Origin: Sandaracinaceae bacterium
GTDB lineage: Bacteria > Myxococcota_A > Polyangia > Polyangiales > Sandaracinaceae
Reading direction: 5' to 3'
DNA length: 64,000 nucleotides
Assembly (NCBI GenBank): GCA_019637095.1
Contig: JAHBWG010000027.1
Location: 1-64,000, forward strand
The position numbers and the translations under genes were made by a program. Positions 1-64,000 of the stretch are shown piece after piece. Below the pieces are notes generated by a model that saw nothing but the letters and a program-made list of their open reading frames with translations, was not told the origin of the DNA and did not search any database. Each line of letters begins with the position of its first letter. Within the stretch, counting starts at the first letter, position 1.

Positions 1-84
1 GGGCGTCCAGAAGAGCTTGCGCTCGTTCGTGCGCCGCGTGACGGCGAGGGTACCGTTCGGGACGGCGACGCGGGAGCGGGTCAC
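1..84 (-). CDS. partial N-terminus, possible REP-associated (Y1) transposase
   Basis: Reading leftward from a GTG at 84, 28 codons stay open to the window edge. The peptide begins with MTRSR and continues into VTRRTNERKLFW. This pattern, Val/Ile-Thr-Arg-Arg followed by a basic stretch and an aromatic, is how many RAYT/IS200-like Y1 transposases of high-GC bacteria begin; the catalytic HUH motif and Tyr would lie outside the window. Palindromic repeats just upstream (155-248) fit a RAYT, whose substrates are such repeats. Only the first 28 residues are visible, so the family call is tentative. Confidence 0.4.
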   Translation of the reverse strand, partial: MTRSRVAVPNGTLAVTRRTNERKLFWTP

Positions 85-154
85 GCGCCGGAGCCATCAA
101 CCGGCGTGCCGGAGATGCGCTCTCATGATCTCGCGCACTTACGAGACGCGATCG

Positions 155-248
155 GCGAAATGGCGCCGATCGGCGCGGCGATCGCCGCGAAATGGCGCCG
201 ATCGGCGCGGCGATCGCCGCGGTGGCGCGGCGATCGCCGCGGTGGCGG
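155..248. repeat. tandem palindromic repeats, REP/BIME-like
   Basis: A 32-bp unit is repeated exactly twice (155-186 and 187-218), followed by a shortened third copy (219-238) and a remnant to 248. Each unit holds two perfect 14-bp palindromes: GCGCCGATCGGCGC (163-176 and 195-208) and GCGGCGATCGCCGC (175-188, 207-220 and 227-240). It lies in non-coding DNA immediately upstream of the transposase-like fragment. Alternating palindromes beside a RAYT-type gene is the classical REP/BIME arrangement; that interpretation is inference. Confidence 0.7.
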
Positions 249-332
249 CCTCGCCGAGCACGCCGTCCGCCGGGCCGCTGCGACCGGTGCGCCGACCGAG
301 ACAGCTCCGGGTGGAGGATCGTCGACCGTACG

Positions 333-965
333 TCAGTGGACGCAGCCGAAGGCGTCGGTCTCGACGACGACGACGGGCGGGCCGCCGACGTCGAACGTGA
401 GCTCGAGCGAGAAGCTCGCGTCGGTGCACAGCGCGCGGCACGCCTCCTCGAAGGTCGTGTCCGCGCCCGTCTTGCGCTGCTCCTGCGAGCCCGCGCCGCC
501 CGTGAGCGCGAAGCTCGCGACGTCGACGGTGAGGCTCTGCGTGCCGCCCCCGGTGCCCGCGATCGTGAGCTTCGCGTCGAGCAGCGTCGCGGTCGCGGCG
601 CTCGCCCCGCGCACGTCGACGGTCCAGAACGCGAGCACCGGGTCCGTCCGCGGGTCGCCGATCACCGGCTGACAGTTCGAGTACACCGCGACGTCGCGCA
701 CGGTGACCGTCGCGCTCGGCCCCGCGTCCGCCGCGCCGCCGTCCGACGCTCCCGCGTCGGACACGCCTGCGTCGGCGCCGCCGTCCTCGCCGCTCCCCGC
801 GTCGGAGCCGCCATCGCCGCCGATGCCGGCGTCCTCACGGGCCGCCGCGTCCGCGCCCCCCGCGTCGAGCGCGGTCCCCGCGTCGCGGCCCCCCGCGTCC
901 GTCTCACTCGAGCCATCGCAAGCCACCCAGAAGAGCGCGAGGGCGATCGATACCGTGCTGCGCAT
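333..965 (-). CDS. lipoprotein with Asp-Ala-Gly-rich linker
   Basis: A 210-residue exported lipoprotein. The N-terminus is a short hydrophobic signal ending in the lipobox-like WVAC, with Cys16 as lipidation site. Residues 20-82 are a low-complexity Asp/Ala/Gly linker of the kind common in Myxococcota surface lipoproteins. Residues 85-210 form a beta-rich domain with four Cys (NCQP, CRALC, FGCVH). ATG start at 963-965. No recognised family; the C-terminal domain is probably an extracytoplasmic binding or structural module. It stands alone, with a non-coding stretch downstream and the receiver gene 32 bp upstream on the same strand. Confidence 0.8.
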   Translation of the reverse strand: MRSTVSIALALFWVACDGSSETDAGGRDAGTALDAGGADAAAREDAGIGGDGGSDAGSGEDGGADAGVSDAGASDGGAADAGPSATVTVRDVAVYSNCQPVIGDPRTDPVLAFWTVDVRGASAATATLLDAKLTIAGTGGGTQSLTVDVASFALTGGAGSQEQRKTGADTTFEEACRALCTDASFSLELTFDVGGPPVVVVETDAFGCVH

Positions 966-997
966 GGCGCGGATCGTAGCGCGAGACACGCGCGCGC

Positions 998-1420
998 TCA
1001 CGCGCTCGGCTCGTCCGTCCACGGCGGCGTACGGCGCCAGCTCCGAGGCGGCGTGTGCTCGAGCTCGTCGAGCACGCGCACCAGATCGCAGTAGGCGAAC
1101 GGCTTCTCGAGCACCCGATCGAACACCGCGATCTGATCCGAGCGCAGCTCGTCGAGCCACCCCGTCACGCAGACGATGCGGGGGCAGCGCGCGCCGAGCG
1201 AGGCGCGCAGCGTCTCGGCGAGCTCCTCCCCGCTCATCTCCGCCATGAGGAAGTCGGTCAGGAGGAACGCGGGCGGCCTCGCGCTGCACGCCTCGATCGC
1301 GTCGGACGCGGAGGCGAAGCGCTCCACCGCGAACCCGTCCTCCTCCAGCATGCGGCCGATCGCGTCGAGGATCGCGACCTCGTCGTCGACCACCATCACG
1401 CGCGTGGCGTCCGTCGTCAT
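998..1420 (-). CDS. single-domain response regulator
   Basis: A 140-residue stand-alone receiver (CheY-like) protein. It shows the acidic pair in VMVVDDE near residue 12, the phospho-acceptor Asp in LLTDFLM near residue 55, and the conserved switch/Lys region in RVLEKPF near residue 108. No output domain follows, only a short charged tail, so it should act by protein contact within a phosphorelay. No histidine kinase is adjacent. It is transcribed divergently from the RND-type transporter gene; the 113-bp gap must hold both promoters. Partner unknown. Confidence 0.85.
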   Translation of the reverse strand: MTTDATRVMVVDDEVAILDAIGRMLEEDGFAVERFASASDAIEACSARPPAFLLTDFLMAEMSGEELAETLRASLGARCPRIVCVTGWLDELRSDQIAVFDRVLEKPFAYCDLVRVLDELEHTPPRSWRRTPPWTDEPSA

Positions 1421-1533
1421 GAGCCCCCCTCGAAAGAGCCCTGATGGTGCGCGATCTTCGTGACGTGCGCATCCTCCACGATCGGGGATGGGGGCGCCGG
1501 GAGTGCGCTCGTGTAGGGTGCGCGCAGACGCTC

Positions 1534-4133
1534 ATGCGGGAACGTCTGCTCGGCCGGATCGGCGCGCTCGGCGTCGAGCGCCCCTACGCGGTGCTCGGCG
1601 TCGCGGCGGCGCTCGCCGCGCTCGCCGCCGCGGCGATCCCGCGCATCGAGATCGCGTCGAGCCGCTTCGAGCTGATCGCCGGCGAGACGAGCTTCGTGGA
1701 CGTGCCCGGCGCGCGGACCGATCTCGTCGCGCTCGTTCGCGCGAGCGACCCGGCGCGCGCGCGCGCGGCGACGGACCAGCTCGCCGTCGAGCTCGCGGCC
1801 CTCGACGGAGTGCAAGATGTGTTGCACCGTGTGGATCCAGAGCTGCTCGCCGAGCACGCGCTGTTCGCGCTGCCGGCCAGCGAAGCGGAGGCGCTCGCGC
1901 GCGCGTCGGGCGCGCGGAGCCTCGCCGCGCTCGTCGCCCTCGCCCGCGAGGGGCTCGGTGGCCGAGAGGGGGACACGCTCGACACGCTCGAGAGCGCGCC
2001 CGAGCTCGGAGCGGATCCCGCGGGCGGCCTGCGCTCGCTCGTCGCGCTGCTCGAGGAGGCGACGCGCTGGCAGATCGAGCCTGGGCGCGACGTGATCGAG
2101 CTCGGGGCGCGCGCGCCAGGACCTCGGCTCGATGGCGCGGGCTACCTCGTGTCGAGCGACGGAAGCACCCGCTACGTGCTCGTGACGCCGGCCCGCGCGA
2201 CGGACCGCTACGACGAGGTCGCGCCGCTCGTCACCCGCGCGCGCGCGCTCGGCCGCGAGATCGCGCACGCGCGCGGCGTCGACATCGCGTTCACCGGCTA
2301 CCCCGCGCTCGCCGTCGACGAGGTCGACGCGATCCGCGACGGCAGCGTGCGGACCGGCGTCGTGTCGGGGCTGCTCGTGATGGCGCTCTTCGCGATCGCG
2401 TTCCGCTCGCGCGCGGGGATCGTGCTCGCCGGCGCGCCGCTCGGGCTCGGGATGCTGCTCGCGTTCGGCGCGATCGCGCTGGTCGTCGGCGAGCTCAACC
2501 TGTTGACCCAAGCCGCCGCGCCGGTGTTCGCGGGCCTGGGCATCGACTTCGCGATCCACCTGCTCGCCGCGTACGACGACGAGCGCCGCGCGGGCACGCC
2601 ACACGCGGGCGCGATCGATCGCGCGATGCGCGGCGCCGGCAAGGCGATCACGACCGGCGCGCTGACGACGTCCGGGGCGTTCTTCGCGCTGTCGTTGGCC
2701 GAGCACCGCGCGTTCCGCGAGCTCGGGCTCGTGGCCGGGCTCGGCCTGCTCGTCGTGCTCGCGGCGGTGCTGTTCGTGACGCCCGCGCTCACGACGGTGG
2801 GCGAGCGGCGCGGCTGGCGCTGGCTGACGCTCGGCAGCGGCGCGCCGCGCCCGGTCGGTGGCGAGGCCGCCGCCTTCGCGCGGCGCGTCACGTCGCGGCC
2901 GGGGCCGATGCTCGCGGCGAGCGCGCTCGTCGTGCTCGCGCTCGCGGCGGGGCTCGGGCGCGTGCGGTTCGACGCGGAGGTCGAGGCGCTGTTGCCCGCG
3001 GAGGCGCCGAGCGTCGTCGCGGCGCGGCGCCTGCGCGCCGACGGCGCCTACTCGAGCGAGGTGCTGGTGGCCCGCGCGCCGGACCTCGACGCGCTCGCGG
3101 CGACGAGCGCGCGCCTGGCCGCCCTCCCGTCGGTCGCGTACGTCGAGAGCGTCGCGCCGTTCGCGCATGTCGATACGCAAGCGACATTGCAGAGGCTCGC
3201 CGCGCTCCCGGCGCCGCGCGCGCCCGCGGAGCTCGCCCCGCTCGCGCCGGCGCTCGCCGCCGCTCGCGCGCGACGCCGCGGGCCCACGAGACGGCCTCGC
3301 TCGCGGGAGAGGCCGCCGCGCCGGCCGAGGAGCTGCGCCGCCTCGCGAGCACCTCGCGCGCGCTCGAGGCCGCGCTCGTCCCCGCGCGGGTCGCCGCGTT
3401 CGACGCCGCCCTCGAAGCGCTCCTCGCGCCCGTCGCCGCGGCGGTCGAGGACGCGCAGGACGGCACGCTCGCGGCGCCCTCGCTCGACGCGCTCCCCGAC
3501 GCGCTGCGCGCGCGGCTCGGCGGCGACGCGAGCGGCTACCCCCTCTACATCCACCCGCGCGGCGACGTGCTCGCGCCCGGCGCGCTCGACGCGTTCCTGC
3601 GCGACGTGCGCGCCGTGACCCCCGACGCGGCCGGCTCGCCCGCCGACTTCGCCGCGTTCCTCGCGGCGATGAAGCGCAGCCTCGCCGCGGCCGCGGGCCT
3701 CGCGCTCGTGGTCGTCATCGCGCTGCTCGCCGCGGACCTGCGGCGCGCGCGCGACGTGGCGCTCGCGCTCGCCCCGGTCGCGCTCGGCGGGACCGCCCTC
3801 TTCGGCGCGCTCGGGTGGCTCGGTATCTCGGCCAACCTCGCCAACCTCGCCGCGGTGCCGCTGCTCCTCGGGATCGGCGTCGACGACGGCGTGCACCTGA
3901 TCCACCGGCGGCGCGCGAGCCGCTCGTGCGCCGTCGCGCTCGGCGGGATCGCGCGCGCGCTCGTCGCGACGACGCTGACCACCGTCGCAGCGTTCGGCGC
4001 GCTCGGCTTGGCGGCCCACCGCGGCATGCAGTCCTTCGCGCTCGTGATGGTGCTCGGCGCGGCGCTCTGCCTCGCGGCGACGACGCTCGCGCTGCCGGCG
4101 CTCATCCGCCTGAGCTGGCCGGACGAGGGTTGA
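1534..4133 (+). pseudogene. RND/MMPL-type transporter, interrupted by an apparent frameshift
   Basis: An MMPL/HpnN-like RND transporter of about 865 residues if repaired. Reading from ATG 1534 gives an N-terminal TM helix, a periplasmic loop, five TM segments (GVVSGLLVMALFAIAF, then the LNLLTQ...GIDFAIHLL and TTSGAFFALS stretches) and the start of the second half. Near 3260-3290 that frame degenerates into an Arg/Pro-rich string. The homologous sequence continues in the next frame (HETASLAGEAAAP, then GISANLANLAAVPLLLGIGV) to a stop at 4133. One base appears missing. Such proteins export lipids or hopanoid-like substrates. It may be a real disruption or an assembly error; everything else in both halves looks functional. 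Confidence 0.8.
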
Positions 4134-4791
4134 GCGCGAGCAGCGCGACGCGGCCGAGCACCGGGAGCCAGCGCGCGGCGCGCTCGTCGACGTCGAAGCC
4201 CGCGAGCGCGTCCGCGTATCCCTCGCGCTCGATGCCGGGCACGATCACGTACCCGCGGCCGCGAGGCTCGAGGTGCGCGGGGAGCGCGGCGAGGAAGCGG
4301 CACAGGACCTCGCCTCGGGCGCCACCGAGGTAGGCGCGCTCCGCGTCGTCGGCGGGCTCTCCGAAATGGAACGGCGGGTTGAACAGCACGCGCGCGAAGC
4401 GCTCGCCCGCGAGCGGCGCGAAGAGGTCACCCGTGAGCAGGCGTGGCGCGGGCAAGCCGTGCGCGCGCGCCGCCGCGGCGACCGGCGTGAGGTCCACGTG
4501 CGGGAGCTCGGTCGCGGTGACCGAGGCGCCCGCCTTCGCGGCGAGGAGCGCCCAGACACCGCACCCCGTGCCCACGTCGAGCACGCGCTCACCCGGCGCG
4601 AGCCCCTCGAGCGCGGCGGCGTAGAGCGGCGCGAGCGAGACGCCCCCGAAGGGCGCTGGGTTACAGACACCGGGCGCCACCTCGAGCGCGAGGCCATCGA
4701 CGTGCACGCGCGCGCGGCGCGCGGAGCGCGCTTTCATCAGGCGCACCAGCGCGGCGCGCCGGAGATCGCCGAGCCCCGCCGACGTTCGCAC
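4102..4791 (-). CDS. class I SAM-dependent methyltransferase (small MTS-type domain)
   Basis: A 229-residue methyltransferase. The SAM-binding glycine motif is VLDVGTGCGVWALLAA (about residues 69-84), followed by an acidic strand end (TATEL). The catalytic loop is LFNPPFH (about 137-143), the NPPF/Y signature of N-methyltransferases acting on planar amides or bases, as in RsmC and HemK. The length fits a single MTS domain without the duplicated half of RsmC. Starts with GTG. Its last 32 bp overlap the 3' end of the convergent transporter gene. Substrate (rRNA, protein or small molecule) cannot be told. Confidence 0.85.
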   Translation of the reverse strand: MRTSAGLGDLRRAALVRLMKARSARRARVHVDGLALEVAPGVCNPAPFGGVSLAPLYAAALEGLAPGERVLDVGTGCGVWALLAAKAGASVTATELPHVDLTPVAAAARAHGLPAPRLLTGDLFAPLAGERFARVLFNPPFHFGEPADDAERAYLGGARGEVLCRFLAALPAHLEPRGRGYVIVPGIEREGYADALAGFDVDERAARWLPVLGRVALLALNPRPASSGG

Positions 4792-4882
4792 ACCCCATCG
4801 TACCTCCGCGCCGCCGCGCGCGGCGCGCGAGCGTTCGGCGCAGGTGTTCTCGGCCGAGAAGGTTTACACTCTGCGAAGGCCC

Positions 4883-6919
4883 ATGGCCGAGCTCTCCGGA
4901 ACCGACGCGCGGACCTCGCTCTCCTTCGGGCCCACGCTCCCGTACCCGATGGGGCGCTTCACGCTCTGCGAGGAGATCGGCGCCGGCGGCATGGCGACCG
5001 TCTACCTCGCGAAGATGCGGCTCGCCGCGGGGCTCGAGCGGCACGTCGCGATCAAGACGATCCACTCGCACCTCGCCAAGCAGCAGGCGTTCGTCGACAT
5101 GTTCCTCGACGAGGCGAAGATCGCCTCGCACATCAGCCACCCGAACGTCTGCGCCGTCTACGACTTCGGGGACGTCTCGGGCCTCTACTACATCGCGATG
5201 GAATACCTCGTGGGCGCGCCGCTCATCGAGGTGGTCAACGCGATCGCGGAGGCGGGCGACGACTCGCTGCTCGAGACCGTCCCCTACCTCGCCGCGCGCA
5301 TCATCGCGGACGCGGCCGAGGGGCTGCACGCGGCGCACACGCTCCGCGGCGGAGACGGAAAGCCGCTCCACGTGATCCACCGCGACGTCTCGCCGCAGAA
5401 CCTGTTCGTGACGCACGAGGGCTCGGTGAAGGTGGTCGACTTCGGGTGCGCCAAGGCGCTCGAGCGCGTGACGCAGACGAACACCGGGGTCCTCAAGGGC
5501 AAGGTCGCATACGCGGCGCCGGAGCAGCTGCGCGGCGAGAACGTCGACGCGCGCGTGGACGTGTTCGCGCTCGGCGTGTGCCTCTGGGAGTGCCTCACGC
5601 TTCGCAACCTCTTCCGGCGCGACAACGCGATCCTGACGGCGCAGGCGGTGCTCAACGATGCGATCCCGCTCGCGAACGAGGGCGCGGAGTGGGTGCCCAA
5701 GCCGCTCGCGGCGATCGCGGCGAAGGCGCTCGCGCGCGACCCGTCGCAGCGCTTCGAGAGCGCGCGCGAGATGGGCCGGGCGCTGCGCGGCTTCATCGCG
5801 GGCTCGGGGGTGACGTTCGAGTCGGCGGAGGTCGCGGAGGTGATGCAGCGCCTCTTCGGCGAGCGGCAGAGCGAGACGCTCGACCGGCTCGCGCGGCTCG
5901 ATCAGGTGACCGTCTCGCAGGTCGGCCCGGTGACGGCGGAGCCCGTCGCGGTCGAGGTGGTGACGGGGCCCTCGGCGCCCGTCGACACCGTGCCGCCGCC
6001 GGGCCGCGGCAAGACGAAGAAGTCCAAGCGCGAGCGCGCGCTCGAGAACGCGGCGACCAAGCTGGACAAGTCGCCCTCCAAGTCCGAGCCGAACGCGTGG
6101 GAGCTGAGCGAGGCCGAGGAGGATCCGGTCGTCCTGCCGACGCGCACCGGCCGCTACGCCGCGGCGGTCGCGGTGCTCCTCGCGGTGATCGCGGGCGGCG
6201 CCTACGCGTACCTCGAGCACCGCGCGCCGATCTTCGCGGCGCTCGGGATCGCGCAAGACCACACGGACACGAGCGCGACGAACACGACGGACACGAGCGC
6301 GACGAACACGACGGACACGAGCGCGGCCGACACGAGCGCGGCCGACACGAGCGCGGCCGACACGAGCGCGGCCGACACGAGCGCGGCCGACACGAGCGCG
6401 ACCGACACGAGCGCGACCGACACGGGGCGAGAAGCCGTCGCGGCGGGTGATCCGAGCGAGCCCGAGACGCCGCCGACGGGCGAGCCCGAGACCGGCACGC
6501 GCACGCCCGAGCTCGCTGGCGCGGCCGGCGAGACGGATCACGGCACGAGCCGGCGCCGCGGGCGCCGCGACGAGCCGCCCGTCACCACCACGAGCGCGGG
6601 TGGGACGACCACCGCGCCGCCCGCCACTGCGGCCGGCTCACCGGAGAGCCTCGTACAACCGAGCCGCACGATCGACTTCTCGCGCGGCGTCGTGAACGTG
6701 CGCACCGCCGTCGGCTGGGCGTACGTCGAGCACCAGGGCCAGCGGCTCGGGCGCACGCCGCTCCGCGTCGAGCTCCCTGCCGGACGTCAGACCCTGCGCA
6801 TCCTCCCCTACGGCCGCACCGCGCCGGTCTTCACGCGCATGGTCGACGTCGCGTGGGGGAACCCGCAGACCGTCACGGTCGAGTGGTCCAGCACCGAGGG
6901 CCTGGACAACCCGTACTGA
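4883..6919 (+). CDS. Ser/Thr protein kinase with TM segment and C-terminal PEGA domain
   Basis: A 678-residue membrane-anchored Hanks-type kinase. The cytoplasmic kinase has a glycine loop GAGGMA (33-38), VAIK Lys58, catalytic VIHRDVSPQN (about 163-172) and VVDFG (about 184-188). A basic linker is followed by one TM helix (about 423-442). The extracytoplasmic part contains a striking Asp-Thr-Ser-Ala repeat, then a PEGA-like beta-sandwich (about 598-670) that may bind the envelope. I chose ATG 4883 over an upstream GTG at 4844 because the kinase domain begins soon after and nothing conserved precedes it. Divergent from the methyltransferase gene. Confidence 0.92.
   Translation: MAELSGTDARTSLSFGPTLPYPMGRFTLCEEIGAGGMATVYLAKMRLAAGLERHVAIKTIHSHLAKQQAFVDMFLDEAKIASHISHPNVCAVYDFGDVSGLYYIAMEYLVGAPLIEVVNAIAEAGDDSLLETVPYLAARIIADAAEGLHAAHTLRGGDGKPLHVIHRDVSPQNLFVTHEGSVKVVDFGCAKALERVTQTNTGVLKGKVAYAAPEQLRGENVDARVDVFALGVCLWECLTLRNLFRRDNAILTAQAVLNDAIPLANEGAEWVPKPLAAIAAKALARDPSQRFESAREMGRALRGFIAGSGVTFESAEVAEVMQRLFGERQSETLDRLARLDQVTVSQVGPVTAEPVAVEVVTGPSAPVDTVPPPGRGKTKKSKRERALENAATKLDKSPSKSEPNAWELSEAEEDPVVLPTRTGRYAAAVAVLLAVIAGGAYAYLEHRAPIFAALGIAQDHTDTSATNTTDTSATNTTDTSAADTSAADTSAADTSAADTSAADTSATDTSATDTGREAVAAGDPSEPETPPTGEPETGTRTPELAGAAGETDHGTSRRRGRRDEPPVTTTSAGGTTTAPPATAAGSPESLVQPSRTIDFSRGVVNVRTAVGWAYVEHQGQRLGRTPLRVELPAGRQTLRILPYGRTAPVFTRMVDVAWGNPQTVTVEWSSTEGLDNPY
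6266..6418 (+). repeat. in-frame tandem repeat in kinase linker
   Basis: Two copies of a 24-bp unit (DTSATNTT) are followed by seven copies of a 15-bp unit (DTSAA or DTSAT) inside the extracytoplasmic linker of the kinase. The DNA copies are almost identical, so this is a recent or actively homogenised array rather than mere amino-acid bias. Copy number change in multiples of 5 or 8 codons would alter linker length without breaking the frame. Confidence 0.9.
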
Positions 6920-6925
6920 GTCTTC

Positions 6926-6948
6926 GGAGGGGCTGTTCCAACCCCTCC
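6926..6948 (+). terminator. GC-rich hairpin after kinase gene
   Basis: A 7-bp stem (GGAGGGG at 6926-6932 with CCCCTCC at 6942-6948) and a 9-nt loop, starting 7 nt after the kinase stop codon. There is no U-tract, so termination is only suggested by position and stem strength. Confidence 0.4.
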
Positions 6949-7117
6949 CCCCATCGCGGGGCGACGGGGCCCCTCGACCGACGGCCGTCGCTGCGCGACG
7001 GGCTGGTCTCGACGGCGGAGTCGGCCGCCTGGTCGCTCGATTCGTCGACAGAGGGGTCGTTCCCGCGCGACGCGGGCCGGCGTTGCAGGCGCGCGCGCGG
7101 GCGAACTACGCTCGCGG

Positions 7118-9004
7118 GTGTCGCTCGACGTGGAGGGCTGGCGTGAGACGCTCGGGCCAGCCTGGGTGCCGTCGGCCCGAGCGCTGGCCGACCTCGAGAC
7201 GCTCGCGGCGAGCTTCGTGGCGCGCTCGCAGCAGACCATCGTGCGCGTGGCGGATGCGCCCGGGCACGCCGACGGGACGGAGAGCCTGCGCATCGGGGAG
7301 ACGCTCGGCGAAGGCGGGATGGGGATCGTGCGCGCGGCGGACCAGCTCGTGCTGGCGCGCGGCGTCGCGATCAAGACGGTGCACCCCGAGCGCGGGACGG
7401 CGGCGAGCGCGGGACAGCTCGTGCGCGAGGCGCTCGTGACCGGGCTGCTCGAGCACCCGAACGTCGTACCCGTCCACGACCTGCGCTTCGACGAGCGAGG
7501 CCAGCCGCTCGTCGTGCTCAAGCGGATCCGCGGCACGTCGTGGGAGGCGCTCCTGCGCGATCCGGCGCGCGTACGCGATCGCTTCTTCGAGCGCGACCCG
7601 CTCGCGTGGCACCTGCGCGTCCTGATCCAGGTGTGTCGCGCGGTGGAGCTCGCGCACGAGAAGGGGATCGTGCACCGCGACCTGAAGCCCGCGAACGTGA
7701 TGCTCGGCGAGCACGACGAGGTGTACGTGGTCGACTGGGGCGTGGCCGCCGCGTTCCGCGACGACGTCGACCCGCGCCTGCCGCGCGTCGACGCGCATGT
7801 CGTCGGTACGCCCGCCTACCTCGCGCCGGAGATGGTTCGCGGCGCGCCGGAGGCGATCGACGAGCGCACGGACGTCTACCTCCTCGGGGCGGTGCTCTAC
7901 GAGCTGCTCGTCGGGCACCCGCCCCACCGAGGTGCGCACTTCGCGCAGATCCTCTTCCGCGTGCTCGCGTCGGAGATCACCTGGCCCGAGGACCTCGAGA
8001 TCCCGGACGCGCTGCGTGCGCTCGCGGACCACGCCCTCGCGCGCGACCCCGCCGCGCGCCCGCCGAGCGCCACCGCGTTCCGGCGCGCGCTCGAGGACCA
8101 CCTCGAGCACCGCGCGAGCATCGCGCTCGCGCGCGAGGCGGAGGAGCAGCTCCGCGTCCTCGAGACCGCCCCCGATCGCGACGCTCGCCAGCGCGCGTTC
8201 GGCCAGTGTCGCTTCGCGTTCCAGCACGCGATGCGCATCTGGCCCGACAACGAGGCCGCGCGGCGAGGGCTGGATCGCGCGCTCGCCGGCATGGCGACGC
8301 ACGAGCTCGACGAAGGACACCCGCGCGCAGCCGCCGACCTCTTGGCCGAGGCGGCCGAGGCGCCGGCCGAGCTCGCGGCGCGGATCGACGAGGCGCTCGA
8401 GCGCGAGCGCCGGGACCGCGAGGTGCTCGAGGCCCTCGAGCACGAGCGGAGTCAGATGGACCCGCGCGTCGGGCGGACGCAGCGGATCGTGTTCGCGCTC
8501 TGCGCCGCCGTCACCTGGCTCGCCGGCCCGATCGTCCTCTTGATCCGCAAGTACGCCGAGGTGCCCCAGACCCCGCGGGAGCTCGTCGTCTGGCCGCTGA
8601 TCATCCTCGTCGGCTTCACGATCCCCGCCCTGGTCCTGCGCCGCTCGCTGGAGAGCTCCGCGCTCAACCGGCGCTTCGTTCGCGTGCTGCTCGGGACGAT
8701 GCTCGCGATGTTCCTCCACCACGCGGGCGGCGTCGCGCTCGGGCTGAGCATCGCGCAGATCCAGGCGCTCGACCTCTTGCTCTTCGCTGGCGGCTCGCTG
8801 GCGGTCACCGTGCTCGTCGAGCGGCGGTTCGCGATCGCGGTCGTCGTCTACCTCGTGGCGTTCGCCGTGGCAGCGGCGCTGCCCGAGGAGCGCGCATGGC
8901 CGACGCTCGTGGGCAGCGTCGTCGTCGTCGGGACGTTCCTGTGGCTCTGGCCGCCGTGGCGCGCGGCGGCCGAGGAGCGACCGCTCCCGTCACGTGTGGA
9001 GTGA
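7118..9004 (+). CDS. Ser/Thr protein kinase with multi-pass membrane C-terminus
   Basis: A 628-residue kinase. The glycine loop is GEGGMG (64-69), Lys86 lies in VAIK, the catalytic motif is IVHRDLKPANVM (about 183) and the metal motif reads DWG instead of DFG (VVDWG, about residue 205), a variant also seen in other bacterial kinases. After the kinase come helical, charged TPR-like repeats (about 335-455) and then about six TM helices (456-617) instead of a single anchor. The membrane part could be the sensor. GTG start at 7118. It follows the previous kinase by 198 bp containing a hairpin, so it is probably a separate unit. Confidence 0.92.
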   Translation: MSLDVEGWRETLGPAWVPSARALADLETLAASFVARSQQTIVRVADAPGHADGTESLRIGETLGEGGMGIVRAADQLVLARGVAIKTVHPERGTAASAGQLVREALVTGLLEHPNVVPVHDLRFDERGQPLVVLKRIRGTSWEALLRDPARVRDRFFERDPLAWHLRVLIQVCRAVELAHEKGIVHRDLKPANVMLGEHDEVYVVDWGVAAAFRDDVDPRLPRVDAHVVGTPAYLAPEMVRGAPEAIDERTDVYLLGAVLYELLVGHPPHRGAHFAQILFRVLASEITWPEDLEIPDALRALADHALARDPAARPPSATAFRRALEDHLEHRASIALAREAEEQLRVLETAPDRDARQRAFGQCRFAFQHAMRIWPDNEAARRGLDRALAGMATHELDEGHPRAAADLLAEAAEAPAELAARIDEALERERRDREVLEALEHERSQMDPRVGRTQRIVFALCAAVTWLAGPIVLLIRKYAEVPQTPRELVVWPLIILVGFTIPALVLRRSLESSALNRRFVRVLLGTMLAMFLHHAGGVALGLSIAQIQALDLLLFAGGSLAVTVLVERRFAIAVVVYLVAFAVAAALPEERAWPTLVGSVVVVGTFLWLWPPWRAAAEERPLPSRVE

Positions 9005-9055
9005 GACGCGCTCTCGCGAGCGCTCGGGCAGAACCCCCTGCTACCATGCGTCGAA

Positions 9056-10405
9056 GTGTCGGCTCGCCGTCTCGCCCGACTCGTCCCGCTGCTCGCCGCG
9101 CTCGCGGCCGGGTGCGACTGCGGCCTCGGCCCGCGCGTCATCGTCGTCGTCGAGCTCCAGACGGATCTCGCGCCCGGGATCGAGTTCACCTCGGTGCGCA
9201 CCACCGTCGGCGATCAGGAGGCGGTCTTCCCGGTGGGCGACACGAGCTTCGCGCGGCCCGCGCGCGTCGCCGAGCTGCGCGCGGCGCCGGGGGTCGTCGA
9301 CGTGCGCGTGCAGGTCCTCGACGATCTCGGGCGCCTGCGCGGAGAGCGCCTGCTGGTCGCGCAGGTGCGGCGCGACACCGGCGTCGTCGCGTTCATCAGC
9401 GCGGCCTGCCGCGGCGTGATCTGCCGCGGCGCCGGCGAGACGTGCGTGCGAGGCACCTGTCAGGACGCGCGCGCGGTCTGCGGTGGCGCGCCCTGCACGC
9501 CAGGGCGCACGGACGACTGCGCCCCGGGCGAGTGCGATCCGCCGACGAGCTTCTGCCCGCGCGGGATCTGCGACTACGACTGCGCCTCGGCCGAGGACTG
9601 CCCGGCGACGGACCCTTGCTCGACGCCGACGTGTGAGGCGAGCGTATGCCTCGGCATCCCGCGCGCCGACGCGTGCCCGCGCGGCTTCTTCTGCGCGGTC
9701 GGGGTCGGCTGCATCGACATCCCCGCGGGGATCGACGCGGGGGTCAGGGACGGCAGCGTGCCGGCGTCCGACGGCGGACTGATCGAGTACTGCAGGACGT
9801 GCACGACGCCGTGCGGCACGACCGGCCTCGGCGTGTGCGAGCGCGGCGTGTTCACGGGCGAGTGCCACCCGCCCGACGAGTACTGCAACGGTCAGGACGA
9901 CGACTGCGACGGCCGCACCGATGAAGGCCTCGGTTGCGAGCATCAGCACGACATCGTGTGCGAGGTGCACTGGATCGACCCGATCACGCTCGAGCCCGAG
10001 ATGGCGCTCGCCGATCGGTGGACGGGCGGCGGCCCCGGGCTCGTGTGCGGGGGCGCGATCTGCAGCGCGACGATCACCAACTGCCGCACGCTGCCGGGCG
10101 GCATGGACGGGCACGTGCACCCGGTATCGCTCGGCGGCGCCGGATCGCTCACCATCACCGACGACGTGCCCTTCTCGGTGGCCGCGTCGGTCGGCGCCGC
10201 CGTGGGCCACACGCACGGCGCGCGCTGCGGGCTGGGCACCGACGACATCGAGGTCGAGGGCGGGCTCGCGTTCCACCGCATCCGGCCGATGGGGGACGAC
10301 GTCATGCCGATGCCCCAGGGCCGCTTCGATCACTTCTGCATCCCTCCCGTCGGCGACCCCGACACGGAGTGCTTCCCCGCGTTCGGCTTCTGCGAGACGC
10401 GCTGA
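9056..10405 (+). CDS. Cys-rich lipoprotein with MopE-type metal-binding motif
   Basis: A 449-residue exported lipoprotein: hydrophobic signal ending AALAAGC, then a domain beginning VIVVVELQTDL that is clearly related to the N-terminal domain of the convergent neighbour ending at 10427. A Cys-rich stretch follows (about 120-260) with the motif YCNGQDDDCDGRTDEG, the putative metal-binding signature of MopE-like proteins in which acidic residues resemble a calcium loop. The C-terminal 150 residues are a separate beta-rich domain rich in His, Cys and Asp. GTG start at 9056; an ATG at 9046 is in another frame. Likely surface-exposed; function unknown. Confidence 0.85.
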   Translation: MSARRLARLVPLLAALAAGCDCGLGPRVIVVVELQTDLAPGIEFTSVRTTVGDQEAVFPVGDTSFARPARVAELRAAPGVVDVRVQVLDDLGRLRGERLLVAQVRRDTGVVAFISAACRGVICRGAGETCVRGTCQDARAVCGGAPCTPGRTDDCAPGECDPPTSFCPRGICDYDCASAEDCPATDPCSTPTCEASVCLGIPRADACPRGFFCAVGVGCIDIPAGIDAGVRDGSVPASDGGLIEYCRTCTTPCGTTGLGVCERGVFTGECHPPDEYCNGQDDDCDGRTDEGLGCEHQHDIVCEVHWIDPITLEPEMALADRWTGGGPGLVCGGAICSATITNCRTLPGGMDGHVHPVSLGGAGSLTITDDVPFSVAASVGAAVGHTHGARCGLGTDDIEVEGGLAFHRIRPMGDDVMPMPQGRFDHFCIPPVGDPDTECFPAFGFCETR

Positions 10406-10426
10406 GCCCCGTCGCGGAGGTCGCGG

Positions 10427-12292
10427 TCACTCGCAGGCGAAGCGCGCGAACAGGAGCCGCTCGTTGCCGCTGCCCGGCCGCTCGACGAAGACCACGCCGA
10501 AGCCGTCGCTCGCCGCGGCGAGCGTGGGCTGGCTCGCCGCGCCGGCGACGCCGGGCACCCGGGTGCGCGGCTGCAGCTCCACGCCGGTGTGGGTCGAGCG
10601 GCGGAGGTAGACGCCGGGCGCCGAGCTCTCTGCGTCCACCCACGCCGCGACCGCCTGCCCGGACGCGGCGGCGAGCGCGGCCGGGTCCGCGTCGCCGAGG
10701 ATCCCGCGCGTGGAGTAGGTCATCGTGAGCACGATGGGCGTGCCCCGCGGCGTGCCGGTCGGATCGAGCGGCACCAGGTGCAGCACGCCGTCGCGGCGCA
10801 GCGGCAGCGAGACGACGGTCGCGAGGAAGCCGTCGCCCGTGGCGCGCAGGCTCGCCCACTGCGCCCGCTCGAAGTCGCCGAGCACGACGTCGCTCGACGG
10901 GAAGGCGTCGAGGTCGCCCTGCGTGAAGTAGGCGCGCGAGCCGCCCGCGTACGCGAGCGCGAGCCGGCCCGCGCCGTGGAGCGCGAGGTCGAACGGCTCG
11001 TTGCGCGACGTCGACACGGTGAGCCGGCCCCCGACGGGCATCGCCGCCTCGTCGCGCGCCTCGAGGAACGCGCCCGAGCCGCGGTAGCCGAGCACGAACC
11101 GGCTCCCGTCCCACACCACGCGCGGGCGCGGCGGGTTCGAGGAGCTCGGCGCGACGAGGACCGGGCCCGCGATCGGCTCCCCGCTCGGTCCGACGACCAC
11201 GAACCGGATGCGATCGAGCACCTGCGCGCAGTCGGTCCCGCAGCTCACCGTCTCGCGGTGCCAGTACGCGATGCCGAACACGCGGCCGCTCCACGCGATC
11301 GCGGGCGCGCGCCCCGCGCTCGAGACGCGCACCGCCGGCCCGAGCGGCGCGCCGTCCGCGTCGAAGGTCTGGAAGTGGATCCCGAGCGCGTCGGTGCGGT
11401 CGTGCCAGGCGAGCGCGTAGCGGTCGCCCGCCCAGACGAGGGACGGGTCGAGCGAGTCGTTGCGCGTGTCGGTCAGCTCGACCGGCGCGCCCGCCGCGTA
11501 CGCGAAGCCCTCGTCGACGAGCCCATCGCAGTCGTCGTCGACGCCGCCGCACGTCTCCGCCGGCGGCTCGCACGGCTGCCAGCCCGCCTCCGCGCACGTC
11601 CGGCGCCCGGTCGAGCCGCAGCTCGTCGTGCAGCTCTCCACCTCGCCGAGCGGCGTGCAGTCGCAGCCCTCGTCGACGTCGCCGTCGCAGTCGTCGTCGA
11701 CGCCGTTGCACGCCTCCTCGGCGCCGCGGTACGTGCTCTCCGCGTCGTCGTCGCAGTCGTCTCCTCCGCACGCGACGCTGCCTCGCCCGTCGCCGTCCAC
11801 GTCCCACGGCAGCGCGAGGCACGCGTCGGAGGGATCGTAGGTCGGCGGCGTCCCCGTCCACTCGGGGAGCTCGCTCCGCGCCTGCGCGACGCACGCGCGC
11901 CCGTCGCACGTCTGCCCGGCCTCGCACGTGCGCCCGACGCACGAGCGGTAGAGGACGAGGTGCAGCGTGCGCGTCTCGCCCGCGACCAGCGTCACGCGCG
12001 CGCTCTGCCGCACGACCTCGGCACCGCCGCGGCGCCCGAGCGCGGTCACCGTGATCGGCCCGAGCGTCTCGCCGCTCGGCGAGACGCCGAGGGTGAGCGG
12101 GAAGCGCGGCGCGTCGGGGCCGTCGAGCGGCTGCGGCGTCGTCGTGCTGACGCCGTCCGGGCTCTGCACGGAGACCTCGACCACGTCGAGCTCGCCGGGC
12201 ACGTCGAGGTTCGTCTCGACGACGACGACGAGCTGCGCCGGCGCGGTACACGCGGCGAGCCCGAGCGTGAGCGTGGCGAGGAACCGGCGCAT
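10427..12292 (-). CDS. large lipoprotein with MopE-type metal-binding motifs
   Basis: A 621-residue lipoprotein with lipobox GLAAC (Cys15). The N-terminal domain (LVVVVETNLDVPGEL) is paralogous to that of the convergent gene at 9056. Next are a Cys pair-rich region, two metal-binding motifs (CNGVDDDCDGDVDEGC and CGGVDDDCDGLVDEG) and an Asp-rich segment. From about residue 265 to the end are repeated blades of the form WSGRVFGIAYWHR / WDGSRFVLGYRG, suggesting a beta-propeller. The upstream TPR/PEGA gene overlaps its start by one base, so they are co-transcribed. Probably a surface adhesin or binding protein; ligand unknown. Confidence 0.88.
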   Translation of the reverse strand: MRRFLATLTLGLAACTAPAQLVVVVETNLDVPGELDVVEVSVQSPDGVSTTTPQPLDGPDAPRFPLTLGVSPSGETLGPITVTALGRRGGAEVVRQSARVTLVAGETRTLHLVLYRSCVGRTCEAGQTCDGRACVAQARSELPEWTGTPPTYDPSDACLALPWDVDGDGRGSVACGGDDCDDDAESTYRGAEEACNGVDDDCDGDVDEGCDCTPLGEVESCTTSCGSTGRRTCAEAGWQPCEPPAETCGGVDDDCDGLVDEGFAYAAGAPVELTDTRNDSLDPSLVWAGDRYALAWHDRTDALGIHFQTFDADGAPLGPAVRVSSAGRAPAIAWSGRVFGIAYWHRETVSCGTDCAQVLDRIRFVVVGPSGEPIAGPVLVAPSSSNPPRPRVVWDGSRFVLGYRGSGAFLEARDEAAMPVGGRLTVSTSRNEPFDLALHGAGRLALAYAGGSRAYFTQGDLDAFPSSDVVLGDFERAQWASLRATGDGFLATVVSLPLRRDGVLHLVPLDPTGTPRGTPIVLTMTYSTRGILGDADPAALAAASGQAVAAWVDAESSAPGVYLRRSTHTGVELQPRTRVPGVAGAASQPTLAAASDGFGVVFVERPGSGNERLLFARFACE

Positions 12293-13056
12293 CAGAACGT
12301 CACCCGCCCCGGCCCGAGGTTGCCGACGTAGGGATCGGGCGGCGCGCCGAGCACGACGGCGAGCACCACCGCGACGATCGCGGCGAGCGCGACCGCCGCC
12401 CCGACGCCGAGGCCGACGAAGAGCGCGGTGTCGTCTCCGCCGCTCGCGACCGGCGCAGGCGTCGCCTCGAGCGCGGTCTGGGGCGCCGGCGCACGCAGCG
12501 CCACCTCCACGCCGCGGCGCTCACCCTCGACGAGCACGAGGTCGACCGCGCCGATCTGCGCACCGTCTCGCTCGACGAGGAGGCGATGCGCGCCCGGGCT
12601 CATCGGCAGCGCGACCTCGAGCGCCGCGCTCGGTAGCGCGCGCCCGTCGAGGCGCACGACGTCGCCCGGCTCGAGCCGCGGGATCGTGAGGTCGACGTGC
12701 GCGACGCGCGGCTCGAGCTCCGCGATCGCCTGCTCGACCTGCCGGCGGTGGCGCGCCTCGCGGGGGGTCATCTCCGAGAGGAAGCGCCGGTAGCTCTCGA
12801 TCGCCTCGACGAGCAGGCCGAGCTCCGCCTGCGCGGTCGCGAGGTTCATGAGCGTGCTCGCGCGCGGGACGAGCTCGTACGAGCGCGACAGCCGCTCGCG
12901 CGCCACCTCCCACGCCTCCGCCTCGAGCGCCGCGACGCCCTCCTCGAACAGGCGGCGCGCGGCCGCCGTCTCGGAGGCCGAGGCGTCCTGCGCCGCGCCG
13001 CTCCCCGGCACCGCGGCGAGCGCGACGGCGAGGGCGACCCCGAGAGCACGGTTCAC
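12292..13056 (-). CDS. exported TPR/PEGA-type protein with C-terminal membrane helix
   Basis: A 254-residue protein with an N-terminal signal peptide (to about residue 22), a TPR-like helical repeat region (about 28-115; AARRLFEEGVAALEAEAWE), a PEGA-like beta domain (about 120-190) and a C-terminal hydrophobic helix (FVGLGVGAAVALAAIVAVVL). This architecture recurs beside kinases in this window. GTG start. It is divergent from the kinase gene at 13103 and shares its last base with the start of the lipoprotein downstream. A periplasmic scaffold role is inferred from architecture only. Confidence 0.82.
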   Translation of the reverse strand: MNRALGVALAVALAAVPGSGAAQDASASETAAARRLFEEGVAALEAEAWEVARERLSRSYELVPRASTLMNLATAQAELGLLVEAIESYRRFLSEMTPREARHRRQVEQAIAELEPRVAHVDLTIPRLEPGDVVRLDGRALPSAALEVALPMSPGAHRLLVERDGAQIGAVDLVLVEGERRGVEVALRAPAPQTALEATPAPVASGGDDTALFVGLGVGAAVALAAIVAVVLAVVLGAPPDPYVGNLGPGRVTF

Positions 13057-13102
13057 GCCTCGATTCTAGACACGATCGGCGATAGCCTGCGAGCGCATCG
13101 GG

Positions 13103-14722
13103 ATGTTCTCCGTCGGCGACAAGATCGGCGTCTACGAGATCATCGCGGAGCTCAAGAGCGGCGGGATGGCGACGCTGTTCCTCGGGCGTCGCGAGGGAGC
13201 GGCCGGGTTCGCCAAGCTCGTCGCCATCAAGGTGGTGCACCCGCACCTCGCCGAGGACCCGACCTTCGTCCAGATGTTCGTGGACGAGGCGCTGTTGAGC
13301 GCCCGCATCGAGCACCCGAACGTCGTGCACGTCGAGGAGCTGCGCGAGCTCGAGGGGAACCACTTCCTCGTGATGGAGTACGTGCACGGCTGCTCGCTCG
13401 GCCAGCTCGTGCGCAGCCTCGCGCGGCTGCGCCGCCGGCTCTCGCCGGAGCTCGCGATCCACGTCGCCATCAAGGTCGCCGACGGCCTGCACGCCGCGCA
13501 CGAGGTGCGCGACGAGGCCGGCCAGCCGCTCGGCGTCGTGCACCGGGACGTGAGCCCGCAGAACATCTTGCTCAGCTACCAGGGCAACGTGAAGCTGATC
13601 GACTTCGGCGTCGCGAAGGTGCGCGGCCGCGTACAGGAGACGGCGGGCGGCTCGATCAAGGGCAAGTTCCGTTACATGTCGCCGGAGCACGCGTCGGCGA
13701 AGGACCTCGACCGGCGCAGCGACGTCTACGCGCTCGGCGTCGTGCTCTGGGAGACGCTCACGATGCGCCGCCGCTTCGAGGGCGCGTCGGACCTCGACGT
13801 GCTCGCGGCCGTGCGCCGCCCGGACGTGGTGCCGCCGAGCCGGCACGCGCCCGGGCTGCCGCGCGGCCTCGACGAGGTGGTGCTGCGCGCGATGGCGATC
13901 GCGCCCGGCGACCGCTTCCAGACCGCGCGCGAGCTGCGCGACGCGCTCGTCGAGGTCAGCCCGCGCGCGGCGGCGCTCCACGAGTCCGCCCTCGGCACGC
14001 TGCTGTCGGCGGTCATGACCGACCGCATCGAGGCCGACCGCACGCGGCTCGCCTCGCAGATCTCCGGGCTCACGCTCGATCTGCCGCGACCGGTGGCGCC
14101 GCTGGACGACGCGCTCGCGACGATGACGCTCGGCGCCGAGGAGCTCGAGCTGATGCTCGAGTCGGGCGACACGGGCGACGACCTGGTGGGCGCGCACGAG
14201 GCGGCGACGGTGGTGCTCGAAGAGGCGACGGTCGCTTCGCCGGGGCCACCGCGCGCGCCGCCCCCGCCGCCCGCGCTCGATCCGGCGCTCGTCGCCGCCC
14301 GCGCGAGCGCGCCGCCGCCGAGCCTCGCCGTCGCGCCGCCGGAAGGCGTGCGCGTCCACCCCGCCGTGCTGGTCGCGGGCGCGCTCGTCCTCTTGCTCGG
14401 GACGGGCGGCGCCTCGTTCCTCTTGATGCTGCGCCTGCTCGCGCCGAGCCCGGACGCGCCGGCGAGCGCGGTGCTCGTCCCCCCGCCCGTCGGGACGGTG
14501 CCGCCGGGGACCGCCGCCGCGCCCGCCGAGCTCGCGCTCGACGCGGGGGTCGAGGACGTGGACGCGTCCGTCGAGCTCGCGGGCGAGCCCGCCGGCGAGA
14601 CGCCGCCGGAGCCCGAGCCCTCCCCGCGGGGGCGCGCGCGCGGACGGCGCGACGACGCGAGCGCGACGCCGGGGCGCCGCTCCGGATCCGGGCGCGCGCG
14701 CCCGATCGCGAGCGAGTGGTGA
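13103..14722 (+). CDS. Ser/Thr protein kinase, single TM
   Basis: A 539-residue Hanks-type kinase: glycine loop KSGGMA (18-23), Lys43 (VAIKVVHPH), VVHRDVSPQN (about 144) and LIDFG (about 168), followed by a cytoplasmic acidic linker with Pro-rich stretch, a TM helix (about 421-443) and a short Pro/Ala-rich tail ending in basic residues. There is no recognisable extracytoplasmic sensor domain. ATG start at 13103, 46 bp from the divergent TPR/PEGA gene. The stop codon overlaps the GTG of the SGNH hydrolase gene (GTGA), so the two are translationally coupled. Confidence 0.92.
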   Translation: MFSVGDKIGVYEIIAELKSGGMATLFLGRREGAAGFAKLVAIKVVHPHLAEDPTFVQMFVDEALLSARIEHPNVVHVEELRELEGNHFLVMEYVHGCSLGQLVRSLARLRRRLSPELAIHVAIKVADGLHAAHEVRDEAGQPLGVVHRDVSPQNILLSYQGNVKLIDFGVAKVRGRVQETAGGSIKGKFRYMSPEHASAKDLDRRSDVYALGVVLWETLTMRRRFEGASDLDVLAAVRRPDVVPPSRHAPGLPRGLDEVVLRAMAIAPGDRFQTARELRDALVEVSPRAAALHESALGTLLSAVMTDRIEADRTRLASQISGLTLDLPRPVAPLDDALATMTLGAEELELMLESGDTGDDLVGAHEAATVVLEEATVASPGPPRAPPPPPALDPALVAARASAPPPSLAVAPPEGVRVHPAVLVAGALVLLLGTGGASFLLMLRLLAPSPDAPASAVLVPPPVGTVPPGTAAAPAELALDAGVEDVDASVELAGEPAGETPPEPEPSPRGRARGRRDDASATPGRRSGSGRARPIASEW

Positions 14723-15351
14723 GGACCGCCGCGCTCGCGCTCGGGCTCCTCGTCGCCGCGAGCCCGGCGCACGGGCAAGACGACGTGCTGTTGCTCGGGA
14801 GCTCGTCGGTGAACGGCGCGGCCGGCCGGCTCGTCGAGACCGAGGTCGAGGGGTGGGGCTACCCGGTGCGCCGGCGCGGCCGCGGCGCGTCGGGCTTCGC
14901 GCGGCCCGACTTCTTCGACTGGCAGGCGGAGCTGTTCGCGCTGCGCCCGCTCGACCGCTACGCGCTCGTCATCGTGCTCACCGGCGGCAACGACACGCAG
15001 GCCCTGCGGCGCCGCGAAGGCGGGTGGATCGCGTGGGAGGACGAGCCCGCGTGGGTCGAGGAGTACACGAGCCGCGTGCGCGAGTTCGTCGACACGCTGT
15101 GCGACGCGGGCGTGCCGCGGGTCGCGCTGCTGTTGCCGGCGAACGGCGGCCGCCCCGGCTGGTCGCGCCGCATCGGGCGCGTGCGCGCGGCGCAAGAGGC
15201 GGGCGCGCGCGCGTCGCGCTGCGGCGTGGTGCTCGACCCGGGCGCCGACGAGCTCGAGGCGGTCGACGGAGTGCACCTCAGCGGCCGCGGCGCGCGCCGC
15301 ATGTGGGAGCGCATCGAGGCCTCGCTGCGCGCGCTGCTGCCTCGGCGCTGA
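14719..15351 (+). CDS. exported SGNH/GDSL hydrolase, DUF459-like
   Basis: A 210-residue exported esterase-fold protein. A signal peptide ends at AHGQ (about residue 18). The blocks are LLLGSSSV (nucleophile Ser region), the RPDFFDW segment typical of DUF459 proteins, LTGGND (oxyanion block) and DGVHLS (catalytic Asp-His pair). Such proteins are O-acyl esterases or envelope polysaccharide factors. Start chosen at GTG 14719 because it forms the 4-nt GTGA overlap with the kinase stop; GTG 14716 is also possible. Coupling to a kinase gene hints at an envelope-linked regulatory pair. Confidence 0.8.
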   Translation: MRTAALALGLLVAASPAHGQDDVLLLGSSSVNGAAGRLVETEVEGWGYPVRRRGRGASGFARPDFFDWQAELFALRPLDRYALVIVLTGGNDTQALRRREGGWIAWEDEPAWVEEYTSRVREFVDTLCDAGVPRVALLLPANGGRPGWSRRIGRVRAAQEAGARASRCGVVLDPGADELEAVDGVHLSGRGARRMWERIEASLRALLPRR

Positions 15352-15366
15352 CTCGACGCGAGCCGC

Positions 15367-15822
15367 TCAACGCGGCGCGAGCGCGTCGAGCAGGAGATCC
15401 TGGTGCACGAACGAGGGGCGGCCCTGATCGGGCAGGCGCAACATGCGGCCGCGCCCTTCGTAGCGCGCGTCGGCGTACGCGAAGACGACGCGCCAGCCGT
15501 CCGCTGCGCGCATCGCCCGCAGCGGCGGCGCCCGCAGCGTGCCGCGCCGATCCGCGATCGTGCCCTCGATGCCCTCGCGCACGAGCGCGTCGCCGGTCGC
15601 CGTCGCCGGCGTGTCGAGGTAGCCCTGCGCGCGCGCGAAGGCCTCCGCCCGCGCGAGCGCGGCCGCCGCGGCGACCTCCTCGGCCGCCTCTTCACGGGGC
15701 GCCTCGGCCGCCTCCGGCTCGGCGCTCGCCGCCGGGCTCCCGCCCGGGCTCGCGTCGCCCCCGCCGCACGCCACGAGCGCGTGGGCCGCGAGCCAGAGGA
15801 GCGCCGCCGCGCCCCGTGTCAT
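15367..15822 (-). CDS. small lipoprotein
   Basis: A 151-residue lipoprotein with a signal ending ALVAC (Cys19) followed by a Gly/Ser linker and a Glu/Ala-rich helical segment (about 38-65). The C-terminal 80 residues form a compact domain (GTIADRRGTLRAPPLR, WRVVFAYADARYEGRG) not assigned to a family. It lies 16 bp downstream of the fumarase gene on the same strand and may be co-transcribed, without an obvious functional link. Confidence 0.78.
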   Translation of the reverse strand: MTRGAAALLWLAAHALVACGGGDASPGGSPAASAEPEAAEAPREEAAEEVAAAAALARAEAFARAQGYLDTPATATGDALVREGIEGTIADRRGTLRAPPLRAMRAADGWRVVFAYADARYEGRGRMLRLPDQGRPSFVHQDLLLDALAPR

Positions 15823-15838
15823 CGCGCCGCGCCCCGCG

Positions 15839-17485
<1,647 letters not shown>

Positions 17486-17529
17486 GGCGCCGCGAGCGTA
17501 GCGCAGCGCGGCCCCCCTCGCGCCCCCCG

Positions 17530-18852
17530 TCACAGGATGCGAAGGCGGCGCTTGCCCTCCGCGGCGTCGAAGTGGCCGGGGCTCCTCGGGGTCAGCGCCA
17601 TCAGCTCCGCGAGCGGGACGCCGAGCACCGACGGAGCCTCGGGCGCGGGCCCGAGCGGCTCGAGCCGCGTCTCGAAGCGGCCGTGGTCGAAGGGCTCGCC
17701 GGGCGCCGCCTCGACCTTCACGAGCACCTCGCGCAGGCCCTCCTTCTCGTAGGCGAGCTGGCGGTGGATGCAGTACGGGTTGTTGCCCCCGCGGCCCATC
17801 AGCACCTGCGCCGTCCACGTGCAACCCGCCTTGCAGATGTCGGCGTAGTAGCAGCTCGCGCAGTAACCCCAGAGATCGGCGCGCGTGCGCTGCGCGACGT
17901 GCGTGAGCTCGGGCGCGGCGGACACGACGTCGGCGAGCGCGTCGGCGGGGAAGTGACCGCCGGTGTAGCCGTCGGACGGGAGCGACGGACAGCCCTTGAT
18001 CTTGCCGTCCGCCTCGACGCCGATGCACGCGCTGCCCGCGCCGCAGCCCGCCCAGTGCGTGCCCTTCTTGCCCCCGTAGCGCAGCACCTCCTCGTAGGGG
18101 CCGAAGTAGCCGATGTTGTTGCCGGGGAACGCCGCGATCCCGCGCGGAGTCAGCTTCTCTTGCTTGATCCAGGCGAGCAGCGGGAAGAGCTCCAGCAGAT
18201 CGTAGGGCTGGAGCAAGAGCTCGGGCCGGTCCGCCGCGCGCCCCATGGGCACGGTGAGCTGGAGCTGCCAGGCCTTGCTCCCGAGCTCGTGGAGCAGGTC
18301 CGCGAGCGCGACGAGCTCGGGCATCGAGAGGCGGTTGATCTGCGTGTTGGTCGCGAGCCGCATCGGGCTCGCCGCGATCCGCTCGGCGGACTCGACCGCG
18401 GCGCGCCACGAGCCGCGCGCGCCGCGCAAGAGGTCGTGCGTGCGCTCGAGCCCGTCGATCGAGACGCTGATCGTCGAGACGCCCGCGTCGACGGCGCGCG
18501 CGACGCGCTCCGCGTCGAAGCCGCGGCCGCCGGTCGTGATCCCGACGCGCATTCCGCGCTCCACGATGGCCGCCGCGATCACGTCCCAGTCCTCGCGCAG
18601 GTACGCCTCGCCGCCGATGAGCGTGACCTCGCGGACGCCGAGCTCGTCGAGCTGGCGCACGACGTCGAGGCACTCCTCGGTGCTCAGCTCGTCGGGCCGC
18701 GCCTTGCCCGCGCGCGAGCCGCAGTGCCGGCAGCCGAGATCGCAGCGCAGGGTGATCTCCCAGACGCAGTACGTGATCCCGTCGCGGACCGCGCCGCGCG
18801 AGAGCTCGGAGGGGCGCTCGTCGGCCGCGCCGACCGGAGGGCGCGCGCTCAC
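17530..18852 (-). CDS. radical SAM enzyme with SPASM domain
   Basis: A 440-residue radical SAM enzyme. The 4Fe-4S cluster binding CxxxCxxC is CDLGCRHC (Cys37, Cys41, Cys44), followed by the SAM-binding GGEAYL block (about 82). The C-terminal half has a SPASM-like Cys array ([34 protein letters not shown], then NPYC), which would bind two auxiliary clusters. SPASM enzymes most often modify ribosomal peptides or make quinone cofactors. GTG start overlaps the TGA of the upstream zinc-ribbon protein (GTGA), making that protein the obvious candidate substrate or partner. The exact subfamily is not identified. Confidence 0.9.
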
Positions 18853-19427
18853 TCGAGCGGGTCGCCGCCGGGGCGGCGCATCGGGGCGAGGCCGTAGCGC
18901 GGGCTCGGGGTCATGTCGGGCGAGGGGCGCGGCGCCCAGCGGTCGCCCGGCGGGACGCCGTAGGCGGGGACGGCGATGACCCCGGGGTCGCGCGGCGGGG
19001 CCGGCCGCGGGCGCGGGCGTGGCCTCGTCGCGATGGGCTCGGAGGGCGCGTCGTCGAGCACCGGCTCGGGCACGATCGGCGCCGGCTCCGGGATCGGCGC
19101 CGGGCTCGCCTCGACGCGCTCCTCGGGCGCGAGCGGCTGCATCGGCGGCGGCGGCGGCGCCGTGACCTCGACCGCTGGCGGCGCGGCCGTGGGCGCGGGG
19201 GCCGGCTCCGCGCAGCCGAGCGCGGAGAACGCGGCGAGCCCGGCGGCGAGGAGCCCGCCGCGGCCGACCGCGACGATCGTCGCGCGCGCGTCGGCGCGCG
19301 GGATGCCGAGCTGGTTCGCGCCGCAGAAGGGGCAGACGGTGAGGCTCGGTCGCTCGGCCGCCGCGATGTGCGCGCGGCAGTCATGGCAGCGGGTGAGGCC
19401 GTGTCGAGAACGGATCGGCTGGGTCAT
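18849..19427 (-). CDS. zinc-ribbon, membrane-anchored Pro-rich protein; candidate radical SAM partner
   Basis: A 192-residue protein of unusual build. Residues 14-36 carry two CxxC pairs (CHDC, CPFC), a cytosolic zinc ribbon. Residues 50-72 are hydrophobic and end in ALGC, a TM segment or lipobox-like anchor. Residues 73-150 are Pro/Glu/Ala-rich, then Arg-Pro. The tail holds two related blocks, PAYGVPPGD (154-162) and RYGLAP...PGGD (177-189). ATG 19427 is preferred over GTG 19475. Its stop overlaps the start of the radical SAM gene. I infer that the C-terminal tail may be a modified (RiPP-like) segment; no direct evidence of modification exists. Confidence 0.75.
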
Positions 19428-19534
19428 CGAGGAACGCTCCAGGTGCGAGACGAGCGTACTACCCGCGCGCTTCACCGCGGATTGGATTCACGCGGGTGGC
19501 CCGCGCGCGCGCGGTGCTCTACCGTGGCGCTCCG

Positions 19535-20572
19535 ATGAGCCGCGACTCCGAGCCCGTTCGAATCGGCGCGCGCCCCGAGTGGACGCTCGTGCGCACCGAC
19601 GACGTGTCGGCGCTCCTGCCGATCGCGGACCTCCTGATGGCCGCCGCGTGGGCGGACGGCAACCTCGACCCGCGCGAGCGGGACAAGGCGCTCGAGCTCT
19701 TGTGCCAGCTCGCCGGCTGCGAGTGGAACGACATGCCGCCCGCGCTCGTCGTGCGCGTCGCCGACTTCGATCCGGCGCGCTTCGACATGGCGAGCACCGC
19801 GAAGGCGTTCGAGGGGATGACGCCGCGCGAGCGGCGCCGCCTCGTCGCGATGGTGCGCGAGATCTGCGACGCGAACGGCGCGTTCGACATCGAGGAGGAC
19901 CGCTTCGTGATGGCGCTCGTCCTCACGCTCGCGCTCACCGAACAGGACGTGGGCGATCTCGTGTTCCGCGTCGCGCCGGGCCTGAACGGGCCGCTCAAGC
20001 GCGCGTTCGACGTGCTCTTCGCGGGGACGTTCCTCGCGACTTGCTGGCCGCTGCTCGTCGCGATCGGGCTCGCGGTGAGGGCGACCTCGAAGGGGCCAGC
20101 CCTGTTCGAGCAGCGCCGCTACGGGCGCGGCGGCGAGGAGATCGGCGTCTACAAGTTCCGCACGATGCGCGTGGCCGAGGACGGCCCGACGGTGACGCAG
20201 GCGACCAAGGACGACCCGCGCATCACGCCGATCGGGCGCTTCTTGCGCCGCACCTCGCTCGACGAGCTGCCGCAGTTCGTCAACGTGCTGCGCGGCGACA
20301 TGAGCGTCGTCGGCCCGCGCCCGCACGCCGTCGCGCACAACCGCCACTATCGGACGCAGATCGTCGAGTACATGCTGCGCCACAAGGTCAAGCCGGGGAT
20401 CACCGGCTGGGCCCAGGTCAACGGCTGGCGCGGCGTGACGGAGACGCTCGACAAGATGGTCGGCCGCGTCGAGCACGACCTCGCGTACATGCGCGACTGG
20501 ACGCTCTGGCTCGACCTGAAGATCGTCTGGCTCACGATCTTCGGCCGCCGCGTGCGGCAGAACGCGTACTGA
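19535..20572 (+). CDS. TerB-like domain fused to polyprenyl-phosphate sugar-1-phosphate transferase
   Basis: A 345-residue fusion. Residues about 20-145 are an acidic helical TerB-like domain (AAWADGNLDPRERDKALELL and CDANGAFDIEED are its repeated acidic motifs). Residues about 158-345 are a complete bacterial sugar transferase catalytic domain (PF02397 type): LKRAFDVL with the membrane re-entrant helix, VYKFRTM, GRFLRRTSLDELPQ, VNVLRGDMSVVGPRP and KPGITGWAQVNG. This enzyme class loads the first sugar-1-phosphate on undecaprenyl phosphate for capsule or exopolysaccharide. The usual four-TM plus CoA-binding N-terminus is absent. ATG 19535 chosen; the upstream GTG adds only basic residues. Confidence 0.88.
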   Translation: MSRDSEPVRIGARPEWTLVRTDDVSALLPIADLLMAAAWADGNLDPRERDKALELLCQLAGCEWNDMPPALVVRVADFDPARFDMASTAKAFEGMTPRERRRLVAMVREICDANGAFDIEEDRFVMALVLTLALTEQDVGDLVFRVAPGLNGPLKRAFDVLFAGTFLATCWPLLVAIGLAVRATSKGPALFEQRRYGRGGEEIGVYKFRTMRVAEDGPTVTQATKDDPRITPIGRFLRRTSLDELPQFVNVLRGDMSVVGPRPHAVAHNRHYRTQIVEYMLRHKVKPGITGWAQVNGWRGVTETLDKMVGRVEHDLAYMRDWTLWLDLKIVWLTIFGRRVRQNAY

Positions 20573-20589
20573 GCGCCGACGGACGGCGA

Positions 20590-20618
20590 AGGCCGCCACC
20601 CCGAAGGGATGGCGGCCT
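20590..20618. terminator. bidirectional hairpin between convergent genes
   Basis: A 9-bp perfect stem AGGCCGCCA / TGGCGGCCT (20590-20598 and 20610-20618) with three further pairs after a mismatch. It lies 18 bp after the sugar transferase stop and 28 bp after the end of the convergent lipoprotein gene, so it can serve both strands. No U-tract. Confidence 0.65.
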
Positions 20619-20645
20619 CCTGGCCCGATCGAGCCTGCTGGCTCC

Positions 20646-22103
20646 TCAATTCATGGGGTACGCGGTCCAGCCCGCGGTCCAGTCGTCACCGGTCATCGGG
20701 ATCGCGCCGGCGTAGGTGGCCGTCGTGGTGCCGAAGCTCGGGGTCGTGCCGGTCAGCGCGACGCCGGGGCGGTAGTTCGGCGCGGTGATGCTGGCCGAGC
20801 CGATCATCGGGTTCACGTCGAAGCGGTTGTTGCGCGCCGCGTCCTCGAACGCCGCCTGCTCGTCGAAGCCCATGTCGTCGTCGTTCTCGGCGGCCGACTC
20901 GTCCTCCCAGCCGCCGAGGTCGAAGAAGTAGCTGTGCTCCCAGCGCAGCACGCTCGGCCACATGGTGGTGAGGTCGACCTGCGCCGCGCGCAGGTCCGGC
21001 GGCCGGCGGAAGCTCGTGATGATCCCGTTCACGAAGGTCCCGGCCATGCCCTCGCGGATGACCGCGACGCGGCCCTCGGTGGTGCCCGGACCCACGATCG
21101 TGAAGTTCGCGACGTTCGGCGTGGTGCGCGGCATCGCGAACTCGTTCGAGCCGAGGTTGTCGCACTCGATCGCGTTGTCGCCGAGACCGGGGTACTGGTG
21201 GATGATCATGAACTGCACGTTGCCGCGCCAGCCCTCGTCGCAGTCGAACCCGTCGTCGCCGTAGCCGCTCAGGACGAGGTGATCGACGGACGCGGTGCCG
21301 CCGAAGAACTCGATCGCGTCGTCCTTGCCGCGGTGGATCTGGATGTGGCTCAGCACGGTGCCGCTGCCGCAGCCACCCAGGGTGAGGCCGTTGAGCTCGT
21401 TGTCGGGGCTCAGCTCGGCGCCCGCGAACTCGATGCGGACGTAGCGCAGGGTGCCGCAGCTCGACGCGTCGTCGGTGCCGCCGTAACGGCCGCGCGGGTC
21501 CGCGACCTCGACGCCCTCGATGCGGTCCTCGAGGTAGCCGGGGGCGTCGCACTCCGGCGTCGCCGGGTTGCCGTCGTTCACGCACGAGCCGTCGTTGGTG
21601 GTCGCCGAGCCGAGCAGCGCGACGCCGGCCCAGTCCCCGGTGACGCGCGCGCCCTCGACGTTGCCCGAGGTGAACACGATCGGCGCCGCGGCGGTGCCGT
21701 TCGCCTCGAGCCGCGAGCCGCGCGCGACGAGCAGACCCGAGCCGCCCTCCGCGCCCGCCTCGCCGAGGATCTCGGTCCCGGCGTCGATGGTGAGCACCGC
21801 GCCGTTGACGACCCACACGCGGTCGTCGAGGAGGTAGAGCGGGCAGCTCCAGGTCATGCTCTCGCAGATCTCGCCGCGGACCGTCACGCCCTCCGCCGGG
21901 CAGTCCGCCGGGTGCGTCCAGCCACCGCAGCCGGCGCCGCCGCCGTCGGTGCCCGGCATCCCACCGCCGTCCGTCCCGGGCTGCTCGCCCGCGTCCGTCC
22001 CGGGCGCGGTCCCGGCGTCGTTGCCGCCGCCGCCGCCGCCGTCGCAGCCCACGAGCGCGCCACCGAGCGCGCCCACCAAAGCCATCTTCATCCAACGGTT
22101 CAT
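20646..22103 (-). CDS. lipoprotein, right-handed beta-helix-like
   Basis: A 485-residue surface lipoprotein: lipobox GALVGC (Cys20), a Gly/Asp linker (to about 57), then an extended domain with regularly spaced short strands (ANGTAAAPIVFTSGNVEG, GTVLSHIQIHRGKDDAIEFFGG, VDHLVLSGYGDDGFDCDEG) typical of parallel beta-helix proteins. Paired Cys are probably disulfides. It is 55 bp downstream of the TonB-dependent receptor gene on the same strand, so I infer a cell-surface partner that captures or processes the receptor's ligand, by analogy with receptor/lipoprotein pairs in other bacteria. Confidence 0.88.
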   Translation of the reverse strand: MNRWMKMALVGALGGALVGCDGGGGGGNDAGTAPGTDAGEQPGTDGGGMPGTDGGGAGCGGWTHPADCPAEGVTVRGEICESMTWSCPLYLLDDRVWVVNGAVLTIDAGTEILGEAGAEGGSGLLVARGSRLEANGTAAAPIVFTSGNVEGARVTGDWAGVALLGSATTNDGSCVNDGNPATPECDAPGYLEDRIEGVEVADPRGRYGGTDDASSCGTLRYVRIEFAGAELSPDNELNGLTLGGCGSGTVLSHIQIHRGKDDAIEFFGGTASVDHLVLSGYGDDGFDCDEGWRGNVQFMIIHQYPGLGDNAIECDNLGSNEFAMPRTTPNVANFTIVGPGTTEGRVAVIREGMAGTFVNGIITSFRRPPDLRAAQVDLTTMWPSVLRWEHSYFFDLGGWEDESAAENDDDMGFDEQAAFEDAARNNRFDVNPMIGSASITAPNYRPGVALTGTTPSFGTTTATYAGAIPMTGDDWTAGWTAYPMN

Positions 22104-22158
22104 CGGATCCTCGCTCTCTTTCGTTCGCCCTTGAAGTGCTCGACCGAGCGGGGCTCGA

Positions 22159-25100
22159 TCAATACGTGTACTGGAGGCTCAGGCTCGCGCTCGCGCCGGG
22201 GTCCACGGACTGCTCCAGGAAGTCGCCTTGATAGAAGTCCTGGACTTGGAAGAGGATGTTTCGGAGCTTGAGCCGGAGCTGGAAGTGCTCCTCGATCCGC
22301 CATCCAACGATGAGATCCAAACGATGGAATGGCGCCCGGGTGATGTTCGGAAGGATGAACTCGTTCACCCGGGTACCCACGTCCGTGATCCGTGGGCCGA
22401 CGACGTTATAGACGAGGCTGGCCATCAAGCCCGTAGACGGCTCGTCAAGTTGGAGTGACACGTTTGCAACGTACGGAGCCTGTCCGAACAGCGGGCGCTC
22501 GGACTGGACGGCGCCGGAGAGCGCGTCGGGGAGCTGAACCGTCGACCAGATGAGCGCGAGGTTCGACTGGAGCGAGAGGATGCGGAGATCCGGGTGGAAA
22601 TGGCGGAAGTTGAAGCGGAGCTCGACCTCCGCGCCGAGGTTGTGGGCGTAGTCTGCGTTGATGTATTGAGCGTCGAAGTTTCCTGGATTGAAGATCTGGA
22701 GCTCGATCGGTCGATCGAAGTACTTGTAGAAACCGCTCAGGGCCAGGATCTCGCCTTCACCGAAGAACCACTCCCAGCGCAGATCGGCGTTCTGAATCAG
22801 CGTCCTGGCGAGCTCGGGGTTGCCCTGGATGTTCCGGTCGCGGATGAAGTCGTAATACTGGTAAGGCGCGAGCTCGCGGACCTGCGGGCGCGCGACGGTC
22901 ATGCCGTAGGCGGCGCGCAGGTACATGCCGTCCGCGACCTGCAGGCGGAGCGCGGCGCCCGGGAGCACGTCGACGTCCGTGCGGCGCGTGCGGTTGGCGG
23001 GGTCGATCTCCGCGTCGGCGCCCCCGAAGGGGCTGCGCGACTCGACGATCTGCTCGAACGCCTCGAAGCGCGCGCCGCCGGTGAAGCTGAGCTGCTCGCC
23101 GAGCGGCGTCTCGAGCATGGCGAAGCCGGCGTAGTAGCCGGACTCCGCGCGGTAGCTGTCGTTGGCGCGCGTGAACTCTCGCAGCCGCGAGATCGTGCCG
23201 AGCGCCTGCTCGTCGAAGAGCGTCTCGACGTCCGCTTGGTAGACGCTCTGGTCCATGTTCGCCGGGTCCTGCAGCATGCGGATGCGGCGGATGGTGAAGT
23301 CGCGTTGCGTGTTGCGGACGTGGCCGCCGAGGGTCCCCCAGCCCTCGCTCCACAGCGGGAAGCGCACGTCGGCGTTGCCGCCGAGGTCGAGCTGGCCGAG
23401 GTCGGAGTAGAAGCGCTCGCCGGAGCCCGCCTTCTCGAGCCAGCGGAACGCGCCGCCCTGCGGGCCGTACGTCACCGTGCGCCGGTCCGGCTCCTCGCGC
23501 GTCGCGTGCGAGCCGTACACGCTCCAGCGCAGGCGGGCCGGGGTGTCGAACATGTTGCGGTGATCGCCGCGGAGCTGATTGAACCAGAGCTGGCGCGCGA
23601 TCATCTGGAGCTGCCAGCGCTCCGTCAGCTCGCCGACGGCGAGCTCCGCGTTGGTCCCCGTGGCGAAGTCCACGGAGTCGATCGCGCTCCGGTTGAAGAG
23701 CGTGAGGAACGAGACGACGTCGCTCTGCCCGAGCTCGAGGCTCGCCGTGCCGAGCGCGCCGAGCCGCGCCTCCGTCGCGCCGCTCTCGGTGCGGTAGTCG
23801 TTGAAGACCGAGAGCTCGCCCGTCTCCGTCAGCGTCGGGCGCGGCCGCGCGAGGCCGACGGTGCGCGTCGTGTCGTTGTCGTAGAACGCCGTGACCAGGT
23901 AGCCGAAGCGGTTGCCGCCGCCGAGGTCGAGCGCGTCGCCCATCGTGAGGTCGAGCCCGAAGCCGGGCGGCGCCATCTGGCGCTGGTACTGCCAGATGTT
24001 CGGGAACCGTAGGGCCGCGTCGCGGAGCTGGTCGGGGTGCGTGTACGGGCCGGTCCGGGTGGTGACGAGCGGCGCGTCCTCGTAGCCCGAGGGGAAGCGG
24101 CGCGTCCCGTCGTCGATCCCGAGCCAGTCGAGGTCCCCGCCGCGGTACGCGAGCCGATCCTGGAACGTCGCGAGCGTGTTGCCGCCGACCGAGGCGCCGA
24201 GCTGGAACGTGAACTGCCGCGGGAAGCGCACCGTGCGGATGTCGAGCACGCCGCCGGCGAAGTTCGCCGGGAGGTTCGGCAGGAACGCCTTGGCGACCGA
24301 GAGGTTGTCGATGACGCTCGTCGGGAAGAGGTCGAGGTCGACCGACGGCAGGTCCGGGTCCGTCGAGGGGAGCTGCACGCCGTTGAGCAGGACGACCGTG
24401 TAGCGGCCGCCCAGGCCGCGGATGTTGAGGTTCGTGCCCTCGAGCGAGACGCCGACGACGTTGCGCGCGGCGCTCCCCGCGTCGCTCGCGCCCGAGCGCG
24501 ACATCTGCTGGCTGCCCATGCCCTCCGCGATGCCGCTCGACGCAGCGCGCAGCTGATCTTGCGCCGCCGCCGAGCTCGTGTCGGCGCGGTAGACGATCTC
24601 GATCTCCTCGACGACCGCGTTCGGGTCGATCGCGTCGAGGGTCAGCGTGAGATCGCGCCAGCGGTGGCTGCGCACCACGACTCGCGGCATGCGCGCGCCG
24701 TGGTAGAGATCGGTGTAGCTGAGGATCGAGTAGAGGCCGGGGTCGAGCGCGAGGACGTAGCCGCCCGTGTCGTTGGTGATCGTGTTGGTGATCCCGCCGC
24801 CCTCGGCGCGCGCGATGACGACCGCGTCCGGCAAGCCCTGGCCCGTCGCCGAGTCGACGATGCGGCCGCGCACGCCCGACGTCGCCATGACACCGGGCGG
24901 CGCCTCGGCGCTCTCGCTCCCGCCGTCGTCGTCGTCGTCGTCGTCGGCCGCGTCGCCCGTCGCCGTGTCGCCCTCGGTCGCAACGCCTGGCGCGTCCGTC
25001 TCGCCGGCGCCGCCGCCGCCGGCGCCACCGTCGCGTGCGGCCTCCTCTTCGGTCGCGCCCTCGCCTTCGCCGGCGTCCTGCGCGGACGCCGCGCTCGCGC

Positions 25101-25173
25101 CCCACGAGAGCGCGAGCGCCATCGCGAGGATGGTCCTCTGCCCTCGGGCTCTCGCACGTCGTCGGTCTTCCAT
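22159..25173 (-). CDS. TonB-dependent receptor with carboxypeptidase-regulatory-like domain
   Basis: A 1004-residue outer-membrane receptor. It has a signal peptide (TILAMALALSWGASAASA), an acidic low-complexity stretch with a run of Asp, then a carboxypeptidase-D regulatory-like beta domain (GRIVDSATGQGLPDAVVIA), a plug with NLNIRGLGGRYTVVLLNGV, and a beta-barrel ending in an aromatic C-terminus (LSLQYTY) as needed for BAM recognition. ATG at 25171-25173. It is the fifth gene after TonB, ExbB and two ExbD genes, so it very probably uses that dedicated energy complex. The last ~235 codons look compositionally different. Ligand unknown. Confidence 0.93.
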   Translation of the reverse strand: MEDRRRARARGQRTILAMALALSWGASAASAQDAGEGEGATEEEAARDGGAGGGGAGETDAPGVATEGDTATGDAADDDDDDDGGSESAEAPPGVMATSGVRGRIVDSATGQGLPDAVVIARAEGGGITNTITNDTGGYVLALDPGLYSILSYTDLYHGARMPRVVVRSHRWRDLTLTLDAIDPNAVVEEIEIVYRADTSSAAAQDQLRAASSGIAEGMGSQQMSRSGASDAGSAARNVVGVSLEGTNLNIRGLGGRYTVVLLNGVQLPSTDPDLPSVDLDLFPTSVIDNLSVAKAFLPNLPANFAGGVLDIRTVRFPRQFTFQLGASVGGNTLATFQDRLAYRGGDLDWLGIDDGTRRFPSGYEDAPLVTTRTGPYTHPDQLRDAALRFPNIWQYQRQMAPPGFGLDLTMGDALDLGGGNRFGYLVTAFYDNDTTRTVGLARPRPTLTETGELSVFNDYRTESGATEARLGALGTASLELGQSDVVSFLTLFNRSAIDSVDFATGTNAELAVGELTERWQLQMIARQLWFNQLRGDHRNMFDTPARLRWSVYGSHATREEPDRRTVTYGPQGGAFRWLEKAGSGERFYSDLGQLDLGGNADVRFPLWSEGWGTLGGHVRNTQRDFTIRRIRMLQDPANMDQSVYQADVETLFDEQALGTISRLREFTRANDSYRAESGYYAGFAMLETPLGEQLSFTGGARFEAFEQIVESRSPFGGADAEIDPANRTRRTDVDVLPGAALRLQVADGMYLRAAYGMTVARPQVRELAPYQYYDFIRDRNIQGNPELARTLIQNADLRWEWFFGEGEILALSGFYKYFDRPIELQIFNPGNFDAQYINADYAHNLGAEVELRFNFRHFHPDLRILSLQSNLALIWSTVQLPDALSGAVQSERPLFGQAPYVANVSLQLDEPSTGLMASLVYNVVGPRITDVGTRVNEFILPNITRAPFHRLDLIVGWRIEEHFQLRLKLRNILFQVQDFYQGDFLEQSVDPGASASLSLQYTY

Positions 25174-25193
25174 CGGAGGCTCCTCGGCTCGGC

Positions 25194-25634
25194 TCAGCGA
25201 AGCCGCTCGGTCATCACGGCGATGTGCGCGGCACCGGCGCCGCGCGAGAGGTCCATCGCCTCGACCGCGCGCTCGAAGGGCGCCGTGTCTGCAGCATCGA
25301 AATAGATCTTGCGGTCCCCGCGCGCGACGAGCATGCGGCGCAGGCGCACCGGGAACACCGCGTCGGGGTACACGTCCTGGTTGATCCGCAGCTCCCCGCG
25401 CTCGTTGACCGTCACGACGATCGGCGCGTCCTGGTCGGGCTGCTGCTCGGCGCGGTCCTGGTTCTCCGGCGGGACGTGCACCCAGAAGAACCGCTGCATC
25501 GCCGGCATCACGACCATGAAGATGATCAGGAGCACGAGCACCACGTCGACGAGCGGCGTGACGTTCATCTCCGGCTTGGACTTCGCCTTCTTGCCCTTGC
25601 GCCCCCCGCTCGGCGCCTCGAGGTCCATCGCCAT
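25194..25634 (-). CDS. ExbD/TolR-type biopolymer transport protein (second copy)
   Basis: A 146-residue ExbD-family protein. A basic cytoplasmic N-terminus ends in MNVTPLVDVVLVLLIIFMV (about 23-41), with the channel Asp in LVDV, then a periplasmic domain (IVVTVNERGELRIN...) ending near a helical tail. ExbD forms the proton-driven stator with ExbB that energises TonB. This copy is 3 bp downstream of another ExbD gene. Compared with it, its periplasmic domain has an extra aromatic-rich segment after the TM helix (MQRFFWVHVPPEN). Likely forms heteromers or serves a distinct stator. Confidence 0.93.
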   Translation of the reverse strand: MAMDLEAPSGGRKGKKAKSKPEMNVTPLVDVVLVLLIIFMVVMPAMQRFFWVHVPPENQDRAEQQPDQDAPIVVTVNERGELRINQDVYPDAVFPVRLRRMLVARGDRKIYFDAADTAPFERAVEAMDLSRGAGAAHIAVMTERLR

Positions 25635-25637
25635 GGC

Positions 25638-26081
25638 TCACTCCGCTCCCGGCGCGTCGTCGCCGCTCTGGTTCACGCGCAGCGACACGCCGGGGAAGCC
25701 CACCGTCTGCGCCGCCGCGAAGAGCGCGCGGATCTCTCGGTAGCCGACGCCGCGGTCGCCGCGCAGGACCAGGCGCGCGCGCGGTCGCTGCCGGTGCGCG
25801 CGCTCGAGGTGCGCGCGGAGCTGTCCGTCGGGCACCACCGCGTCGTCGAGGAGCACCGTCCCGAAGCGGTTGACCGAGAGCATCACCGGCTCGGGCGCGT
25901 CGTCGTCGGTCGCGTCGTCGACGTTCGCGACCGCGGGGACCTCGAGGTTCACGCCCTCGGTCATCGCGGGGATCACGATCATGAAGATGATGAGGAGCAC
26001 GAGCACCACGTCGACGAGCGGCGTGACGTTCATGTGGGGCTTGGGCCGGCCCCCGCTCCCTCTGCGGCTCAGGCTCGCCAT
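25638..26081 (-). CDS. ExbD/TolR-type biopolymer transport protein (first copy)
   Basis: A 147-residue ExbD-family protein with the same HMNVTPLVDVVLVLLIIFMI membrane motif and essential Asp. The periplasmic domain has the usual MLSVNRFGTVLLDD and LRGDRGVGYREIRAL blocks of ExbD/TolR. It starts 9 bp after exbB and ends 3 bp before the second ExbD. The tight spacing implies one message and balanced production of stator subunits. Confidence 0.93.
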   Translation of the reverse strand: MASLSRRGSGGRPKPHMNVTPLVDVVLVLLIIFMIVIPAMTEGVNLEVPAVANVDDATDDDAPEPVMLSVNRFGTVLLDDAVVPDGQLRAHLERAHRQRPRARLVLRGDRGVGYREIRALFAAAQTVGFPGVSLRVNQSGDDAPGAE

Positions 26082-26090
26082 CGTCCGACC

Positions 26091-26816
26091 TCAGGCCACG
26101 GCCTCCACGAACGCCGCGCTCGCGCGCTCCTCGTGCACGACCTTGGCCTCGGTGCCGGCGCCCGCCTCGAGCTGGTCGACGAGCTCGCTGCCCGCGTTCG
26201 CGAGGCTCGCCTCGTAGCGCGTGATGCGGCCGCTCAGCCAGTTGAACAGGAGCACCGTCGGGATCGCGACGAGCAGGCCGTACCCCGTCACGATGAGCGC
26301 CTCGGCGATCGCCGGGCCGATCGTGCCCATGCCGCCCGACGCCTCCTCGCCGATGAGGCGGAACGCGTTGAGGATCCCGAGCACGGTGCCGAGCAGCCCG
26401 ATGAACGGCGCGGTCGAGCCGGTCGAGGCGAGCACGCTCAGCCCCCGGTTCAGGCTCTCGCTGAGGTTCTCGCCTTTGCGCTCGAGCGCGCGCTGCGTGA
26501 ACTCGGCGGCCTTCGCGCGCGAGTGCCCGTCCTTGCGGCGCGCGAGGAACGTCGCGATGCCCGTCTCGATGAAGCTCGCGAGGTGGCTCTTGTCGTGCTT
26601 CCTCGCGATCTCGAGCGCCGCCTCGAGCTCGTTGTTCGCGAGCTTCGCGCCGCCCTCGGCGGCGAACTTGCGCGAGCGCGCGCCGCTGACCGCGAGCAGG
26701 ATCAGGCGGTCGATCATCACGTAGATGCTCGCGAGCGCCTGCACCGTCAGCACGAGCACCACGCCGCGCACGAGCAGCGGCATGTTCTCCCAGATTTCCC
26801 AGAGATCGATCTCCAT
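26091..26816 (-). CDS. exbB: ExbB/TolQ/MotA-family proton channel protein
   Basis: A 241-residue ExbB/TolQ-type protein with three TM regions: VRGVVLVLTVQALASIYVMI near the N-terminus and the pair LSVLASTGSTAPFIGLLGTVLGIL and IAEALIVTGYGLLVAIPTVLLFNWL toward the C-terminus. The conserved Gly-Leu-Leu-Gly-Thr-Val and Ala-Ile-Pro motifs that line the proton channel are present. It would form the pentameric stator around ExbD. ATG start preceded by a GAGG-type ribosome site. 14 bp after the TonB gene. Confidence 0.93.
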   Translation of the reverse strand: MEIDLWEIWENMPLLVRGVVLVLTVQALASIYVMIDRLILLAVSGARSRKFAAEGGAKLANNELEAALEIARKHDKSHLASFIETGIATFLARRKDGHSRAKAAEFTQRALERKGENLSESLNRGLSVLASTGSTAPFIGLLGTVLGILNAFRLIGEEASGGMGTIGPAIAEALIVTGYGLLVAIPTVLLFNWLSGRITRYEASLANAGSELVDQLEAGAGTEAKVVHEERASAAFVEAVA

Positions 26817-26830
26817 TGGCCTCTCCTCGC

Positions 26831-27607
26831 TCAGAGCTCCGCGTCGGGTCGGAACGTGAACACGTACGAGAGGACGTAAGGCACCGGTGTCCCCTCGATC
26901 GTCGCGGGCTGGTACACGCGCGTCGTGACGCAGCCGAGGATCGTCTCCTCGGGCACCAGCGGGTGCGTCTCGACGAGCGTCGCGCGCAGGACCCGGCCAT
27001 CGGGGCCGATCACCACGCGGACGCGGATGCGGATCGTCTCGGCCGTCGCGCCTTCGAGCGACGCCGGCCGCTCGGGCGTGCGACAGCCGGAGAGCATGGA
27101 GGGCGCGCGCACCTCGACGCGCTCCTGCTCGGCGGGCGGACGCGGCGGACGCGGCGGGCCCGGCGGCGGGGCGGGCGGCGGCGGCGTGATGAGCTCGGGC
27201 TCGACGCGCGGCGCGGGCCCGGTGCCCTCGCCGCCCTCGACGCCGCCGTAGGTGCCGTCGACGGGGCCGACGTCGGTCGCGGTCGCGAGCGCGCCGTCCG
27301 CCTCGGGCGGGCGCGTGTCGGGGATCGAGGCGGGCGGTCCGTCGGTCGCGGCCGCCGGGCGAGGCCGCGCCTCTTGGGGCCGCTCCGGCTCGGGCTCGGG
27401 CTCGACGACGGGCTCGGGCACGTCCTCGAGGACGGCGAACGCGACGTCGAGGTCGCGCTCCTGCCGCACGATCTCGTGGCGGATGGCGACGGCCGCGGCG
27501 ATCGCGAGCGCGAGCAGCGAGAAGACGCCGCCGGCGAGGAGCAACGAGACCGTGCGGCGGCCTCGCCCCTCGTCCTTCTTCGCGCGCTCGTCGAAGTCGC
27601 TGAACAT
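26831..27607 (-). CDS. tonB: TonB-like energy transducer
   Basis: A 258-residue TonB-type protein: cytoplasmic basic N-terminus, a single TM anchor (TVSLLLAGGVFSLLALAIAAAVAI, about 19-42), a Glu/Pro-rich then Gly/Pro-rich periplasmic spacer (about 65-175) and a C-terminal TonB-like domain (about 178-258) with VRVVIGPDGRVLRATLVET and a pair of Cys (SGC, LGC). It couples the ExbB/ExbD proton motor to an outer-membrane receptor, presumably the one encoded in the same operon. It is the first gene of the leftward cluster. Confidence 0.88.
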   Translation of the reverse strand: MFSDFDERAKKDEGRGRRTVSLLLAGGVFSLLALAIAAAVAIRHEIVRQERDLDVAFAVLEDVPEPVVEPEPEPERPQEARPRPAAATDGPPASIPDTRPPEADGALATATDVGPVDGTYGGVEGGEGTGPAPRVEPELITPPPPAPPPGPPRPPRPPAEQERVEVRAPSMLSGCRTPERPASLEGATAETIRIRVRVVIGPDGRVLRATLVETHPLVPEETILGCVTTRVYQPATIEGTPVPYVLSYVFTFRPDAEL

Positions 27608-27719
27608 CGTCCGCCCGTCTGCTCGGGTCGGCGATGGGAATAAGCGGCCTCTGTGAACCGAAGGTGACGAGGCGGGGACGGTCCGCGGTCAGCGTGAGTG
27701 TCCCCCGATCGGGGCGACG

Positions 27720-28331
27720 TCAGCCCGCCGCGCGCAGCTCGCTGGCGTCGCCCCAGCCGGAGAACGCGCGGAGCGCGGCGAGATCGCGGTGCAGCGTCGC
27801 GCTCCAGTCGTGGAGCGTCCGTGCCTGATGCGCGTCGACTGCGACGAACGCGTGACGACCGGCGATCGCGCGCAGCTCCACGAAGCGGCGCACGTCGCCG
27901 CGCGCCGAGAGGATCGCGTTCACCCCGCGGATCACGTCGCGCGGACCGTGGCCACCCTCGCGCAGGTGCCGGCCGGGGATCCGCGCGTGCTGCACGAGCC
28001 TCGACACCGTCACCACCTCCGCGCCGGCGCCGACGTAGAGCGCGGTCGGCGTCGGGCGCGCGCGGAGCGGCTCGAGGCTCGGCATCGCGAGCCCGATCGC
28101 GCGGCACACCAGCTCGAGCGGCGTGCCGTCGGGGACCTCGACGAAGCGATCCGTCTGGCGGCGCCACTGCGCCTCCACCGTGTCCCCGTCCGCAAGGTAA
28201 TAGGCGTGGATGACCTCCGGGCTCGGCGCGCTCTGCGCGCTCCGTGGGAGGAGGCGCTGAGCCTCCGCCGGACGCAGCTCCGTCAACAAGCCCGCTTGCT
28301 TCCACCGCCGAAGCGCCGCCACCGCGTACAT
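27720..28331 (-). CDS. uncharacterised protein, 203 aa
   Basis: A 203-residue soluble, Arg-rich protein starting at ATG 28331. I do not recognise the family. The N-terminus (YAVAALRRWKQAGLLTEL) looks helix-turn-helix-like and could be a MerR-type or winged DNA-binding segment. No signal peptide, TM helix or Cys. It is divergent from the kinase gene at 28488 and 112 bp upstream of tonB on the same strand, so it might regulate either; this is position only. Confidence 0.6.
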   Translation of the reverse strand: MYAVAALRRWKQAGLLTELRPAEAQRLLPRSAQSAPSPEVIHAYYLADGDTVEAQWRRQTDRFVEVPDGTPLELVCRAIGLAMPSLEPLRARPTPTALYVGAGAEVVTVSRLVQHARIPGRHLREGGHGPRDVIRGVNAILSARGDVRRFVELRAIAGRHAFVAVDAHQARTLHDWSATLHRDLAALRAFSGWGDASELRAAG

Positions 28332-28475
28332 GACGCGGAGCGTCAGCAGGTCATGTGCCAGCTACCGGCGACGGCGGATGTTTCCGTTCTCGGCGATAAA
28401 GTGGCCAGTCGGGTAGCCGCTCGCGGAGCGCGGCGTGCGCCGGCGCCCGGTGCGCGCGCCAAACACGGCGAAATC

Positions 28476-28483
28476 AGGGGGGA
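28476..28483 (+). promoter_or_regulatory. ribosome binding site AGGGGGGA deciding a TTG start
   Basis: A strong Shine-Dalgarno-like AGGGGGGA lies 4 nt before TTG 28488. In-frame GTG 28530 and ATG 28548 are alternatives without comparable sites, so this motif is the reason for choosing TTG. Confidence 0.5.
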
Positions 28484-28487
28484 TTCG

Positions 28488-29897
28488 TTGACAGCGTGGC
28501 GGCCGATCGACAAGATCGCCGCGCGGGGCGTGTCCCCGCGTCCGCACATGGTCGACCGCATCGGCAGCTGCAAGATCCTCGGCGAGATCGGCAGCGGTGG
28601 CATGGCCGTGGTCTACAAGGCCGTGCAGGAGCCGCTCGGGCGGCCCGTCGCGATCAAGTCGCTCAAGCCCTCGATCGCGGTCGACAGCGGCTTCGCGAAG
28701 CGCTTCGAGCGCGAGGCGCACTTCATGGCCTCGCTCCAGCACGAGAACATCCTGCACGTCCACGACTTCATCAAGGACCGCGGGACGATGCACATCGTGA
28801 TGGAGTACGTGCAGGGCATCGATCTCTACGACCTGCTCGAGCTCACGCCGCGCCTGCCGGTCGACATCGCCGCGATCATCGCGCTGCAGGTCGCGCGCGC
28901 GCTCGACTACGCGCACTTCCGCGGCGTCATCCACCGCGACATCAAGCCGGCCAACATCATGATCAGCAAGCACGGCGAGGTGAAGCTGATGGACTTCGGC
29001 ATCGCTCGCGACGACAAGCTGAGCGACCTGACGGAGACCGGCACCGGCCTGGGCACGCCGAGCTACATGAGCCCCGAGCAGATCCTCGGCGACAAGCTCG
29101 ACTTCCGCAGCGACATCTTCTCGCTCGGCATCGTCCTCTATCAGATGTCGACCGGGCAGAAGCCGTTCGTCGAGGACGACGCGCGCACGGTGATGCAGAA
29201 GATCCGGCTCGATCGGTACGTGAGCCCGCGCAAGCTCAACTCCGAGGTCCCGCGCGCGCTCGAGCACATCATGGCGCGGTGCATGGAGAAGATGCCCGCG
29301 AACCGGTACCCGACCACGCAGGCGCTCATCGACGACCTGATGGACTTCCTCAGCTCGCGCGTGCCGATCAACCACAACGCGCGCGTCGTGATGTACCTGC
29401 GCGAGCTCGACGTGGTCAGCGAGGAAGAGGCCGAGGAGATCCTCGCCGCGAGCACGCCCAACCGCACGCGGCGGACCGGGACGGACCGCGGCACGGTGAA
29501 GCTCGTCTGGCTCGTCAACGCGCTCCTGTTCCTGGTGATCGTCGGGGCAGGCGGCGCGATCCAGGCGGCGAGCGGGCGGTTCTCGGAGGACGAACGGATG
29601 TTCGGCGACGACGCGCGCACGGACGTGGTGCCGCGGCGGGTCGGCACCGTGCGCTTCCTCGTGCACCCGTGGGCCGAGGTCCACATCGACGGGCAACACG
29701 TCTTGACGACGCCCTCCGCGCGCCGCGTGCCGCTCACGCCCGGGCGCCACTGGGTGCGCTTCGAGAACCTCTACTACCCCGAGGTGCAGCGGGAGATCGT
29801 GGTCGAGGAGGGCGAGACGCAGCTCGTGGAGGTGGACCTGACCGTCGACGCGCCGGTCGCGACGGCGCCGCCCGACGCGGGAGAGATCGGGCCGTGA
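28488..29897 (+). CDS. Ser/Thr protein kinase with TM and PEGA-like domain
   Basis: A 469-residue kinase from TTG 28488 (449 from ATG 28548). It has a glycine loop GSGGMA (35-40), Lys57 (VAIK), VIHRDIKPANIM (about 147) and LMDFG (about 169), with a long charged helix after the catalytic core. One TM helix (about 339-361) leads to an extracytoplasmic PEGA-like domain (about 385-455; FLVHPWAEVHIDGQHV). Its stop overlaps the GTG of the LysM gene by 4 nt. PEGA plus a LysM partner suggests a kinase that monitors the cell wall (inference). Confidence 0.92.
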   Translation: MTAWRPIDKIAARGVSPRPHMVDRIGSCKILGEIGSGGMAVVYKAVQEPLGRPVAIKSLKPSIAVDSGFAKRFEREAHFMASLQHENILHVHDFIKDRGTMHIVMEYVQGIDLYDLLELTPRLPVDIAAIIALQVARALDYAHFRGVIHRDIKPANIMISKHGEVKLMDFGIARDDKLSDLTETGTGLGTPSYMSPEQILGDKLDFRSDIFSLGIVLYQMSTGQKPFVEDDARTVMQKIRLDRYVSPRKLNSEVPRALEHIMARCMEKMPANRYPTTQALIDDLMDFLSSRVPINHNARVVMYLRELDVVSEEEAEEILAASTPNRTRRTGTDRGTVKLVWLVNALLFLVIVGAGGAIQAASGRFSEDERMFGDDARTDVVPRRVGTVRFLVHPWAEVHIDGQHVLTTPSARRVPLTPGRHWVRFENLYYPEVQREIVVEEGETQLVEVDLTVDAPVATAPPDAGEIGP

Positions 29898-30889
29898 GGC
29901 GCGCGCTCGCCGCCGCGCTCGCGATCGCGCTCGGGGGACCGGGCGCGGCGCGCGCGCAGGAGCAGCCCGCGTACACGCACGTCGTGCGGCCGGGCGAGAC
30001 GCTCGCGTCGATCGCGCAGCGCTACTACGGCGACCCGCGCCGCGAGACGGTGCTCGTGACGGAGAACGGGCTCACCACGCAGGGCGGCGCCCCGATCGTC
30101 GTCGGGCTGCGCCTCTTGATCCCGCGCGTCACCTACCACGTGGTCCTGAGCGGGGAGACGTGGGCGTCGATCGCGACGCGTCACTACGGCGATCCGCGGC
30201 GCGTCTCCGCGCTGATCACCGCGAACCCCCAGGTGTCGGCGAGCCAGCCGGACGAAGGGGCGGAGCTGCTCGTGCCCTACCCCCTGCGCCACGTCGCGCG
30301 GCAGGGCGACACGATGCGGCGGATCGCGCAGCTCTACTACGAGGACCAGGGCGAGGCGGCCGCGCTGATGCGCTTCAACTCGATGCGGCGCCAGCGGCTC
30401 GCGCGAGGACAGATCGTGCTCGTGCCGCTCGCCGATCTCGTCCTCTCGGACGAAGGGCGCCAGCTCCTCGAGTCGAACGCCGGCGCGCCGGTGACCGGCG
30501 GCGAGGTGCGCGATCGCCAGCACGAGATCAACGAGGTGCTGCCGCTCTTGCGCGAGCACGTGCGGCGCGGCCGCTACACCGAGGCGGTCGCGACCGGCAA
30601 CCGGCTCCTCGGGACGGGCGAGCTCACCGGCAACCAGATCGTGACCATCCAGCGCGAGCTCGCGGTGGCGTACGTCGCGCTCGACCGGCCCGACCTCGCG
30701 GTGGAGGCGTTCGTCGCGGCGCTCGAGCGTCAGCCCGATCTCGCGCTCGACTCGCGCGACACGTCGCCGACGATCCAGCGCGCGCTCAGCGCCGCGCGCG
30801 AGGCGTTCGCGGAGCGACGGCGCCAAGCGCCGCCCGCGGCGACGGACGGCGGCGTGCCCGACGGCGACGCCGCCGCGGGCGACGAGTGA
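29894..30889 (+). CDS. exported LysM-repeat protein with helical C-terminus
   Basis: A 331-residue exported protein: signal peptide (to about residue 20), then three LysM-type modules, each about 50 residues: HVVRPGETLASIAQRYYGD, HVVLSGETWASIATRHYGD and RHVARQGDTMRRIAQLYYED. LysM binds N-acetylglucosamine in peptidoglycan or chitin. The C-terminal 150 residues are TPR-like (RYTEAVATGNRLLGTGEL, YVALDRPDLAVEAF). No catalytic domain. GTG start and stop both lie in GTGA overlaps, with the kinase upstream and the PLP enzyme downstream. Probably a cell-wall-binding scaffold. Confidence 0.88.
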   Translation: MRRALAAALAIALGGPGAARAQEQPAYTHVVRPGETLASIAQRYYGDPRRETVLVTENGLTTQGGAPIVVGLRLLIPRVTYHVVLSGETWASIATRHYGDPRRVSALITANPQVSASQPDEGAELLVPYPLRHVARQGDTMRRIAQLYYEDQGEAAALMRFNSMRRQRLARGQIVLVPLADLVLSDEGRQLLESNAGAPVTGGEVRDRQHEINEVLPLLREHVRRGRYTEAVATGNRLLGTGELTGNQIVTIQRELAVAYVALDRPDLAVEAFVAALERQPDLALDSRDTSPTIQRALSAAREAFAERRRQAPPAATDGGVPDGDAAAGDE

Positions 30890-31992
30890 ACCGAGCGCTG
30901 CTCGCGCTCGCCGGCCCGGACGCGTTCGACTGGGTGGAGCTCGGCGAGCTGCCGACCCCGGTGGAGCGCGTGGCGCTCGCGCGCGGGGAGCTCTGGATCA
31001 AGCGCGACGACCTGAGCTCGCCGGTCTACGGCGGCAACAAGGTGCGTACGCTCGAGACGCTCTTCGGCGCCGCGAAGGCGCAGGGCGCGACGCGCATCTA
31101 CGCGACGGGCGCGTTCGGCAGCAACCACGCGGCGGCCACCGTGCTGCACGCGCCGCGCGTCGGGCTCGCGCCGGGGGTGGTCCTGTTCCCGCAGCCGGCG
31201 TCGTCGGCTGCGCTCGAGAATCTGCAAGTCATCTTGCGCTCTCGCCCCGCGCTCGTGAGCCTGCCGCACTGGTCGTTCCTCCCGCTCGGGATGGCGTGGG
31301 CGCGGCGGCAGGCGGCGCGAGAGGGCGTGCGCGCGGCGCTGATGGTGCCCGGCGGCGCGACGGAGGTCGGCGCGCTCGGCTACGTCTCGGCCGCGCTCGA
31401 GCTCGCCGCGCAGGTCGACGCGGGGCTGCTCCCGCCGCCCGCCGCGATCGTCGTCGGGGTCGGCTCGACGTGCACGAGCGCGGGGCTGCTCTACGGGGTG
31501 CACCTCGCGGCGGCGCGCGGGCTCGGCGGCCCGCGGCCGCCGCGCATCGTGAGCGCGCGCGTCACGCCGTGGCCGGTGACGAGCGCCTACCGCATCGTGG
31601 ATCTCGCGGTGCGCACGGGCCGCGCGATCGCCGCGCGGACGGGCGACGCGTCGTTCGCCGCGCTCGAGCGGGGGGCGCTCGCCGCGGGGCTCGAGGTCGA
31701 CGGTCGCTACCTCGGCGGCGGCTACGGCGAGGCGACGCCCGAAGGCCGCGCCGCGATCCGCACGTTCGCGGAGCACGCGGGCTTCGCGCTCGACACGACC
31801 TACAGCGCGAAGGCGGCGGCCTGCGCGCTCGACCGCGTCGGCCGCGGCCCGATCCTCTTCTGGTCGACCAAGAGCACCGCGCCCCTCCCCGTGGTCCGCC
31901 CCGAGGACTGGGCGTGGGCCCCCGCGCGGATGAAGCGCTGGATCGCGCGCGCCGAGCGCGAGGCCCGCGCCGAGCGCGAGCGGCGCGGGTAG
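30886..31992 (+). CDS. PLP-dependent ACC deaminase / D-cysteine desulfhydrase family
   Basis: A 368-residue fold-type II PLP enzyme. The PLP lysine lies in YGGNKVRTLE (about residue 48), and TGAFGSNHAAAT is the Ser/Asn phosphate-side block typical of 1-aminocyclopropane-1-carboxylate deaminase and D-cysteine desulfhydrase. A Gly-rich PLP phosphate loop VVGVGSTCTSAG follows (about 192). These enzymes release ammonia from D-cysteine or cyclopropane amino acids. Specificity cannot be read from motifs alone. GTG start overlaps the LysM stop (GTGA), so it is translated with kinase and LysM genes despite the unrelated function. Confidence 0.88.
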   Translation: MNRALLALAGPDAFDWVELGELPTPVERVALARGELWIKRDDLSSPVYGGNKVRTLETLFGAAKAQGATRIYATGAFGSNHAAATVLHAPRVGLAPGVVLFPQPASSAALENLQVILRSRPALVSLPHWSFLPLGMAWARRQAAREGVRAALMVPGGATEVGALGYVSAALELAAQVDAGLLPPPAAIVVGVGSTCTSAGLLYGVHLAAARGLGGPRPPRIVSARVTPWPVTSAYRIVDLAVRTGRAIAARTGDASFAALERGALAAGLEVDGRYLGGGYGEATPEGRAAIRTFAEHAGFALDTTYSAKAAACALDRVGRGPILFWSTKSTAPLPVVRPEDWAWAPARMKRWIARAEREARAERERRG

Positions 31993-31996
31993 CGTG

Positions 31997-32338
31997 TCAT
32001 CGGCCCGTCGCGGCGAGCCCACGGACGCGCGCGACCTCGGCGCCATCGACCTCGACCCGCTTGTCCCGGCTCGCCGCCCCCGCGACGATGCGCACCGCGC
32101 GCTTGGGCACGCCGAGCGCCTTCGCGAGCAGCGCGATCACGCGCGCGTTCGCCGCGCCGTCGACCGGCGCCGCCGTCGTCTTGATCAGGAGCGCGCCGTC
32201 GTACGCGCCACCGACCGCGTCGGCGCTCGCGCGCGGGCGCACCCGGACGCGGAAACAGGCGGCGCCCGCTCGCTCCTCCACCGCGACCGCGTCGTCCGCC
32301 GGCACGAGCACGGAGCGTAGCGTCGCGATCGTGCGCAC
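31997..32338 (-). CDS. DUF167 (YggU-type) protein
   Basis: A 113-residue DUF167 protein. It has the family's FRVRVRPRAS start of the conserved core, LLIKTTAAPVDGAANARVIALLAKALGVP and a final VRIVAGAASRDKRVEV strand-turn. DUF167 proteins are small conserved cytosolic proteins, the fold related to YggU; molecular role unknown. GTG or ATG start not decisive; 35 bp from the divergent ATPase gene. Convergent with the PLP gene, 4 bp from its stop. Confidence 0.85.
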   Translation of the reverse strand: MRTIATLRSVLVPADDAVAVEERAGAACFRVRVRPRASADAVGGAYDGALLIKTTAAPVDGAANARVIALLAKALGVPKRAVRIVAGAASRDKRVEVDGAEVARVRGLAATGR

Positions 32339-32373
32339 GCCGCCGGCGCCCGCAGCTGCGCTATCCTCCGCGC

Positions 32374-33393
32374 GTGGGACCGCTCCGCTCGGTGAAGGCG
32401 CGTGGCCTGCGGCGGCTCGGGCGCCTCGACGTCCGGCTCGACGGCGCGAGCCTCGTGCTCGTCGGCCGCAGCGGGTGCGGCAAGTCCACGCTGCTCGAGG
32501 CGATCGCCCTAGAGCTCGACGCGGAGATGGACGGCCGCGCGCACCCGGCGCTCGACATCGAGGCGAGCGGCGGCGCGGCGCAAGAGCTCCGCATGGCCTT
32601 CGTGTCGCGGCCGGTGCAGCTGCGCTGGGAGCGCGACTTCGTCGGCGAGTGGCAGAAGGGCGCGGCGATCGCGCTCCACCTCGACGACGTGCGCACGCCC
32701 GCGCCGCGCGGCCCGGGGCCCTTCGAGACGAACGCGATCGCGCCGCGCGCGCGCGTCGCGCCGTGGCTCGCCGCGACCCTCGCCGAGCGGAGCGCGCGCG
32801 CGTCCGCGAGCGCCGACGCCGCCGATGCCGGCCGCCATCGCGCCTGGATCGCCTCGGTCGAGGGCGCGCTCCGCGACCTGCTCGGCGAGCCGAAGCTCGC
32901 GATCACGTTCCCGGACGGAGCGCTCGCGCTCGACCTGGGCGACGGCCGCCGCCCGCGGCTCGACGAGCTCCCGCGCGCGCAGCGCACCGCGCTCGACCTG
33001 TTCGCCGAGCTGTCGATGCGGGTCGAGGCGGCGCGCCGCCGCGCGGGGCGCGCCACGCTCGATCCGCCGGGGCTCGCGCTGGTCGACGGGATCGAGCGCG
33101 ACCTCGACGCGCGCCTCTCGCAGCGACTGCTCCCCTCGCTCGCCAGGCACTTCCCGAGCGTGCAGTGGGTGGTGACGACGCAGTCGCCGCTCACCGCGCT
33201 CTCGCTCGAGGGCGCGACCGTGGTCGACCTCGGCGCGCGCGAGGTGCGCACGACGAGCACGCTGCGACGCGAAGGGCTCGAGGCGCTCGCCGCGCGCATG
33301 ACGGCCGAGGTGGCGCCCGCGCCCAAGAGCCTCCCGCCTCCGCCGGGCCGCCTGCCGCCGAACCGGCTCACCGAGCCCGACGGATCGGGCTGA
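32374..33393 (+). CDS. AAA/OLD-like ATPase with altered catalytic motifs
   Basis: A 339-residue P-loop protein of the AAA_21/23 (ABC-like, OLD-related) kind. Walker A GRSGCGKST (about 32-40) is intact. The Walker B segment reads LALVDGIERDLD, with Gly where the family has the catalytic Glu (usually DE), and the switch region reads VVTTQSP where the His of TTHSP is Gln. The C-terminus is Pro-rich and disordered. It should bind nucleotide but hydrolyse poorly. No nuclease or toxin partner is adjacent. GTG start. Function unknown. Confidence 0.75.
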   Translation: MGPLRSVKARGLRRLGRLDVRLDGASLVLVGRSGCGKSTLLEAIALELDAEMDGRAHPALDIEASGGAAQELRMAFVSRPVQLRWERDFVGEWQKGAAIALHLDDVRTPAPRGPGPFETNAIAPRARVAPWLAATLAERSARASASADAADAGRHRAWIASVEGALRDLLGEPKLAITFPDGALALDLGDGRRPRLDELPRAQRTALDLFAELSMRVEAARRRAGRATLDPPGLALVDGIERDLDARLSQRLLPSLARHFPSVQWVVTTQSPLTALSLEGATVVDLGAREVRTTSTLRREGLEALAARMTAEVAPAPKSLPPPPGRLPPNRLTEPDGSG

Positions 33394-33451
33394 GGTGGCG
33401 GAGGAGCACGTTCAAAGAAACGTCCCAGCCCTCCTCGTCACCCTTCTCTCT

Positions 33452-33479
33452 TCGTCTCCCGTGAACGAACGGGAGACGA
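33452..33479. terminator. bidirectional hairpin, 11-bp perfect stem
   Basis: TCGTCTCCCGT (33452-33462) pairs perfectly with ACGGGAGACGA (33469-33479) around a 6-nt loop. It lies 59 bp after the ATPase stop codon and 131 bp after the end of the convergent Cys-rich gene. Position and strength fit a shared terminator; no U-tract. Confidence 0.65.
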
Positions 33480-33609
33480 CGAGACCCGGAGGCGAGGAGC
33501 GTGCGCCTACGGCGCGGGGAAGGATCTCGCGCAGACGCCTCGACGAGCGCTCGACCGCGTGGGCGCTCGATTGACCGACGGTCTTCGAGTCTTCGGAGGC
33601 CTCGACCGC

Positions 33610-34113
33610 TCAACGGCAGCAGACCGAGCCGGTCCACACGCCGCCGGAGCCGGCGCAGGTCTCGCGCGAGGACGGGAGGCACTGCGTCGCGCCGCGCACG
33701 CAACACACCGAGCCCGTCCAGAGCTCGCTCGCGCTGTCGCCGCACTCGGTCGCGGTGCCCGCGGTGCAGAGCGCCTCGGACAGGATGCAGCACACCGCGC
33801 CGGTCCAGCGCTCGTCGGCCGCGTCCCCGCAGCGCTCCGCGGTGCCCGTCACGCAGTCGACGGCGCCCGCGACGCAGCAGACGCCGCCCGTCCACCGCGC
33901 GCCCGCGGCGAGCGCGCACGCGCTCGTCCCGCTCACGCAGAGCTCCGCCACGGCGGCGTCGAGGCCCGCGTCGGTCGCGCCGTCGGTCGCGCCGTCGGCC
34001 GCGGCGTCGCGGGGCCCGGCGTCGGAGCCGCTCGGGACGGGCAAGCAGGCGTGCGCGAGCGCGACCGCGCACCCCAGAGCCGAGCCGAGCAAGGAGCGCA
34101 TCCACCGCACCAT
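33610..34113 (-). CDS. exported Cys-rich protein with four WTG-VCC repeats
   Basis: A 167-residue secreted protein. A signal-like segment (LLGSALGCAVALAHAC) ends in a Cys-Leu that may be a lipobox, followed by an Asp/Ala/Gly linker. Residues about 58-167 consist of four repeats of about 28 residues, each ending W-T-G-x-V-C-C with two further Cys per unit (for example ARWTGGVCC, ERWTGAVCC, ELWTGSVCC, GVWTGSVCC). Regular Cys placement implies disulfide-bonded modules. ATG 34113 chosen; ATG 34101 is also plausible. No known family. Confidence 0.8.
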   Translation of the reverse strand: MVRWMRSLLGSALGCAVALAHACLPVPSGSDAGPRDAAADGATDGATDAGLDAAVAELCVSGTSACALAAGARWTGGVCCVAGAVDCVTGTAERCGDAADERWTGAVCCILSEALCTAGTATECGDSASELWTGSVCCVRGATQCLPSSRETCAGSGGVWTGSVCCR

Positions 34114-34179
34114 AGCGCGTAACCCGCGCGGCGCGATCCGTGCGCCCCACCGCGCGCGAAGCCGGGGTAGGATGACGCG

Positions 34180-34998
34180 ATGCGCTCGTTCCTCTTGTGC
34201 GTGGCGTGTCTGCTCGCGCCCCTCGCCGCGCGCGCGCAGAGCGTCGACGAGGCGATCGCCGCGTACGAGGCCGGCCGGATCGACGACGCGCAGGCGCGGC
34301 TCGAGGCGATCGTCGCGCGCGGACGCGCCGGGCCGGACGACCTCCACCGCGTGCACCTCCACCTCGGGATCCTCGCGGCCGTGATGGGCGAGACCGACCG
34401 CGCGGAGCGCGCGTGGCGCCTCGCGCTCGCGCTGCGTCCGGCGACCGAGACGCCCGCGGAGCTCGCCCCGGCGCAGCGCGCGATCTTCGAGCGGCTGCGC
34501 GCGCAGGCCGCCGCGCTCTCGGTCCGCGCGGCGGCCGTGGGCGCCGCCTCCAACGAGGCCGCGACCACCGTGCGCGTCGACGTCGCGAACGCACCGGACG
34601 GATCGGTCACGCAGATCCGCTCGCTCGCGACGCCCGCGAGCGGCGGCGCGCCGTGGAGCGCGACGGTCGGCGCGGGCGAGCCGACCGAGCTCGCGATCCC
34701 GGCGATCGCGTGGCGCGCGGCGGCGCGGCTCGACGTGGTGATCGAGGCGCTCGACGCGCACGGCGGCGTGCTCGCGCGCACGGAGCTCACGCTGCGTCAC
34801 GCGCAGGCGAGCGCGGCCCACCCGGCGCTCGCGACGGGTGAGGCCCCCGCGAGCGGCGGCGGCTCGGTCGTCGAGGAGGCGTGGTTCTGGGTGGTGATCG
34901 GCGCGCTCGTGCTCGGCGGCGCCGCGCTCGGGATCGGCCTCGCGCTGACGCTCGGGCCCGAGCAGTACGTGCTCGAGGGGCCGACGATCGAGCGTTGA
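34180..34998 (+). CDS. exported TPR-like protein with C-terminal membrane anchor
   Basis: A 272-residue protein with signal peptide (to about residue 19, ending ARAQ), two TPR-like helical pairs (SVDEAIAAYEAGRIDDAQARL, AVMGETDRAERAWRLALAL), a beta-rich middle (about 115-215) and a C-terminal TM helix (FWVVIGALVLGGAALGIGLAL, about 234-254) ending in a short charged tail. The build resembles the TPR/PEGA partner proteins next to kinases elsewhere in this window. ATG start. Divergent from the Cys-rich gene; followed after 14 bp by the MYXO-CTERM-like gene. Confidence 0.82.
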   Translation: MRSFLLCVACLLAPLAARAQSVDEAIAAYEAGRIDDAQARLEAIVARGRAGPDDLHRVHLHLGILAAVMGETDRAERAWRLALALRPATETPAELAPAQRAIFERLRAQAAALSVRAAAVGAASNEAATTVRVDVANAPDGSVTQIRSLATPASGGAPWSATVGAGEPTELAIPAIAWRAAARLDVVIEALDAHGGVLARTELTLRHAQASAAHPALATGEAPASGGGSVVEEAWFWVVIGALVLGGAALGIGLALTLGPEQYVLEGPTIER

Positions 34999-35012
34999 CG
35001 TAGACTCGGGCG

Positions 35013-35594
35013 ATGACGCGATCGCTCGGGGTCCTCTCGCTCTCGCTGCTCCTCGTGATCCCCAGCGCCGTCCTCGCCGACGCGGTCGGGCCGATCGACC
35101 CGGCGGTCACGTGCCCGCGCGGCGCGCGCGTCGAGGTCAACCACTGCGGGACGGTGTGCGTGCCGCGCCGCTGCGCCGCGACGTCCGAGTGCCAGCCGGG
35201 CGAGACGTGCGCGGCCGTCTCGGTCTGCGTGGCCGACGAGCCGTACTGCGGCGGCTGGTCGATGGCACCCTACGAGCGCGCGCACGGCGCGTGTGACGCG
35301 AGCGGCGGGTGCTCGACCGGCGAGTGCCGCGCCTTCTCGGGGTGCGTCGCGGCGACGCCGGGCACCGACGCGGGGAGCGCGGCGAGCGACGCGGGCGGCG
35401 CGCGCGACGGAGGCAGCGGCGCGGTGGTGACCTACGGCTGCGGCTGCCGCGCGGCGAGCGGCGGCGCGGGCGGCGGTCTGGCGACGATCGGGCTCGCGCT
35501 CGCGCTGGTGTGTGGCCGGCGGCGCGCCGGCGCGTCGTTCATCGGACGAGGAGCGGCGCGAGGAAGCGCACCGCCGCGATCGGCTCCGCGCTGA
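35013..35594 (+). CDS. secreted Cys-rich protein with MYXO-CTERM-like tail
   Basis: A 193-residue secreted protein: signal peptide (to about residue 22), a Cys-rich domain (about 33-115) with Gly/Ser/Thr between Cys, an Asp-Ala-Gly linker, then GCGCRAASGG, a hydrophobic helix (LATIGLALALV) and Arg-Arg-Arg. Cys-x-Cys followed by a TM helix and an Arg cluster is the MYXO-CTERM surface-sorting arrangement. An extra 22 residues follow the Arg cluster, longer than usual, and their codons overlap the 3' end of the convergent oxidoreductase gene by 56 bp. Confidence 0.75.
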   Translation: MTRSLGVLSLSLLLVIPSAVLADAVGPIDPAVTCPRGARVEVNHCGTVCVPRRCAATSECQPGETCAAVSVCVADEPYCGGWSMAPYERAHGACDASGGCSTGECRAFSGCVAATPGTDAGSAASDAGGARDGGSGAVVTYGCGCRAASGGAGGGLATIGLALALVCGRRRAGASFIGRGAARGSAPPRSAPR

Positions 35595-37149
35595 CCGCCG
35601 CGAGCACGCCGCCCATCATCGCGCCGATCACGCCGACGGTCGCCACCTCGGAGCCGGAGAAGAACAGGTTCTTCACCGGCGCGCGCGGGCGCAGCCACGC
35701 GTTCTCGAAGCGAGAGGGCGTCGGCTCGAGCCCGTAGATCGAGCCGCGCACCGGGCGCACGAAGTGCTCCGTCGAGACCGGCGTGCTCAGCTCCGCGTAG
35801 ACGAGGTAGGGCTCGAGCGCCGGCATGTGCTCGAAGAACTGCGCGAGCAAGTGCTTCTCGAGGCGCTCCTTGAACGCCTCGTAGGTCGCGCCGCGCTTCT
35901 TCCAGCGCTCCTCGCGCCACGGCACGAACACGTCGTAGGGCACGAAGGTCACGACCTCGGCGGTGTGCCGCACCTTCGGGCCCGGCTCGTGCGTCGGGTC
36001 CTTGAGCGAGGGGAACGAGCAGTACAGCACGGGCGCGCGGCCGAGCTCGTCGTGATCCGGCGTGACGTCCCAGCCGTCCGCCTCCATGTCCCACGTCTCG
36101 TAGAACCACTGGTTCGCCGCGCTCGCGCCGGCCTTCGTGATGTCGCCCTCGAAGCCGAGGTAGAGGCACACGTGCGCGGGGGCGGGCGGGAGCGCCTCGA
36201 CCTCGGCGGCCCAGGGGTCCTCCGAGTGCGGCGGCGGCAGCAGGCGCCGCACCGTCGAGGACACGCCCGCCGCGCTCACCACGCGGCCCGCGCGCACCTC
36301 GCGCCCGTCGGCGAGGCGTACGCCCGTGGCCGCGCCGTCCTCGACGAGGATCTGCGCGACGTCCGCGCGGATCGCCGTCCAGCCGCCCGCCGCGGCCACC
36401 GCGCCGAGCATCGTCTCGGCGATCCGCGACGCGCCGCCCACGGGGTAGTAGCCGCCATGCATGAAGTGCTTCACCACGAGCGCCTGCATCGCGAACGACG
36501 AGCGGCTCGGCACCGAGCCGTAGTAGCCCCACTGCGCCGTGAAGATGGCTTGCAGACGTACATCGTCGGTGAGCTCGCGGACCATCTCGAGCGTCGTCGT
36601 CGTCAGGTACCGCCTCGCCTCGCGCGCGAAGATCGCGTCGGTCACGCGCCCGATCGTCTCGGGCGCGATCCGCGACAGGTAGTACGCCTTCATGCTCTTC
36701 GAGACGGCGCGCACGAGGTGCAGGTACTCGTCGATCGCCCGCTGCTCGCGCGGGAACGCGGCGAGGAGGTTCTCGCGGAACTGCGCGGGCGAGTCCGGGA
36801 AGTCGATGTCGAAGCCGTCGGGGAAGTGGAACGCGTCGTAGACCTCGCCGAGCGAGGCCCACTCGAGCGCGCCGTCCGTGATCGCCGAGAGGACGCGGCC
36901 AGTGAGGCTGTGCGGCGTGACCTCGCCCACCGCGTGCACGCCGACGTCCCACTTGAAGCCGGGCCGCTTGAACATGTGCGTGAAGCCGCCCGGCACGTAG
37001 TGCTGCTCGAGCACGAGCACGCGCTTGCCGAGCTTCGCGAGGAGGGCGGCGGTGGTCATCCCGCCCATCCCCGAGCCGATCACGACGTAGTCCCACGGTC
37101 CGGCGGGGATCTCCTTGCTCCAGGGCTTGTCGTCGTCGGCGCGCTTCAC
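35539..37149 (-). CDS. FAD-dependent oxidoreductase, phytoene desaturase/retinol saturase family
   Basis: A 536-residue flavoprotein. The N-terminal dinucleotide-binding motif is VVIGSGMGGMTTAALLAKLG with VLEQHYVPGG (about 22-52), and the C-terminal FAD motif includes NLFFSGSEVATVGVIGAMMGG. This family includes carotenoid (CrtI/CrtO-type) desaturases and all-trans-retinol 13,14-reductase. The length and GGFTH...DVGVH pattern favour the retinol-saturase-like branch. No other carotenoid gene is adjacent, so a polyene reductase or desaturase acting on an isoprenoid lipid is as far as the sequence goes. GTG start. Confidence 0.87.
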   Translation of the reverse strand: MKRADDDKPWSKEIPAGPWDYVVIGSGMGGMTTAALLAKLGKRVLVLEQHYVPGGFTHMFKRPGFKWDVGVHAVGEVTPHSLTGRVLSAITDGALEWASLGEVYDAFHFPDGFDIDFPDSPAQFRENLLAAFPREQRAIDEYLHLVRAVSKSMKAYYLSRIAPETIGRVTDAIFAREARRYLTTTTLEMVRELTDDVRLQAIFTAQWGYYGSVPSRSSFAMQALVVKHFMHGGYYPVGGASRIAETMLGAVAAAGGWTAIRADVAQILVEDGAATGVRLADGREVRAGRVVSAAGVSSTVRRLLPPPHSEDPWAAEVEALPPAPAHVCLYLGFEGDITKAGASAANQWFYETWDMEADGWDVTPDHDELGRAPVLYCSFPSLKDPTHEPGPKVRHTAEVVTFVPYDVFVPWREERWKKRGATYEAFKERLEKHLLAQFFEHMPALEPYLVYAELSTPVSTEHFVRPVRGSIYGLEPTPSRFENAWLRPRAPVKNLFFSGSEVATVGVIGAMMGGVLAAVSAEPIAAVRFLAPLLVR

Positions 37150-37221
37150 GCGCGAGTCGTAGCGCGCCGCGGCGCGAACGCGAGCGCGCGAGACGCCGCC
37201 GCGCCGCGTGCGCGGTGTAGC

Positions 37222-38520
37222 TCACCGCGTGGACGCGGCGGCCGGCGGCGGCTCCGCGAGCCCGAGCCAGCGCACCGGCCCGCTGGGCCAGACGCCGGCG
37301 ACGAGCAACGCCGCGACGAGCGCGGTGAGCACCGAGCGCTCGCGCAGGGTCAGGTCGCGCTCGCCGACCGGAGCGCGCGCGCCGGCGAAGAGCGTGAAGA
37401 ACCCGCGCGCCACCGTGATCCCGTTCAGCGCCGTGCCGACGACGAGCGCGAAGGCGAGCACCGGGTGCTCGTGCACGGCGCCGGACACGAGGAGGTCCTC
37501 CGCGATGAAGCCGAGCGTGCCCGGCAGACCCACGCTCGCGAGGCCGAGGACGACGTAGGCAGTCGCGAGCAAGGGAACTTGCCGCGCGCTGCGACCCGCG
37601 TGCTCGAGGCTCAGCGCGCCGCGGCGCGCCTCGAGGGCCGCGAGGGTCATGGCGAAGCCCGCGGTGGCCAGGCCGCACGTCCACCACGCGAGCACCGCGC
37701 CGCTCCGGCCGACGACGTCGTCTCCGTCGAGACCGAACGCGACGAGCGCGCTCTGGCTCACGAAGAAGTAGCCGAGCGCGCGGCGCGCGCGGCGCTGCAC
37801 CACCGCGAGCAGCGCGGCCGAGACGACGGTCAGCGCCGCCAGCACGGCCAGGACGAGGTCGACCTCCGGCGCGAGCCGGCCCGCGAGCCAGCGCAGGTGC
37901 GCGAACACGCCGATCTGCGGCGCGACGAACGCGACGACGAGCCCCATCGGCGCCTGCTCGACGAACCGAGGGAGCCAGCCGTGCGCGGGCAGGATCGCCT
38001 CGCGGATCGCGAGCCCGGCGGCGAGCGCGAGGAGGCCGTAGGCCGGCGGGAGCCCGGTGCTCGCGAGCAACGCGCCGAGCGTGACGAGCGCCGCGCTCGG
38101 GACGAGGTAGGCCGCGAACGCGCGCGCGCTCGGACGCGTCTCGCGGCGGCTGCGCAGCTCGAGCCACGCGGGCACGATCGAGCCGATCCAGCCGAGCGCG
38201 AGGGCGACCGGCACGTCGGTGACGACGATCGCCGCGGTCCCGCCGACGACCAGCAGGATGCGCGCGAACGTCCGCGGCGTCGCGCCGCCGAGGGGGCTCA
38301 TCACGACGGCGACGAGGCCGATCGCCGCGATCAGAACGGGGACGCTCGCGCGCTCGCCCCCTCCGGTCGCGACGGATGCCGCGAGCGCCGAGGCGAACGC
38401 GACCAGCATCCCCGCGCTCGCGACGCGCCTCGCGGCGCGGGCGCTCGCCGCGCGCTTCGCGATCAGCGCGGCGCCGAGCGGCACGACCGCGGCGCCGGCG
38501 GCGCCGGCGAGCGCGATCAT
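37222..38520 (-). CDS. second antiporter-like (NuoM/NuoN-type) subunit of the Dab operon
   Basis: A 432-residue polytopic membrane protein (about 12-14 TM helices) related to proton-conducting subunits of complex I. Compared with the active paralog upstream, the residues expected in the proton path are altered: the TM5 Glu is Ile112 (LGWIGS), the TM7 Lys is Arg173 (AIREAILPAHGWLP) and the TM8 Lys is Arg246/247 (QRRARRALGYFF). So it is probably a structural or regulatory subunit, not a pump on its own. ATG start overlaps the DabB stop by 4 nt. The tail ends in a Pro/Ala stretch. Confidence 0.85.
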   Translation of the reverse strand: MIALAGAAGAAVVPLGAALIAKRAASARAARRVASAGMLVAFASALAASVATGGGERASVPVLIAAIGLVAVVMSPLGGATPRTFARILLVVGGTAAIVVTDVPVALALGWIGSIVPAWLELRSRRETRPSARAFAAYLVPSAALVTLGALLASTGLPPAYGLLALAAGLAIREAILPAHGWLPRFVEQAPMGLVVAFVAPQIGVFAHLRWLAGRLAPEVDLVLAVLAALTVVSAALLAVVQRRARRALGYFFVSQSALVAFGLDGDDVVGRSGAVLAWWTCGLATAGFAMTLAALEARRGALSLEHAGRSARQVPLLATAYVVLGLASVGLPGTLGFIAEDLLVSGAVHEHPVLAFALVVGTALNGITVARGFFTLFAGARAPVGERDLTLRERSVLTALVAALLVAGVWPSGPVRWLGLAEPPPAAASTR

Positions 38521-39881
38521 CGGACCACCTCCCCCCGCTCCGGCTCGCGCGCGACCTTGGCCGGGCGCCCTTCGAGCCACGCGATCCACCGCTCCTCGAG
38601 CCGATCGAGCGCGCGGAGCCACCGCACGACCGGCGCGAGCACGCGGTCGGCGACGAGCGCGTCGTGGTAGCCGCGCTCGAGCGCGAGCCGGTAGAGCCAG
38701 GGCTGGAGCCGCGCGGGCACCAGGCGCTCGAGGTGGCCGCCCGCCCGCGGGAGCTCCGCGCCCATCGCGCGCTCGAGGTGGCCGCGGTCGTGGAGCACGC
38801 TCGGCGCGCGCAGGAGCTGCAGCGTGCGCAGGCTCGCGTGCCCGACGACGTGCGCGATGGCGAGCCAGGGCAAGCCCAGGCCGATCTCCACGAAGATCAG
38901 GCCGACCTGCGTCATCGAGGCGTACGCGAGCGCGCTCTTCACGTCGGTCTGCACGCGCCCGACGAACGTCGCGTGCAGCGCGGTCAGCGCGCCGACCGCG
39001 ATCACGAGGCCGGCCGCGAGCGGCGCGCGCTCGAGGATCGGCGCGGCGCGCAAGAGCAGGTAGGGGCCGAGGTGGATCGAGATCGCGCCGTAGAAGACGG
39101 CGCTCGAGGGCGTCGGGCCCTCCATGGCGCGCGGGAGCCAACCGCCGAAGGGGATCTGCGCGGACTTGCCGAGCGCCGCGAACAGGAGGAGCGCGCCCAC
39201 CAGGGTGGCGTCGAGCGCGCCCGCGGGGACGCGCACGCCGGCCCATCGCTCGGACGCGTCGAGCCCCGCGCCGCCGGCGCTGTGGTGGAGCCACACCGCC
39301 GCCGAGAGCAGGCCCACGTCGCACACGCGGTAGATCACGAACGCGCGCAGCCCGTGCCGCGCCGGGGTCGGGCGCTCGTCGAAGAACGCGATCAGGAGCG
39401 CGCTGGTCAGGCCCACGAGCTCCCAGCCGACGAACACCAGCTCGAGGCTGCCCCCCAAGAGGACGAGCTCGACGCCCGCGCCGAAGAGACACAGCAAGAG
39501 GTAGAAGCGCGCGAAGCCGCGATCACGGTGGAGGTAGCGCGCGCTGAACGCGCCGGTGAGCCCGACGAGCCCCGCGGCGAGCCCCGCGAACGGCACCGAG
39601 AGCCGATCGAGCACGAGCTCGAACGGCAACGCGCGGTCGGCGACCTCGAGCCACGCGCCGAGGGCGACGTGGACCTCCGTGAGACCGCCGACGAGCATGG
39701 CGGAGGCGGCGCCCGCGATCGCGAGCGTGGCGACGCCGAACGCGAGCGCGACCAGACGCGCGGTCCACCGCTCGCCCGGCGTGTGCCCGATCCCGAGCCG
39801 GAGGGCGATCAGCGCGAACGCGAGCGCCGGCGCGGCGATGGCCAGGACCGGCGCGAGCCGGAGCGACTGCTCGAGCGTCAC
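38517..39881 (-). CDS. dabB: DabB-type proton-conducting membrane subunit (NuoL family)
   Basis: A 454-residue NuoL/MrpA-type protein. The proton-path residues are kept: Glu154 in VGWELVGL, Lys239 in LGKSAQIPFGGWLP and Lys315 in TDVKSALAYASMTQVG. In DAB systems (DABs accumulate bicarbonate), DabB carries protons and powers DabA. Placed directly between dabA and the degenerate paralog with 4-nt GTGA/ATGA overlaps on both sides. A cytoplasmic C-terminal stretch (about 395-454) replaces the long NuoL helix. The complex would hydrate CO2 to bicarbonate at the membrane. Confidence 0.9.
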   Translation of the reverse strand: MTLEQSLRLAPVLAIAAPALAFALIALRLGIGHTPGERWTARLVALAFGVATLAIAGAASAMLVGGLTEVHVALGAWLEVADRALPFELVLDRLSVPFAGLAAGLVGLTGAFSARYLHRDRGFARFYLLLCLFGAGVELVLLGGSLELVFVGWELVGLTSALLIAFFDERPTPARHGLRAFVIYRVCDVGLLSAAVWLHHSAGGAGLDASERWAGVRVPAGALDATLVGALLLFAALGKSAQIPFGGWLPRAMEGPTPSSAVFYGAISIHLGPYLLLRAAPILERAPLAAGLVIAVGALTALHATFVGRVQTDVKSALAYASMTQVGLIFVEIGLGLPWLAIAHVVGHASLRTLQLLRAPSVLHDRGHLERAMGAELPRAGGHLERLVPARLQPWLYRLALERGYHDALVADRVLAPVVRWLRALDRLEERWIAWLEGRPAKVAREPERGEVVR

Positions 39882-42790
39882 CGGGCCCCCACGCCGAGCG
39901 CCGCCTCGACGCGCGCGCACTCGAGGTGCTCGCGCCGGCCACGGTACAGCTCGGGCGAGCGCGCGACCTCCACGACGTCGCGCCGCGCGCGCTCGTGCGA
40001 GACGAAGCCGTCGCGCTCGAAGCGCCACATGCGGCCTTCGTCGGGGCACCACGCGATGAGGTGCATCCAGCCGTTGCCGGCGAGCCGCGCGAGGTCGGGG
40101 TGCGCGGCGAGCACGCGCTCGAGCTTCTGTGGGTCGGCCTCGACGATCATCGACAGGCGCACCGGCTCGTGGATCTCGACCATCTGCCACGGCAGGCCGG
40201 TGCGCAGGTCCGAGGCGTGGCCGTTCATCACGCCGACGAGGCCGGTGATGTTGTGCGGGAGCTTGGTGCCCGCGCCGTAGACCTCGGGGTCGACGAAGCT
40301 GAAGTAGTACTCGAGGTTGATCCCCGCGCTCACCGGGCCGACCGCCGCGAGCAGCGCGCCGAGGTGGGCGCCGTCCGGGTCCTGGGCCGGCTCGTAGGAG
40401 ACGAGGAACGCGCGGCGGTCGAGGAAGAGGCCGCGGGTGCGCGCGCGCGGCGCGACGATGCACACGGCGTTGGTCGCGTGCCCGCACTCCGGGCGGGGCT
40501 CGCCGAGGTCCGCCGAGCGCGCCTCGACGTGCGCGTGCGCGCGCGCTGGGGTCATCTCGAGCGGCGCGGAGGCGAACCGCCGGCAGCGCTCGTGGGCGTC
40601 GAGCGCGAGCGCGCGCTCGAGCTGCGCGGCGAGCCGCTCGAGCGCCGCCTCCAGGGTTGGCGGGACGAGATCGGCGTCGAGCCACTCGATCGAGTCGCGG
40701 CAGGTGTCGTGCTCGGCGCCGACGAACCACGTCCCCTCGGGGATGGGCGCGCCGCGCCGCGCGAGCTCGGCGCGCACGCCCTCGTGGTTCGCCATCGCCG
40801 CGAACGCGCGCGCGTTGGGGCCTCCGCGCCCGCCGCCGGTCGCGCCGCAGTCGTACGCCGACTCGTGCGGGTTGTTGAGGCTCGAGCTGCCGTGTCCGAC
40901 GACGACCACGAGCGGCGCGAGCGCGGCGCCCATCCCGGTCGCGCCGAGCAGCGCGCCGACGATGTCGGCCATCTCGGCGACGGTGAAGCCACCGAAGAGC
41001 CCGTCCTGGATCGCCTCGTCGTCGTCGGCCCGCGCGAAGCGCAGGCGCGTCGCCGGCTCGCCGAAGGTCGCGCGCGCCGCGTGGTGCACGAGCCGCTCGG
41101 TCAGGCGGGGGAAGAGCACGCGCCCGACGAGGGGGATCGCGCCGAGCATCCCGACCGTCGCGGCGAGCACGCCCCCGCGCACGAGCGAGCTGCTCCCGAC
41201 GGCGGCGCCGTGTCGGAGCCGACCGGCCCAGCGCCGCCGCGCGGCGACGCGCCGCGCGTGGGCCTCTTCGATCGGCTCCTCGACGACGAGGTGCCGCGGG
41301 CGGACCGCGACCGGACAGAGCGGGCGCGCGCTCGCCTCGCCCAGCCCGCGGTACGCCATGGAGACGCCGAAGAAGCCGGCGTAACCGAACGTCTCGATCG
41401 ACGGGTCGAGCTCTTCGAGGTGGCGGCGCAGCGACTCGGCGCGATCGTCGATGCAACAGAGCACCTGCGCCCACGGGCGCGCGAGCGCGGGGACGCCGCG
41501 CTCGACGTGCGCGAGCAACGCGTCGAGGACGCGGTCGCGGTGGTGCCGCTCGTACGCGCGGTGCCAGAGGCGGCGGCGCGTGATGCCGTCGAGCTCCGCG
41601 ACGAGCGCCACGAGGGCGCGGGCGCGCTCGGGCGCGAGCTCGTGCGGGCCGATCCCGGCGAGCTGCGCGAGCAGGAAAGCCTCGTAGACGAGCTCGGGCG
41701 CCTCGCTCCGCCGCGCGCTCGCCGCGACGGCGGGCGCCGCGCGGCTCGACGAGACGTGTTGCACCGCGCGCGCCTCGAGCAGCAGGGCGAGGGCCAGGAG
41801 ATCCACGAGCCGCGCGGGCGGACGCCACACCGGCGCGCGGTCCGGCCGCGCCTCGAGCTGCGCGATCATCCCCGCCCAGCCGCGGAGCGCGAGCAGCGTC
41901 CCCTCCACCACGGGCTCGAGGTCGGCGGGACCGACCCCGAGGCGGCGGAGCGCGTCGAGGGCGACCTCCTCGGGCGCCTGCCCCTCGAGCGCCGCGAGCT
42001 CGGCGCCGAGCCCGCGCAGCCACGGGTCGGGCGGGCCACCGGGCGCAGCGTAGAGCGCCCGGAACGCGGGGAAGAGGCCGCGCGCGCGCGCGGGCATCGA
42101 CCAGTAGGCGACGCCCTGATCCACGAACGCGGCGCACGAGCGCACGAGGACCGGGTGGACGAGCTCGTCGACGTCGACGCCGCGCTCCGCGAGCACGCGA
42201 TCGCGAGGCCGCGGCCCGGGCGCGCGCGCCACCGCCGCCGGAGCGTGCGGAGCCAGCGCCGCGTAGAGCGCCGCGAGCGCGGCCGGAGCGTCGACCGCGT
42301 GGCGACCGAGCGCGCGCGCCGCCGAGGCGAGGATCCGCGCGCGCGCCGCCTCGGAGACCGCCGGGTGGAAGCGCGACAGGGCGTCGCCCTCGGTGAGGTG
42401 CCAGGCGAGCGCTGCGCCCTGGGGCAGCTCGAGCGGGTGCTGGAGCCGGAGCTCGTAGAGCGCGCGCCGCGAGGGCCCGCCGGACCACGCGGGCGCGTCG
42501 TCGATCGCGGCCTCGCGGAGGACCGCGTCGAGATCGCCCGTGTCGATCCGGCCGCTCGCGAGGTGCGCGGCGAAGGCGGACTCGAGCTCGTACGGCTCGG
42601 CGCCGAAGCGCTCGGCGGCGAGCACGACCGCCTCGTCGAACGGCAGGTCCTCGAACGCGTGCAGGGTGTTGTGGTGGACGAAGGACCGGATCGGCGCCTG
42701 CGCCGGCAGGAGGTGGCGCGCGCGCTCGAGCGCGGCGGCCAGCGCCTCGCGCTCGGAGCGTCGCTCGTTCGAGGGTCTCGGGGCGCTCAC
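39878..42790 (-). CDS. dabA: DabA inorganic-carbon converting subunit (DUF2309)
   Basis: A 970-residue DabA-type protein (UPF0753/DUF2309). The beta-carbonic-anhydrase-like zinc site is intact: Cys446 and Asp448 in VLCCIDDR, His633 in VVGHG and Cys648 in AYDCGATGG, matching the Cys/Asp/His/Cys set shown to be needed in Halothiobacillus DabA. Length fits the family. DabA hydrates CO2 vectorially, powered by DabB, giving intracellular bicarbonate for carboxylation. GTG start overlaps the SulP stop (GTGA) and its stop overlaps dabB, so stoichiometric expression is likely. Confidence 0.93.
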   Translation of the reverse strand: MSAPRPSNERRSEREALAAALERARHLLPAQAPIRSFVHHNTLHAFEDLPFDEAVVLAAERFGAEPYELESAFAAHLASGRIDTGDLDAVLREAAIDDAPAWSGGPSRRALYELRLQHPLELPQGAALAWHLTEGDALSRFHPAVSEAARARILASAARALGRHAVDAPAALAALYAALAPHAPAAVARAPGPRPRDRVLAERGVDVDELVHPVLVRSCAAFVDQGVAYWSMPARARGLFPAFRALYAAPGGPPDPWLRGLGAELAALEGQAPEEVALDALRRLGVGPADLEPVVEGTLLALRGWAGMIAQLEARPDRAPVWRPPARLVDLLALALLLEARAVQHVSSSRAAPAVAASARRSEAPELVYEAFLLAQLAGIGPHELAPERARALVALVAELDGITRRRLWHRAYERHHRDRVLDALLAHVERGVPALARPWAQVLCCIDDRAESLRRHLEELDPSIETFGYAGFFGVSMAYRGLGEASARPLCPVAVRPRHLVVEEPIEEAHARRVAARRRWAGRLRHGAAVGSSSLVRGGVLAATVGMLGAIPLVGRVLFPRLTERLVHHAARATFGEPATRLRFARADDDEAIQDGLFGGFTVAEMADIVGALLGATGMGAALAPLVVVVGHGSSSLNNPHESAYDCGATGGGRGGPNARAFAAMANHEGVRAELARRGAPIPEGTWFVGAEHDTCRDSIEWLDADLVPPTLEAALERLAAQLERALALDAHERCRRFASAPLEMTPARAHAHVEARSADLGEPRPECGHATNAVCIVAPRARTRGLFLDRRAFLVSYEPAQDPDGAHLGALLAAVGPVSAGINLEYYFSFVDPEVYGAGTKLPHNITGLVGVMNGHASDLRTGLPWQMVEIHEPVRLSMIVEADPQKLERVLAAHPDLARLAGNGWMHLIAWCPDEGRMWRFERDGFVSHERARRDVVEVARSPELYRGRREHLECARVEAALGVGAR

Positions 42791-44379
42791 GGCGTCACCT
42801 CCCGGCGCGCCGCGCGCGGGTGCGCAGCGACCGCGCGCAGGCGCTCGAGCCCGCGCAGCTCGAGCTCGACGTTCGCCCACTCCTCGCTCATCGCTTGGAG
42901 CCGCTCGAGGAACGTGTGGTCGACGAGCCGGACGTCGCCGAGGTCGACGACGACGCGGCGCACCTCCGCAGGCATGACGCGGAGCGCGCGGCGCACGCGC
43001 GGCAGCGCCGTGAAGATCGCCGCGCCGTGCAGCCGCACGACGAGCTCGTCGTCGCGACGCTCGACCTCGAGCGCCGGCCAGACCAGCGCGCGCAGCGGAG
43101 CGCCGCGCCAGAGGTGCAGGGCGACCTTGAGCGCGAGGCCCGCCGCGACGCCGACCAACAGATCGGTGGCGAGGGTGACCACGAGCGTCGTCAGGAACAG
43201 CGCGAGCTGGTCCGGCCCGAGCGCGCGCGCGTGCCCGAGCTCGCGCGGCGAGGCGAGCCGCGCGCCCGTGTAGACGAGCATCGCCGCGAGCGCCGCGAGC
43301 GGGATGCGGTGGAGCAGCGCCGGCGCGAGGCCGACCAGCGCGAGCAACAGGAAGCCGTGGACGAAGTTGGCCGTCCGCCCGCGCGCGCCCGCGTCGATGT
43401 TCGCCTTGCTGCGGACGATCTCCGAGATCATCGGCAGCCCGCCGATCGACGAGGCGAGCAGGTTGCCGACGCCCACGGCCAACAGATCGCGATCGAGGTT
43501 GCTCGCCCGCTTCTGCGGGTCGAGGGAGTCGACGGCGAGGACGCTGAGCGTCGACTCGATCGAGCCGACGAGCGCGAACATCAGGACGTACTGGAGCGAG
43601 GACCACTCGAAGAGGTGCGAGAAGTCCGGGAACGCGAGCGCGTCGAGGAAGGCGCCCGGCAGGCTCACGAGGTACTGCGGCCCGATCCGGTACGCGTGAC
43701 CGGCGAGGCTGTAGGTGTGCTCGTGGTCGAGGTCGAACACGAGCCCGAGCGGGACGGCGACCGCGAGCACGAGCATCGGCGCCGGCACCCGCTTCGCGTA
43801 TCGGTGCCGCACGAGCGGGAGGCCGAACAAGAGCAGGAGCGAGACCGCGCCGATGACCAAGATCTCCGGGTTCTCGTGCACGACGCTGCGCGGCAGCTCC
43901 GCGAGCAGCTCGAAGGGGCTCCGCCCCTCGGGCGAGACCCCGAGCACGGTGTGCACCTGCCGGCTGACGATGATCACGCCGATCGCGGCGAGCATCCCGT
44001 GCACGACGGAAGGCGACATCGCCGCCCCGAGAGACGCGGCGCCCCCGAGCGCGAGCGCGATCTGCAGGACCGCCGCGGCGACGCCGACGGCGAGCGTCCG
44101 GCGGTAGCCGGCGACGGGGTCGCCGCCGCCGAGGTCGGTGACCGCCCCGATCGCGATCACGATGAGGCCCGCCGCGGGGCCCTTGATCGTGAGGGGCGCG
44201 CTGCCGAGGAACGTCGCGATCACCCCACCGACGATCGCGGTGAGGACGCCCGCGACCGGCGGGAAGCCACTGGCCATCGCGATGCCGAGCGAGAGGGGCA
44301 GCGCGATCAAGAAGACTTGCGCACCTGCGATCAGGTCGCGCGTGAGCGCGCGACGACCGCCTTCTGGTCCGACTTCCAT
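42787..44379 (-). CDS. SulP-family anion transporter with STAS domain
   Basis: A 530-residue SulP (SLC26-like) transporter: about 14 TM helices in the UraA-like fold starting LTRDLIAGAQVFLIALPLSLGIAMA, with GLIVIAIGAVTDLGGG and SSIGGLPMISEIVRSKANIDAGARGR motifs, and a C-terminal STAS domain (about 430-520; VVVDLGDVRLVDHTFLERLQ). SulP members move sulfate or bicarbonate; BicA is the bicarbonate type. As first gene of an operon with dabA and dabB, a bicarbonate role is likely. Start is ATG 44379; GTG 44385 is also possible. Confidence 0.88.
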   Translation of the reverse strand: MEVGPEGGRRALTRDLIAGAQVFLIALPLSLGIAMASGFPPVAGVLTAIVGGVIATFLGSAPLTIKGPAAGLIVIAIGAVTDLGGGDPVAGYRRTLAVGVAAAVLQIALALGGAASLGAAMSPSVVHGMLAAIGVIIVSRQVHTVLGVSPEGRSPFELLAELPRSVVHENPEILVIGAVSLLLLFGLPLVRHRYAKRVPAPMLVLAVAVPLGLVFDLDHEHTYSLAGHAYRIGPQYLVSLPGAFLDALAFPDFSHLFEWSSLQYVLMFALVGSIESTLSVLAVDSLDPQKRASNLDRDLLAVGVGNLLASSIGGLPMISEIVRSKANIDAGARGRTANFVHGFLLLALVGLAPALLHRIPLAALAAMLVYTGARLASPRELGHARALGPDQLALFLTTLVVTLATDLLVGVAAGLALKVALHLWRGAPLRALVWPALEVERRDDELVVRLHGAAIFTALPRVRRALRVMPAEVRRVVVDLGDVRLVDHTFLERLQAMSEEWANVELELRGLERLRAVAAHPRAARREVTP

Positions 44380-44469
44380 GAACACATCCGCGAACGGGAG
44401 AGACGCCTGGACGCGTGCGCGCCCTCCGCGTGGAGGGGCTCGCGTGTCCGCCCGGAGCCGTGACGACCC

Positions 44470-44496
44470 GCGCGCCGGGGGCGAAGCCCCGCGCGC
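44470..44496 (-). terminator. strong hairpin upstream of the Dab operon
   Basis: GCGCGC (44470-44475) pairs with GCGCGC (44491-44496), and GGGGC (44478-44482) pairs with GCCCC (44486-44490) around a GAA loop, with a two-base bulge between. It lies just after the small leftward ORF and 91 bp before the SulP start. It could end the upstream transcript or act as an attenuator in the operon leader. Confidence 0.4.
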
Positions 44497-44499
44497 GGA

Positions 44500-44784
44500 T
44501 CAGCGGGCGGGCGGTCCTCTCGGGGCGTGCGCGAAGACGGCGTCGCGGTGCTCCGGCGCCGGCTCGACGTGGACGATCAGGCCCGTCGTCGCGAGGGGCG
44601 GGCGAGCGCGCCCGACGAGCGCCGGGGGCACCTCGGAGCGCTCGTTCTTCGAGTCCTCGCCGGCGAGACAAGGCGCCGTGCTCACCGCGAGGTGCGCCGC
44701 GCCGACGTGGTCGTCGAAGGAGACGCCGTGGGCGGCCGATCCCTGCAACGCCAACGCGAACAGCAGATGGGCGGCGGGGTGCAC
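44500..44784 (-). CDS. small possible exported protein, 94 aa
   Basis: An open frame of 94 residues from GTG 44784. The first 18 residues look like a signal peptide (AAHLLFALALQGSAAHG); the rest contains a His/Asp segment (SFDDHVGAAHL), one Cys and a Pro-rich C-terminus. No family recognised. Ribosome site is weak and the region is GC-rich, so it may not be a gene. It sits alone between the lipoprotein gene at 44855 and the Dab operon. Confidence 0.4.
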   Translation of the reverse strand: MHPAAHLLFALALQGSAAHGVSFDDHVGAAHLAVSTAPCLAGEDSKNERSEVPPALVGRARPPLATTGLIVHVEPAPEHRDAVFAHAPRGPPAR

Positions 44785-44854
44785 GTCGAGGCTCCGAGGC
44801 AGAAGATACGCCCCGGCGAGCGATCAGGCAAACCCGCGGCGCACGCCGCGGGGC

Positions 44855-46594
44855 TCACTCGCGCTCGAACGAGGCGATCATGAGCGCGAGCCGCTCGCCC
44901 TGCGCGGCCGGGCCGATGATGGCGCCGACGATCAGGTGCAGGACGCGCCCCTCGACGAAGGTCGTCGCGCGCAGATCGTAGACCCGCTCCCCCGCCGCGA
45001 GCGTGTAGAGCACGAAGGGGTCGATCGCGTCGTAGAGGTTCGCCTTGAGGGGGAACGCGACGATCGCGCTGTCGCCCGGCAGGCGGACCACGGCGGTGAG
45101 GAACGCGCCGCCCGGCATCTCGGTCAGGTCGACCGCGTCCACCGTGCCGCCGGCGGCGATCGGCGGAGGCGCGTCGAACGTGGTGCACCGCGTGGCGCAG
45201 TCCAGGCGCGTGACGGCGATGGTGCTGCCCGACGGCCACGCGAGGCCGTAGAGGTCCCCGGCGAGGTGGGCGATGCCGGGCCGGCCTCGTCCCGTCGAGC
45301 GAGGGAGCCGCGAGCCCGAGCTCGCGTCGGTCGGGCTGAAGAGCAGCAGGTCGCCGTCGCGCTCCACCTCCATGACGAAGAAGCGGCCACGCGAGCCGCT
45401 CGCCCCGACGTCGGGGGAGGTCGGCACCGCGTCGGGATACGCCACCCACTCGTCGGGGCTGAGCGCGCTCCACGGGACGCCGCCGAGCGTGACCGCGCTC
45501 GGCGCGACGTACTCCTGGCGCGACGCGAGGTAGAGGGCGCGCGCGCCCTCGGGGTGACGCCCGCCCACGAAGAGGACCGGCCCGAGCGGCAAGAGGCTCG
45601 CCCCGCCGCCCAGCCGCGTGGCGGGGTTGCCGTCGCCCGGGCGCATGGAGCCGACGGCCACCACGCTGTTCGGGTCGGTCGCGCGCCGCCCCATCACGGC
45701 CCACGAGAGCCCGGTGCCCCGGTTGCGCAGCGCGAGCGACGTCACGTCGTCGAACTCGTCGTCGAGCGAGGTGATCTGCGCGACGTCGGGGAACGCGTCG
45801 ATCGGCACCGACTTGACGGTCGCGGCGAAGGTGCCCGGCGGGCTGGTCGCGTATCGCGCCGCGACGTGCACCCACGCGCGCGAGCCGGCCTCGATCGAGG
45901 TCTCGACGGAGAGCGGCGGATAGTAGCCGGCCCAGCGCGAGACCTCGGGGTCCACGCGGATCGTCGGCGCGCGCGGGACGCACGCGCGATCGACGCACGC
46001 GAGCACGCCGGCCGGCCCACAGTCCGCATCGGAGCCGCAGCCGACGTCCGCGTCCGGCCCGCCGCCGTCGTCGGGCCCGGCGTCGGGCGGAGCGGCGTCG
46101 GGGCCGGCGTCCGGCCCCGCGTCGCGCGGGCCGCCGTCCGGCGGGCCGGCGTCGAGCGCGGGGCCCTCGCAGCGCCCGGCGGCGCAGGCCGCGCCCTCCG
46201 CGCACACCGCCGCCGAGGCCCAGCCCGGATCGGCCATGGCGATCCGGATCGCGTCCATCCCCTCGACCGCGCCGGCGAGGCAGCCGAACAGGCGCGGGCG
46301 GCACGCGGCGTCGCGGCCGATCGCGAGGAACGCATAGGGCCCGGGATCGAGCGGGTCGAGCGCCATCGCGTCGGCGCCCGAGAAGACGGAGCGACGCACG
46401 CGGCGCGCCGCCACCCGATCGAGCGCGGCGTCCTCGGCGCTCGGACAGTCCGCCCCCGCGAGCACCGCGAGCTCGTACGCGACGACGTCCGCGCCCGCGC
46501 CGCCCGTGACGAGCACCACCGGCAGGCGCCGCTCGCGCACGCAGCTCCCGAGCAAGACGAGGAGGCACAGGACGAGGCAGCGCCGACACACCAT
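44855..46594 (-). CDS. large lipoprotein with Asp/Gly/Pro linker and beta-propeller-like region
   Basis: A 579-residue lipoprotein: lipobox LLGSC after a Cys-rich signal. About residues 25-145 are a globular domain with Cys (KAB-type not recognised). An Asp-Ala-Gly-Pro linker (about 145-185) follows, then a Cys pair (CGSDADC, LACVDRAC) and a long beta-rich domain (about 210-579) with repeats such as GPVLFVGGRHPEGAR and RFFVMEVERDGDLLLFS, suggesting a propeller. Start set at ATG 46594 because the upstream codons add only Arg/Pro. Divergent from the dikinase-like gene at 46669. Confidence 0.82.
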   Translation of the reverse strand: MVCRRCLVLCLLVLLGSCVRERRLPVVLVTGGAGADVVAYELAVLAGADCPSAEDAALDRVAARRVRRSVFSGADAMALDPLDPGPYAFLAIGRDAACRPRLFGCLAGAVEGMDAIRIAMADPGWASAAVCAEGAACAAGRCEGPALDAGPPDGGPRDAGPDAGPDAAPPDAGPDDGGGPDADVGCGSDADCGPAGVLACVDRACVPRAPTIRVDPEVSRWAGYYPPLSVETSIEAGSRAWVHVAARYATSPPGTFAATVKSVPIDAFPDVAQITSLDDEFDDVTSLALRNRGTGLSWAVMGRRATDPNSVVAVGSMRPGDGNPATRLGGGASLLPLGPVLFVGGRHPEGARALYLASRQEYVAPSAVTLGGVPWSALSPDEWVAYPDAVPTSPDVGASGSRGRFFVMEVERDGDLLLFSPTDASSGSRLPRSTGRGRPGIAHLAGDLYGLAWPSGSTIAVTRLDCATRCTTFDAPPPIAAGGTVDAVDLTEMPGGAFLTAVVRLPGDSAIVAFPLKANLYDAIDPFVLYTLAAGERVYDLRATTFVEGRVLHLIVGAIIGPAAQGERLALMIASFERE

Positions 46595-46668
46595 GGGCGC
46601 CAGTCTACGCCAAGCGAGCCATCGAACGAGAGGGTCCGTCCGCGCGAGGGCCGGGGTATCCTCGCGCG

Positions 46669-48615
46669 GTGAGGCTCGCCGCAACGTCTCTTGCGTTCAT
46701 CCTCGGCTCGTGCGGCGCGCCCACGACGCGCTCGGGCGGCGCACAGGGCGAGGTCGTCACCGAGCACCGCACCGAGCACGGCACCGAGCACGCGATCCCG
46801 CGCATCGACGACGAGGCGGGCTGGGACCGGCTCGCGTCGCGCCCGCAGAACCACCACGTCGCGCGCACGAGCGTCGTGAAGTTCGCGATCGATCTGCGCG
46901 GCGAGGAGCCCGCGTTCCACTTCTTCGACAGCCGGCGCTACGAGAGCCACTACGACTTCGTGAGCGCCGAGCTCGCGCGGGGCGTCTTCGGCGACGGCAT
47001 GGACTTCTACCGCCGCGTCTACGTCGTCGACGATCGGCCGTTCATCGTCGGCTCGATCCTCCGCTACGAGGACGCGGGGGCGTGGACCTTCGAGCTGATC
47101 AGCGGCGACGACCTCGCCGCCGAGCGGATCCTGTGGACGTGGCGGGCGCTCGCCGCGCGCACCTTCTTCGGCGAGGCGCTACGGTTCCGTCCGACGTCCG
47201 ACCTGCACCTCGCGCGCGTCGCGGCGCTCGGCGAGCGCCTGCCCGTCGCGCGCGACGACGAGCTCTACGGCGCGCTGCGCTATCAGCCGGTGCAGCTCGG
47301 CGCCGCGTTCGGGACGCTGCGCTTCGTGCGCGGCGCGGTCGCGCGCGGCGCGCTCGGGCCGCGCGACGTGCTCGTGACGGACGAGGTGCCCGACGACCTG
47401 CCGCTCGTCGCCGCGCTGATCACGAGCCGCTTCCAGGCGCCGCTCGCGCACGTCGCGGTGCTCAGCAGCAACCGCGGCACGCCGGACATGGCGCTGCGCG
47501 GCGCGATCGACGATCCCGCGCTCCGCGCGCTCGAGGGCCGCCTCGTGCGGCTCGAGGTCGGCGCGCAGGACTTCGCGCTCCGCGAGGCCACGCGCGACGA
47601 GGCCGACGCGGCGTGGGCGAGCGAGGCGCGCGCGACCTTCACGCCGCCGCGCGACCTGCGCGCGACCGCGCTTTCGGACCAGTGCACGCTCGGCGTCGAC
47701 GACGTCCCGACCGCGGGCGCCAAGGCGGCGAACATGGGCGTCCTCTGCGGGCTCGCGAGCGAGGGCATCGCCGTCCCGCCGGGCTTCGTGATCCCGTTCG
47801 CGCGCTACGACGCGCACCTGCGCGCGCACCGCATCGACGCCCGCGTCCGGGCGTTCCTCGCGAGCGACGCGCGGCGCGGCGACCCGACCCGCGCGCTCGA
47901 GGCGCTGCGCGAGGCCATCCGACGCGCGCCGGTCGACCCGGCGCTGCTACGCGAGCTGCGCGCGCGCGGGCGCGCGATCGCGCCGGGCGGCCGGATCATC
48001 TTGCGCTCGAGCACCAACGCGGAGGACCTCCCCGGCTTCACCGGCGCGGGGCTCTACGCCTCGGTCCTCGTCGCCGTCGACGCGACCGATGACGCGCTCG
48101 CCGACGCCCTGCGCGAGGTCTGGGCGAGCGTCTGGGCCCTGGGCGCGTTCCAGGAGCGCGAGCACTACCGCGTCGATCACGAGCGCGTCGCGATGGCGGT
48201 GCTCGTCCAGCGCGCGCTCGACGAGTCGATCGCGAGCGGCGTCGCGATCTCCGCCAACCCGTACGACCGGGTGCGTCCCGGCGTGCTCATCAACGTCCAG
48301 GCGCGCGGCGCGTCGGTCACCGGCGCGACGAGCGACCAGATCCCCGAGCAGTGGCTCGTGCTCACCTACCTGCCGACCCGCGAGCCCGAGCTGCTCGCGC
48401 GCAGCTCGCTGAGCCCGACCGCGCCGATCCTGCGGCGCGACGAGGTGCTCGCGCTCACCCGCCAGCTCGAGACGATCCACCGCGCGTTCACGCGCCAGCT
48501 CACCGCCGCGGGCTCGAACGCGGTCGACGTCGAGATGATGCTCACCGGCCCCGAGCGTCGCTTCGTGATCGTGCAGGCGCGCCCCTACCGCGTCACCTGG
48601 CGAGGCCGCGAGTGA
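46669..48615 (+). CDS. lipoprotein with PEP-synthase/glucan-water-dikinase-like domains
   Basis: A 648-residue protein with a signal and lipobox (FILGSC, Cys15). A middle domain carries a phosphohistidine-like block APLAHVAVLSSNRGTPDM (His261 is the candidate). The C-terminal half is a PEP/pyruvate-type ATP-binding domain: TAGAKAANMGVLCGL with PPGFVIPF (about 355-380) and ILRSSTNAEDLPGFTGAG (about 445-462), then a terminal VEMMLTGPERRFVIVQARP. The order His domain then ATP-grasp domain resembles alpha-glucan water dikinase, not PEP synthase. Export would separate it from cytosolic ATP, which is odd. GTG start. Confidence 0.85.
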   Translation: MRLAATSLAFILGSCGAPTTRSGGAQGEVVTEHRTEHGTEHAIPRIDDEAGWDRLASRPQNHHVARTSVVKFAIDLRGEEPAFHFFDSRRYESHYDFVSAELARGVFGDGMDFYRRVYVVDDRPFIVGSILRYEDAGAWTFELISGDDLAAERILWTWRALAARTFFGEALRFRPTSDLHLARVAALGERLPVARDDELYGALRYQPVQLGAAFGTLRFVRGAVARGALGPRDVLVTDEVPDDLPLVAALITSRFQAPLAHVAVLSSNRGTPDMALRGAIDDPALRALEGRLVRLEVGAQDFALREATRDEADAAWASEARATFTPPRDLRATALSDQCTLGVDDVPTAGAKAANMGVLCGLASEGIAVPPGFVIPFARYDAHLRAHRIDARVRAFLASDARRGDPTRALEALREAIRRAPVDPALLRELRARGRAIAPGGRIILRSSTNAEDLPGFTGAGLYASVLVAVDATDDALADALREVWASVWALGAFQEREHYRVDHERVAMAVLVQRALDESIASGVAISANPYDRVRPGVLINVQARGASVTGATSDQIPEQWLVLTYLPTREPELLARSSLSPTAPILRRDEVLALTRQLETIHRAFTRQLTAAGSNAVDVEMMLTGPERRFVIVQARPYRVTWRGRE

Positions 48616-48622
48616 ACGCCCT

Positions 48623-49561
48623 TCAACCCCAGAGGGCGGGATCGGGCGGGTGCATGCGGTGCTCGGCGTCGACGTGGAGCGCGCGCGCGCGATCGGTCGC
48701 GAGGTAGAGCGGGCCGTCGAGGTCGGCCCAGTCCGCGTCCTGCGCGGCGAGCACGGCGGGCGCGACCGCGAGCGAGGTCGCGACCATCGTGCCGACCATC
48801 ACGCGCAGCTCGAGCGCGCGCGCCCGCGCGATGCACGCGAGCGCGGGGCGCAGCCCGCCGGCCTTGTCGAGCTTGACGTTCACGGCGTGGTAGCGGTCCG
48901 CGAGCGCGTCGAGGTGCGCGGGCGCGCCGCGGAAGCTCTCGTCCGCGCACAGCGGGATCGGGCCGTCGTAGCCGCGCAGCGCCGCGTCGTCGGCGGCGGG
49001 CAGCGGCTGCTCGATCAGCTCGACGCCGAGCGCGTCGAGCGCGGGGACGAGGCGGTCGAGCGTCGCGCGGTCCCAGCCCTCGTTCGCGTCCACGACGAAG
49101 CGCGCGGCGGGCGCGCCCTCACGCGCGGCGCGCACCCGCGCGAGGTCGTCGGGCGCGCCGAGCTTGAGCTTGAGCACGGGCCACGTCGCGGCGCGGGCGG
49201 CGAGGCGCCGCGTCTCGTCCGGATCGCGGATCGGGAGCGTGTAGAGGATCGGGACCGGGCGCGGCGCTGCGAGCCCGAGGTGCGCCCACACCGGGACGCC
49301 CGCGCGCCGGGCGTCGAGCTCGAGGTGCGCGAGCTCGAGCGCGCTCGCCGCGGCGCCCTCAGCCGGCGCGCCGGAGCGGAGCGCCTCGACGACCCCCTCG
49401 ACCGTCTCGCCGTAGCGCGCGTACGGCACGCACTCGCCGCGCCCGGCGAGGCCATCGCGCGCGAGGTGCGCGACGACGACGACCGCCTCGGTCTTCGCGC
49501 CGCGCGCGATGGTGAAGGGCTCGCGGAGCGGCCAGCGCTCCACCTCGACGCGCAGGGTCAA
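48623..49561 (-). CDS. L-Ala-D/L-Glu (dipeptide) epimerase, enolase superfamily
   Basis: A 312-residue enolase-superfamily enzyme of the muconate-lactonizing subgroup. Catalytic set: VLKLKLG (second Lys is the base, about 157), metal ligands in VVDANEGWD, LIEQPLP and LCADES, and the partner base Lys in NVKLDKAGG (about 251). Length fits AE epimerases, which interconvert murein-derived L-Ala-D-Glu and L-Ala-L-Glu for recycling; specificity is inferred from subgroup. Starts with TTG 49561, overlapping the TGA of the upstream gene (TTGA); convergent with the dikinase-like gene. Confidence 0.87.
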   Translation of the reverse strand: MTLRVEVERWPLREPFTIARGAKTEAVVVVAHLARDGLAGRGECVPYARYGETVEGVVEALRSGAPAEGAAASALELAHLELDARRAGVPVWAHLGLAAPRPVPILYTLPIRDPDETRRLAARAATWPVLKLKLGAPDDLARVRAAREGAPAARFVVDANEGWDRATLDRLVPALDALGVELIEQPLPAADDAALRGYDGPIPLCADESFRGAPAHLDALADRYHAVNVKLDKAGGLRPALACIARARALELRVMVGTMVATSLAVAPAVLAAQDADWADLDGPLYLATDRARALHVDAEHRMHPPDPALWG

Positions 49562-50253
49562 TCGCGCTTGGCGACGAACACGCGGACGCGCCCGGTCATC
49601 CCCGGCGTGCCCGTGATCGTCCCGCGCAGCGTGACGGTCGATCCCGCCGCGCGCGCCGGGATCGGGAAGAGCCGCGTCGTGCCCGACGTGCTCCGGTTGG
49701 TGCTCACCCAGTTGATCCGGGTCGAGTCGCTCCGCTCGGTCACCGGCGAGCCGCTGCCCGTCTCGCTCAAGGTGTATTGACCGAACGCGACGCCGTTCTC
49801 CTCGAGGGTGATCGTCCCGTCGAGGCGGTAGCCGGAGGAGTGATCCACGTCGACCTCGATCCACGCGGCGTACTTCTGCGAGCCGGTCTGCGCGTAGGCG
49901 AGCGTGAACGGCGCGCCGAGGCCCGCGTCGATGCTCGAGACCTCCTCACCCGGGCCGAGCGCGCTGATCATGTACCAGATGCCGCCGCCGACGAGGCAGC
50001 CGAGCAGGAGGAGGCACCCGCAGCCGATGCCGACGTAGAGCCCCGTGTTGCTCTTCTTGGGCGGCGGCCCGGGCGGCGGGAACCCACCCCCGTACGGCGG
50101 CTGCCCGCCGCCGTAGCTCGGCGGCCCCCCGTAGCTCGGCGGGCCTCCACCGTACGGCGGCCCTCCCGGAGGTCCGCCCGGCGGCGGGCCCCACCCGCCT
50201 CCACCCGGCGGCATCCCGGGAGGCCCTCCCGGCGGGAACGCGTTCATCGGCAT
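49558..50253 (-). CDS. Gly/Pro/Tyr-rich single-TM protein
   Basis: A 231-residue protein with a low-complexity cytoplasmic N-terminus of Pro, Gly and Tyr (about 1-66; units like GGPPSYGG), one TM helix with Cys cluster (LYVGIGCGCLLLLGCLVGGGIWYM, about 72-95) and an extracytoplasmic beta-rich domain (about 105-231; TITLEENGVAFGQYTL, VTLRGTITGTPG). The latter resembles an immunoglobulin-like module. ATG 50253 is preferred; GTG 50274 and ATG 50247 are alternatives. Translationally coupled (TTGA) to the epimerase gene and 40 bp after the end of the kinase gene on the same strand. Confidence 0.8.
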   Translation of the reverse strand: MPMNAFPPGGPPGMPPGGGGWGPPPGGPPGGPPYGGGPPSYGGPPSYGGGQPPYGGGFPPPGPPPKKSNTGLYVGIGCGCLLLLGCLVGGGIWYMISALGPGEEVSSIDAGLGAPFTLAYAQTGSQKYAAWIEVDVDHSSGYRLDGTITLEENGVAFGQYTLSETGSGSPVTERSDSTRINWVSTNRSTSGTTRLFPIPARAAGSTVTLRGTITGTPGMTGRVRVFVAKRD

Positions 50254-50313
50254 CGTGGGCTTCACGCGCCGCACTCTATCGCCCCGCGTGCCCGCGCCAC
50301 AACGGCGAACGCG

Positions 50314-51846
50314 TCAGCGCGCGGGGAGCTCGACCGCGATCGTGATGGTCCCCATGCCGAGGGTGCCGGTCGGGTCGACCCCGTAGCGCCGGATCACCTG
50401 GGCGACGCACTCGGCGGCGCGCGTGTTCTGGCGGCGCGAGGGGTCCGCCGTCGTCAGCTGGAGCGTCGAGTCCGTGAACTGCGCGATCACCACCACGCGC
50501 TCGGGCGCGTGGCCCGCGCAGTGCGCCGCGTAAGGCAGCGCGGCGCCGATGACCGACTCGGCCGTGGACCTCGCGCCGGCGCCCGCGAAGTGGAGGACCT
50601 CCCAGCGCGGCGCGAACGCCACCGCGTTCGCCACGGTAGGCGCGCCGGGCGCGTCGAACGTGGGCGCGTCGAGCGTCGGCGTCTCGGGCGTCGGCACGTC
50701 CGGCGCGGACACGTCGACAGGGACCGGCACCGCCACGCCCTCGGCCGGCAGCGCGACCGGGATCGCGTTGGTCGCGGGTGGGCCGTCGATCGCGGGCGGC
50801 GGGCGCGTGGCGAGCCGGTAGCCGAGCACGCCGAGCACGCCGAGCCCGCTCGCGAGCAGGACGGCGAGCACGCCGAGCAGGGCGAAGCGGGGCGCGACGC
50901 TGGCGGCGGGGGCGAGGGGCGCGGCGTCGCTCGGCGGCGGTCGCGAGCGCACCGGGCGCGCGAGCGCGGGGAGCGTCGGCGCGCTCGCGACGACGAGGGC
51001 GCGCTCCCGGATCGCAGTACGCAATGCGTCTTGCATCGCCGCGGCGCTCGGCCAGCGCGCGTCCGGGTCGAGCGCGAGCGCGCGCATCGCGACGTCGGCG
51101 AGCGCGCGCGGCACGTGCGGCGCGAGCGATGCCAGCTCGGGAGGCCGCCGGCCGGTGAGCCGCTCGACGATCACGTCGTAGCCCGAGCCCTGGAACGGCA
51201 CGCGCCCCGCGAGCAGCTCGTAGAGGATCGTGCCGACCGCGTAGAGATCGGCGCGCGCGTCGAGGCCGGTGCCCGCGAGCTGCTCGGGCGCCATGTACTG
51301 CGGCGTCCCGAGGAGGGTGCCGGCCGCCGTCACCGTCTTGTGCCCGATGATCTTCGAGATGCCGAAGTCGAGGATCTTCACGCGCCGGCCGTGCTCCGTC
51401 TGCGCGAGGAAGAGGTTCCCCGGCTTGAGGTCCCTGTGGACGATCCCCGCCGCGTGCGCCGCCACGAGCCCCTCGAGCAGCTCGTCCACGATCGCCACGG
51501 CCTCGTCGATCGGCAGCGCGCCGCGCGCGGCGAGCTCGTGCGCGAGGTCGTGGCCCACGAGCCGCTCGAGCGCGAGGAAGGCGGTTCCGTCCTCGGTCAG
51601 GCCGGCGTCGAGCACGCGCACGATGTACGGCGAGCCGATCGACGCGGCCGCGCGCGCCTCCTTCATGAACCGGTCGACCTTCGCGGGGTCGGCGGCGTGG
51701 TCGGGCCAGAGCACCTTCAGCGCGACCTCGTTGCCGACGACGCGGTGGCGCGCGCGATAGACCGCCCCGAAGCCGCCCTGCCCGAGCTGCTCGTGCACGT
51801 CGTACCGGTCGACGGTCCGCCCCTCGAGGCTCGCCGGGCTCACCAC
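50314..51846 (-). CDS. Ser/Thr protein kinase with extracytoplasmic domain
   Basis: A 510-residue Hanks-type kinase: glycine loop GQGGFG (22-27), Lys44 (VALKVLW), IVHRDLKPGNLF (about 138), ILDFGISK (about 160) and APEQL activation-segment end. One TM helix (about 322-346), a Pro/Thr/Ala spacer, and a C-terminal domain (about 410-510; ARSTAESVIGAALPYAAHC, AAECVAQVIRRYGVDP) with two Cys follow. It is divergent from the FHA/sigma-54 activator gene, 65 bp away; FHA domains read phosphothreonine, so the pair may be a signalling module. GTG start. Confidence 0.92.
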   Translation of the reverse strand: MVSPASLEGRTVDRYDVHEQLGQGGFGAVYRARHRVVGNEVALKVLWPDHAADPAKVDRFMKEARAAASIGSPYIVRVLDAGLTEDGTAFLALERLVGHDLAHELAARGALPIDEAVAIVDELLEGLVAAHAAGIVHRDLKPGNLFLAQTEHGRRVKILDFGISKIIGHKTVTAAGTLLGTPQYMAPEQLAGTGLDARADLYAVGTILYELLAGRVPFQGSGYDVIVERLTGRRPPELASLAPHVPRALADVAMRALALDPDARWPSAAAMQDALRTAIRERALVVASAPTLPALARPVRSRPPPSDAAPLAPAASVAPRFALLGVLAVLLASGLGVLGVLGYRLATRPPPAIDGPPATNAIPVALPAEGVAVPVPVDVSAPDVPTPETPTLDAPTFDAPGAPTVANAVAFAPRWEVLHFAGAGARSTAESVIGAALPYAAHCAGHAPERVVVIAQFTDSTLQLTTADPSRRQNTRAAECVAQVIRRYGVDPTGTLGMGTITIAVELPAR

Positions 51847-51911
51847 CCGTCGAGGATGGCACGGCCCGGCCCGGGTGCCCGCGCCGGCGCGCCGCGCTAC
51901 GCTCGCCCGGG

Positions 51912-53684
<1,773 letters not shown>

Positions 53685-53787
53685 GCTTGCGCGGTGGGCG
53701 CTTGCCCGATCGAGCAAGCCTTGCTCGCCCGCTCCGCCGGCGCTTCGCGCGCGCCGTGCTGGCCCGTGCCTTGCGGAAGGGTCGACT

Positions 53788-53807
53788 CGCTCGCGAGCTC
53801 GCGAGCG
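53788..53807. promoter_or_regulatory. 20-bp perfect palindrome, possible operator
   Basis: CGCTCGCGAG joined to its exact inverse repeat, ending 29 bp before the ATG of the small membrane protein. It could bind a dimeric regulator or fold in the mRNA leader; a weaker inverted repeat (53711-53727) lies upstream. The genome's taste for CTCGCGAG strings makes chance possible. Confidence 0.4.
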
Positions 53808-53836
53808 GGAAGACACCGCACACGGAGACCACGCCC

Positions 53837-54286
53837 ATGAACTTCGACATCAACCAGATCCGCAACGCCGCCGCGGCCGCCTCGAGCTCCGAAGACGACG
53901 CCTCGACGGGAGAGCTCAACCTCCCGAAGGCGATCGCGGGCGCGCTCGTCGGCGCGCTCGTCACCGGCCTGCTGTACGGCGTCGTCGGCCGCTTCGTCGC
54001 CGAGTTCAGCTACCTCGCCGTCCTCATCGGCAGCGCCTCGGGGCTGCTCGCCGTCCGCCTCGGCGGCAAGGCCTCGCCCGTCGCGGGCGGCGTCGCCGCG
54101 GCCGCTTCGCTGGCCATGGTGCTCGCGGCCAAGGTGCTCGTCGGCGCGCCCGGCGGCATGAGCTGGATCAGCTACCACACGACGATGTTCGACATCATCT
54201 TCTGCTACCTCGCCAACCCGATCGCCGCGTTCGTCGCCGGCGGCACGGGGGCGGGCCGCGGCCTGCTGCGCCGGCTGCCCTTCTGA
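53837..54286 (+). CDS. small polytopic membrane protein
   Basis: A 149-residue protein with a polar N-terminus (ASSSEDDASTGELN) and four hydrophobic helices: AIAGALVGALVTGLLYGVVG, FSYLAVLIGSASGLLAVRLG, PVAGGVAAAASLAMVLAAKVL and IIFCYLANPIAAFVAGG. Basic tail after a Gly-rich turn. No family recognised; small size and helix-turn-helix-like Gly spacing resemble bacterial membrane proteins of unknown role. ATG start. It follows the sigma-54 activator by 152 bp, with a palindrome in between. Confidence 0.8.
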   Translation: MNFDINQIRNAAAAASSSEDDASTGELNLPKAIAGALVGALVTGLLYGVVGRFVAEFSYLAVLIGSASGLLAVRLGGKASPVAGGVAAAASLAMVLAAKVLVGAPGGMSWISYHTTMFDIIFCYLANPIAAFVAGGTGAGRGLLRRLPF

Positions 54287-54332
54287 AGGGCGCCCGCGCA
54301 CGCGGGCCGCACGAGCTTTCTCCGACGCGCGA

Positions 54333-54377
54333 CCGGCCGAGGCCTCGACCATCGCACGCGGACGAGGCCTCGGCCGG
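54333..54377. terminator. bidirectional terminator, 15-bp perfect stem
   Basis: The 15 bases at 54333-54347 are the exact inverse repeat of 54363-54377, with a 15-nt loop. It lies between the convergent membrane-protein gene (ends 54286) and purN (ends 54447). One of the longest perfect stems noticed in the window. Confidence 0.7.
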
Positions 54378-54433
54378 GTCTCCCCGACACGGTCTCGGCC
54401 ACCGCACGCGCGCTCGGAGTCCTTCTCCCGCGG

Positions 54434-54462
54434 AGCCCCGCACCCTTCATGGGCGCGGGGCT
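54434..54462 (-). terminator. hairpin overlapping the purN stop codon
   Basis: AGCCCCGC (54434-54441) pairs with GCGGGGCT (54455-54462); the purN stop lies in the loop. Followed on the minus strand by the longer 54333-54377 stem, so the end of purN has two stems in series. Confidence 0.45.
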
Positions 54463-55061
54463 TCGCCCTCTTCGAAACGCGCGATCTCGTCCATCGAGCG
54501 CCCGCGCGCGAGCGCGTCGACGACGCGGGGGAAGAGCGCGTGCTCCGCCGCCTGGATGCGGGCGTGCAGGCGCGCCGCGTCGTCGCCCGGCGAGACACGG
54601 ACGGCCGCCTGCGCGAGGATGCGCCCGGTGTCGACGCCCGCGTCGACGAGGTGCACGGTGCAGCCGGTGATGCGCACGCCCGCGTCGAGCGCCTGCCGCG
54701 GCGCGTCCATCCCCGGGAACGCCGGCAAGAGCGACGGATGCACGTTGACGATGCGGTCGCGGAACGCGGCGAGGGTCGCCGGCCCGATCAGCCGCATGAA
54801 CCCCGCGAGCACGACGAGCCCGGGCTCGAGCTGCGCGATCGCGCGCGCGAGGGCCTCGTCCCACGCGGCCCGGTCGGCGTGCGCGCTCGGCGGCACGACG
54901 ATCGCCGGCAGGCCGCGCGCGCGCGCGAGCTCGAGCGCCGGCGCCGAGGCGCGATCGCTGAGCACACCGGCGAGCGTCGCGGCGCAGCGCCCCTCGTCGA
55001 TCGCGCGCGCGAGCGCGGCGAGGTTGCTGCCACGACCGCTGGCGAGCACGGCCACCCTCAC
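54447..55061 (-). CDS. purN: phosphoribosylglycinamide formyltransferase (PurN-type)
   Basis: A 204-residue GAR transformylase, transferring formyl from 10-formyl-THF to glycinamide ribonucleotide in purine synthesis. The phosphate-binding start is VLASGRGSN, the catalytic Asn and His lie in IVNVHPSLLPAFPG (about 102-115), and Asp in VDAGVDTG (about 140-147). All three catalytic residues are present. GTG start overlaps the M61-like stop by GTGA; two hairpins end the unit. Pairing with a lipoprotein gene is unusual for purN and looks like chance operon membership. Confidence 0.93.
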   Translation of the reverse strand: MRVAVLASGRGSNLAALARAIDEGRCAATLAGVLSDRASAPALELARARGLPAIVVPPSAHADRAAWDEALARAIAQLEPGLVVLAGFMRLIGPATLAAFRDRIVNVHPSLLPAFPGMDAPRQALDAGVRITGCTVHLVDAGVDTGRILAQAAVRVSPGDDAARLHARIQAAEHALFPRVVDALARGRSMDEIARFEEGEAPRP

Positions 55062-56629
55062 GGCGCCTCCTCGGCTTGCGCCAGCTCCACGTACGCGCGC
55101 TCGGCGCGCTCCACGCCCGCGAGGTCGGGCACGACCAGCGCGCGCGACGTCCGCGCTCCCCGCCGCCAGACCGAGAGCTCGACGCGGGCGCTCGCGGGCA
55201 GATCGCGGAGCGCCCACGCGACGTCGTCGGGCGCGGCGACCGGCGTCGCGCCGACGGCGAGCAGGACGTCGCCCACCTCGAGCGGGCCCCCTTCCCCGGC
55301 CGCGTCGATCCGCAGGAGGGGCAACGTCTCGTGCTCCGTCCACGTCTCGACGCCGAGCGCGCTCCGCAGGGCCGCCTCGGTCGGCGCGGCGAGCGCTTGC
55401 TCGACGGCGCGCCAACCGAGCGGCGAGAGGCAGTCGTCGACAGCGATCTCCGTCCCGGGCTCGAGGAGCGCCGCGAGGTGGCTGGCGGCGTCGGGCCACA
55501 CGGCGGCGAGGTCACCGAGGACACCCTCGGACGAGATCGTACCCCGCGCTGCCGCGAGCGCGGCGGCGAGCGAGCTGCCCTGGGCGGTGAGATCCGCGTC
55601 GAGGCAGAACGCGGCCAGGGTGCCGCGATGCGCGGCGTGGTCGGGCACGGCGGCGATCCGGATCATCTGACGCGGCACCGCGCGCGGCGACAGCTCGAGC
55701 AGCCCTGCGCCCGCCCGCAGCGCGAGGTACGCGGCCACGCCTTCGCTCACCCAGGGCTCCTCCGAGCGCAAGAAATGTTGCGCGAGCGGCGTGAGCGCCC
55801 CAGCGAGGGCGAGCACGGGATCCTCGGCCGGCTCGAGCGCCCAGACGATCGCGCCACCCGCGCGCGCGGCCCACGGCGCGCCGTCGGCGGGGTGCAGGAC
55901 GATGAGGATCGCGCTCGCCGGCGAGTCTCCGAGCGAGCCCGCGAGCTCGCGGTAGACCCCGGCGAGCACGTCCGCCGCGCGCCCGAGCGCCTCGCGCGAG
56001 AGGGAGCCCACCACGAGCAACGTGTCGGCGCCGACCTCGCGGCTAGTCCGCGCGAGCGGGCCGACCTCGTAGACCTCGTCGGCGAGCCGCGTCAGGCTCG
56101 GCGCGTCGAACGCGCGGTGATCGTCGCCCGCGCTCGTCGCGAGCGGCAGCGCGCCGGTGTCGAGGAACAGCGTGGCCGGCACCTCCACCGGCTCGCCGTC
56201 GACGACGATCGCCGGCAGGAACGTGCGCCCCGCGAGGTGCCAGCCAGCGGCGTGACGGAAGCTCTCGCCGGGCGCCGCGCGCGAGACGAGCGTGACCTCG
56301 TGGCGGAGCTCCGTCGGCTCGCCCACCGGACCGAGCGCGTGCCGCGCCTCACCGAAGACGACCTCGACCTCACGCCGCGTCGCGGGCAGCGCCGCCGGAT
56401 CGAGGCGCACCTCGAGCACGACGCGCCCCGCCTCGGCGTCGAAGACGGCGATCACGCAGGCACGCGGCGTGTCCGCGCCGAGCTCGTCGCAGCTCGGGCG
56501 CTCCGCGCCGCTCGTGCTCGGCGGCCCCACGCGGGCGCGCAGGTGGCCGGGCCGCGCGACGCGCGCAGGGCCGCAGCTCGCGATCGTGAGCGCCACGAGC
56601 CACCACCGCGCGCCGCACCATCCACGCAC
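55058..56629 (-). CDS. lipoprotein, M61-like peptidase fold with degenerate zinc site and PDZ domain
   Basis: A 523-residue lipoprotein (lipobox TIASC). The middle carries the M61 glycyl-aminopeptidase landmark EPWVSEGVAAYLALRAG (about 270-286), including the third zinc ligand Glu, and RGTLAAFCLDADL. Where the HExxH zinc helix should stand, TPLAQHF appears, so the first His and the catalytic Glu are missing. The C-terminus has a PDZ-like domain (about 450-510; LEVGDVLLAVGATPV), as in M61 enzymes. Likely an inactive pseudopeptidase that binds peptides. GTG start. Confidence 0.78.
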   Translation of the reverse strand: MRGWCGARWWLVALTIASCGPARVARPGHLRARVGPPSTSGAERPSCDELGADTPRACVIAVFDAEAGRVVLEVRLDPAALPATRREVEVVFGEARHALGPVGEPTELRHEVTLVSRAAPGESFRHAAGWHLAGRTFLPAIVVDGEPVEVPATLFLDTGALPLATSAGDDHRAFDAPSLTRLADEVYEVGPLARTSREVGADTLLVVGSLSREALGRAADVLAGVYRELAGSLGDSPASAILIVLHPADGAPWAARAGGAIVWALEPAEDPVLALAGALTPLAQHFLRSEEPWVSEGVAAYLALRAGAGLLELSPRAVPRQMIRIAAVPDHAAHRGTLAAFCLDADLTAQGSSLAAALAAARGTISSEGVLGDLAAVWPDAASHLAALLEPGTEIAVDDCLSPLGWRAVEQALAAPTEAALRSALGVETWTEHETLPLLRIDAAGEGGPLEVGDVLLAVGATPVAAPDDVAWALRDLPASARVELSVWRRGARTSRALVVPDLAGVERAERAYVELAQAEEAP

Positions 56630-56636
56630 GGCGCGC

Positions 56637-57356
56637 CTACGAGAGCTCGAGCACGCTCCGACAGAGCGCGCCGAGGTCCGCGAGGTCCGTGTCCCGGTGC
56701 GTGGGGATGACGCGAGGCCCGCCCGCGAGGCGCTCTTCGACGTCGAGCTGCTCGGGCCCCTCGGCCGCCCACCACACGACGGTGGACGTCGACGAGGCGA
56801 GCCCGACGAGCACCCGGCACGTGTCGGGGCCGACCACCGGGTGCTTGCGGTCGACCACCACGAGCACCGAGCGACCACGCAGCCGACGGAGCCAATCCAC
56901 GAGCGCTTGCTCGCTCTCGACCGACGCGACCTCGGCCCGCTCGCCGAGCATGTCCGAGAGGAGGAAGACGACGACGGACGCGCGCGTGACCGCCAGGACG
57001 TGGACGACCTCGGCGCTCGGCGCCTGGCTGCGCCGCTCGCGCACCTCCGAGCTGGCCTCCTCGACCGGCTCCGGCGCGTCGTCACGCAGGGCGAGGGCGA
57101 GCGCCGCGCGGACCTGCGCGCCGATGTCGAGCGCGTCGCCGATCCCGACCGTGGCGCTCAGCGCGCTGAAGAGCGGGCCCTCGATGAACACGCGCAGCGG
57201 CGTCGCGCTCTCGGGCACGGCGGTGACCCCGCCGAGGCGCTGCGCCTCCTCGAGGACCTCGCGGACCCGACGCGGCGAGAGGACGGCCGAGAGGACCTCC
57301 TCCACGATCACCGCGGCGGAAGCGCGCTTGGCTCCGCGCCGTTTGGGCTCGCCCAC
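56637..57356 (-). CDS. uncharacterised protein, 239 aa
   Basis: A 239-residue soluble protein without signal or TM helix. Basic N-terminus, helical region (about 10-45; VIVEEVLSAVLSPRRVREVLEEA), an alpha/beta C-terminal half (about 110-239) with SVVVFLLSDML, VLVVVDRKHPVVG and STVVWWAAEGPEQ strands that resemble a degenerate receiver or nucleotide-binding fold. No phospho-acceptor Asp is certain. GTG start. Ends 7 bp before the M61-like gene, so probably co-transcribed with it and purN. Confidence 0.72.
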   Translation of the reverse strand: MGEPKRRGAKRASAAVIVEEVLSAVLSPRRVREVLEEAQRLGGVTAVPESATPLRVFIEGPLFSALSATVGIGDALDIGAQVRAALALALRDDAPEPVEEASSEVRERRSQAPSAEVVHVLAVTRASVVVFLLSDMLGERAEVASVESEQALVDWLRRLRGRSVLVVVDRKHPVVGPDTCRVLVGLASSTSTVVWWAAEGPEQLDVEERLAGGPRVIPTHRDTDLADLGALCRSVLELS

Positions 57357-57441
57357 GCTCGGCAGTCTATCAGAGGAGCGCCGCGCCGCCCAAGCGCCGG
57401 CGCGGGATCGGGGATCGCGAGCGCGACCTCGATGACCGCCG

Positions 57442-58470
57442 TCAGAAGTGGCTGAGGGTGAGCGCCGCGCCCGCGAAGTGTTGGCTCGCGACGGGCGTGA
57501 CCGTGAGCTCGGGCGCGTTCGGCTCGTCGCCGAGCGCGACGCGCACGCGCACCTCGCGCGAGGTGGCGAGCCCGAGGATCATCATCACGACGCCCGCGGC
57601 CTGCAGGATCCCGCTGATGATCAGCAGGGTCCCGAGCAGCTCGAAGTCCCACGCGTCGATGTAGCCGAGCATGGCCCACGGCCCGATGAGCGGGATCCAG
57701 CCCCACGTGTTCACGTCGCTGTTCGACGAGGTGAGCCCGCTGATCCCGGTGATGACCCACGGCACCGCGAAGATGGGGAGCCCGGCCCAGAACAGGCCCA
57801 TGTTCGGCCGCGACTCGTACGCGTACTGCGGCTGCGGGCGATAGCCCGGGCCCCCGCTGTAGATGGGCTGCGGCGCGGGCTGCACGTAGACGCCGCCCTG
57901 CCCCTGCACCTGAACGCCCGAGGCGACGAGCTGGATCGACTCGCGCGCGATCCCGCCGGCCATGATCATGACCGTGCGCTGGATCGGCGCGTAGCCGCTC
58001 GCGCGGATCTCGATCACCGCGCTGCCCGCGCGGGCGCGGATGCGCGCGGCCTGCGGGAACGTCCCGCGATCCACGCCGTTGACGAGCACCTGCGCCCCCG
58101 CGACGCCCCCGGTGATCTCGATGGTGCCGAGCTGCGCGGAGATCTGTCCGAGCGCCTCCTGCAGCGCCGGCCGCCGCGGGTTGATCCACGGGTCCTGCGT
58201 CGCGAGCGCCTGCTGCAGGTGCACCTCCGCCTCGACGAAGTTGCCGAGCGCCTGCTCGGCGAGCGCGACCTGCGCCAGCGCCTGGGCGGACTGCGAGAGG
58301 TTGTACGCGTCCATGAAGCGCTGGAGCGCCTCGGCGTCGCGCTGCTGGCGGCGCAGCTCGAGCCCCTCCTGAAGGAGCACCTCGACGCTCTGGGCGCGAG
58401 CGAGCGGAGCGGTGGTGGCGAGGAGCACCGCGCAGGCGGCGCCGACGAGAAGGTTCGCGCGCAGAGTCAT
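57442..58470 (-). CDS. exported TPR and PEGA-like protein with membrane helices
   Basis: A 342-residue protein: signal peptide (to about residue 26, ending ARAQ), TPR-like helices (about 27-100; EALQRFMDAYNLSQSAQALAQVALAEQ), a PEGA-like beta domain (about 112-178; VLVNGVDRGTFPQ), a Gly/Pro/Tyr/Gln linker and three or four TM helices (about 225-312; PWVITGISGL, LLGTLLIISGILQAAGVVMMIL). ATG start overlaps the kinase stop (ATGA), so the two are coupled. Inferred role: extracytoplasmic partner of the kinase. Confidence 0.87.
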   Translation of the reverse strand: MTLRANLLVGAACAVLLATTAPLARAQSVEVLLQEGLELRRQQRDAEALQRFMDAYNLSQSAQALAQVALAEQALGNFVEAEVHLQQALATQDPWINPRRPALQEALGQISAQLGTIEITGGVAGAQVLVNGVDRGTFPQAARIRARAGSAVIEIRASGYAPIQRTVMIMAGGIARESIQLVASGVQVQGQGGVYVQPAPQPIYSGGPGYRPQPQYAYESRPNMGLFWAGLPIFAVPWVITGISGLTSSNSDVNTWGWIPLIGPWAMLGYIDAWDFELLGTLLIISGILQAAGVVMMILGLATSREVRVRVALGDEPNAPELTVTPVASQHFAGAALTLSHF

Positions 58471-60215
58471 TCGATGATCAACGCTCCGTTGGCGCCGCGC
58501 TGGCCGGAGCGCGGCTGGGTGGTCACGACCGGGGCCGGCCGCACGATGGGCTGCACGGGCTGAGCGGGTTGAACGGGCTGGACGACGGGGCCGCGCCCGC
58601 CCATCGATCGGACGACCGGGCGAGGCGGCTCCACCCGCGGGCGCGAGGGGCGGCCCGGATCGGCCGCGGCGACCGCGCCCGCCGGCGTCCCCGCGGCGGG
58701 CTCCGCGCCGGGATCCGCGGCCGGCTCGACCTCCGCCGGATCGGCGCCGATGGGCTCGTCCGGCTCGTCGGACGCGGCGGCGGCCACGACGACCGGCTCG
58801 GCCTCCGCGGTGGTCGGCTCGACCACCGTCGACGGCGGCACGGCCGGCGGATCCTCGACGGCGGGGCCGGGCCCAGCCACGACGAGCGGCGGCGGCGCCA
58901 CGTCGGACTCCACGAGCGCGTCGTCGGCGCGCGTGAACAGGAAGATCGCCACGCCCGCGGCGGCGACCCCGCCGAGCAGGAGCGCCACGCCCCCGAGCGC
59001 GACGACCTTGCCGAGGCCACCGCCGCTCTTGATCGGGGTGGGCATCGGCGCCGGCGTACCGTACGGGGTGTGCGGGGTGCTCGCGGGGTAACCCGGCTGC
59101 GACCCGTAGCCGCCCTGCGTCGGCGGCAACACGGCCGTCGAGTACATCGCGTGCGGCGGCGTGTGGGGCGGCGGCGTGTGCGGCGCCGGCGTGTGGCCGT
59201 ACGGCGCCGGGGTCGCGTGCGTCACGGGGAACGGCGCCGACGGCGTCGGCTGGCCGGGCACCGGGCCCGTCCCGACCGCCATGGTCGCGCCGTACGGCGA
59301 CGAGGGCGCGTGGAAGAGCCCGGGCGCCGCGCCGAGGCCGAGCTGCGGGCGCACCGCCTCGAACGCCTCGATCATCTCCGCCATCGAGCCGAAGCGATAC
59401 GCCGGGTCCTTGTGCATCGCGCGCAGGACGATGGAGTCGAGCGCCGGCGGGATGTCCGGGCACCGGCGGCTCGGCGGCACCACGTCGGCCTTCATGATCT
59501 CGGCGACGAGCTGGAAGATCCCGTCGGCCTCGTACGGCGGCCGGCCGGTCAGCGCCTCGTAGAGCACGACCCCGAACGCGTAGACGTCGAAGCGCGGGTC
59601 GGCGTCCTTGGGCGCGTTGAGCTGCTCCGGGCACATGTAGGCCGGCGTGCCCATCATCATGCCGGTGCCCGTGAGGTTCGACATCTTGTCGTCGTCGTAG
59701 AGCTTGCTGATCCCGAAGTCGACGACCTTGGCCTCGCGCGGCGCGCCGTCCTTGCCGCGGCAGAGGAAGATGTTGTCGGGCTTGATGTCGCGGTGGATGA
59801 TCCCCTCGCGGTGCGCCTCGACGAGGCCGCGCATCACGGGCACGAGCAGGTGGATCGCCTCGGCGGGCGTGAGCCGGCCGACCGTGTCGAGGTGCTCGCG
59901 CAGCGAGCAGCCGCGCAGCCGCTCCATCACGAGGAACGGCGAGCCGTTCGCCTCACCGAAGTCGTAGATGTGCACGACGTTGGGGTGCTCGATCCGCGCG
60001 GTCGCGCGCGCCTCGGCGATGAACCGGGCCACCGCCTCCGCGCTCGTCGCCGCCTGCGGCAGCATCCACTTGATCGCGACGGCGCGCCCCGTGCGCTCGT
60101 GCTTGGCCGCGAACACCGCGCCCATCCCACCGTGACCGAGGAGCTTCTCGATCCGATAGTGCTCGGCGATGAGGTCGCCCTCCTGCGGCAAGAGATCGGC
60201 GCGCAGCGTGCTCAT
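58467..60215 (-). CDS. Ser/Thr protein kinase with long Pro/His/Thr-rich linker
   Basis: A 582-residue kinase: glycine loop GHGGMG (27-32), Lys49 (VAIKWML), IIHRDIKPDNIF (about 150) and VVDFGISK (about 175), catalytic core to about 285. A low-complexity linker (about 300-395; units such as HTPAPHTPPPHTPP), one TM helix (about 400-422) and a Pro/Glu/Ala-rich tail ending in ALIIE follow. No clear sensor domain. Start at ATG 60215 is preferred over 60257. Coupled by ATGA to the TPR/PEGA partner. Confidence 0.92.
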   Translation of the reverse strand: MSTLRADLLPQEGDLIAEHYRIEKLLGHGGMGAVFAAKHERTGRAVAIKWMLPQAATSAEAVARFIAEARATARIEHPNVVHIYDFGEANGSPFLVMERLRGCSLREHLDTVGRLTPAEAIHLLVPVMRGLVEAHREGIIHRDIKPDNIFLCRGKDGAPREAKVVDFGISKLYDDDKMSNLTGTGMMMGTPAYMCPEQLNAPKDADPRFDVYAFGVVLYEALTGRPPYEADGIFQLVAEIMKADVVPPSRRCPDIPPALDSIVLRAMHKDPAYRFGSMAEMIEAFEAVRPQLGLGAAPGLFHAPSSPYGATMAVGTGPVPGQPTPSAPFPVTHATPAPYGHTPAPHTPPPHTPPHAMYSTAVLPPTQGGYGSQPGYPASTPHTPYGTPAPMPTPIKSGGGLGKVVALGGVALLLGGVAAAGVAIFLFTRADDALVESDVAPPPLVVAGPGPAVEDPPAVPPSTVVEPTTAEAEPVVVAAAASDEPDEPIGADPAEVEPAADPGAEPAAGTPAGAVAAADPGRPSRPRVEPPRPVVRSMGGRGPVVQPVQPAQPVQPIVRPAPVVTTQPRSGQRGANGALIIE

Positions 60216-60270
60216 GCGGTACTCCGGGAGGGTCCCACGGTCGGTTGGACGGTACAAGAGAGCGGCGCGT

Positions 60271-60582
60271 TCATCGCGCGAGCTCGCAGCGTACCCGGGG
60301 CGTAAACTCGCTCGCCGGCGACTCCAGGAAGGTCACGACCTCGCGCGTCTCGCGCGCCGGGACCTCGAGCCGCACGACCTCGGGGTTGACGTTCGTCGAC
60401 ACCTGGCAGCGCGCGCGCGAAGCGCAGCCGTTCTGCACGACCACGACGTGGTTGTACCCCATCGCTGCCCACCGAGCCTCCCCGCGCACCGTCACGCAGT
60501 CGGGGACCTCGACCTGAGCCAAGACGAGCGCCGGAAGCGAGAGAGCGAGCCCCACCCCGGCGAGCCAGTACGCACGCCGCAC
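60271..60582 (-). CDS. small exported protein, 103 aa
   Basis: A 103-residue secreted protein with a clear signal peptide (WLAGVGLALSLPALVLAQ) and a small beta-rich domain with four Cys (PDCVTVRG, NGCASRARC, RVRCEL). The motif NHVVVVQNGC and paired Cys suggest a disulfide-bonded mini-domain. No family recognised. GTG start. Leftward, 55 bp upstream of the kinase gene on the same strand. Confidence 0.75.
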   Translation of the reverse strand: MRRAYWLAGVGLALSLPALVLAQVEVPDCVTVRGEARWAAMGYNHVVVVQNGCASRARCQVSTNVNPEVVRLEVPARETREVVTFLESPASEFTPRVRCELAR

Positions 60583-60630
60583 GGCGATAGGGTGACGCGG
60601 ATCCGCGCGAGCGCCAAGCGAAGCGCGAAG

Positions 60631-61374
60631 TCACGGGGCGAGCCAGGCGAGCCGCTCGTGGACGAGCAGCGCCACCGGGACCGAGGCCAGCAACGTCGGG
60701 CCCAGCGCGGCGGTCACCGCGGAGCCGGTCGGCAGGCCGAGGCCGCGCGCCGCGTGGACGAACACGCGGCCGTTGAGCGCCGCCCACAGCGCGAGCAGCG
60801 CCCCCCACGCGAGGTCCGGGACGTCGCCCGCGAAGCTCGCGGCCACGCCCGCGAAGAACACCAGCCACCAGAGGGCCGAGGCGTACGCGGCGGCGCGCAG
60901 GCCGAACCGCATCACGCCGTGCTTGCGCCCCACCATCAAGAGGCCGACGCCGAAGGTCAGGGCCTGCGACACGACGAGCCCGGCGGTCGCGAGCGCGACG
61001 ACGAGCGCGCTGCCGACGAGCGCGCCGCCGACCGCGGCGCGGTCCGTGGCCCGCGTCGCGTAGAGCACGAGGCTCGCGAAGGCGGGCACCGCGAGGGCGG
61101 CGCACGCGAGCGCGAAGAGCGAGGCGGGCCCGACGCGCGCGGGCCCGGGGAAGGCCACCTTCGGGCGCAGCACCACGTCGCGCAGCGTCAGCACGAAGCG
61201 CCACGGCCAGACGCCGTAGCGCGGGTCTTCCCAGGCGATCCCGCGCGGCAAGCGGTCGCCGCAGCGCGCGCAGAGCGCGGGGTGGAGGTGGTGGCGGCAC
61301 CCGCGGCAGACGAAGTCCCCGCAGCGCTCGCAGGTCCCGTCCGCGGCCACGTCGGGGTGCCGCGCGCAGTGCAT
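60631..61374 (-). CDS. zinc-finger, YIP1-like membrane protein
   Basis: A 247-residue protein. Residues 3-42 contain eight Cys/His in B-box-like spacing (CARHPDVAADGTCERCG, CRGCRHHLHPALCARCG), a treble-clef or B-box zinc finger. Five or six TM helices follow (about 75-240; FALACAALAVPAFASLVLYA, GLVVSQALTFGVGLLMVG, LPTGSAVTAALGPTLLASVPV), with YIP1-like spacing. Such bacterial proteins are of unknown function. ATG start; ends 49 bp before the next gene. Confidence 0.8.
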   Translation of the reverse strand: MHCARHPDVAADGTCERCGDFVCRGCRHHLHPALCARCGDRLPRGIAWEDPRYGVWPWRFVLTLRDVVLRPKVAFPGPARVGPASLFALACAALAVPAFASLVLYATRATDRAAVGGALVGSALVVALATAGLVVSQALTFGVGLLMVGRKHGVMRFGLRAAAYASALWWLVFFAGVAASFAGDVPDLAWGALLALWAALNGRVFVHAARGLGLPTGSAVTAALGPTLLASVPVALLVHERLAWLAP

Positions 61375-61378
61375 GCCG

Positions 61379-62581
61379 TCAGCTTCGGTACGACGCGTTG
61401 ATGCGCAAGTACTCCTCGCCGATGTCGCAGAACAGGTAGGTCGCCTTCGCCTTGCCGGGCCCGAGCTTGATCTGCACCCGGTAGCTCGGCTCGGCCATCA
61501 CCCGGCGCGCCTCGTCCTCCGCCTCGCGGCCGACCGCGACCCCGTCGCGCACGACGGTGACCTTGCCGAACTTGATCTCGACCTTGTCGGGATCGAACGC
61601 GACACCGGCCATCCCCGCCGCGGCCATCATGCGGCCCCAGTTCGGATCGCGGCCCCAGATCGCCGTCTTGACCAGCATGCTGCGCCCGATCTGCTCGGCG
61701 ACCTTGAGCGCCGCGTCCTCGCTCGGCGCGCCGACCACCTCGAGCTGGATGACGTGCCGCGCGCCCTCGCCGTCCTGGACGATGCGCTTGCCGAGCTCGC
61801 CGAGCACGTCGACGAGCGCGTCGATGAAGCGGCGCGCGTCGCGGTCGCTCCCGCGCAGCGGCTCGGAGTCCACCGCCGACGAGCTCATCGCGATGATCGT
61901 GTCGTTGGTGCTCGTGCAGCCGTCGACGGTCAGCCGGTTAAACGTGCGGTCGACCGCGGTGCTCAGCGCGCGCTGCAAGAAGGAGCTGTGCATCGGCGCG
62001 TCGGTCAGCACGAACGCGAGGGTGGTCGCGAGGTCGGGGTGGATCATCCCGGCTCCCTTCGCGACGCCCAGGACGGTGACCTCCTTCTCGAACCCGATGG
62101 GGAACTTGATCGACGACACCTTGGGCCACCGATCGGTCGTCATGATCGCGCGGGCGAAGTCGTCGATGCGGTCGGGCCGCGCCTCGGAGATCAGGCCCGG
62201 CAAGGCTTGCTCGATGCGCTCCGACGGAAGCGGCTGCCCGATCACGCCGGTGGAGGCCATCAGGACCATGTCGTCGGCGACGCCGAGCTCGTCCGCGACG
62301 ATGGAGGTGATCACCTTCGCGTCCTCCATCCCCTTGGCGCCGGTGCACGCGTTGGCGTTGCCGCTGTTGACGACGATGGCCTGCGCGCGGCCGCGCTCGA
62401 CGCGCTGCATGGAGAGGACGACGGGGGCCGCCTTGACCCGGTTCTTGGTGAAGAGCCCCGCCACGCTCACCGCGTCCTCGGCCAGGATGATCCCGAGGTC
62501 GAGCTGCCCGTCCGGCTTGATCCCGCACGCGGTGGCGCCGAACCGGAAGCCGGTCACGGTCGGATGTTGGGAGTCGGACAT
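61379..62581 (-). CDS. argJ: bifunctional ornithine acetyltransferase / N-acetylglutamate synthase
   Basis: A 400-residue ArgJ, which recycles acetyl between N-acetylornithine and glutamate in arginine synthesis. It autoprocesses at an Ala-Thr bond: ATTLAFVLTDA (Thr is the nucleophile). Oxyanion and substrate motifs are present, including STGVIGQPLP, KGAGMIHPDLA and STNDTIIAMSS. Start at ATG 62581, where similarity to the family begins; the upstream extension is Arg-rich shadow. A stand-alone gene here, 5 bp after the zinc-finger protein start on the same strand but with unrelated role. Confidence 0.95.
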   Translation of the reverse strand: MSDSQHPTVTGFRFGATACGIKPDGQLDLGIILAEDAVSVAGLFTKNRVKAAPVVLSMQRVERGRAQAIVVNSGNANACTGAKGMEDAKVITSIVADELGVADDMVLMASTGVIGQPLPSERIEQALPGLISEARPDRIDDFARAIMTTDRWPKVSSIKFPIGFEKEVTVLGVAKGAGMIHPDLATTLAFVLTDAPMHSSFLQRALSTAVDRTFNRLTVDGCTSTNDTIIAMSSSAVDSEPLRGSDRDARRFIDALVDVLGELGKRIVQDGEGARHVIQLEVVGAPSEDAALKVAEQIGRSMLVKTAIWGRDPNWGRMMAAAGMAGVAFDPDKVEIKFGKVTVVRDGVAVGREAEDEARRVMAEPSYRVQIKLGPGKAKATYLFCDIGEEYLRINASYRS

Positions 62582-62685
62582 CGGCCGGCAGCATTCCACG
62601 AGGGGGACCACCGACGTCAACTCCAATCCGGCGCGCGCGCGGCGCGCAGGGAAGGAAATCCCCGACGTGTGCCGTAGGAACGAGG

Positions 62686-63159
62686 GTGACGCGCGTGTTC
62701 GAGACGGAACGGCTCCCACCCGCGGTGCGGCCGGCGGTCGAGCGCGCCCTGCGTGACGGCGAGGGCCACGAGGCGGCGATCCGGGCGTTGGAGGCGCACC
62801 TCGACGACGGGGGTGAGCGGAGCCCCGAGGTGCTGCTCGCGCTCGCGACGCTGACCTACGAGGACGCCGCCACCGTCGTCCTGAGCCGGCTCGCGCAGGC
62901 GTCGCGCACCGCGCTCGCGCTCGTCGAGGAGGCGCGCGCGGCGGCGCCCGAGCGGTCGGAGGCGGTCGAGCGGCTGCACGCGACGTTCGCCGCCGCCCTC
63001 GAGCACGAGCAGGCGCGCGAGCAGCGCCTACGCCGCCTCCTCGCGGACCGGCGCGGCGCCCGGCCGGCCGAGCTGATGGAGCTCGCCCACCGGATCCTGA
63101 TGAGCGGAGAGGACGACCAGCTCGCCGCCGAGCTCATGGCCGCGGCGGCGGACGGTTAG
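62686..63159 (+). CDS. uncharacterised helical protein, 157 aa
   Basis: A 157-residue, all-helical, Ala/Arg/Glu-rich soluble protein starting at GTG 62686, with AGGAA about 8 nt upstream (GTG 62695 is an alternative). Residues 90-130 are coiled-coil-like (FAAALEHEQAREQRLRRLLADR). No Cys, TM segment or signal. No family recognised. The stop overlaps the convergent peptidase gene (shared TTAG). Divergent from argJ. Confidence 0.7.
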   Translation: MTRVFETERLPPAVRPAVERALRDGEGHEAAIRALEAHLDDGGERSPEVLLALATLTYEDAATVVLSRLAQASRTALALVEEARAAAPERSEAVERLHATFAAALEHEQAREQRLRRLLADRRGARPAELMELAHRILMSGEDDQLAAELMAAAADG

Positions 63160-64000
63160 CTGACGCGCTCGCTACCGGCGCAGACCTCGCGCACGACCTC
63201 GAAGAGCGTGCGCAGCCCCCAGCGGAAGCCGTCGACGGGGATGCGCTCGTCGTGGCCGTGGTACATGCGCGTGAACACGACGCTCGGATCGTCGATGCGC
63301 ACCGGCGAGAACCCGTAGCAGGTCGCGCCGAGGCGCGCGTAGGCGAACGAGTCGGTGAAGCCGGGGATCATGTACGGTACGGGGACCGCGGCCGGGTCGC
63401 GCGCCTTCAGCACGCGGCAGAGCGTGTCGTAGAGCGGCGTCTTGGTGTCGAAGGTGGTTCCGTCGTGGTGATCGAACACGTGGATCTTCACCTGCGGCCC
63501 GACCACGCGCTGCACCTCGGCGAGGAAGTCCTCGACGCGCTGGCCCGGCACGAGCCGACCGTCCACTCGCGCCTTGGCCCGCGCCGGGATGACGTTCACC
63601 TTCGAGCTCGCCTCGAGCATCGTGGGCGAGGCGGTGTTGCGGAGCATCGCGTTGATGCCGATGGCCTGCTCGAGGTTCTGCTTCTCGAGCAGATCCAAGA
63701 GCGTCCCCGCGAGGCTCGGCGACAGGAGCATCGGCATGAGCTTGCTCTGCGGGAACGGCGCGCCGGCCGCGAGGGCGCGCAGGAACTGCTCGACGACCGG
63801 CGTGACGTGCTGCGGCAGGCGCGTCGTGCCGAGCCGCTCGAGCGCGCCCGCGAGGATCGTGACCGGGTTGTCCGGCCGCGGCATCGAGCCGTGCCCCGGC
63901 GTGCCGTCGACGACCATCTCGAACCAGCAGATGCCCTTCTCGGAGACCTGGATCGGATAGAAGCGCGTCTCGCCCATGTGGAGCGTGTAGCCGCCGACCT
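63156..64000 (-). CDS. M20-family metallopeptidase, partial (runs off the window)
   Basis: The C-terminal ~280 residues of an M20/M28-like metallopeptidase; the reading frame continues beyond 64000 (GGYTLHMGETRF), so the N-terminal metal ligands are missing from view. Visible landmarks are the dimerisation-domain entry GTPGHGSMPRPDNP, NVIPARAKARVDGRLVPG, a long insert, and the terminal metal His in MYHGHDERIP. Members are carboxypeptidases, deacylases or dipeptidases. The TAA stop lies inside the convergent gene's TTAG overlap. Confidence 0.87.
   Translation of the reverse strand, partial: VGGYTLHMGETRFYPIQVSEKGICWFEMVVDGTPGHGSMPRPDNPVTILAGALERLGTTRLPQHVTPVVEQFLRALAAGAPFPQSKLMPMLLSPSLAGTLLDLLEKQNLEQAIGINAMLRNTASPTMLEASSKVNVIPARAKARVDGRLVPGQRVEDFLAEVQRVVGPQVKIHVFDHHDGTTFDTKTPLYDTLCRVLKARDPAAVPVPYMIPGFTDSFAYARLGATCYGFSPVRIDDPSVVFTRMYHGHDERIPVDGFRWGLRTLFEVVREVCAGSERVS

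Follow-up and report, generated by a model that had tools for sequence, protein, structure and literature searches.

The window, a stretch of 64,000 nucleotides from a Sandaracinaceae bacterium, contained two overlapping genes that we consider likely to form a RiPP-like system. Its PlpX-like radical SAM/SPASM enzyme would modify a lipoprotein that is exported, lipidated and ketoamide-bearing. The pairing of the genes, the tail motifs, their conservation in the family, the co-occurrence of the partners, the lipobox pattern and the kinship of the enzyme were observed. Sequence comparison strongly supported the small protein as the candidate precursor of this enzyme.

Gene pair and enzyme family

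The enzyme gene (17530–18852, minus strand) had a GTG start and encoded a splicease-like protein of 440 amino acids. The second gene (18849–19427, minus strand) encoded 192 amino acids from an ATG, and its ORF and comparison with its family marked it as a putative precursor lipoprotein. The two ORFs shared bases 18849–18852, which read GTGA on the minus strand, exactly as the original prediction had described for a radical SAM/SPASM enzyme and a small protein. The radical SAM 4Fe-4S motif CDLGCRHC (residues 37–44; 18721–18744, minus strand) provided the CxxxCxxC cysteines C37, C41, and C44, and the SPASM region (residues 270–361; 17770–18045, minus strand) contained seven cysteines (C270, C288, C331, C334, C340, C344, and C361). 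All of them were invariant in 21 homologues. The Pfam model Radical_SAM matched the enzyme with an E-value of 5e-22. The AlphaFold2 model had a mean pLDDT of 83, and its best Foldseek matches were SkfB, PqqE, SuiB, and anSME, which fits a SPASM RiPP maturase.

Two NCBIfam models were far ahead of the rest: TIGR04103 (nif11-class peptide radical SAM maturase 3), which we take to be the same family as IPR026482, with 471 bits against a cut-off of 725, and TIGR03913 (GDL motif peptide-associated maturase), with 427 bits against 591.75. TIGR04133 (radical SAM enzyme with lipoprotein) was third with 158 bits against a cut-off of 425, and no match to TIGR04134 was found in the NCBIfam search. The enzyme lay below the curated cut-off of every splicease-related NCBIfam model, and neither partner appears, judged by cut-offs, to belong to a curated family. 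The closest enzyme families appear to be the Nif11-class maturase 3 family (the PlpX-type spliceases) and the GDL/DUF1843 family. PlpX, a member of IPR026482, works with its partner PlpY to excise tyramine at Xaa-Tyr-Gly (PMC11002830).

The TIGR04103 family was represented in the comparison by a Nostoc plasmid enzyme (C057), standing in for PlpX itself. It passed the model (853 bits against the cut-off of 725) and shared 50.5% identity with the window enzyme. Upstream of it there was a Nif11-leader precursor with the C-terminal end GSIALYGLPPELF (ALYGLPPELF), and a 71-aa frame followed the enzyme at the position expected of a PlpY-like partner. This Nostoc partner was the only PlpY-like RRE protein found by a single-sequence search of the loci, which a diverged or distant partner could escape, and in the window the gene pair adjoined its neighbours with no extra frame in between.

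Ribbon, anchor and tail motif of the small protein

The small protein, read along the minus strand, comprised a CxxC-CxxC zinc ribbon (19323–19388, with the halves CHDC at 19377–19388 and CPFC at 19323–19334), a signal-peptide-like stretch (19212–19265) ending in ALGC (19212–19223) with the lipobox-like cysteine C72, a poorly conserved Pro-rich stalk (18978–19211), and two putative target motifs, PAYGVPP (Tyr156; 18948–18968) and PRYGLAP (Tyr178; 18882–18902). The ribbon, ALGC and the Pro-rich region had all been predicted and were all present. The ribbon, a proposed leader or docking module, was supported by the family alignment and was the only part that AlphaFold2 predicted with confidence; its matches in Pfam and NCBIfam were weak and of the generic zinc-ribbon kind, and PHROGs gave no match. 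The protein carried this ribbon in place of a Nif11 or nitrile-hydratase-like leader, for which NCBIfam and Pfam gave no family match. The tail was 32% Pro, and the only two tyrosines of the protein each lay inside a YG motif.

Homologous loci were gathered by scanning genome contigs with the enzyme alone. Among the 80 loci obtained, 60 had a ribbon protein with YG tail motifs adjoining the enzyme (relaxed ribbon pattern). When small proteins were picked by a lipobox-like cysteine downstream of a CxxC-CxxC ribbon, with the tail motif not used, 67 proteins were obtained, and YG was present after the cysteine in 66 of them. In these 67 tails, 163 of 191 tyrosines preceded glycine, whereas 2000 shuffles gave a mean of 33 and at most 53. 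Only 9.8% of the tyrosines did so in the remaining long frames at these loci. Since the tail motif recurred in dozens of homologues, it was not due to chance. The family consensus was P-[LAE]-Y-G-[AGVIL]-P-P: P or A at position −2, L, A, E, or V at −1, then YG, one of A/G/V/I/L, P (82%), and P (68%). The proteins contained one to five copies, mostly two to four, with variable linkers rich in Asp, Gly or Pro between them. Beyond the ribbon and the anchor, the motif was the conserved part of the family and the linker was not conserved, which agreed with the suggestion that conservation should lie in the tail. Of the two similar tail blocks described in the original prediction, the two copies stood, with the repeat unit xYG(V/L)(P/A)P in the window protein; the longer blocks with PPGD and PGGD were not conserved, and the unit in the family was xYGxPP.

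Two variants of this layout were observed. In one sub-group with ACYG[ALQG] (L009 1073–1444, plus strand, and the ribbon proteins of L150, L155, and L159), YG directly followed the lipobox cysteine, and Asp-rich DCDG repeats sometimes came after it. Xaa would here be the lipidated cysteine itself, the lipidation being predicted. The ribbon protein of L165 (533–934, plus strand; contig C68 of the same genome) had the reversed order, with the motif ahead of the membrane anchor: APKYGGPP followed the ribbon and came before a hydrophobic segment at the C-terminus.

The lipobox was assessed in 74 proteins with a ribbon plus YG, which were taken without requiring a lipobox. Ala or Gly preceded the first cysteine after the ribbon in 72 of the 74, and in 73 a positive charge lay ahead of the hydrophobic stretch. 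Few further cysteines followed. The features of a lipoprotein signal (charge, hydrophobic stretch, and a small residue then Cys) were therefore present as a family pattern. By this pattern the anchor is probably a type II (lipoprotein) signal peptide with a cytosolic N-terminal part of unusual length; the ribbon would in that case be lost on maturation. The hydrophobic stretch and the cysteine of the predicted anchor were found, but the plain transmembrane anchor was rejected in favour of a lipobox because the Ala/Gly-Cys pair is near-universal.

Xaa-Tyr-Gly is the sole feature common to the precursor types found near enzymes of this class, which are otherwise unrelated and comprise ribbon lipoproteins, DUF1843/GDL peptides, Nif11-like precursors and others. 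It was found in a DUF1843 peptide with PPYGVPI (Pfam E-value 4.5e-8), in a Myxococcaceae protein near the enzyme (PLYGVF and AMYGVV), in the Nif11 precursor near the Nostoc enzyme (ALYGLPP), in a Chelatococcus precursor (IIYGPPP) and, further away, in the CEYGTP of a TIGR04134 lipoprotein encoded next to a TIGR04133 enzyme in Bacteroidota. At L068 (4806–5910), and also at L070 and L073 (Mesorhizobium), the close enzyme adjoined small Nif11/NHLP-like proteins that had no ribbon and carried the motifs IYGVSVV or IIYGTTA. Some DUF1843 peptides beside GDL-type enzymes (L144 4156–4869 and L145 4290–4745) had YA or lacked Tyr-Gly, and these copies are possibly inactive or differently modified.

The natural sites of PlpXY are MYG and LYG, and tags such as PIRPLYGLPI, which is close to the family consensus, have been used with it (PMC10533398). 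Short tags of the type GPIRPLYGLPI are taken in foreign proteins, and some of the sites tried failed (PMC10533398); short motifs in a lipoprotein tail are thus plausible targets. The residue Xaa included Glu, Asp, and Arg in the small-protein family, and it was Met, Leu or an engineered Gly in the PlpXY sites quoted. By this likeness the tail motif appears to be the Xaa-Tyr-Gly target of PlpX-type spliceases, which the original prediction had missed.

Several points count against the splicease reading: the NCBIfam scores below the cut-offs, the failure of the single-sequence search to find a PlpY-like RRE partner outside the Nostoc locus, the wider range of Xaa, and the few close-enzyme loci at which no XYG substrate was recognized. 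Related SPASM enzymes, moreover, perform other chemistry on Tyr-containing motifs, and SPASM enzymes that make Tyr-containing crosslinks are known. The predicted fold is also that of SPASM RiPP maturases in general, and the enzyme lies below the TIGR04103 cut-off. A cyclophane, another Tyr crosslink or an epimerization at the same Tyr-Gly motifs would give a crosslinked or D-residue lipoprotein. We regarded this alternative as unlikely, because both the xYG(L/V/A/G)PP motif and the nearest families agree specifically with PlpX substrates; to our knowledge, moreover, the three-residue cyclophane motif usually differs from a Tyr followed by Gly, a small residue and Pro. Splicing by a PlpX-like enzyme was therefore preferred.

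Distribution of the pair and position of the ribbon

Co-occurrence was analyzed in 78 Myxococcota genomes drawn evenly, with E-value thresholds of about 1e-138 (hits below it) for the close enzyme and 1e-5 for the ribbon-signal domain. The close enzyme was present in 28 genomes and the ribbon-signal domain in 20, all 20 within the 28 (Fisher 1.6e-12, with kinship between genomes uncorrected). The small-protein profile matched nothing in the 50 sampled genomes without the close enzyme. Homologues devoid of both enzyme and tail motifs were seen neither in these 50 genomes nor among the other copies in the source genome, which retained the motif. The conserved motif and the confinement of the small protein to enzyme-bearing genomes among the 78 supported its reading as a putative RiPP-like precursor. 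Of the genomes with the close enzyme and without a profile match, three more proved on direct reading to have YG lipoproteins or ribbon-YG proteins (L150; L154; L155 and L156). No recognizable XYG substrate was read near the close enzymes of L148, L149, and L152, and none was seen at five loci whose SPASM enzymes are more distant.

The source genome possessed three close enzymes, in the window, at L008 (57%) and at L009 (50%), and about a dozen ribbon-YG proteins. One of the ribbon-YG genes was located in the window, one at L009 and two beside L008; the others stood alone. Given about a dozen such proteins against three close enzymes, several substrates would be served in trans, and some eleven further proteins of this type are probably also substrates of the window enzyme or its two paralogues. 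As to whether the small protein always lies beside the enzyme, it adjoined the enzyme, as at 60 of the 80 loci, or, like the solitary copies, lay in a genome possessing it. Solitary genes could also be taken to mean that an ordinary radical SAM enzyme and an unrelated small lipoprotein are neighbours by chance. That explanation has a negligible probability and was already refuted by the adjacency at these 60 loci and by the co-occurrence in 20 of 20 genomes.

A similar ribbon, also missed by the original prediction, is present on relatives of the enzyme itself. Among GDL-type relatives it was C-terminal on the enzymes of L094, L101, L102, and the plasmid loci L144 and L145, N-terminal on the Tropicibacter enzyme (L143), and a separate frame beside the enzyme of L072. 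The ribbon was on or beside the enzyme at 4 of 80 loci and 3 plasmid loci and on the substrate at 60 of 80; across the 60 substrate-ribbon loci and the enzyme-ribbon loci it was never on both partners. L087, L110, and L111 were rejected as enzyme-linked cases, the overlapping frame with the ribbon being the lipoprotein itself. When all frames of twelve loci were ranked by the substrate-ribbon profile, six enzyme-linked ribbons came out on top. The rows with the ribbon linked to the enzyme required two changes on the enzyme tree, and six of them fell in one clade. These patterns suggested that the ribbon may be a docking module able to sit on either partner, a reading that is only suggestive because ribbons are short and common.

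The ribbons fused to GDL-type enzymes also allow the ribbon to be an enzyme-associated module. The small protein would then stay unmodified and act as a partner or membrane tether of the enzyme, with the ribbon docking and the YG motifs binding the enzyme or another protein. This role is improbable: the motif is repeated, with one to five copies set in variable linkers of each protein, and the source genome has about a dozen ribbon-YG proteins for three close enzymes, both of which fit substrates rather than tethers. The YG motif is also shared with Nif11 and DUF1843 precursors.

Proposed pathway and comparison with known systems

For the pair we infer the reaction itself, docking through the ribbon, the sequence of steps and the lipidation. 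The small protein would bind the enzyme in the cytosol, guided by its ribbon, and tyramine would be excised at each YG site before export. After export and lipidation on the lipobox cysteine, a cut by signal peptidase II at this cysteine would discard the ribbon and the signal. A lipid-anchored Pro-rich tail with two reactive ketoamides would thus be displayed outside the cytoplasm. Spliceotide products have been described as protease inhibitors (PMC11117315), and on this analogy our guess is that the displayed product may be one as well.

PlpX-type spliceases (plp cluster of Pleurocapsa PCC 7319) belong to the same SPASM branch and act on Xaa-Tyr-Gly followed by Leu/Val-Pro. However, the pair in the window has no Nif11/nitrile-hydratase leader and no visible PlpY-like partner, and its substrate is a ribbon lipoprotein; it would work like a splicease, yet with a different leader, partner and location of the product. 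The GDL maturases (TIGR03913)/DUF1843 are close kin of the enzyme and their system also includes a zinc ribbon, and their precursors carry PPYGVPI or RPYG near the N-terminus. In contrast to the window pair, in which the ribbon is on the substrate, theirs is on the enzyme or in a separate small frame, and their substrates are small DUF1843 peptides, unlike the small protein here. A search of the ORFs with Pfam found no DUF1843 peptide beside the window enzyme and no DUF1843 match in the small protein. In Bacteroidota, TIGR04133/TIGR04134 likewise place a SPASM enzyme beside a putative lipoprotein, with CEYGTP close to the lipobox. This pair differs in its enzyme (30.6% identity), the absence of a ribbon, a single motif near the lipid anchor and another mature domain, and no description of its chemistry was found in the literature examined.

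DAG-RiPPs are likewise proteins that have a lipoprotein signal and receive a RiPP-type modification before export, but from MNIO enzymes and with no ribbon leader, whereas the window enzyme is a radical SAM/SPASM protein (PMC12636315). These MNIO systems are a precedent for RiPP modification ahead of lipoprotein export, and their authors expect further RiPP-lipoproteins beyond MNIO (PMC12636315). The literature on spliceases with lipoproteins or myxobacteria yielded nothing relevant, and the survey of Scott et al. (Chem, 2022) may include such proteins.

The broader possibility, to which we give even odds, is that backbone-spliced lipoproteins occur throughout Myxococcota. The ribbon would sit on the substrate, the lipoprotein signal peptidase would serve as leader peptidase, a few enzymes would place surface ketoamides on as many as twelve dispersed lipoproteins in a genome, and one sub-group would use the lipidated cysteine as Xaa (ACYG[AL]P). 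If true, radical SAM backbone splicing would be a general modification of surface lipoproteins, beyond small secreted peptides, with many substrates per genome in a phylum of social and predatory bacteria. Splicing would be tied to the lipoprotein pathway, the leader-docking module could sit on enzyme or substrate, and natural surface proteins would bear ketoamide handles. Each site would then leave a testable mass signature of −135.08 Da (tyramine excision, −135.0757 Da).

Two neighbours flanked the pair in the window. A class I iron-sulfur fumarase gene (15839–17485, minus strand) started ~45 bases downstream of the enzyme gene on the same strand, and the two are possibly co-transcribed. The divergent neighbour (19496–20572, plus strand) encoded an unusual fusion, in which a TerB domain (PF05099, E-value 1.7e-7) lies N-terminal to a sugar-phosphate transferase (PF02397).
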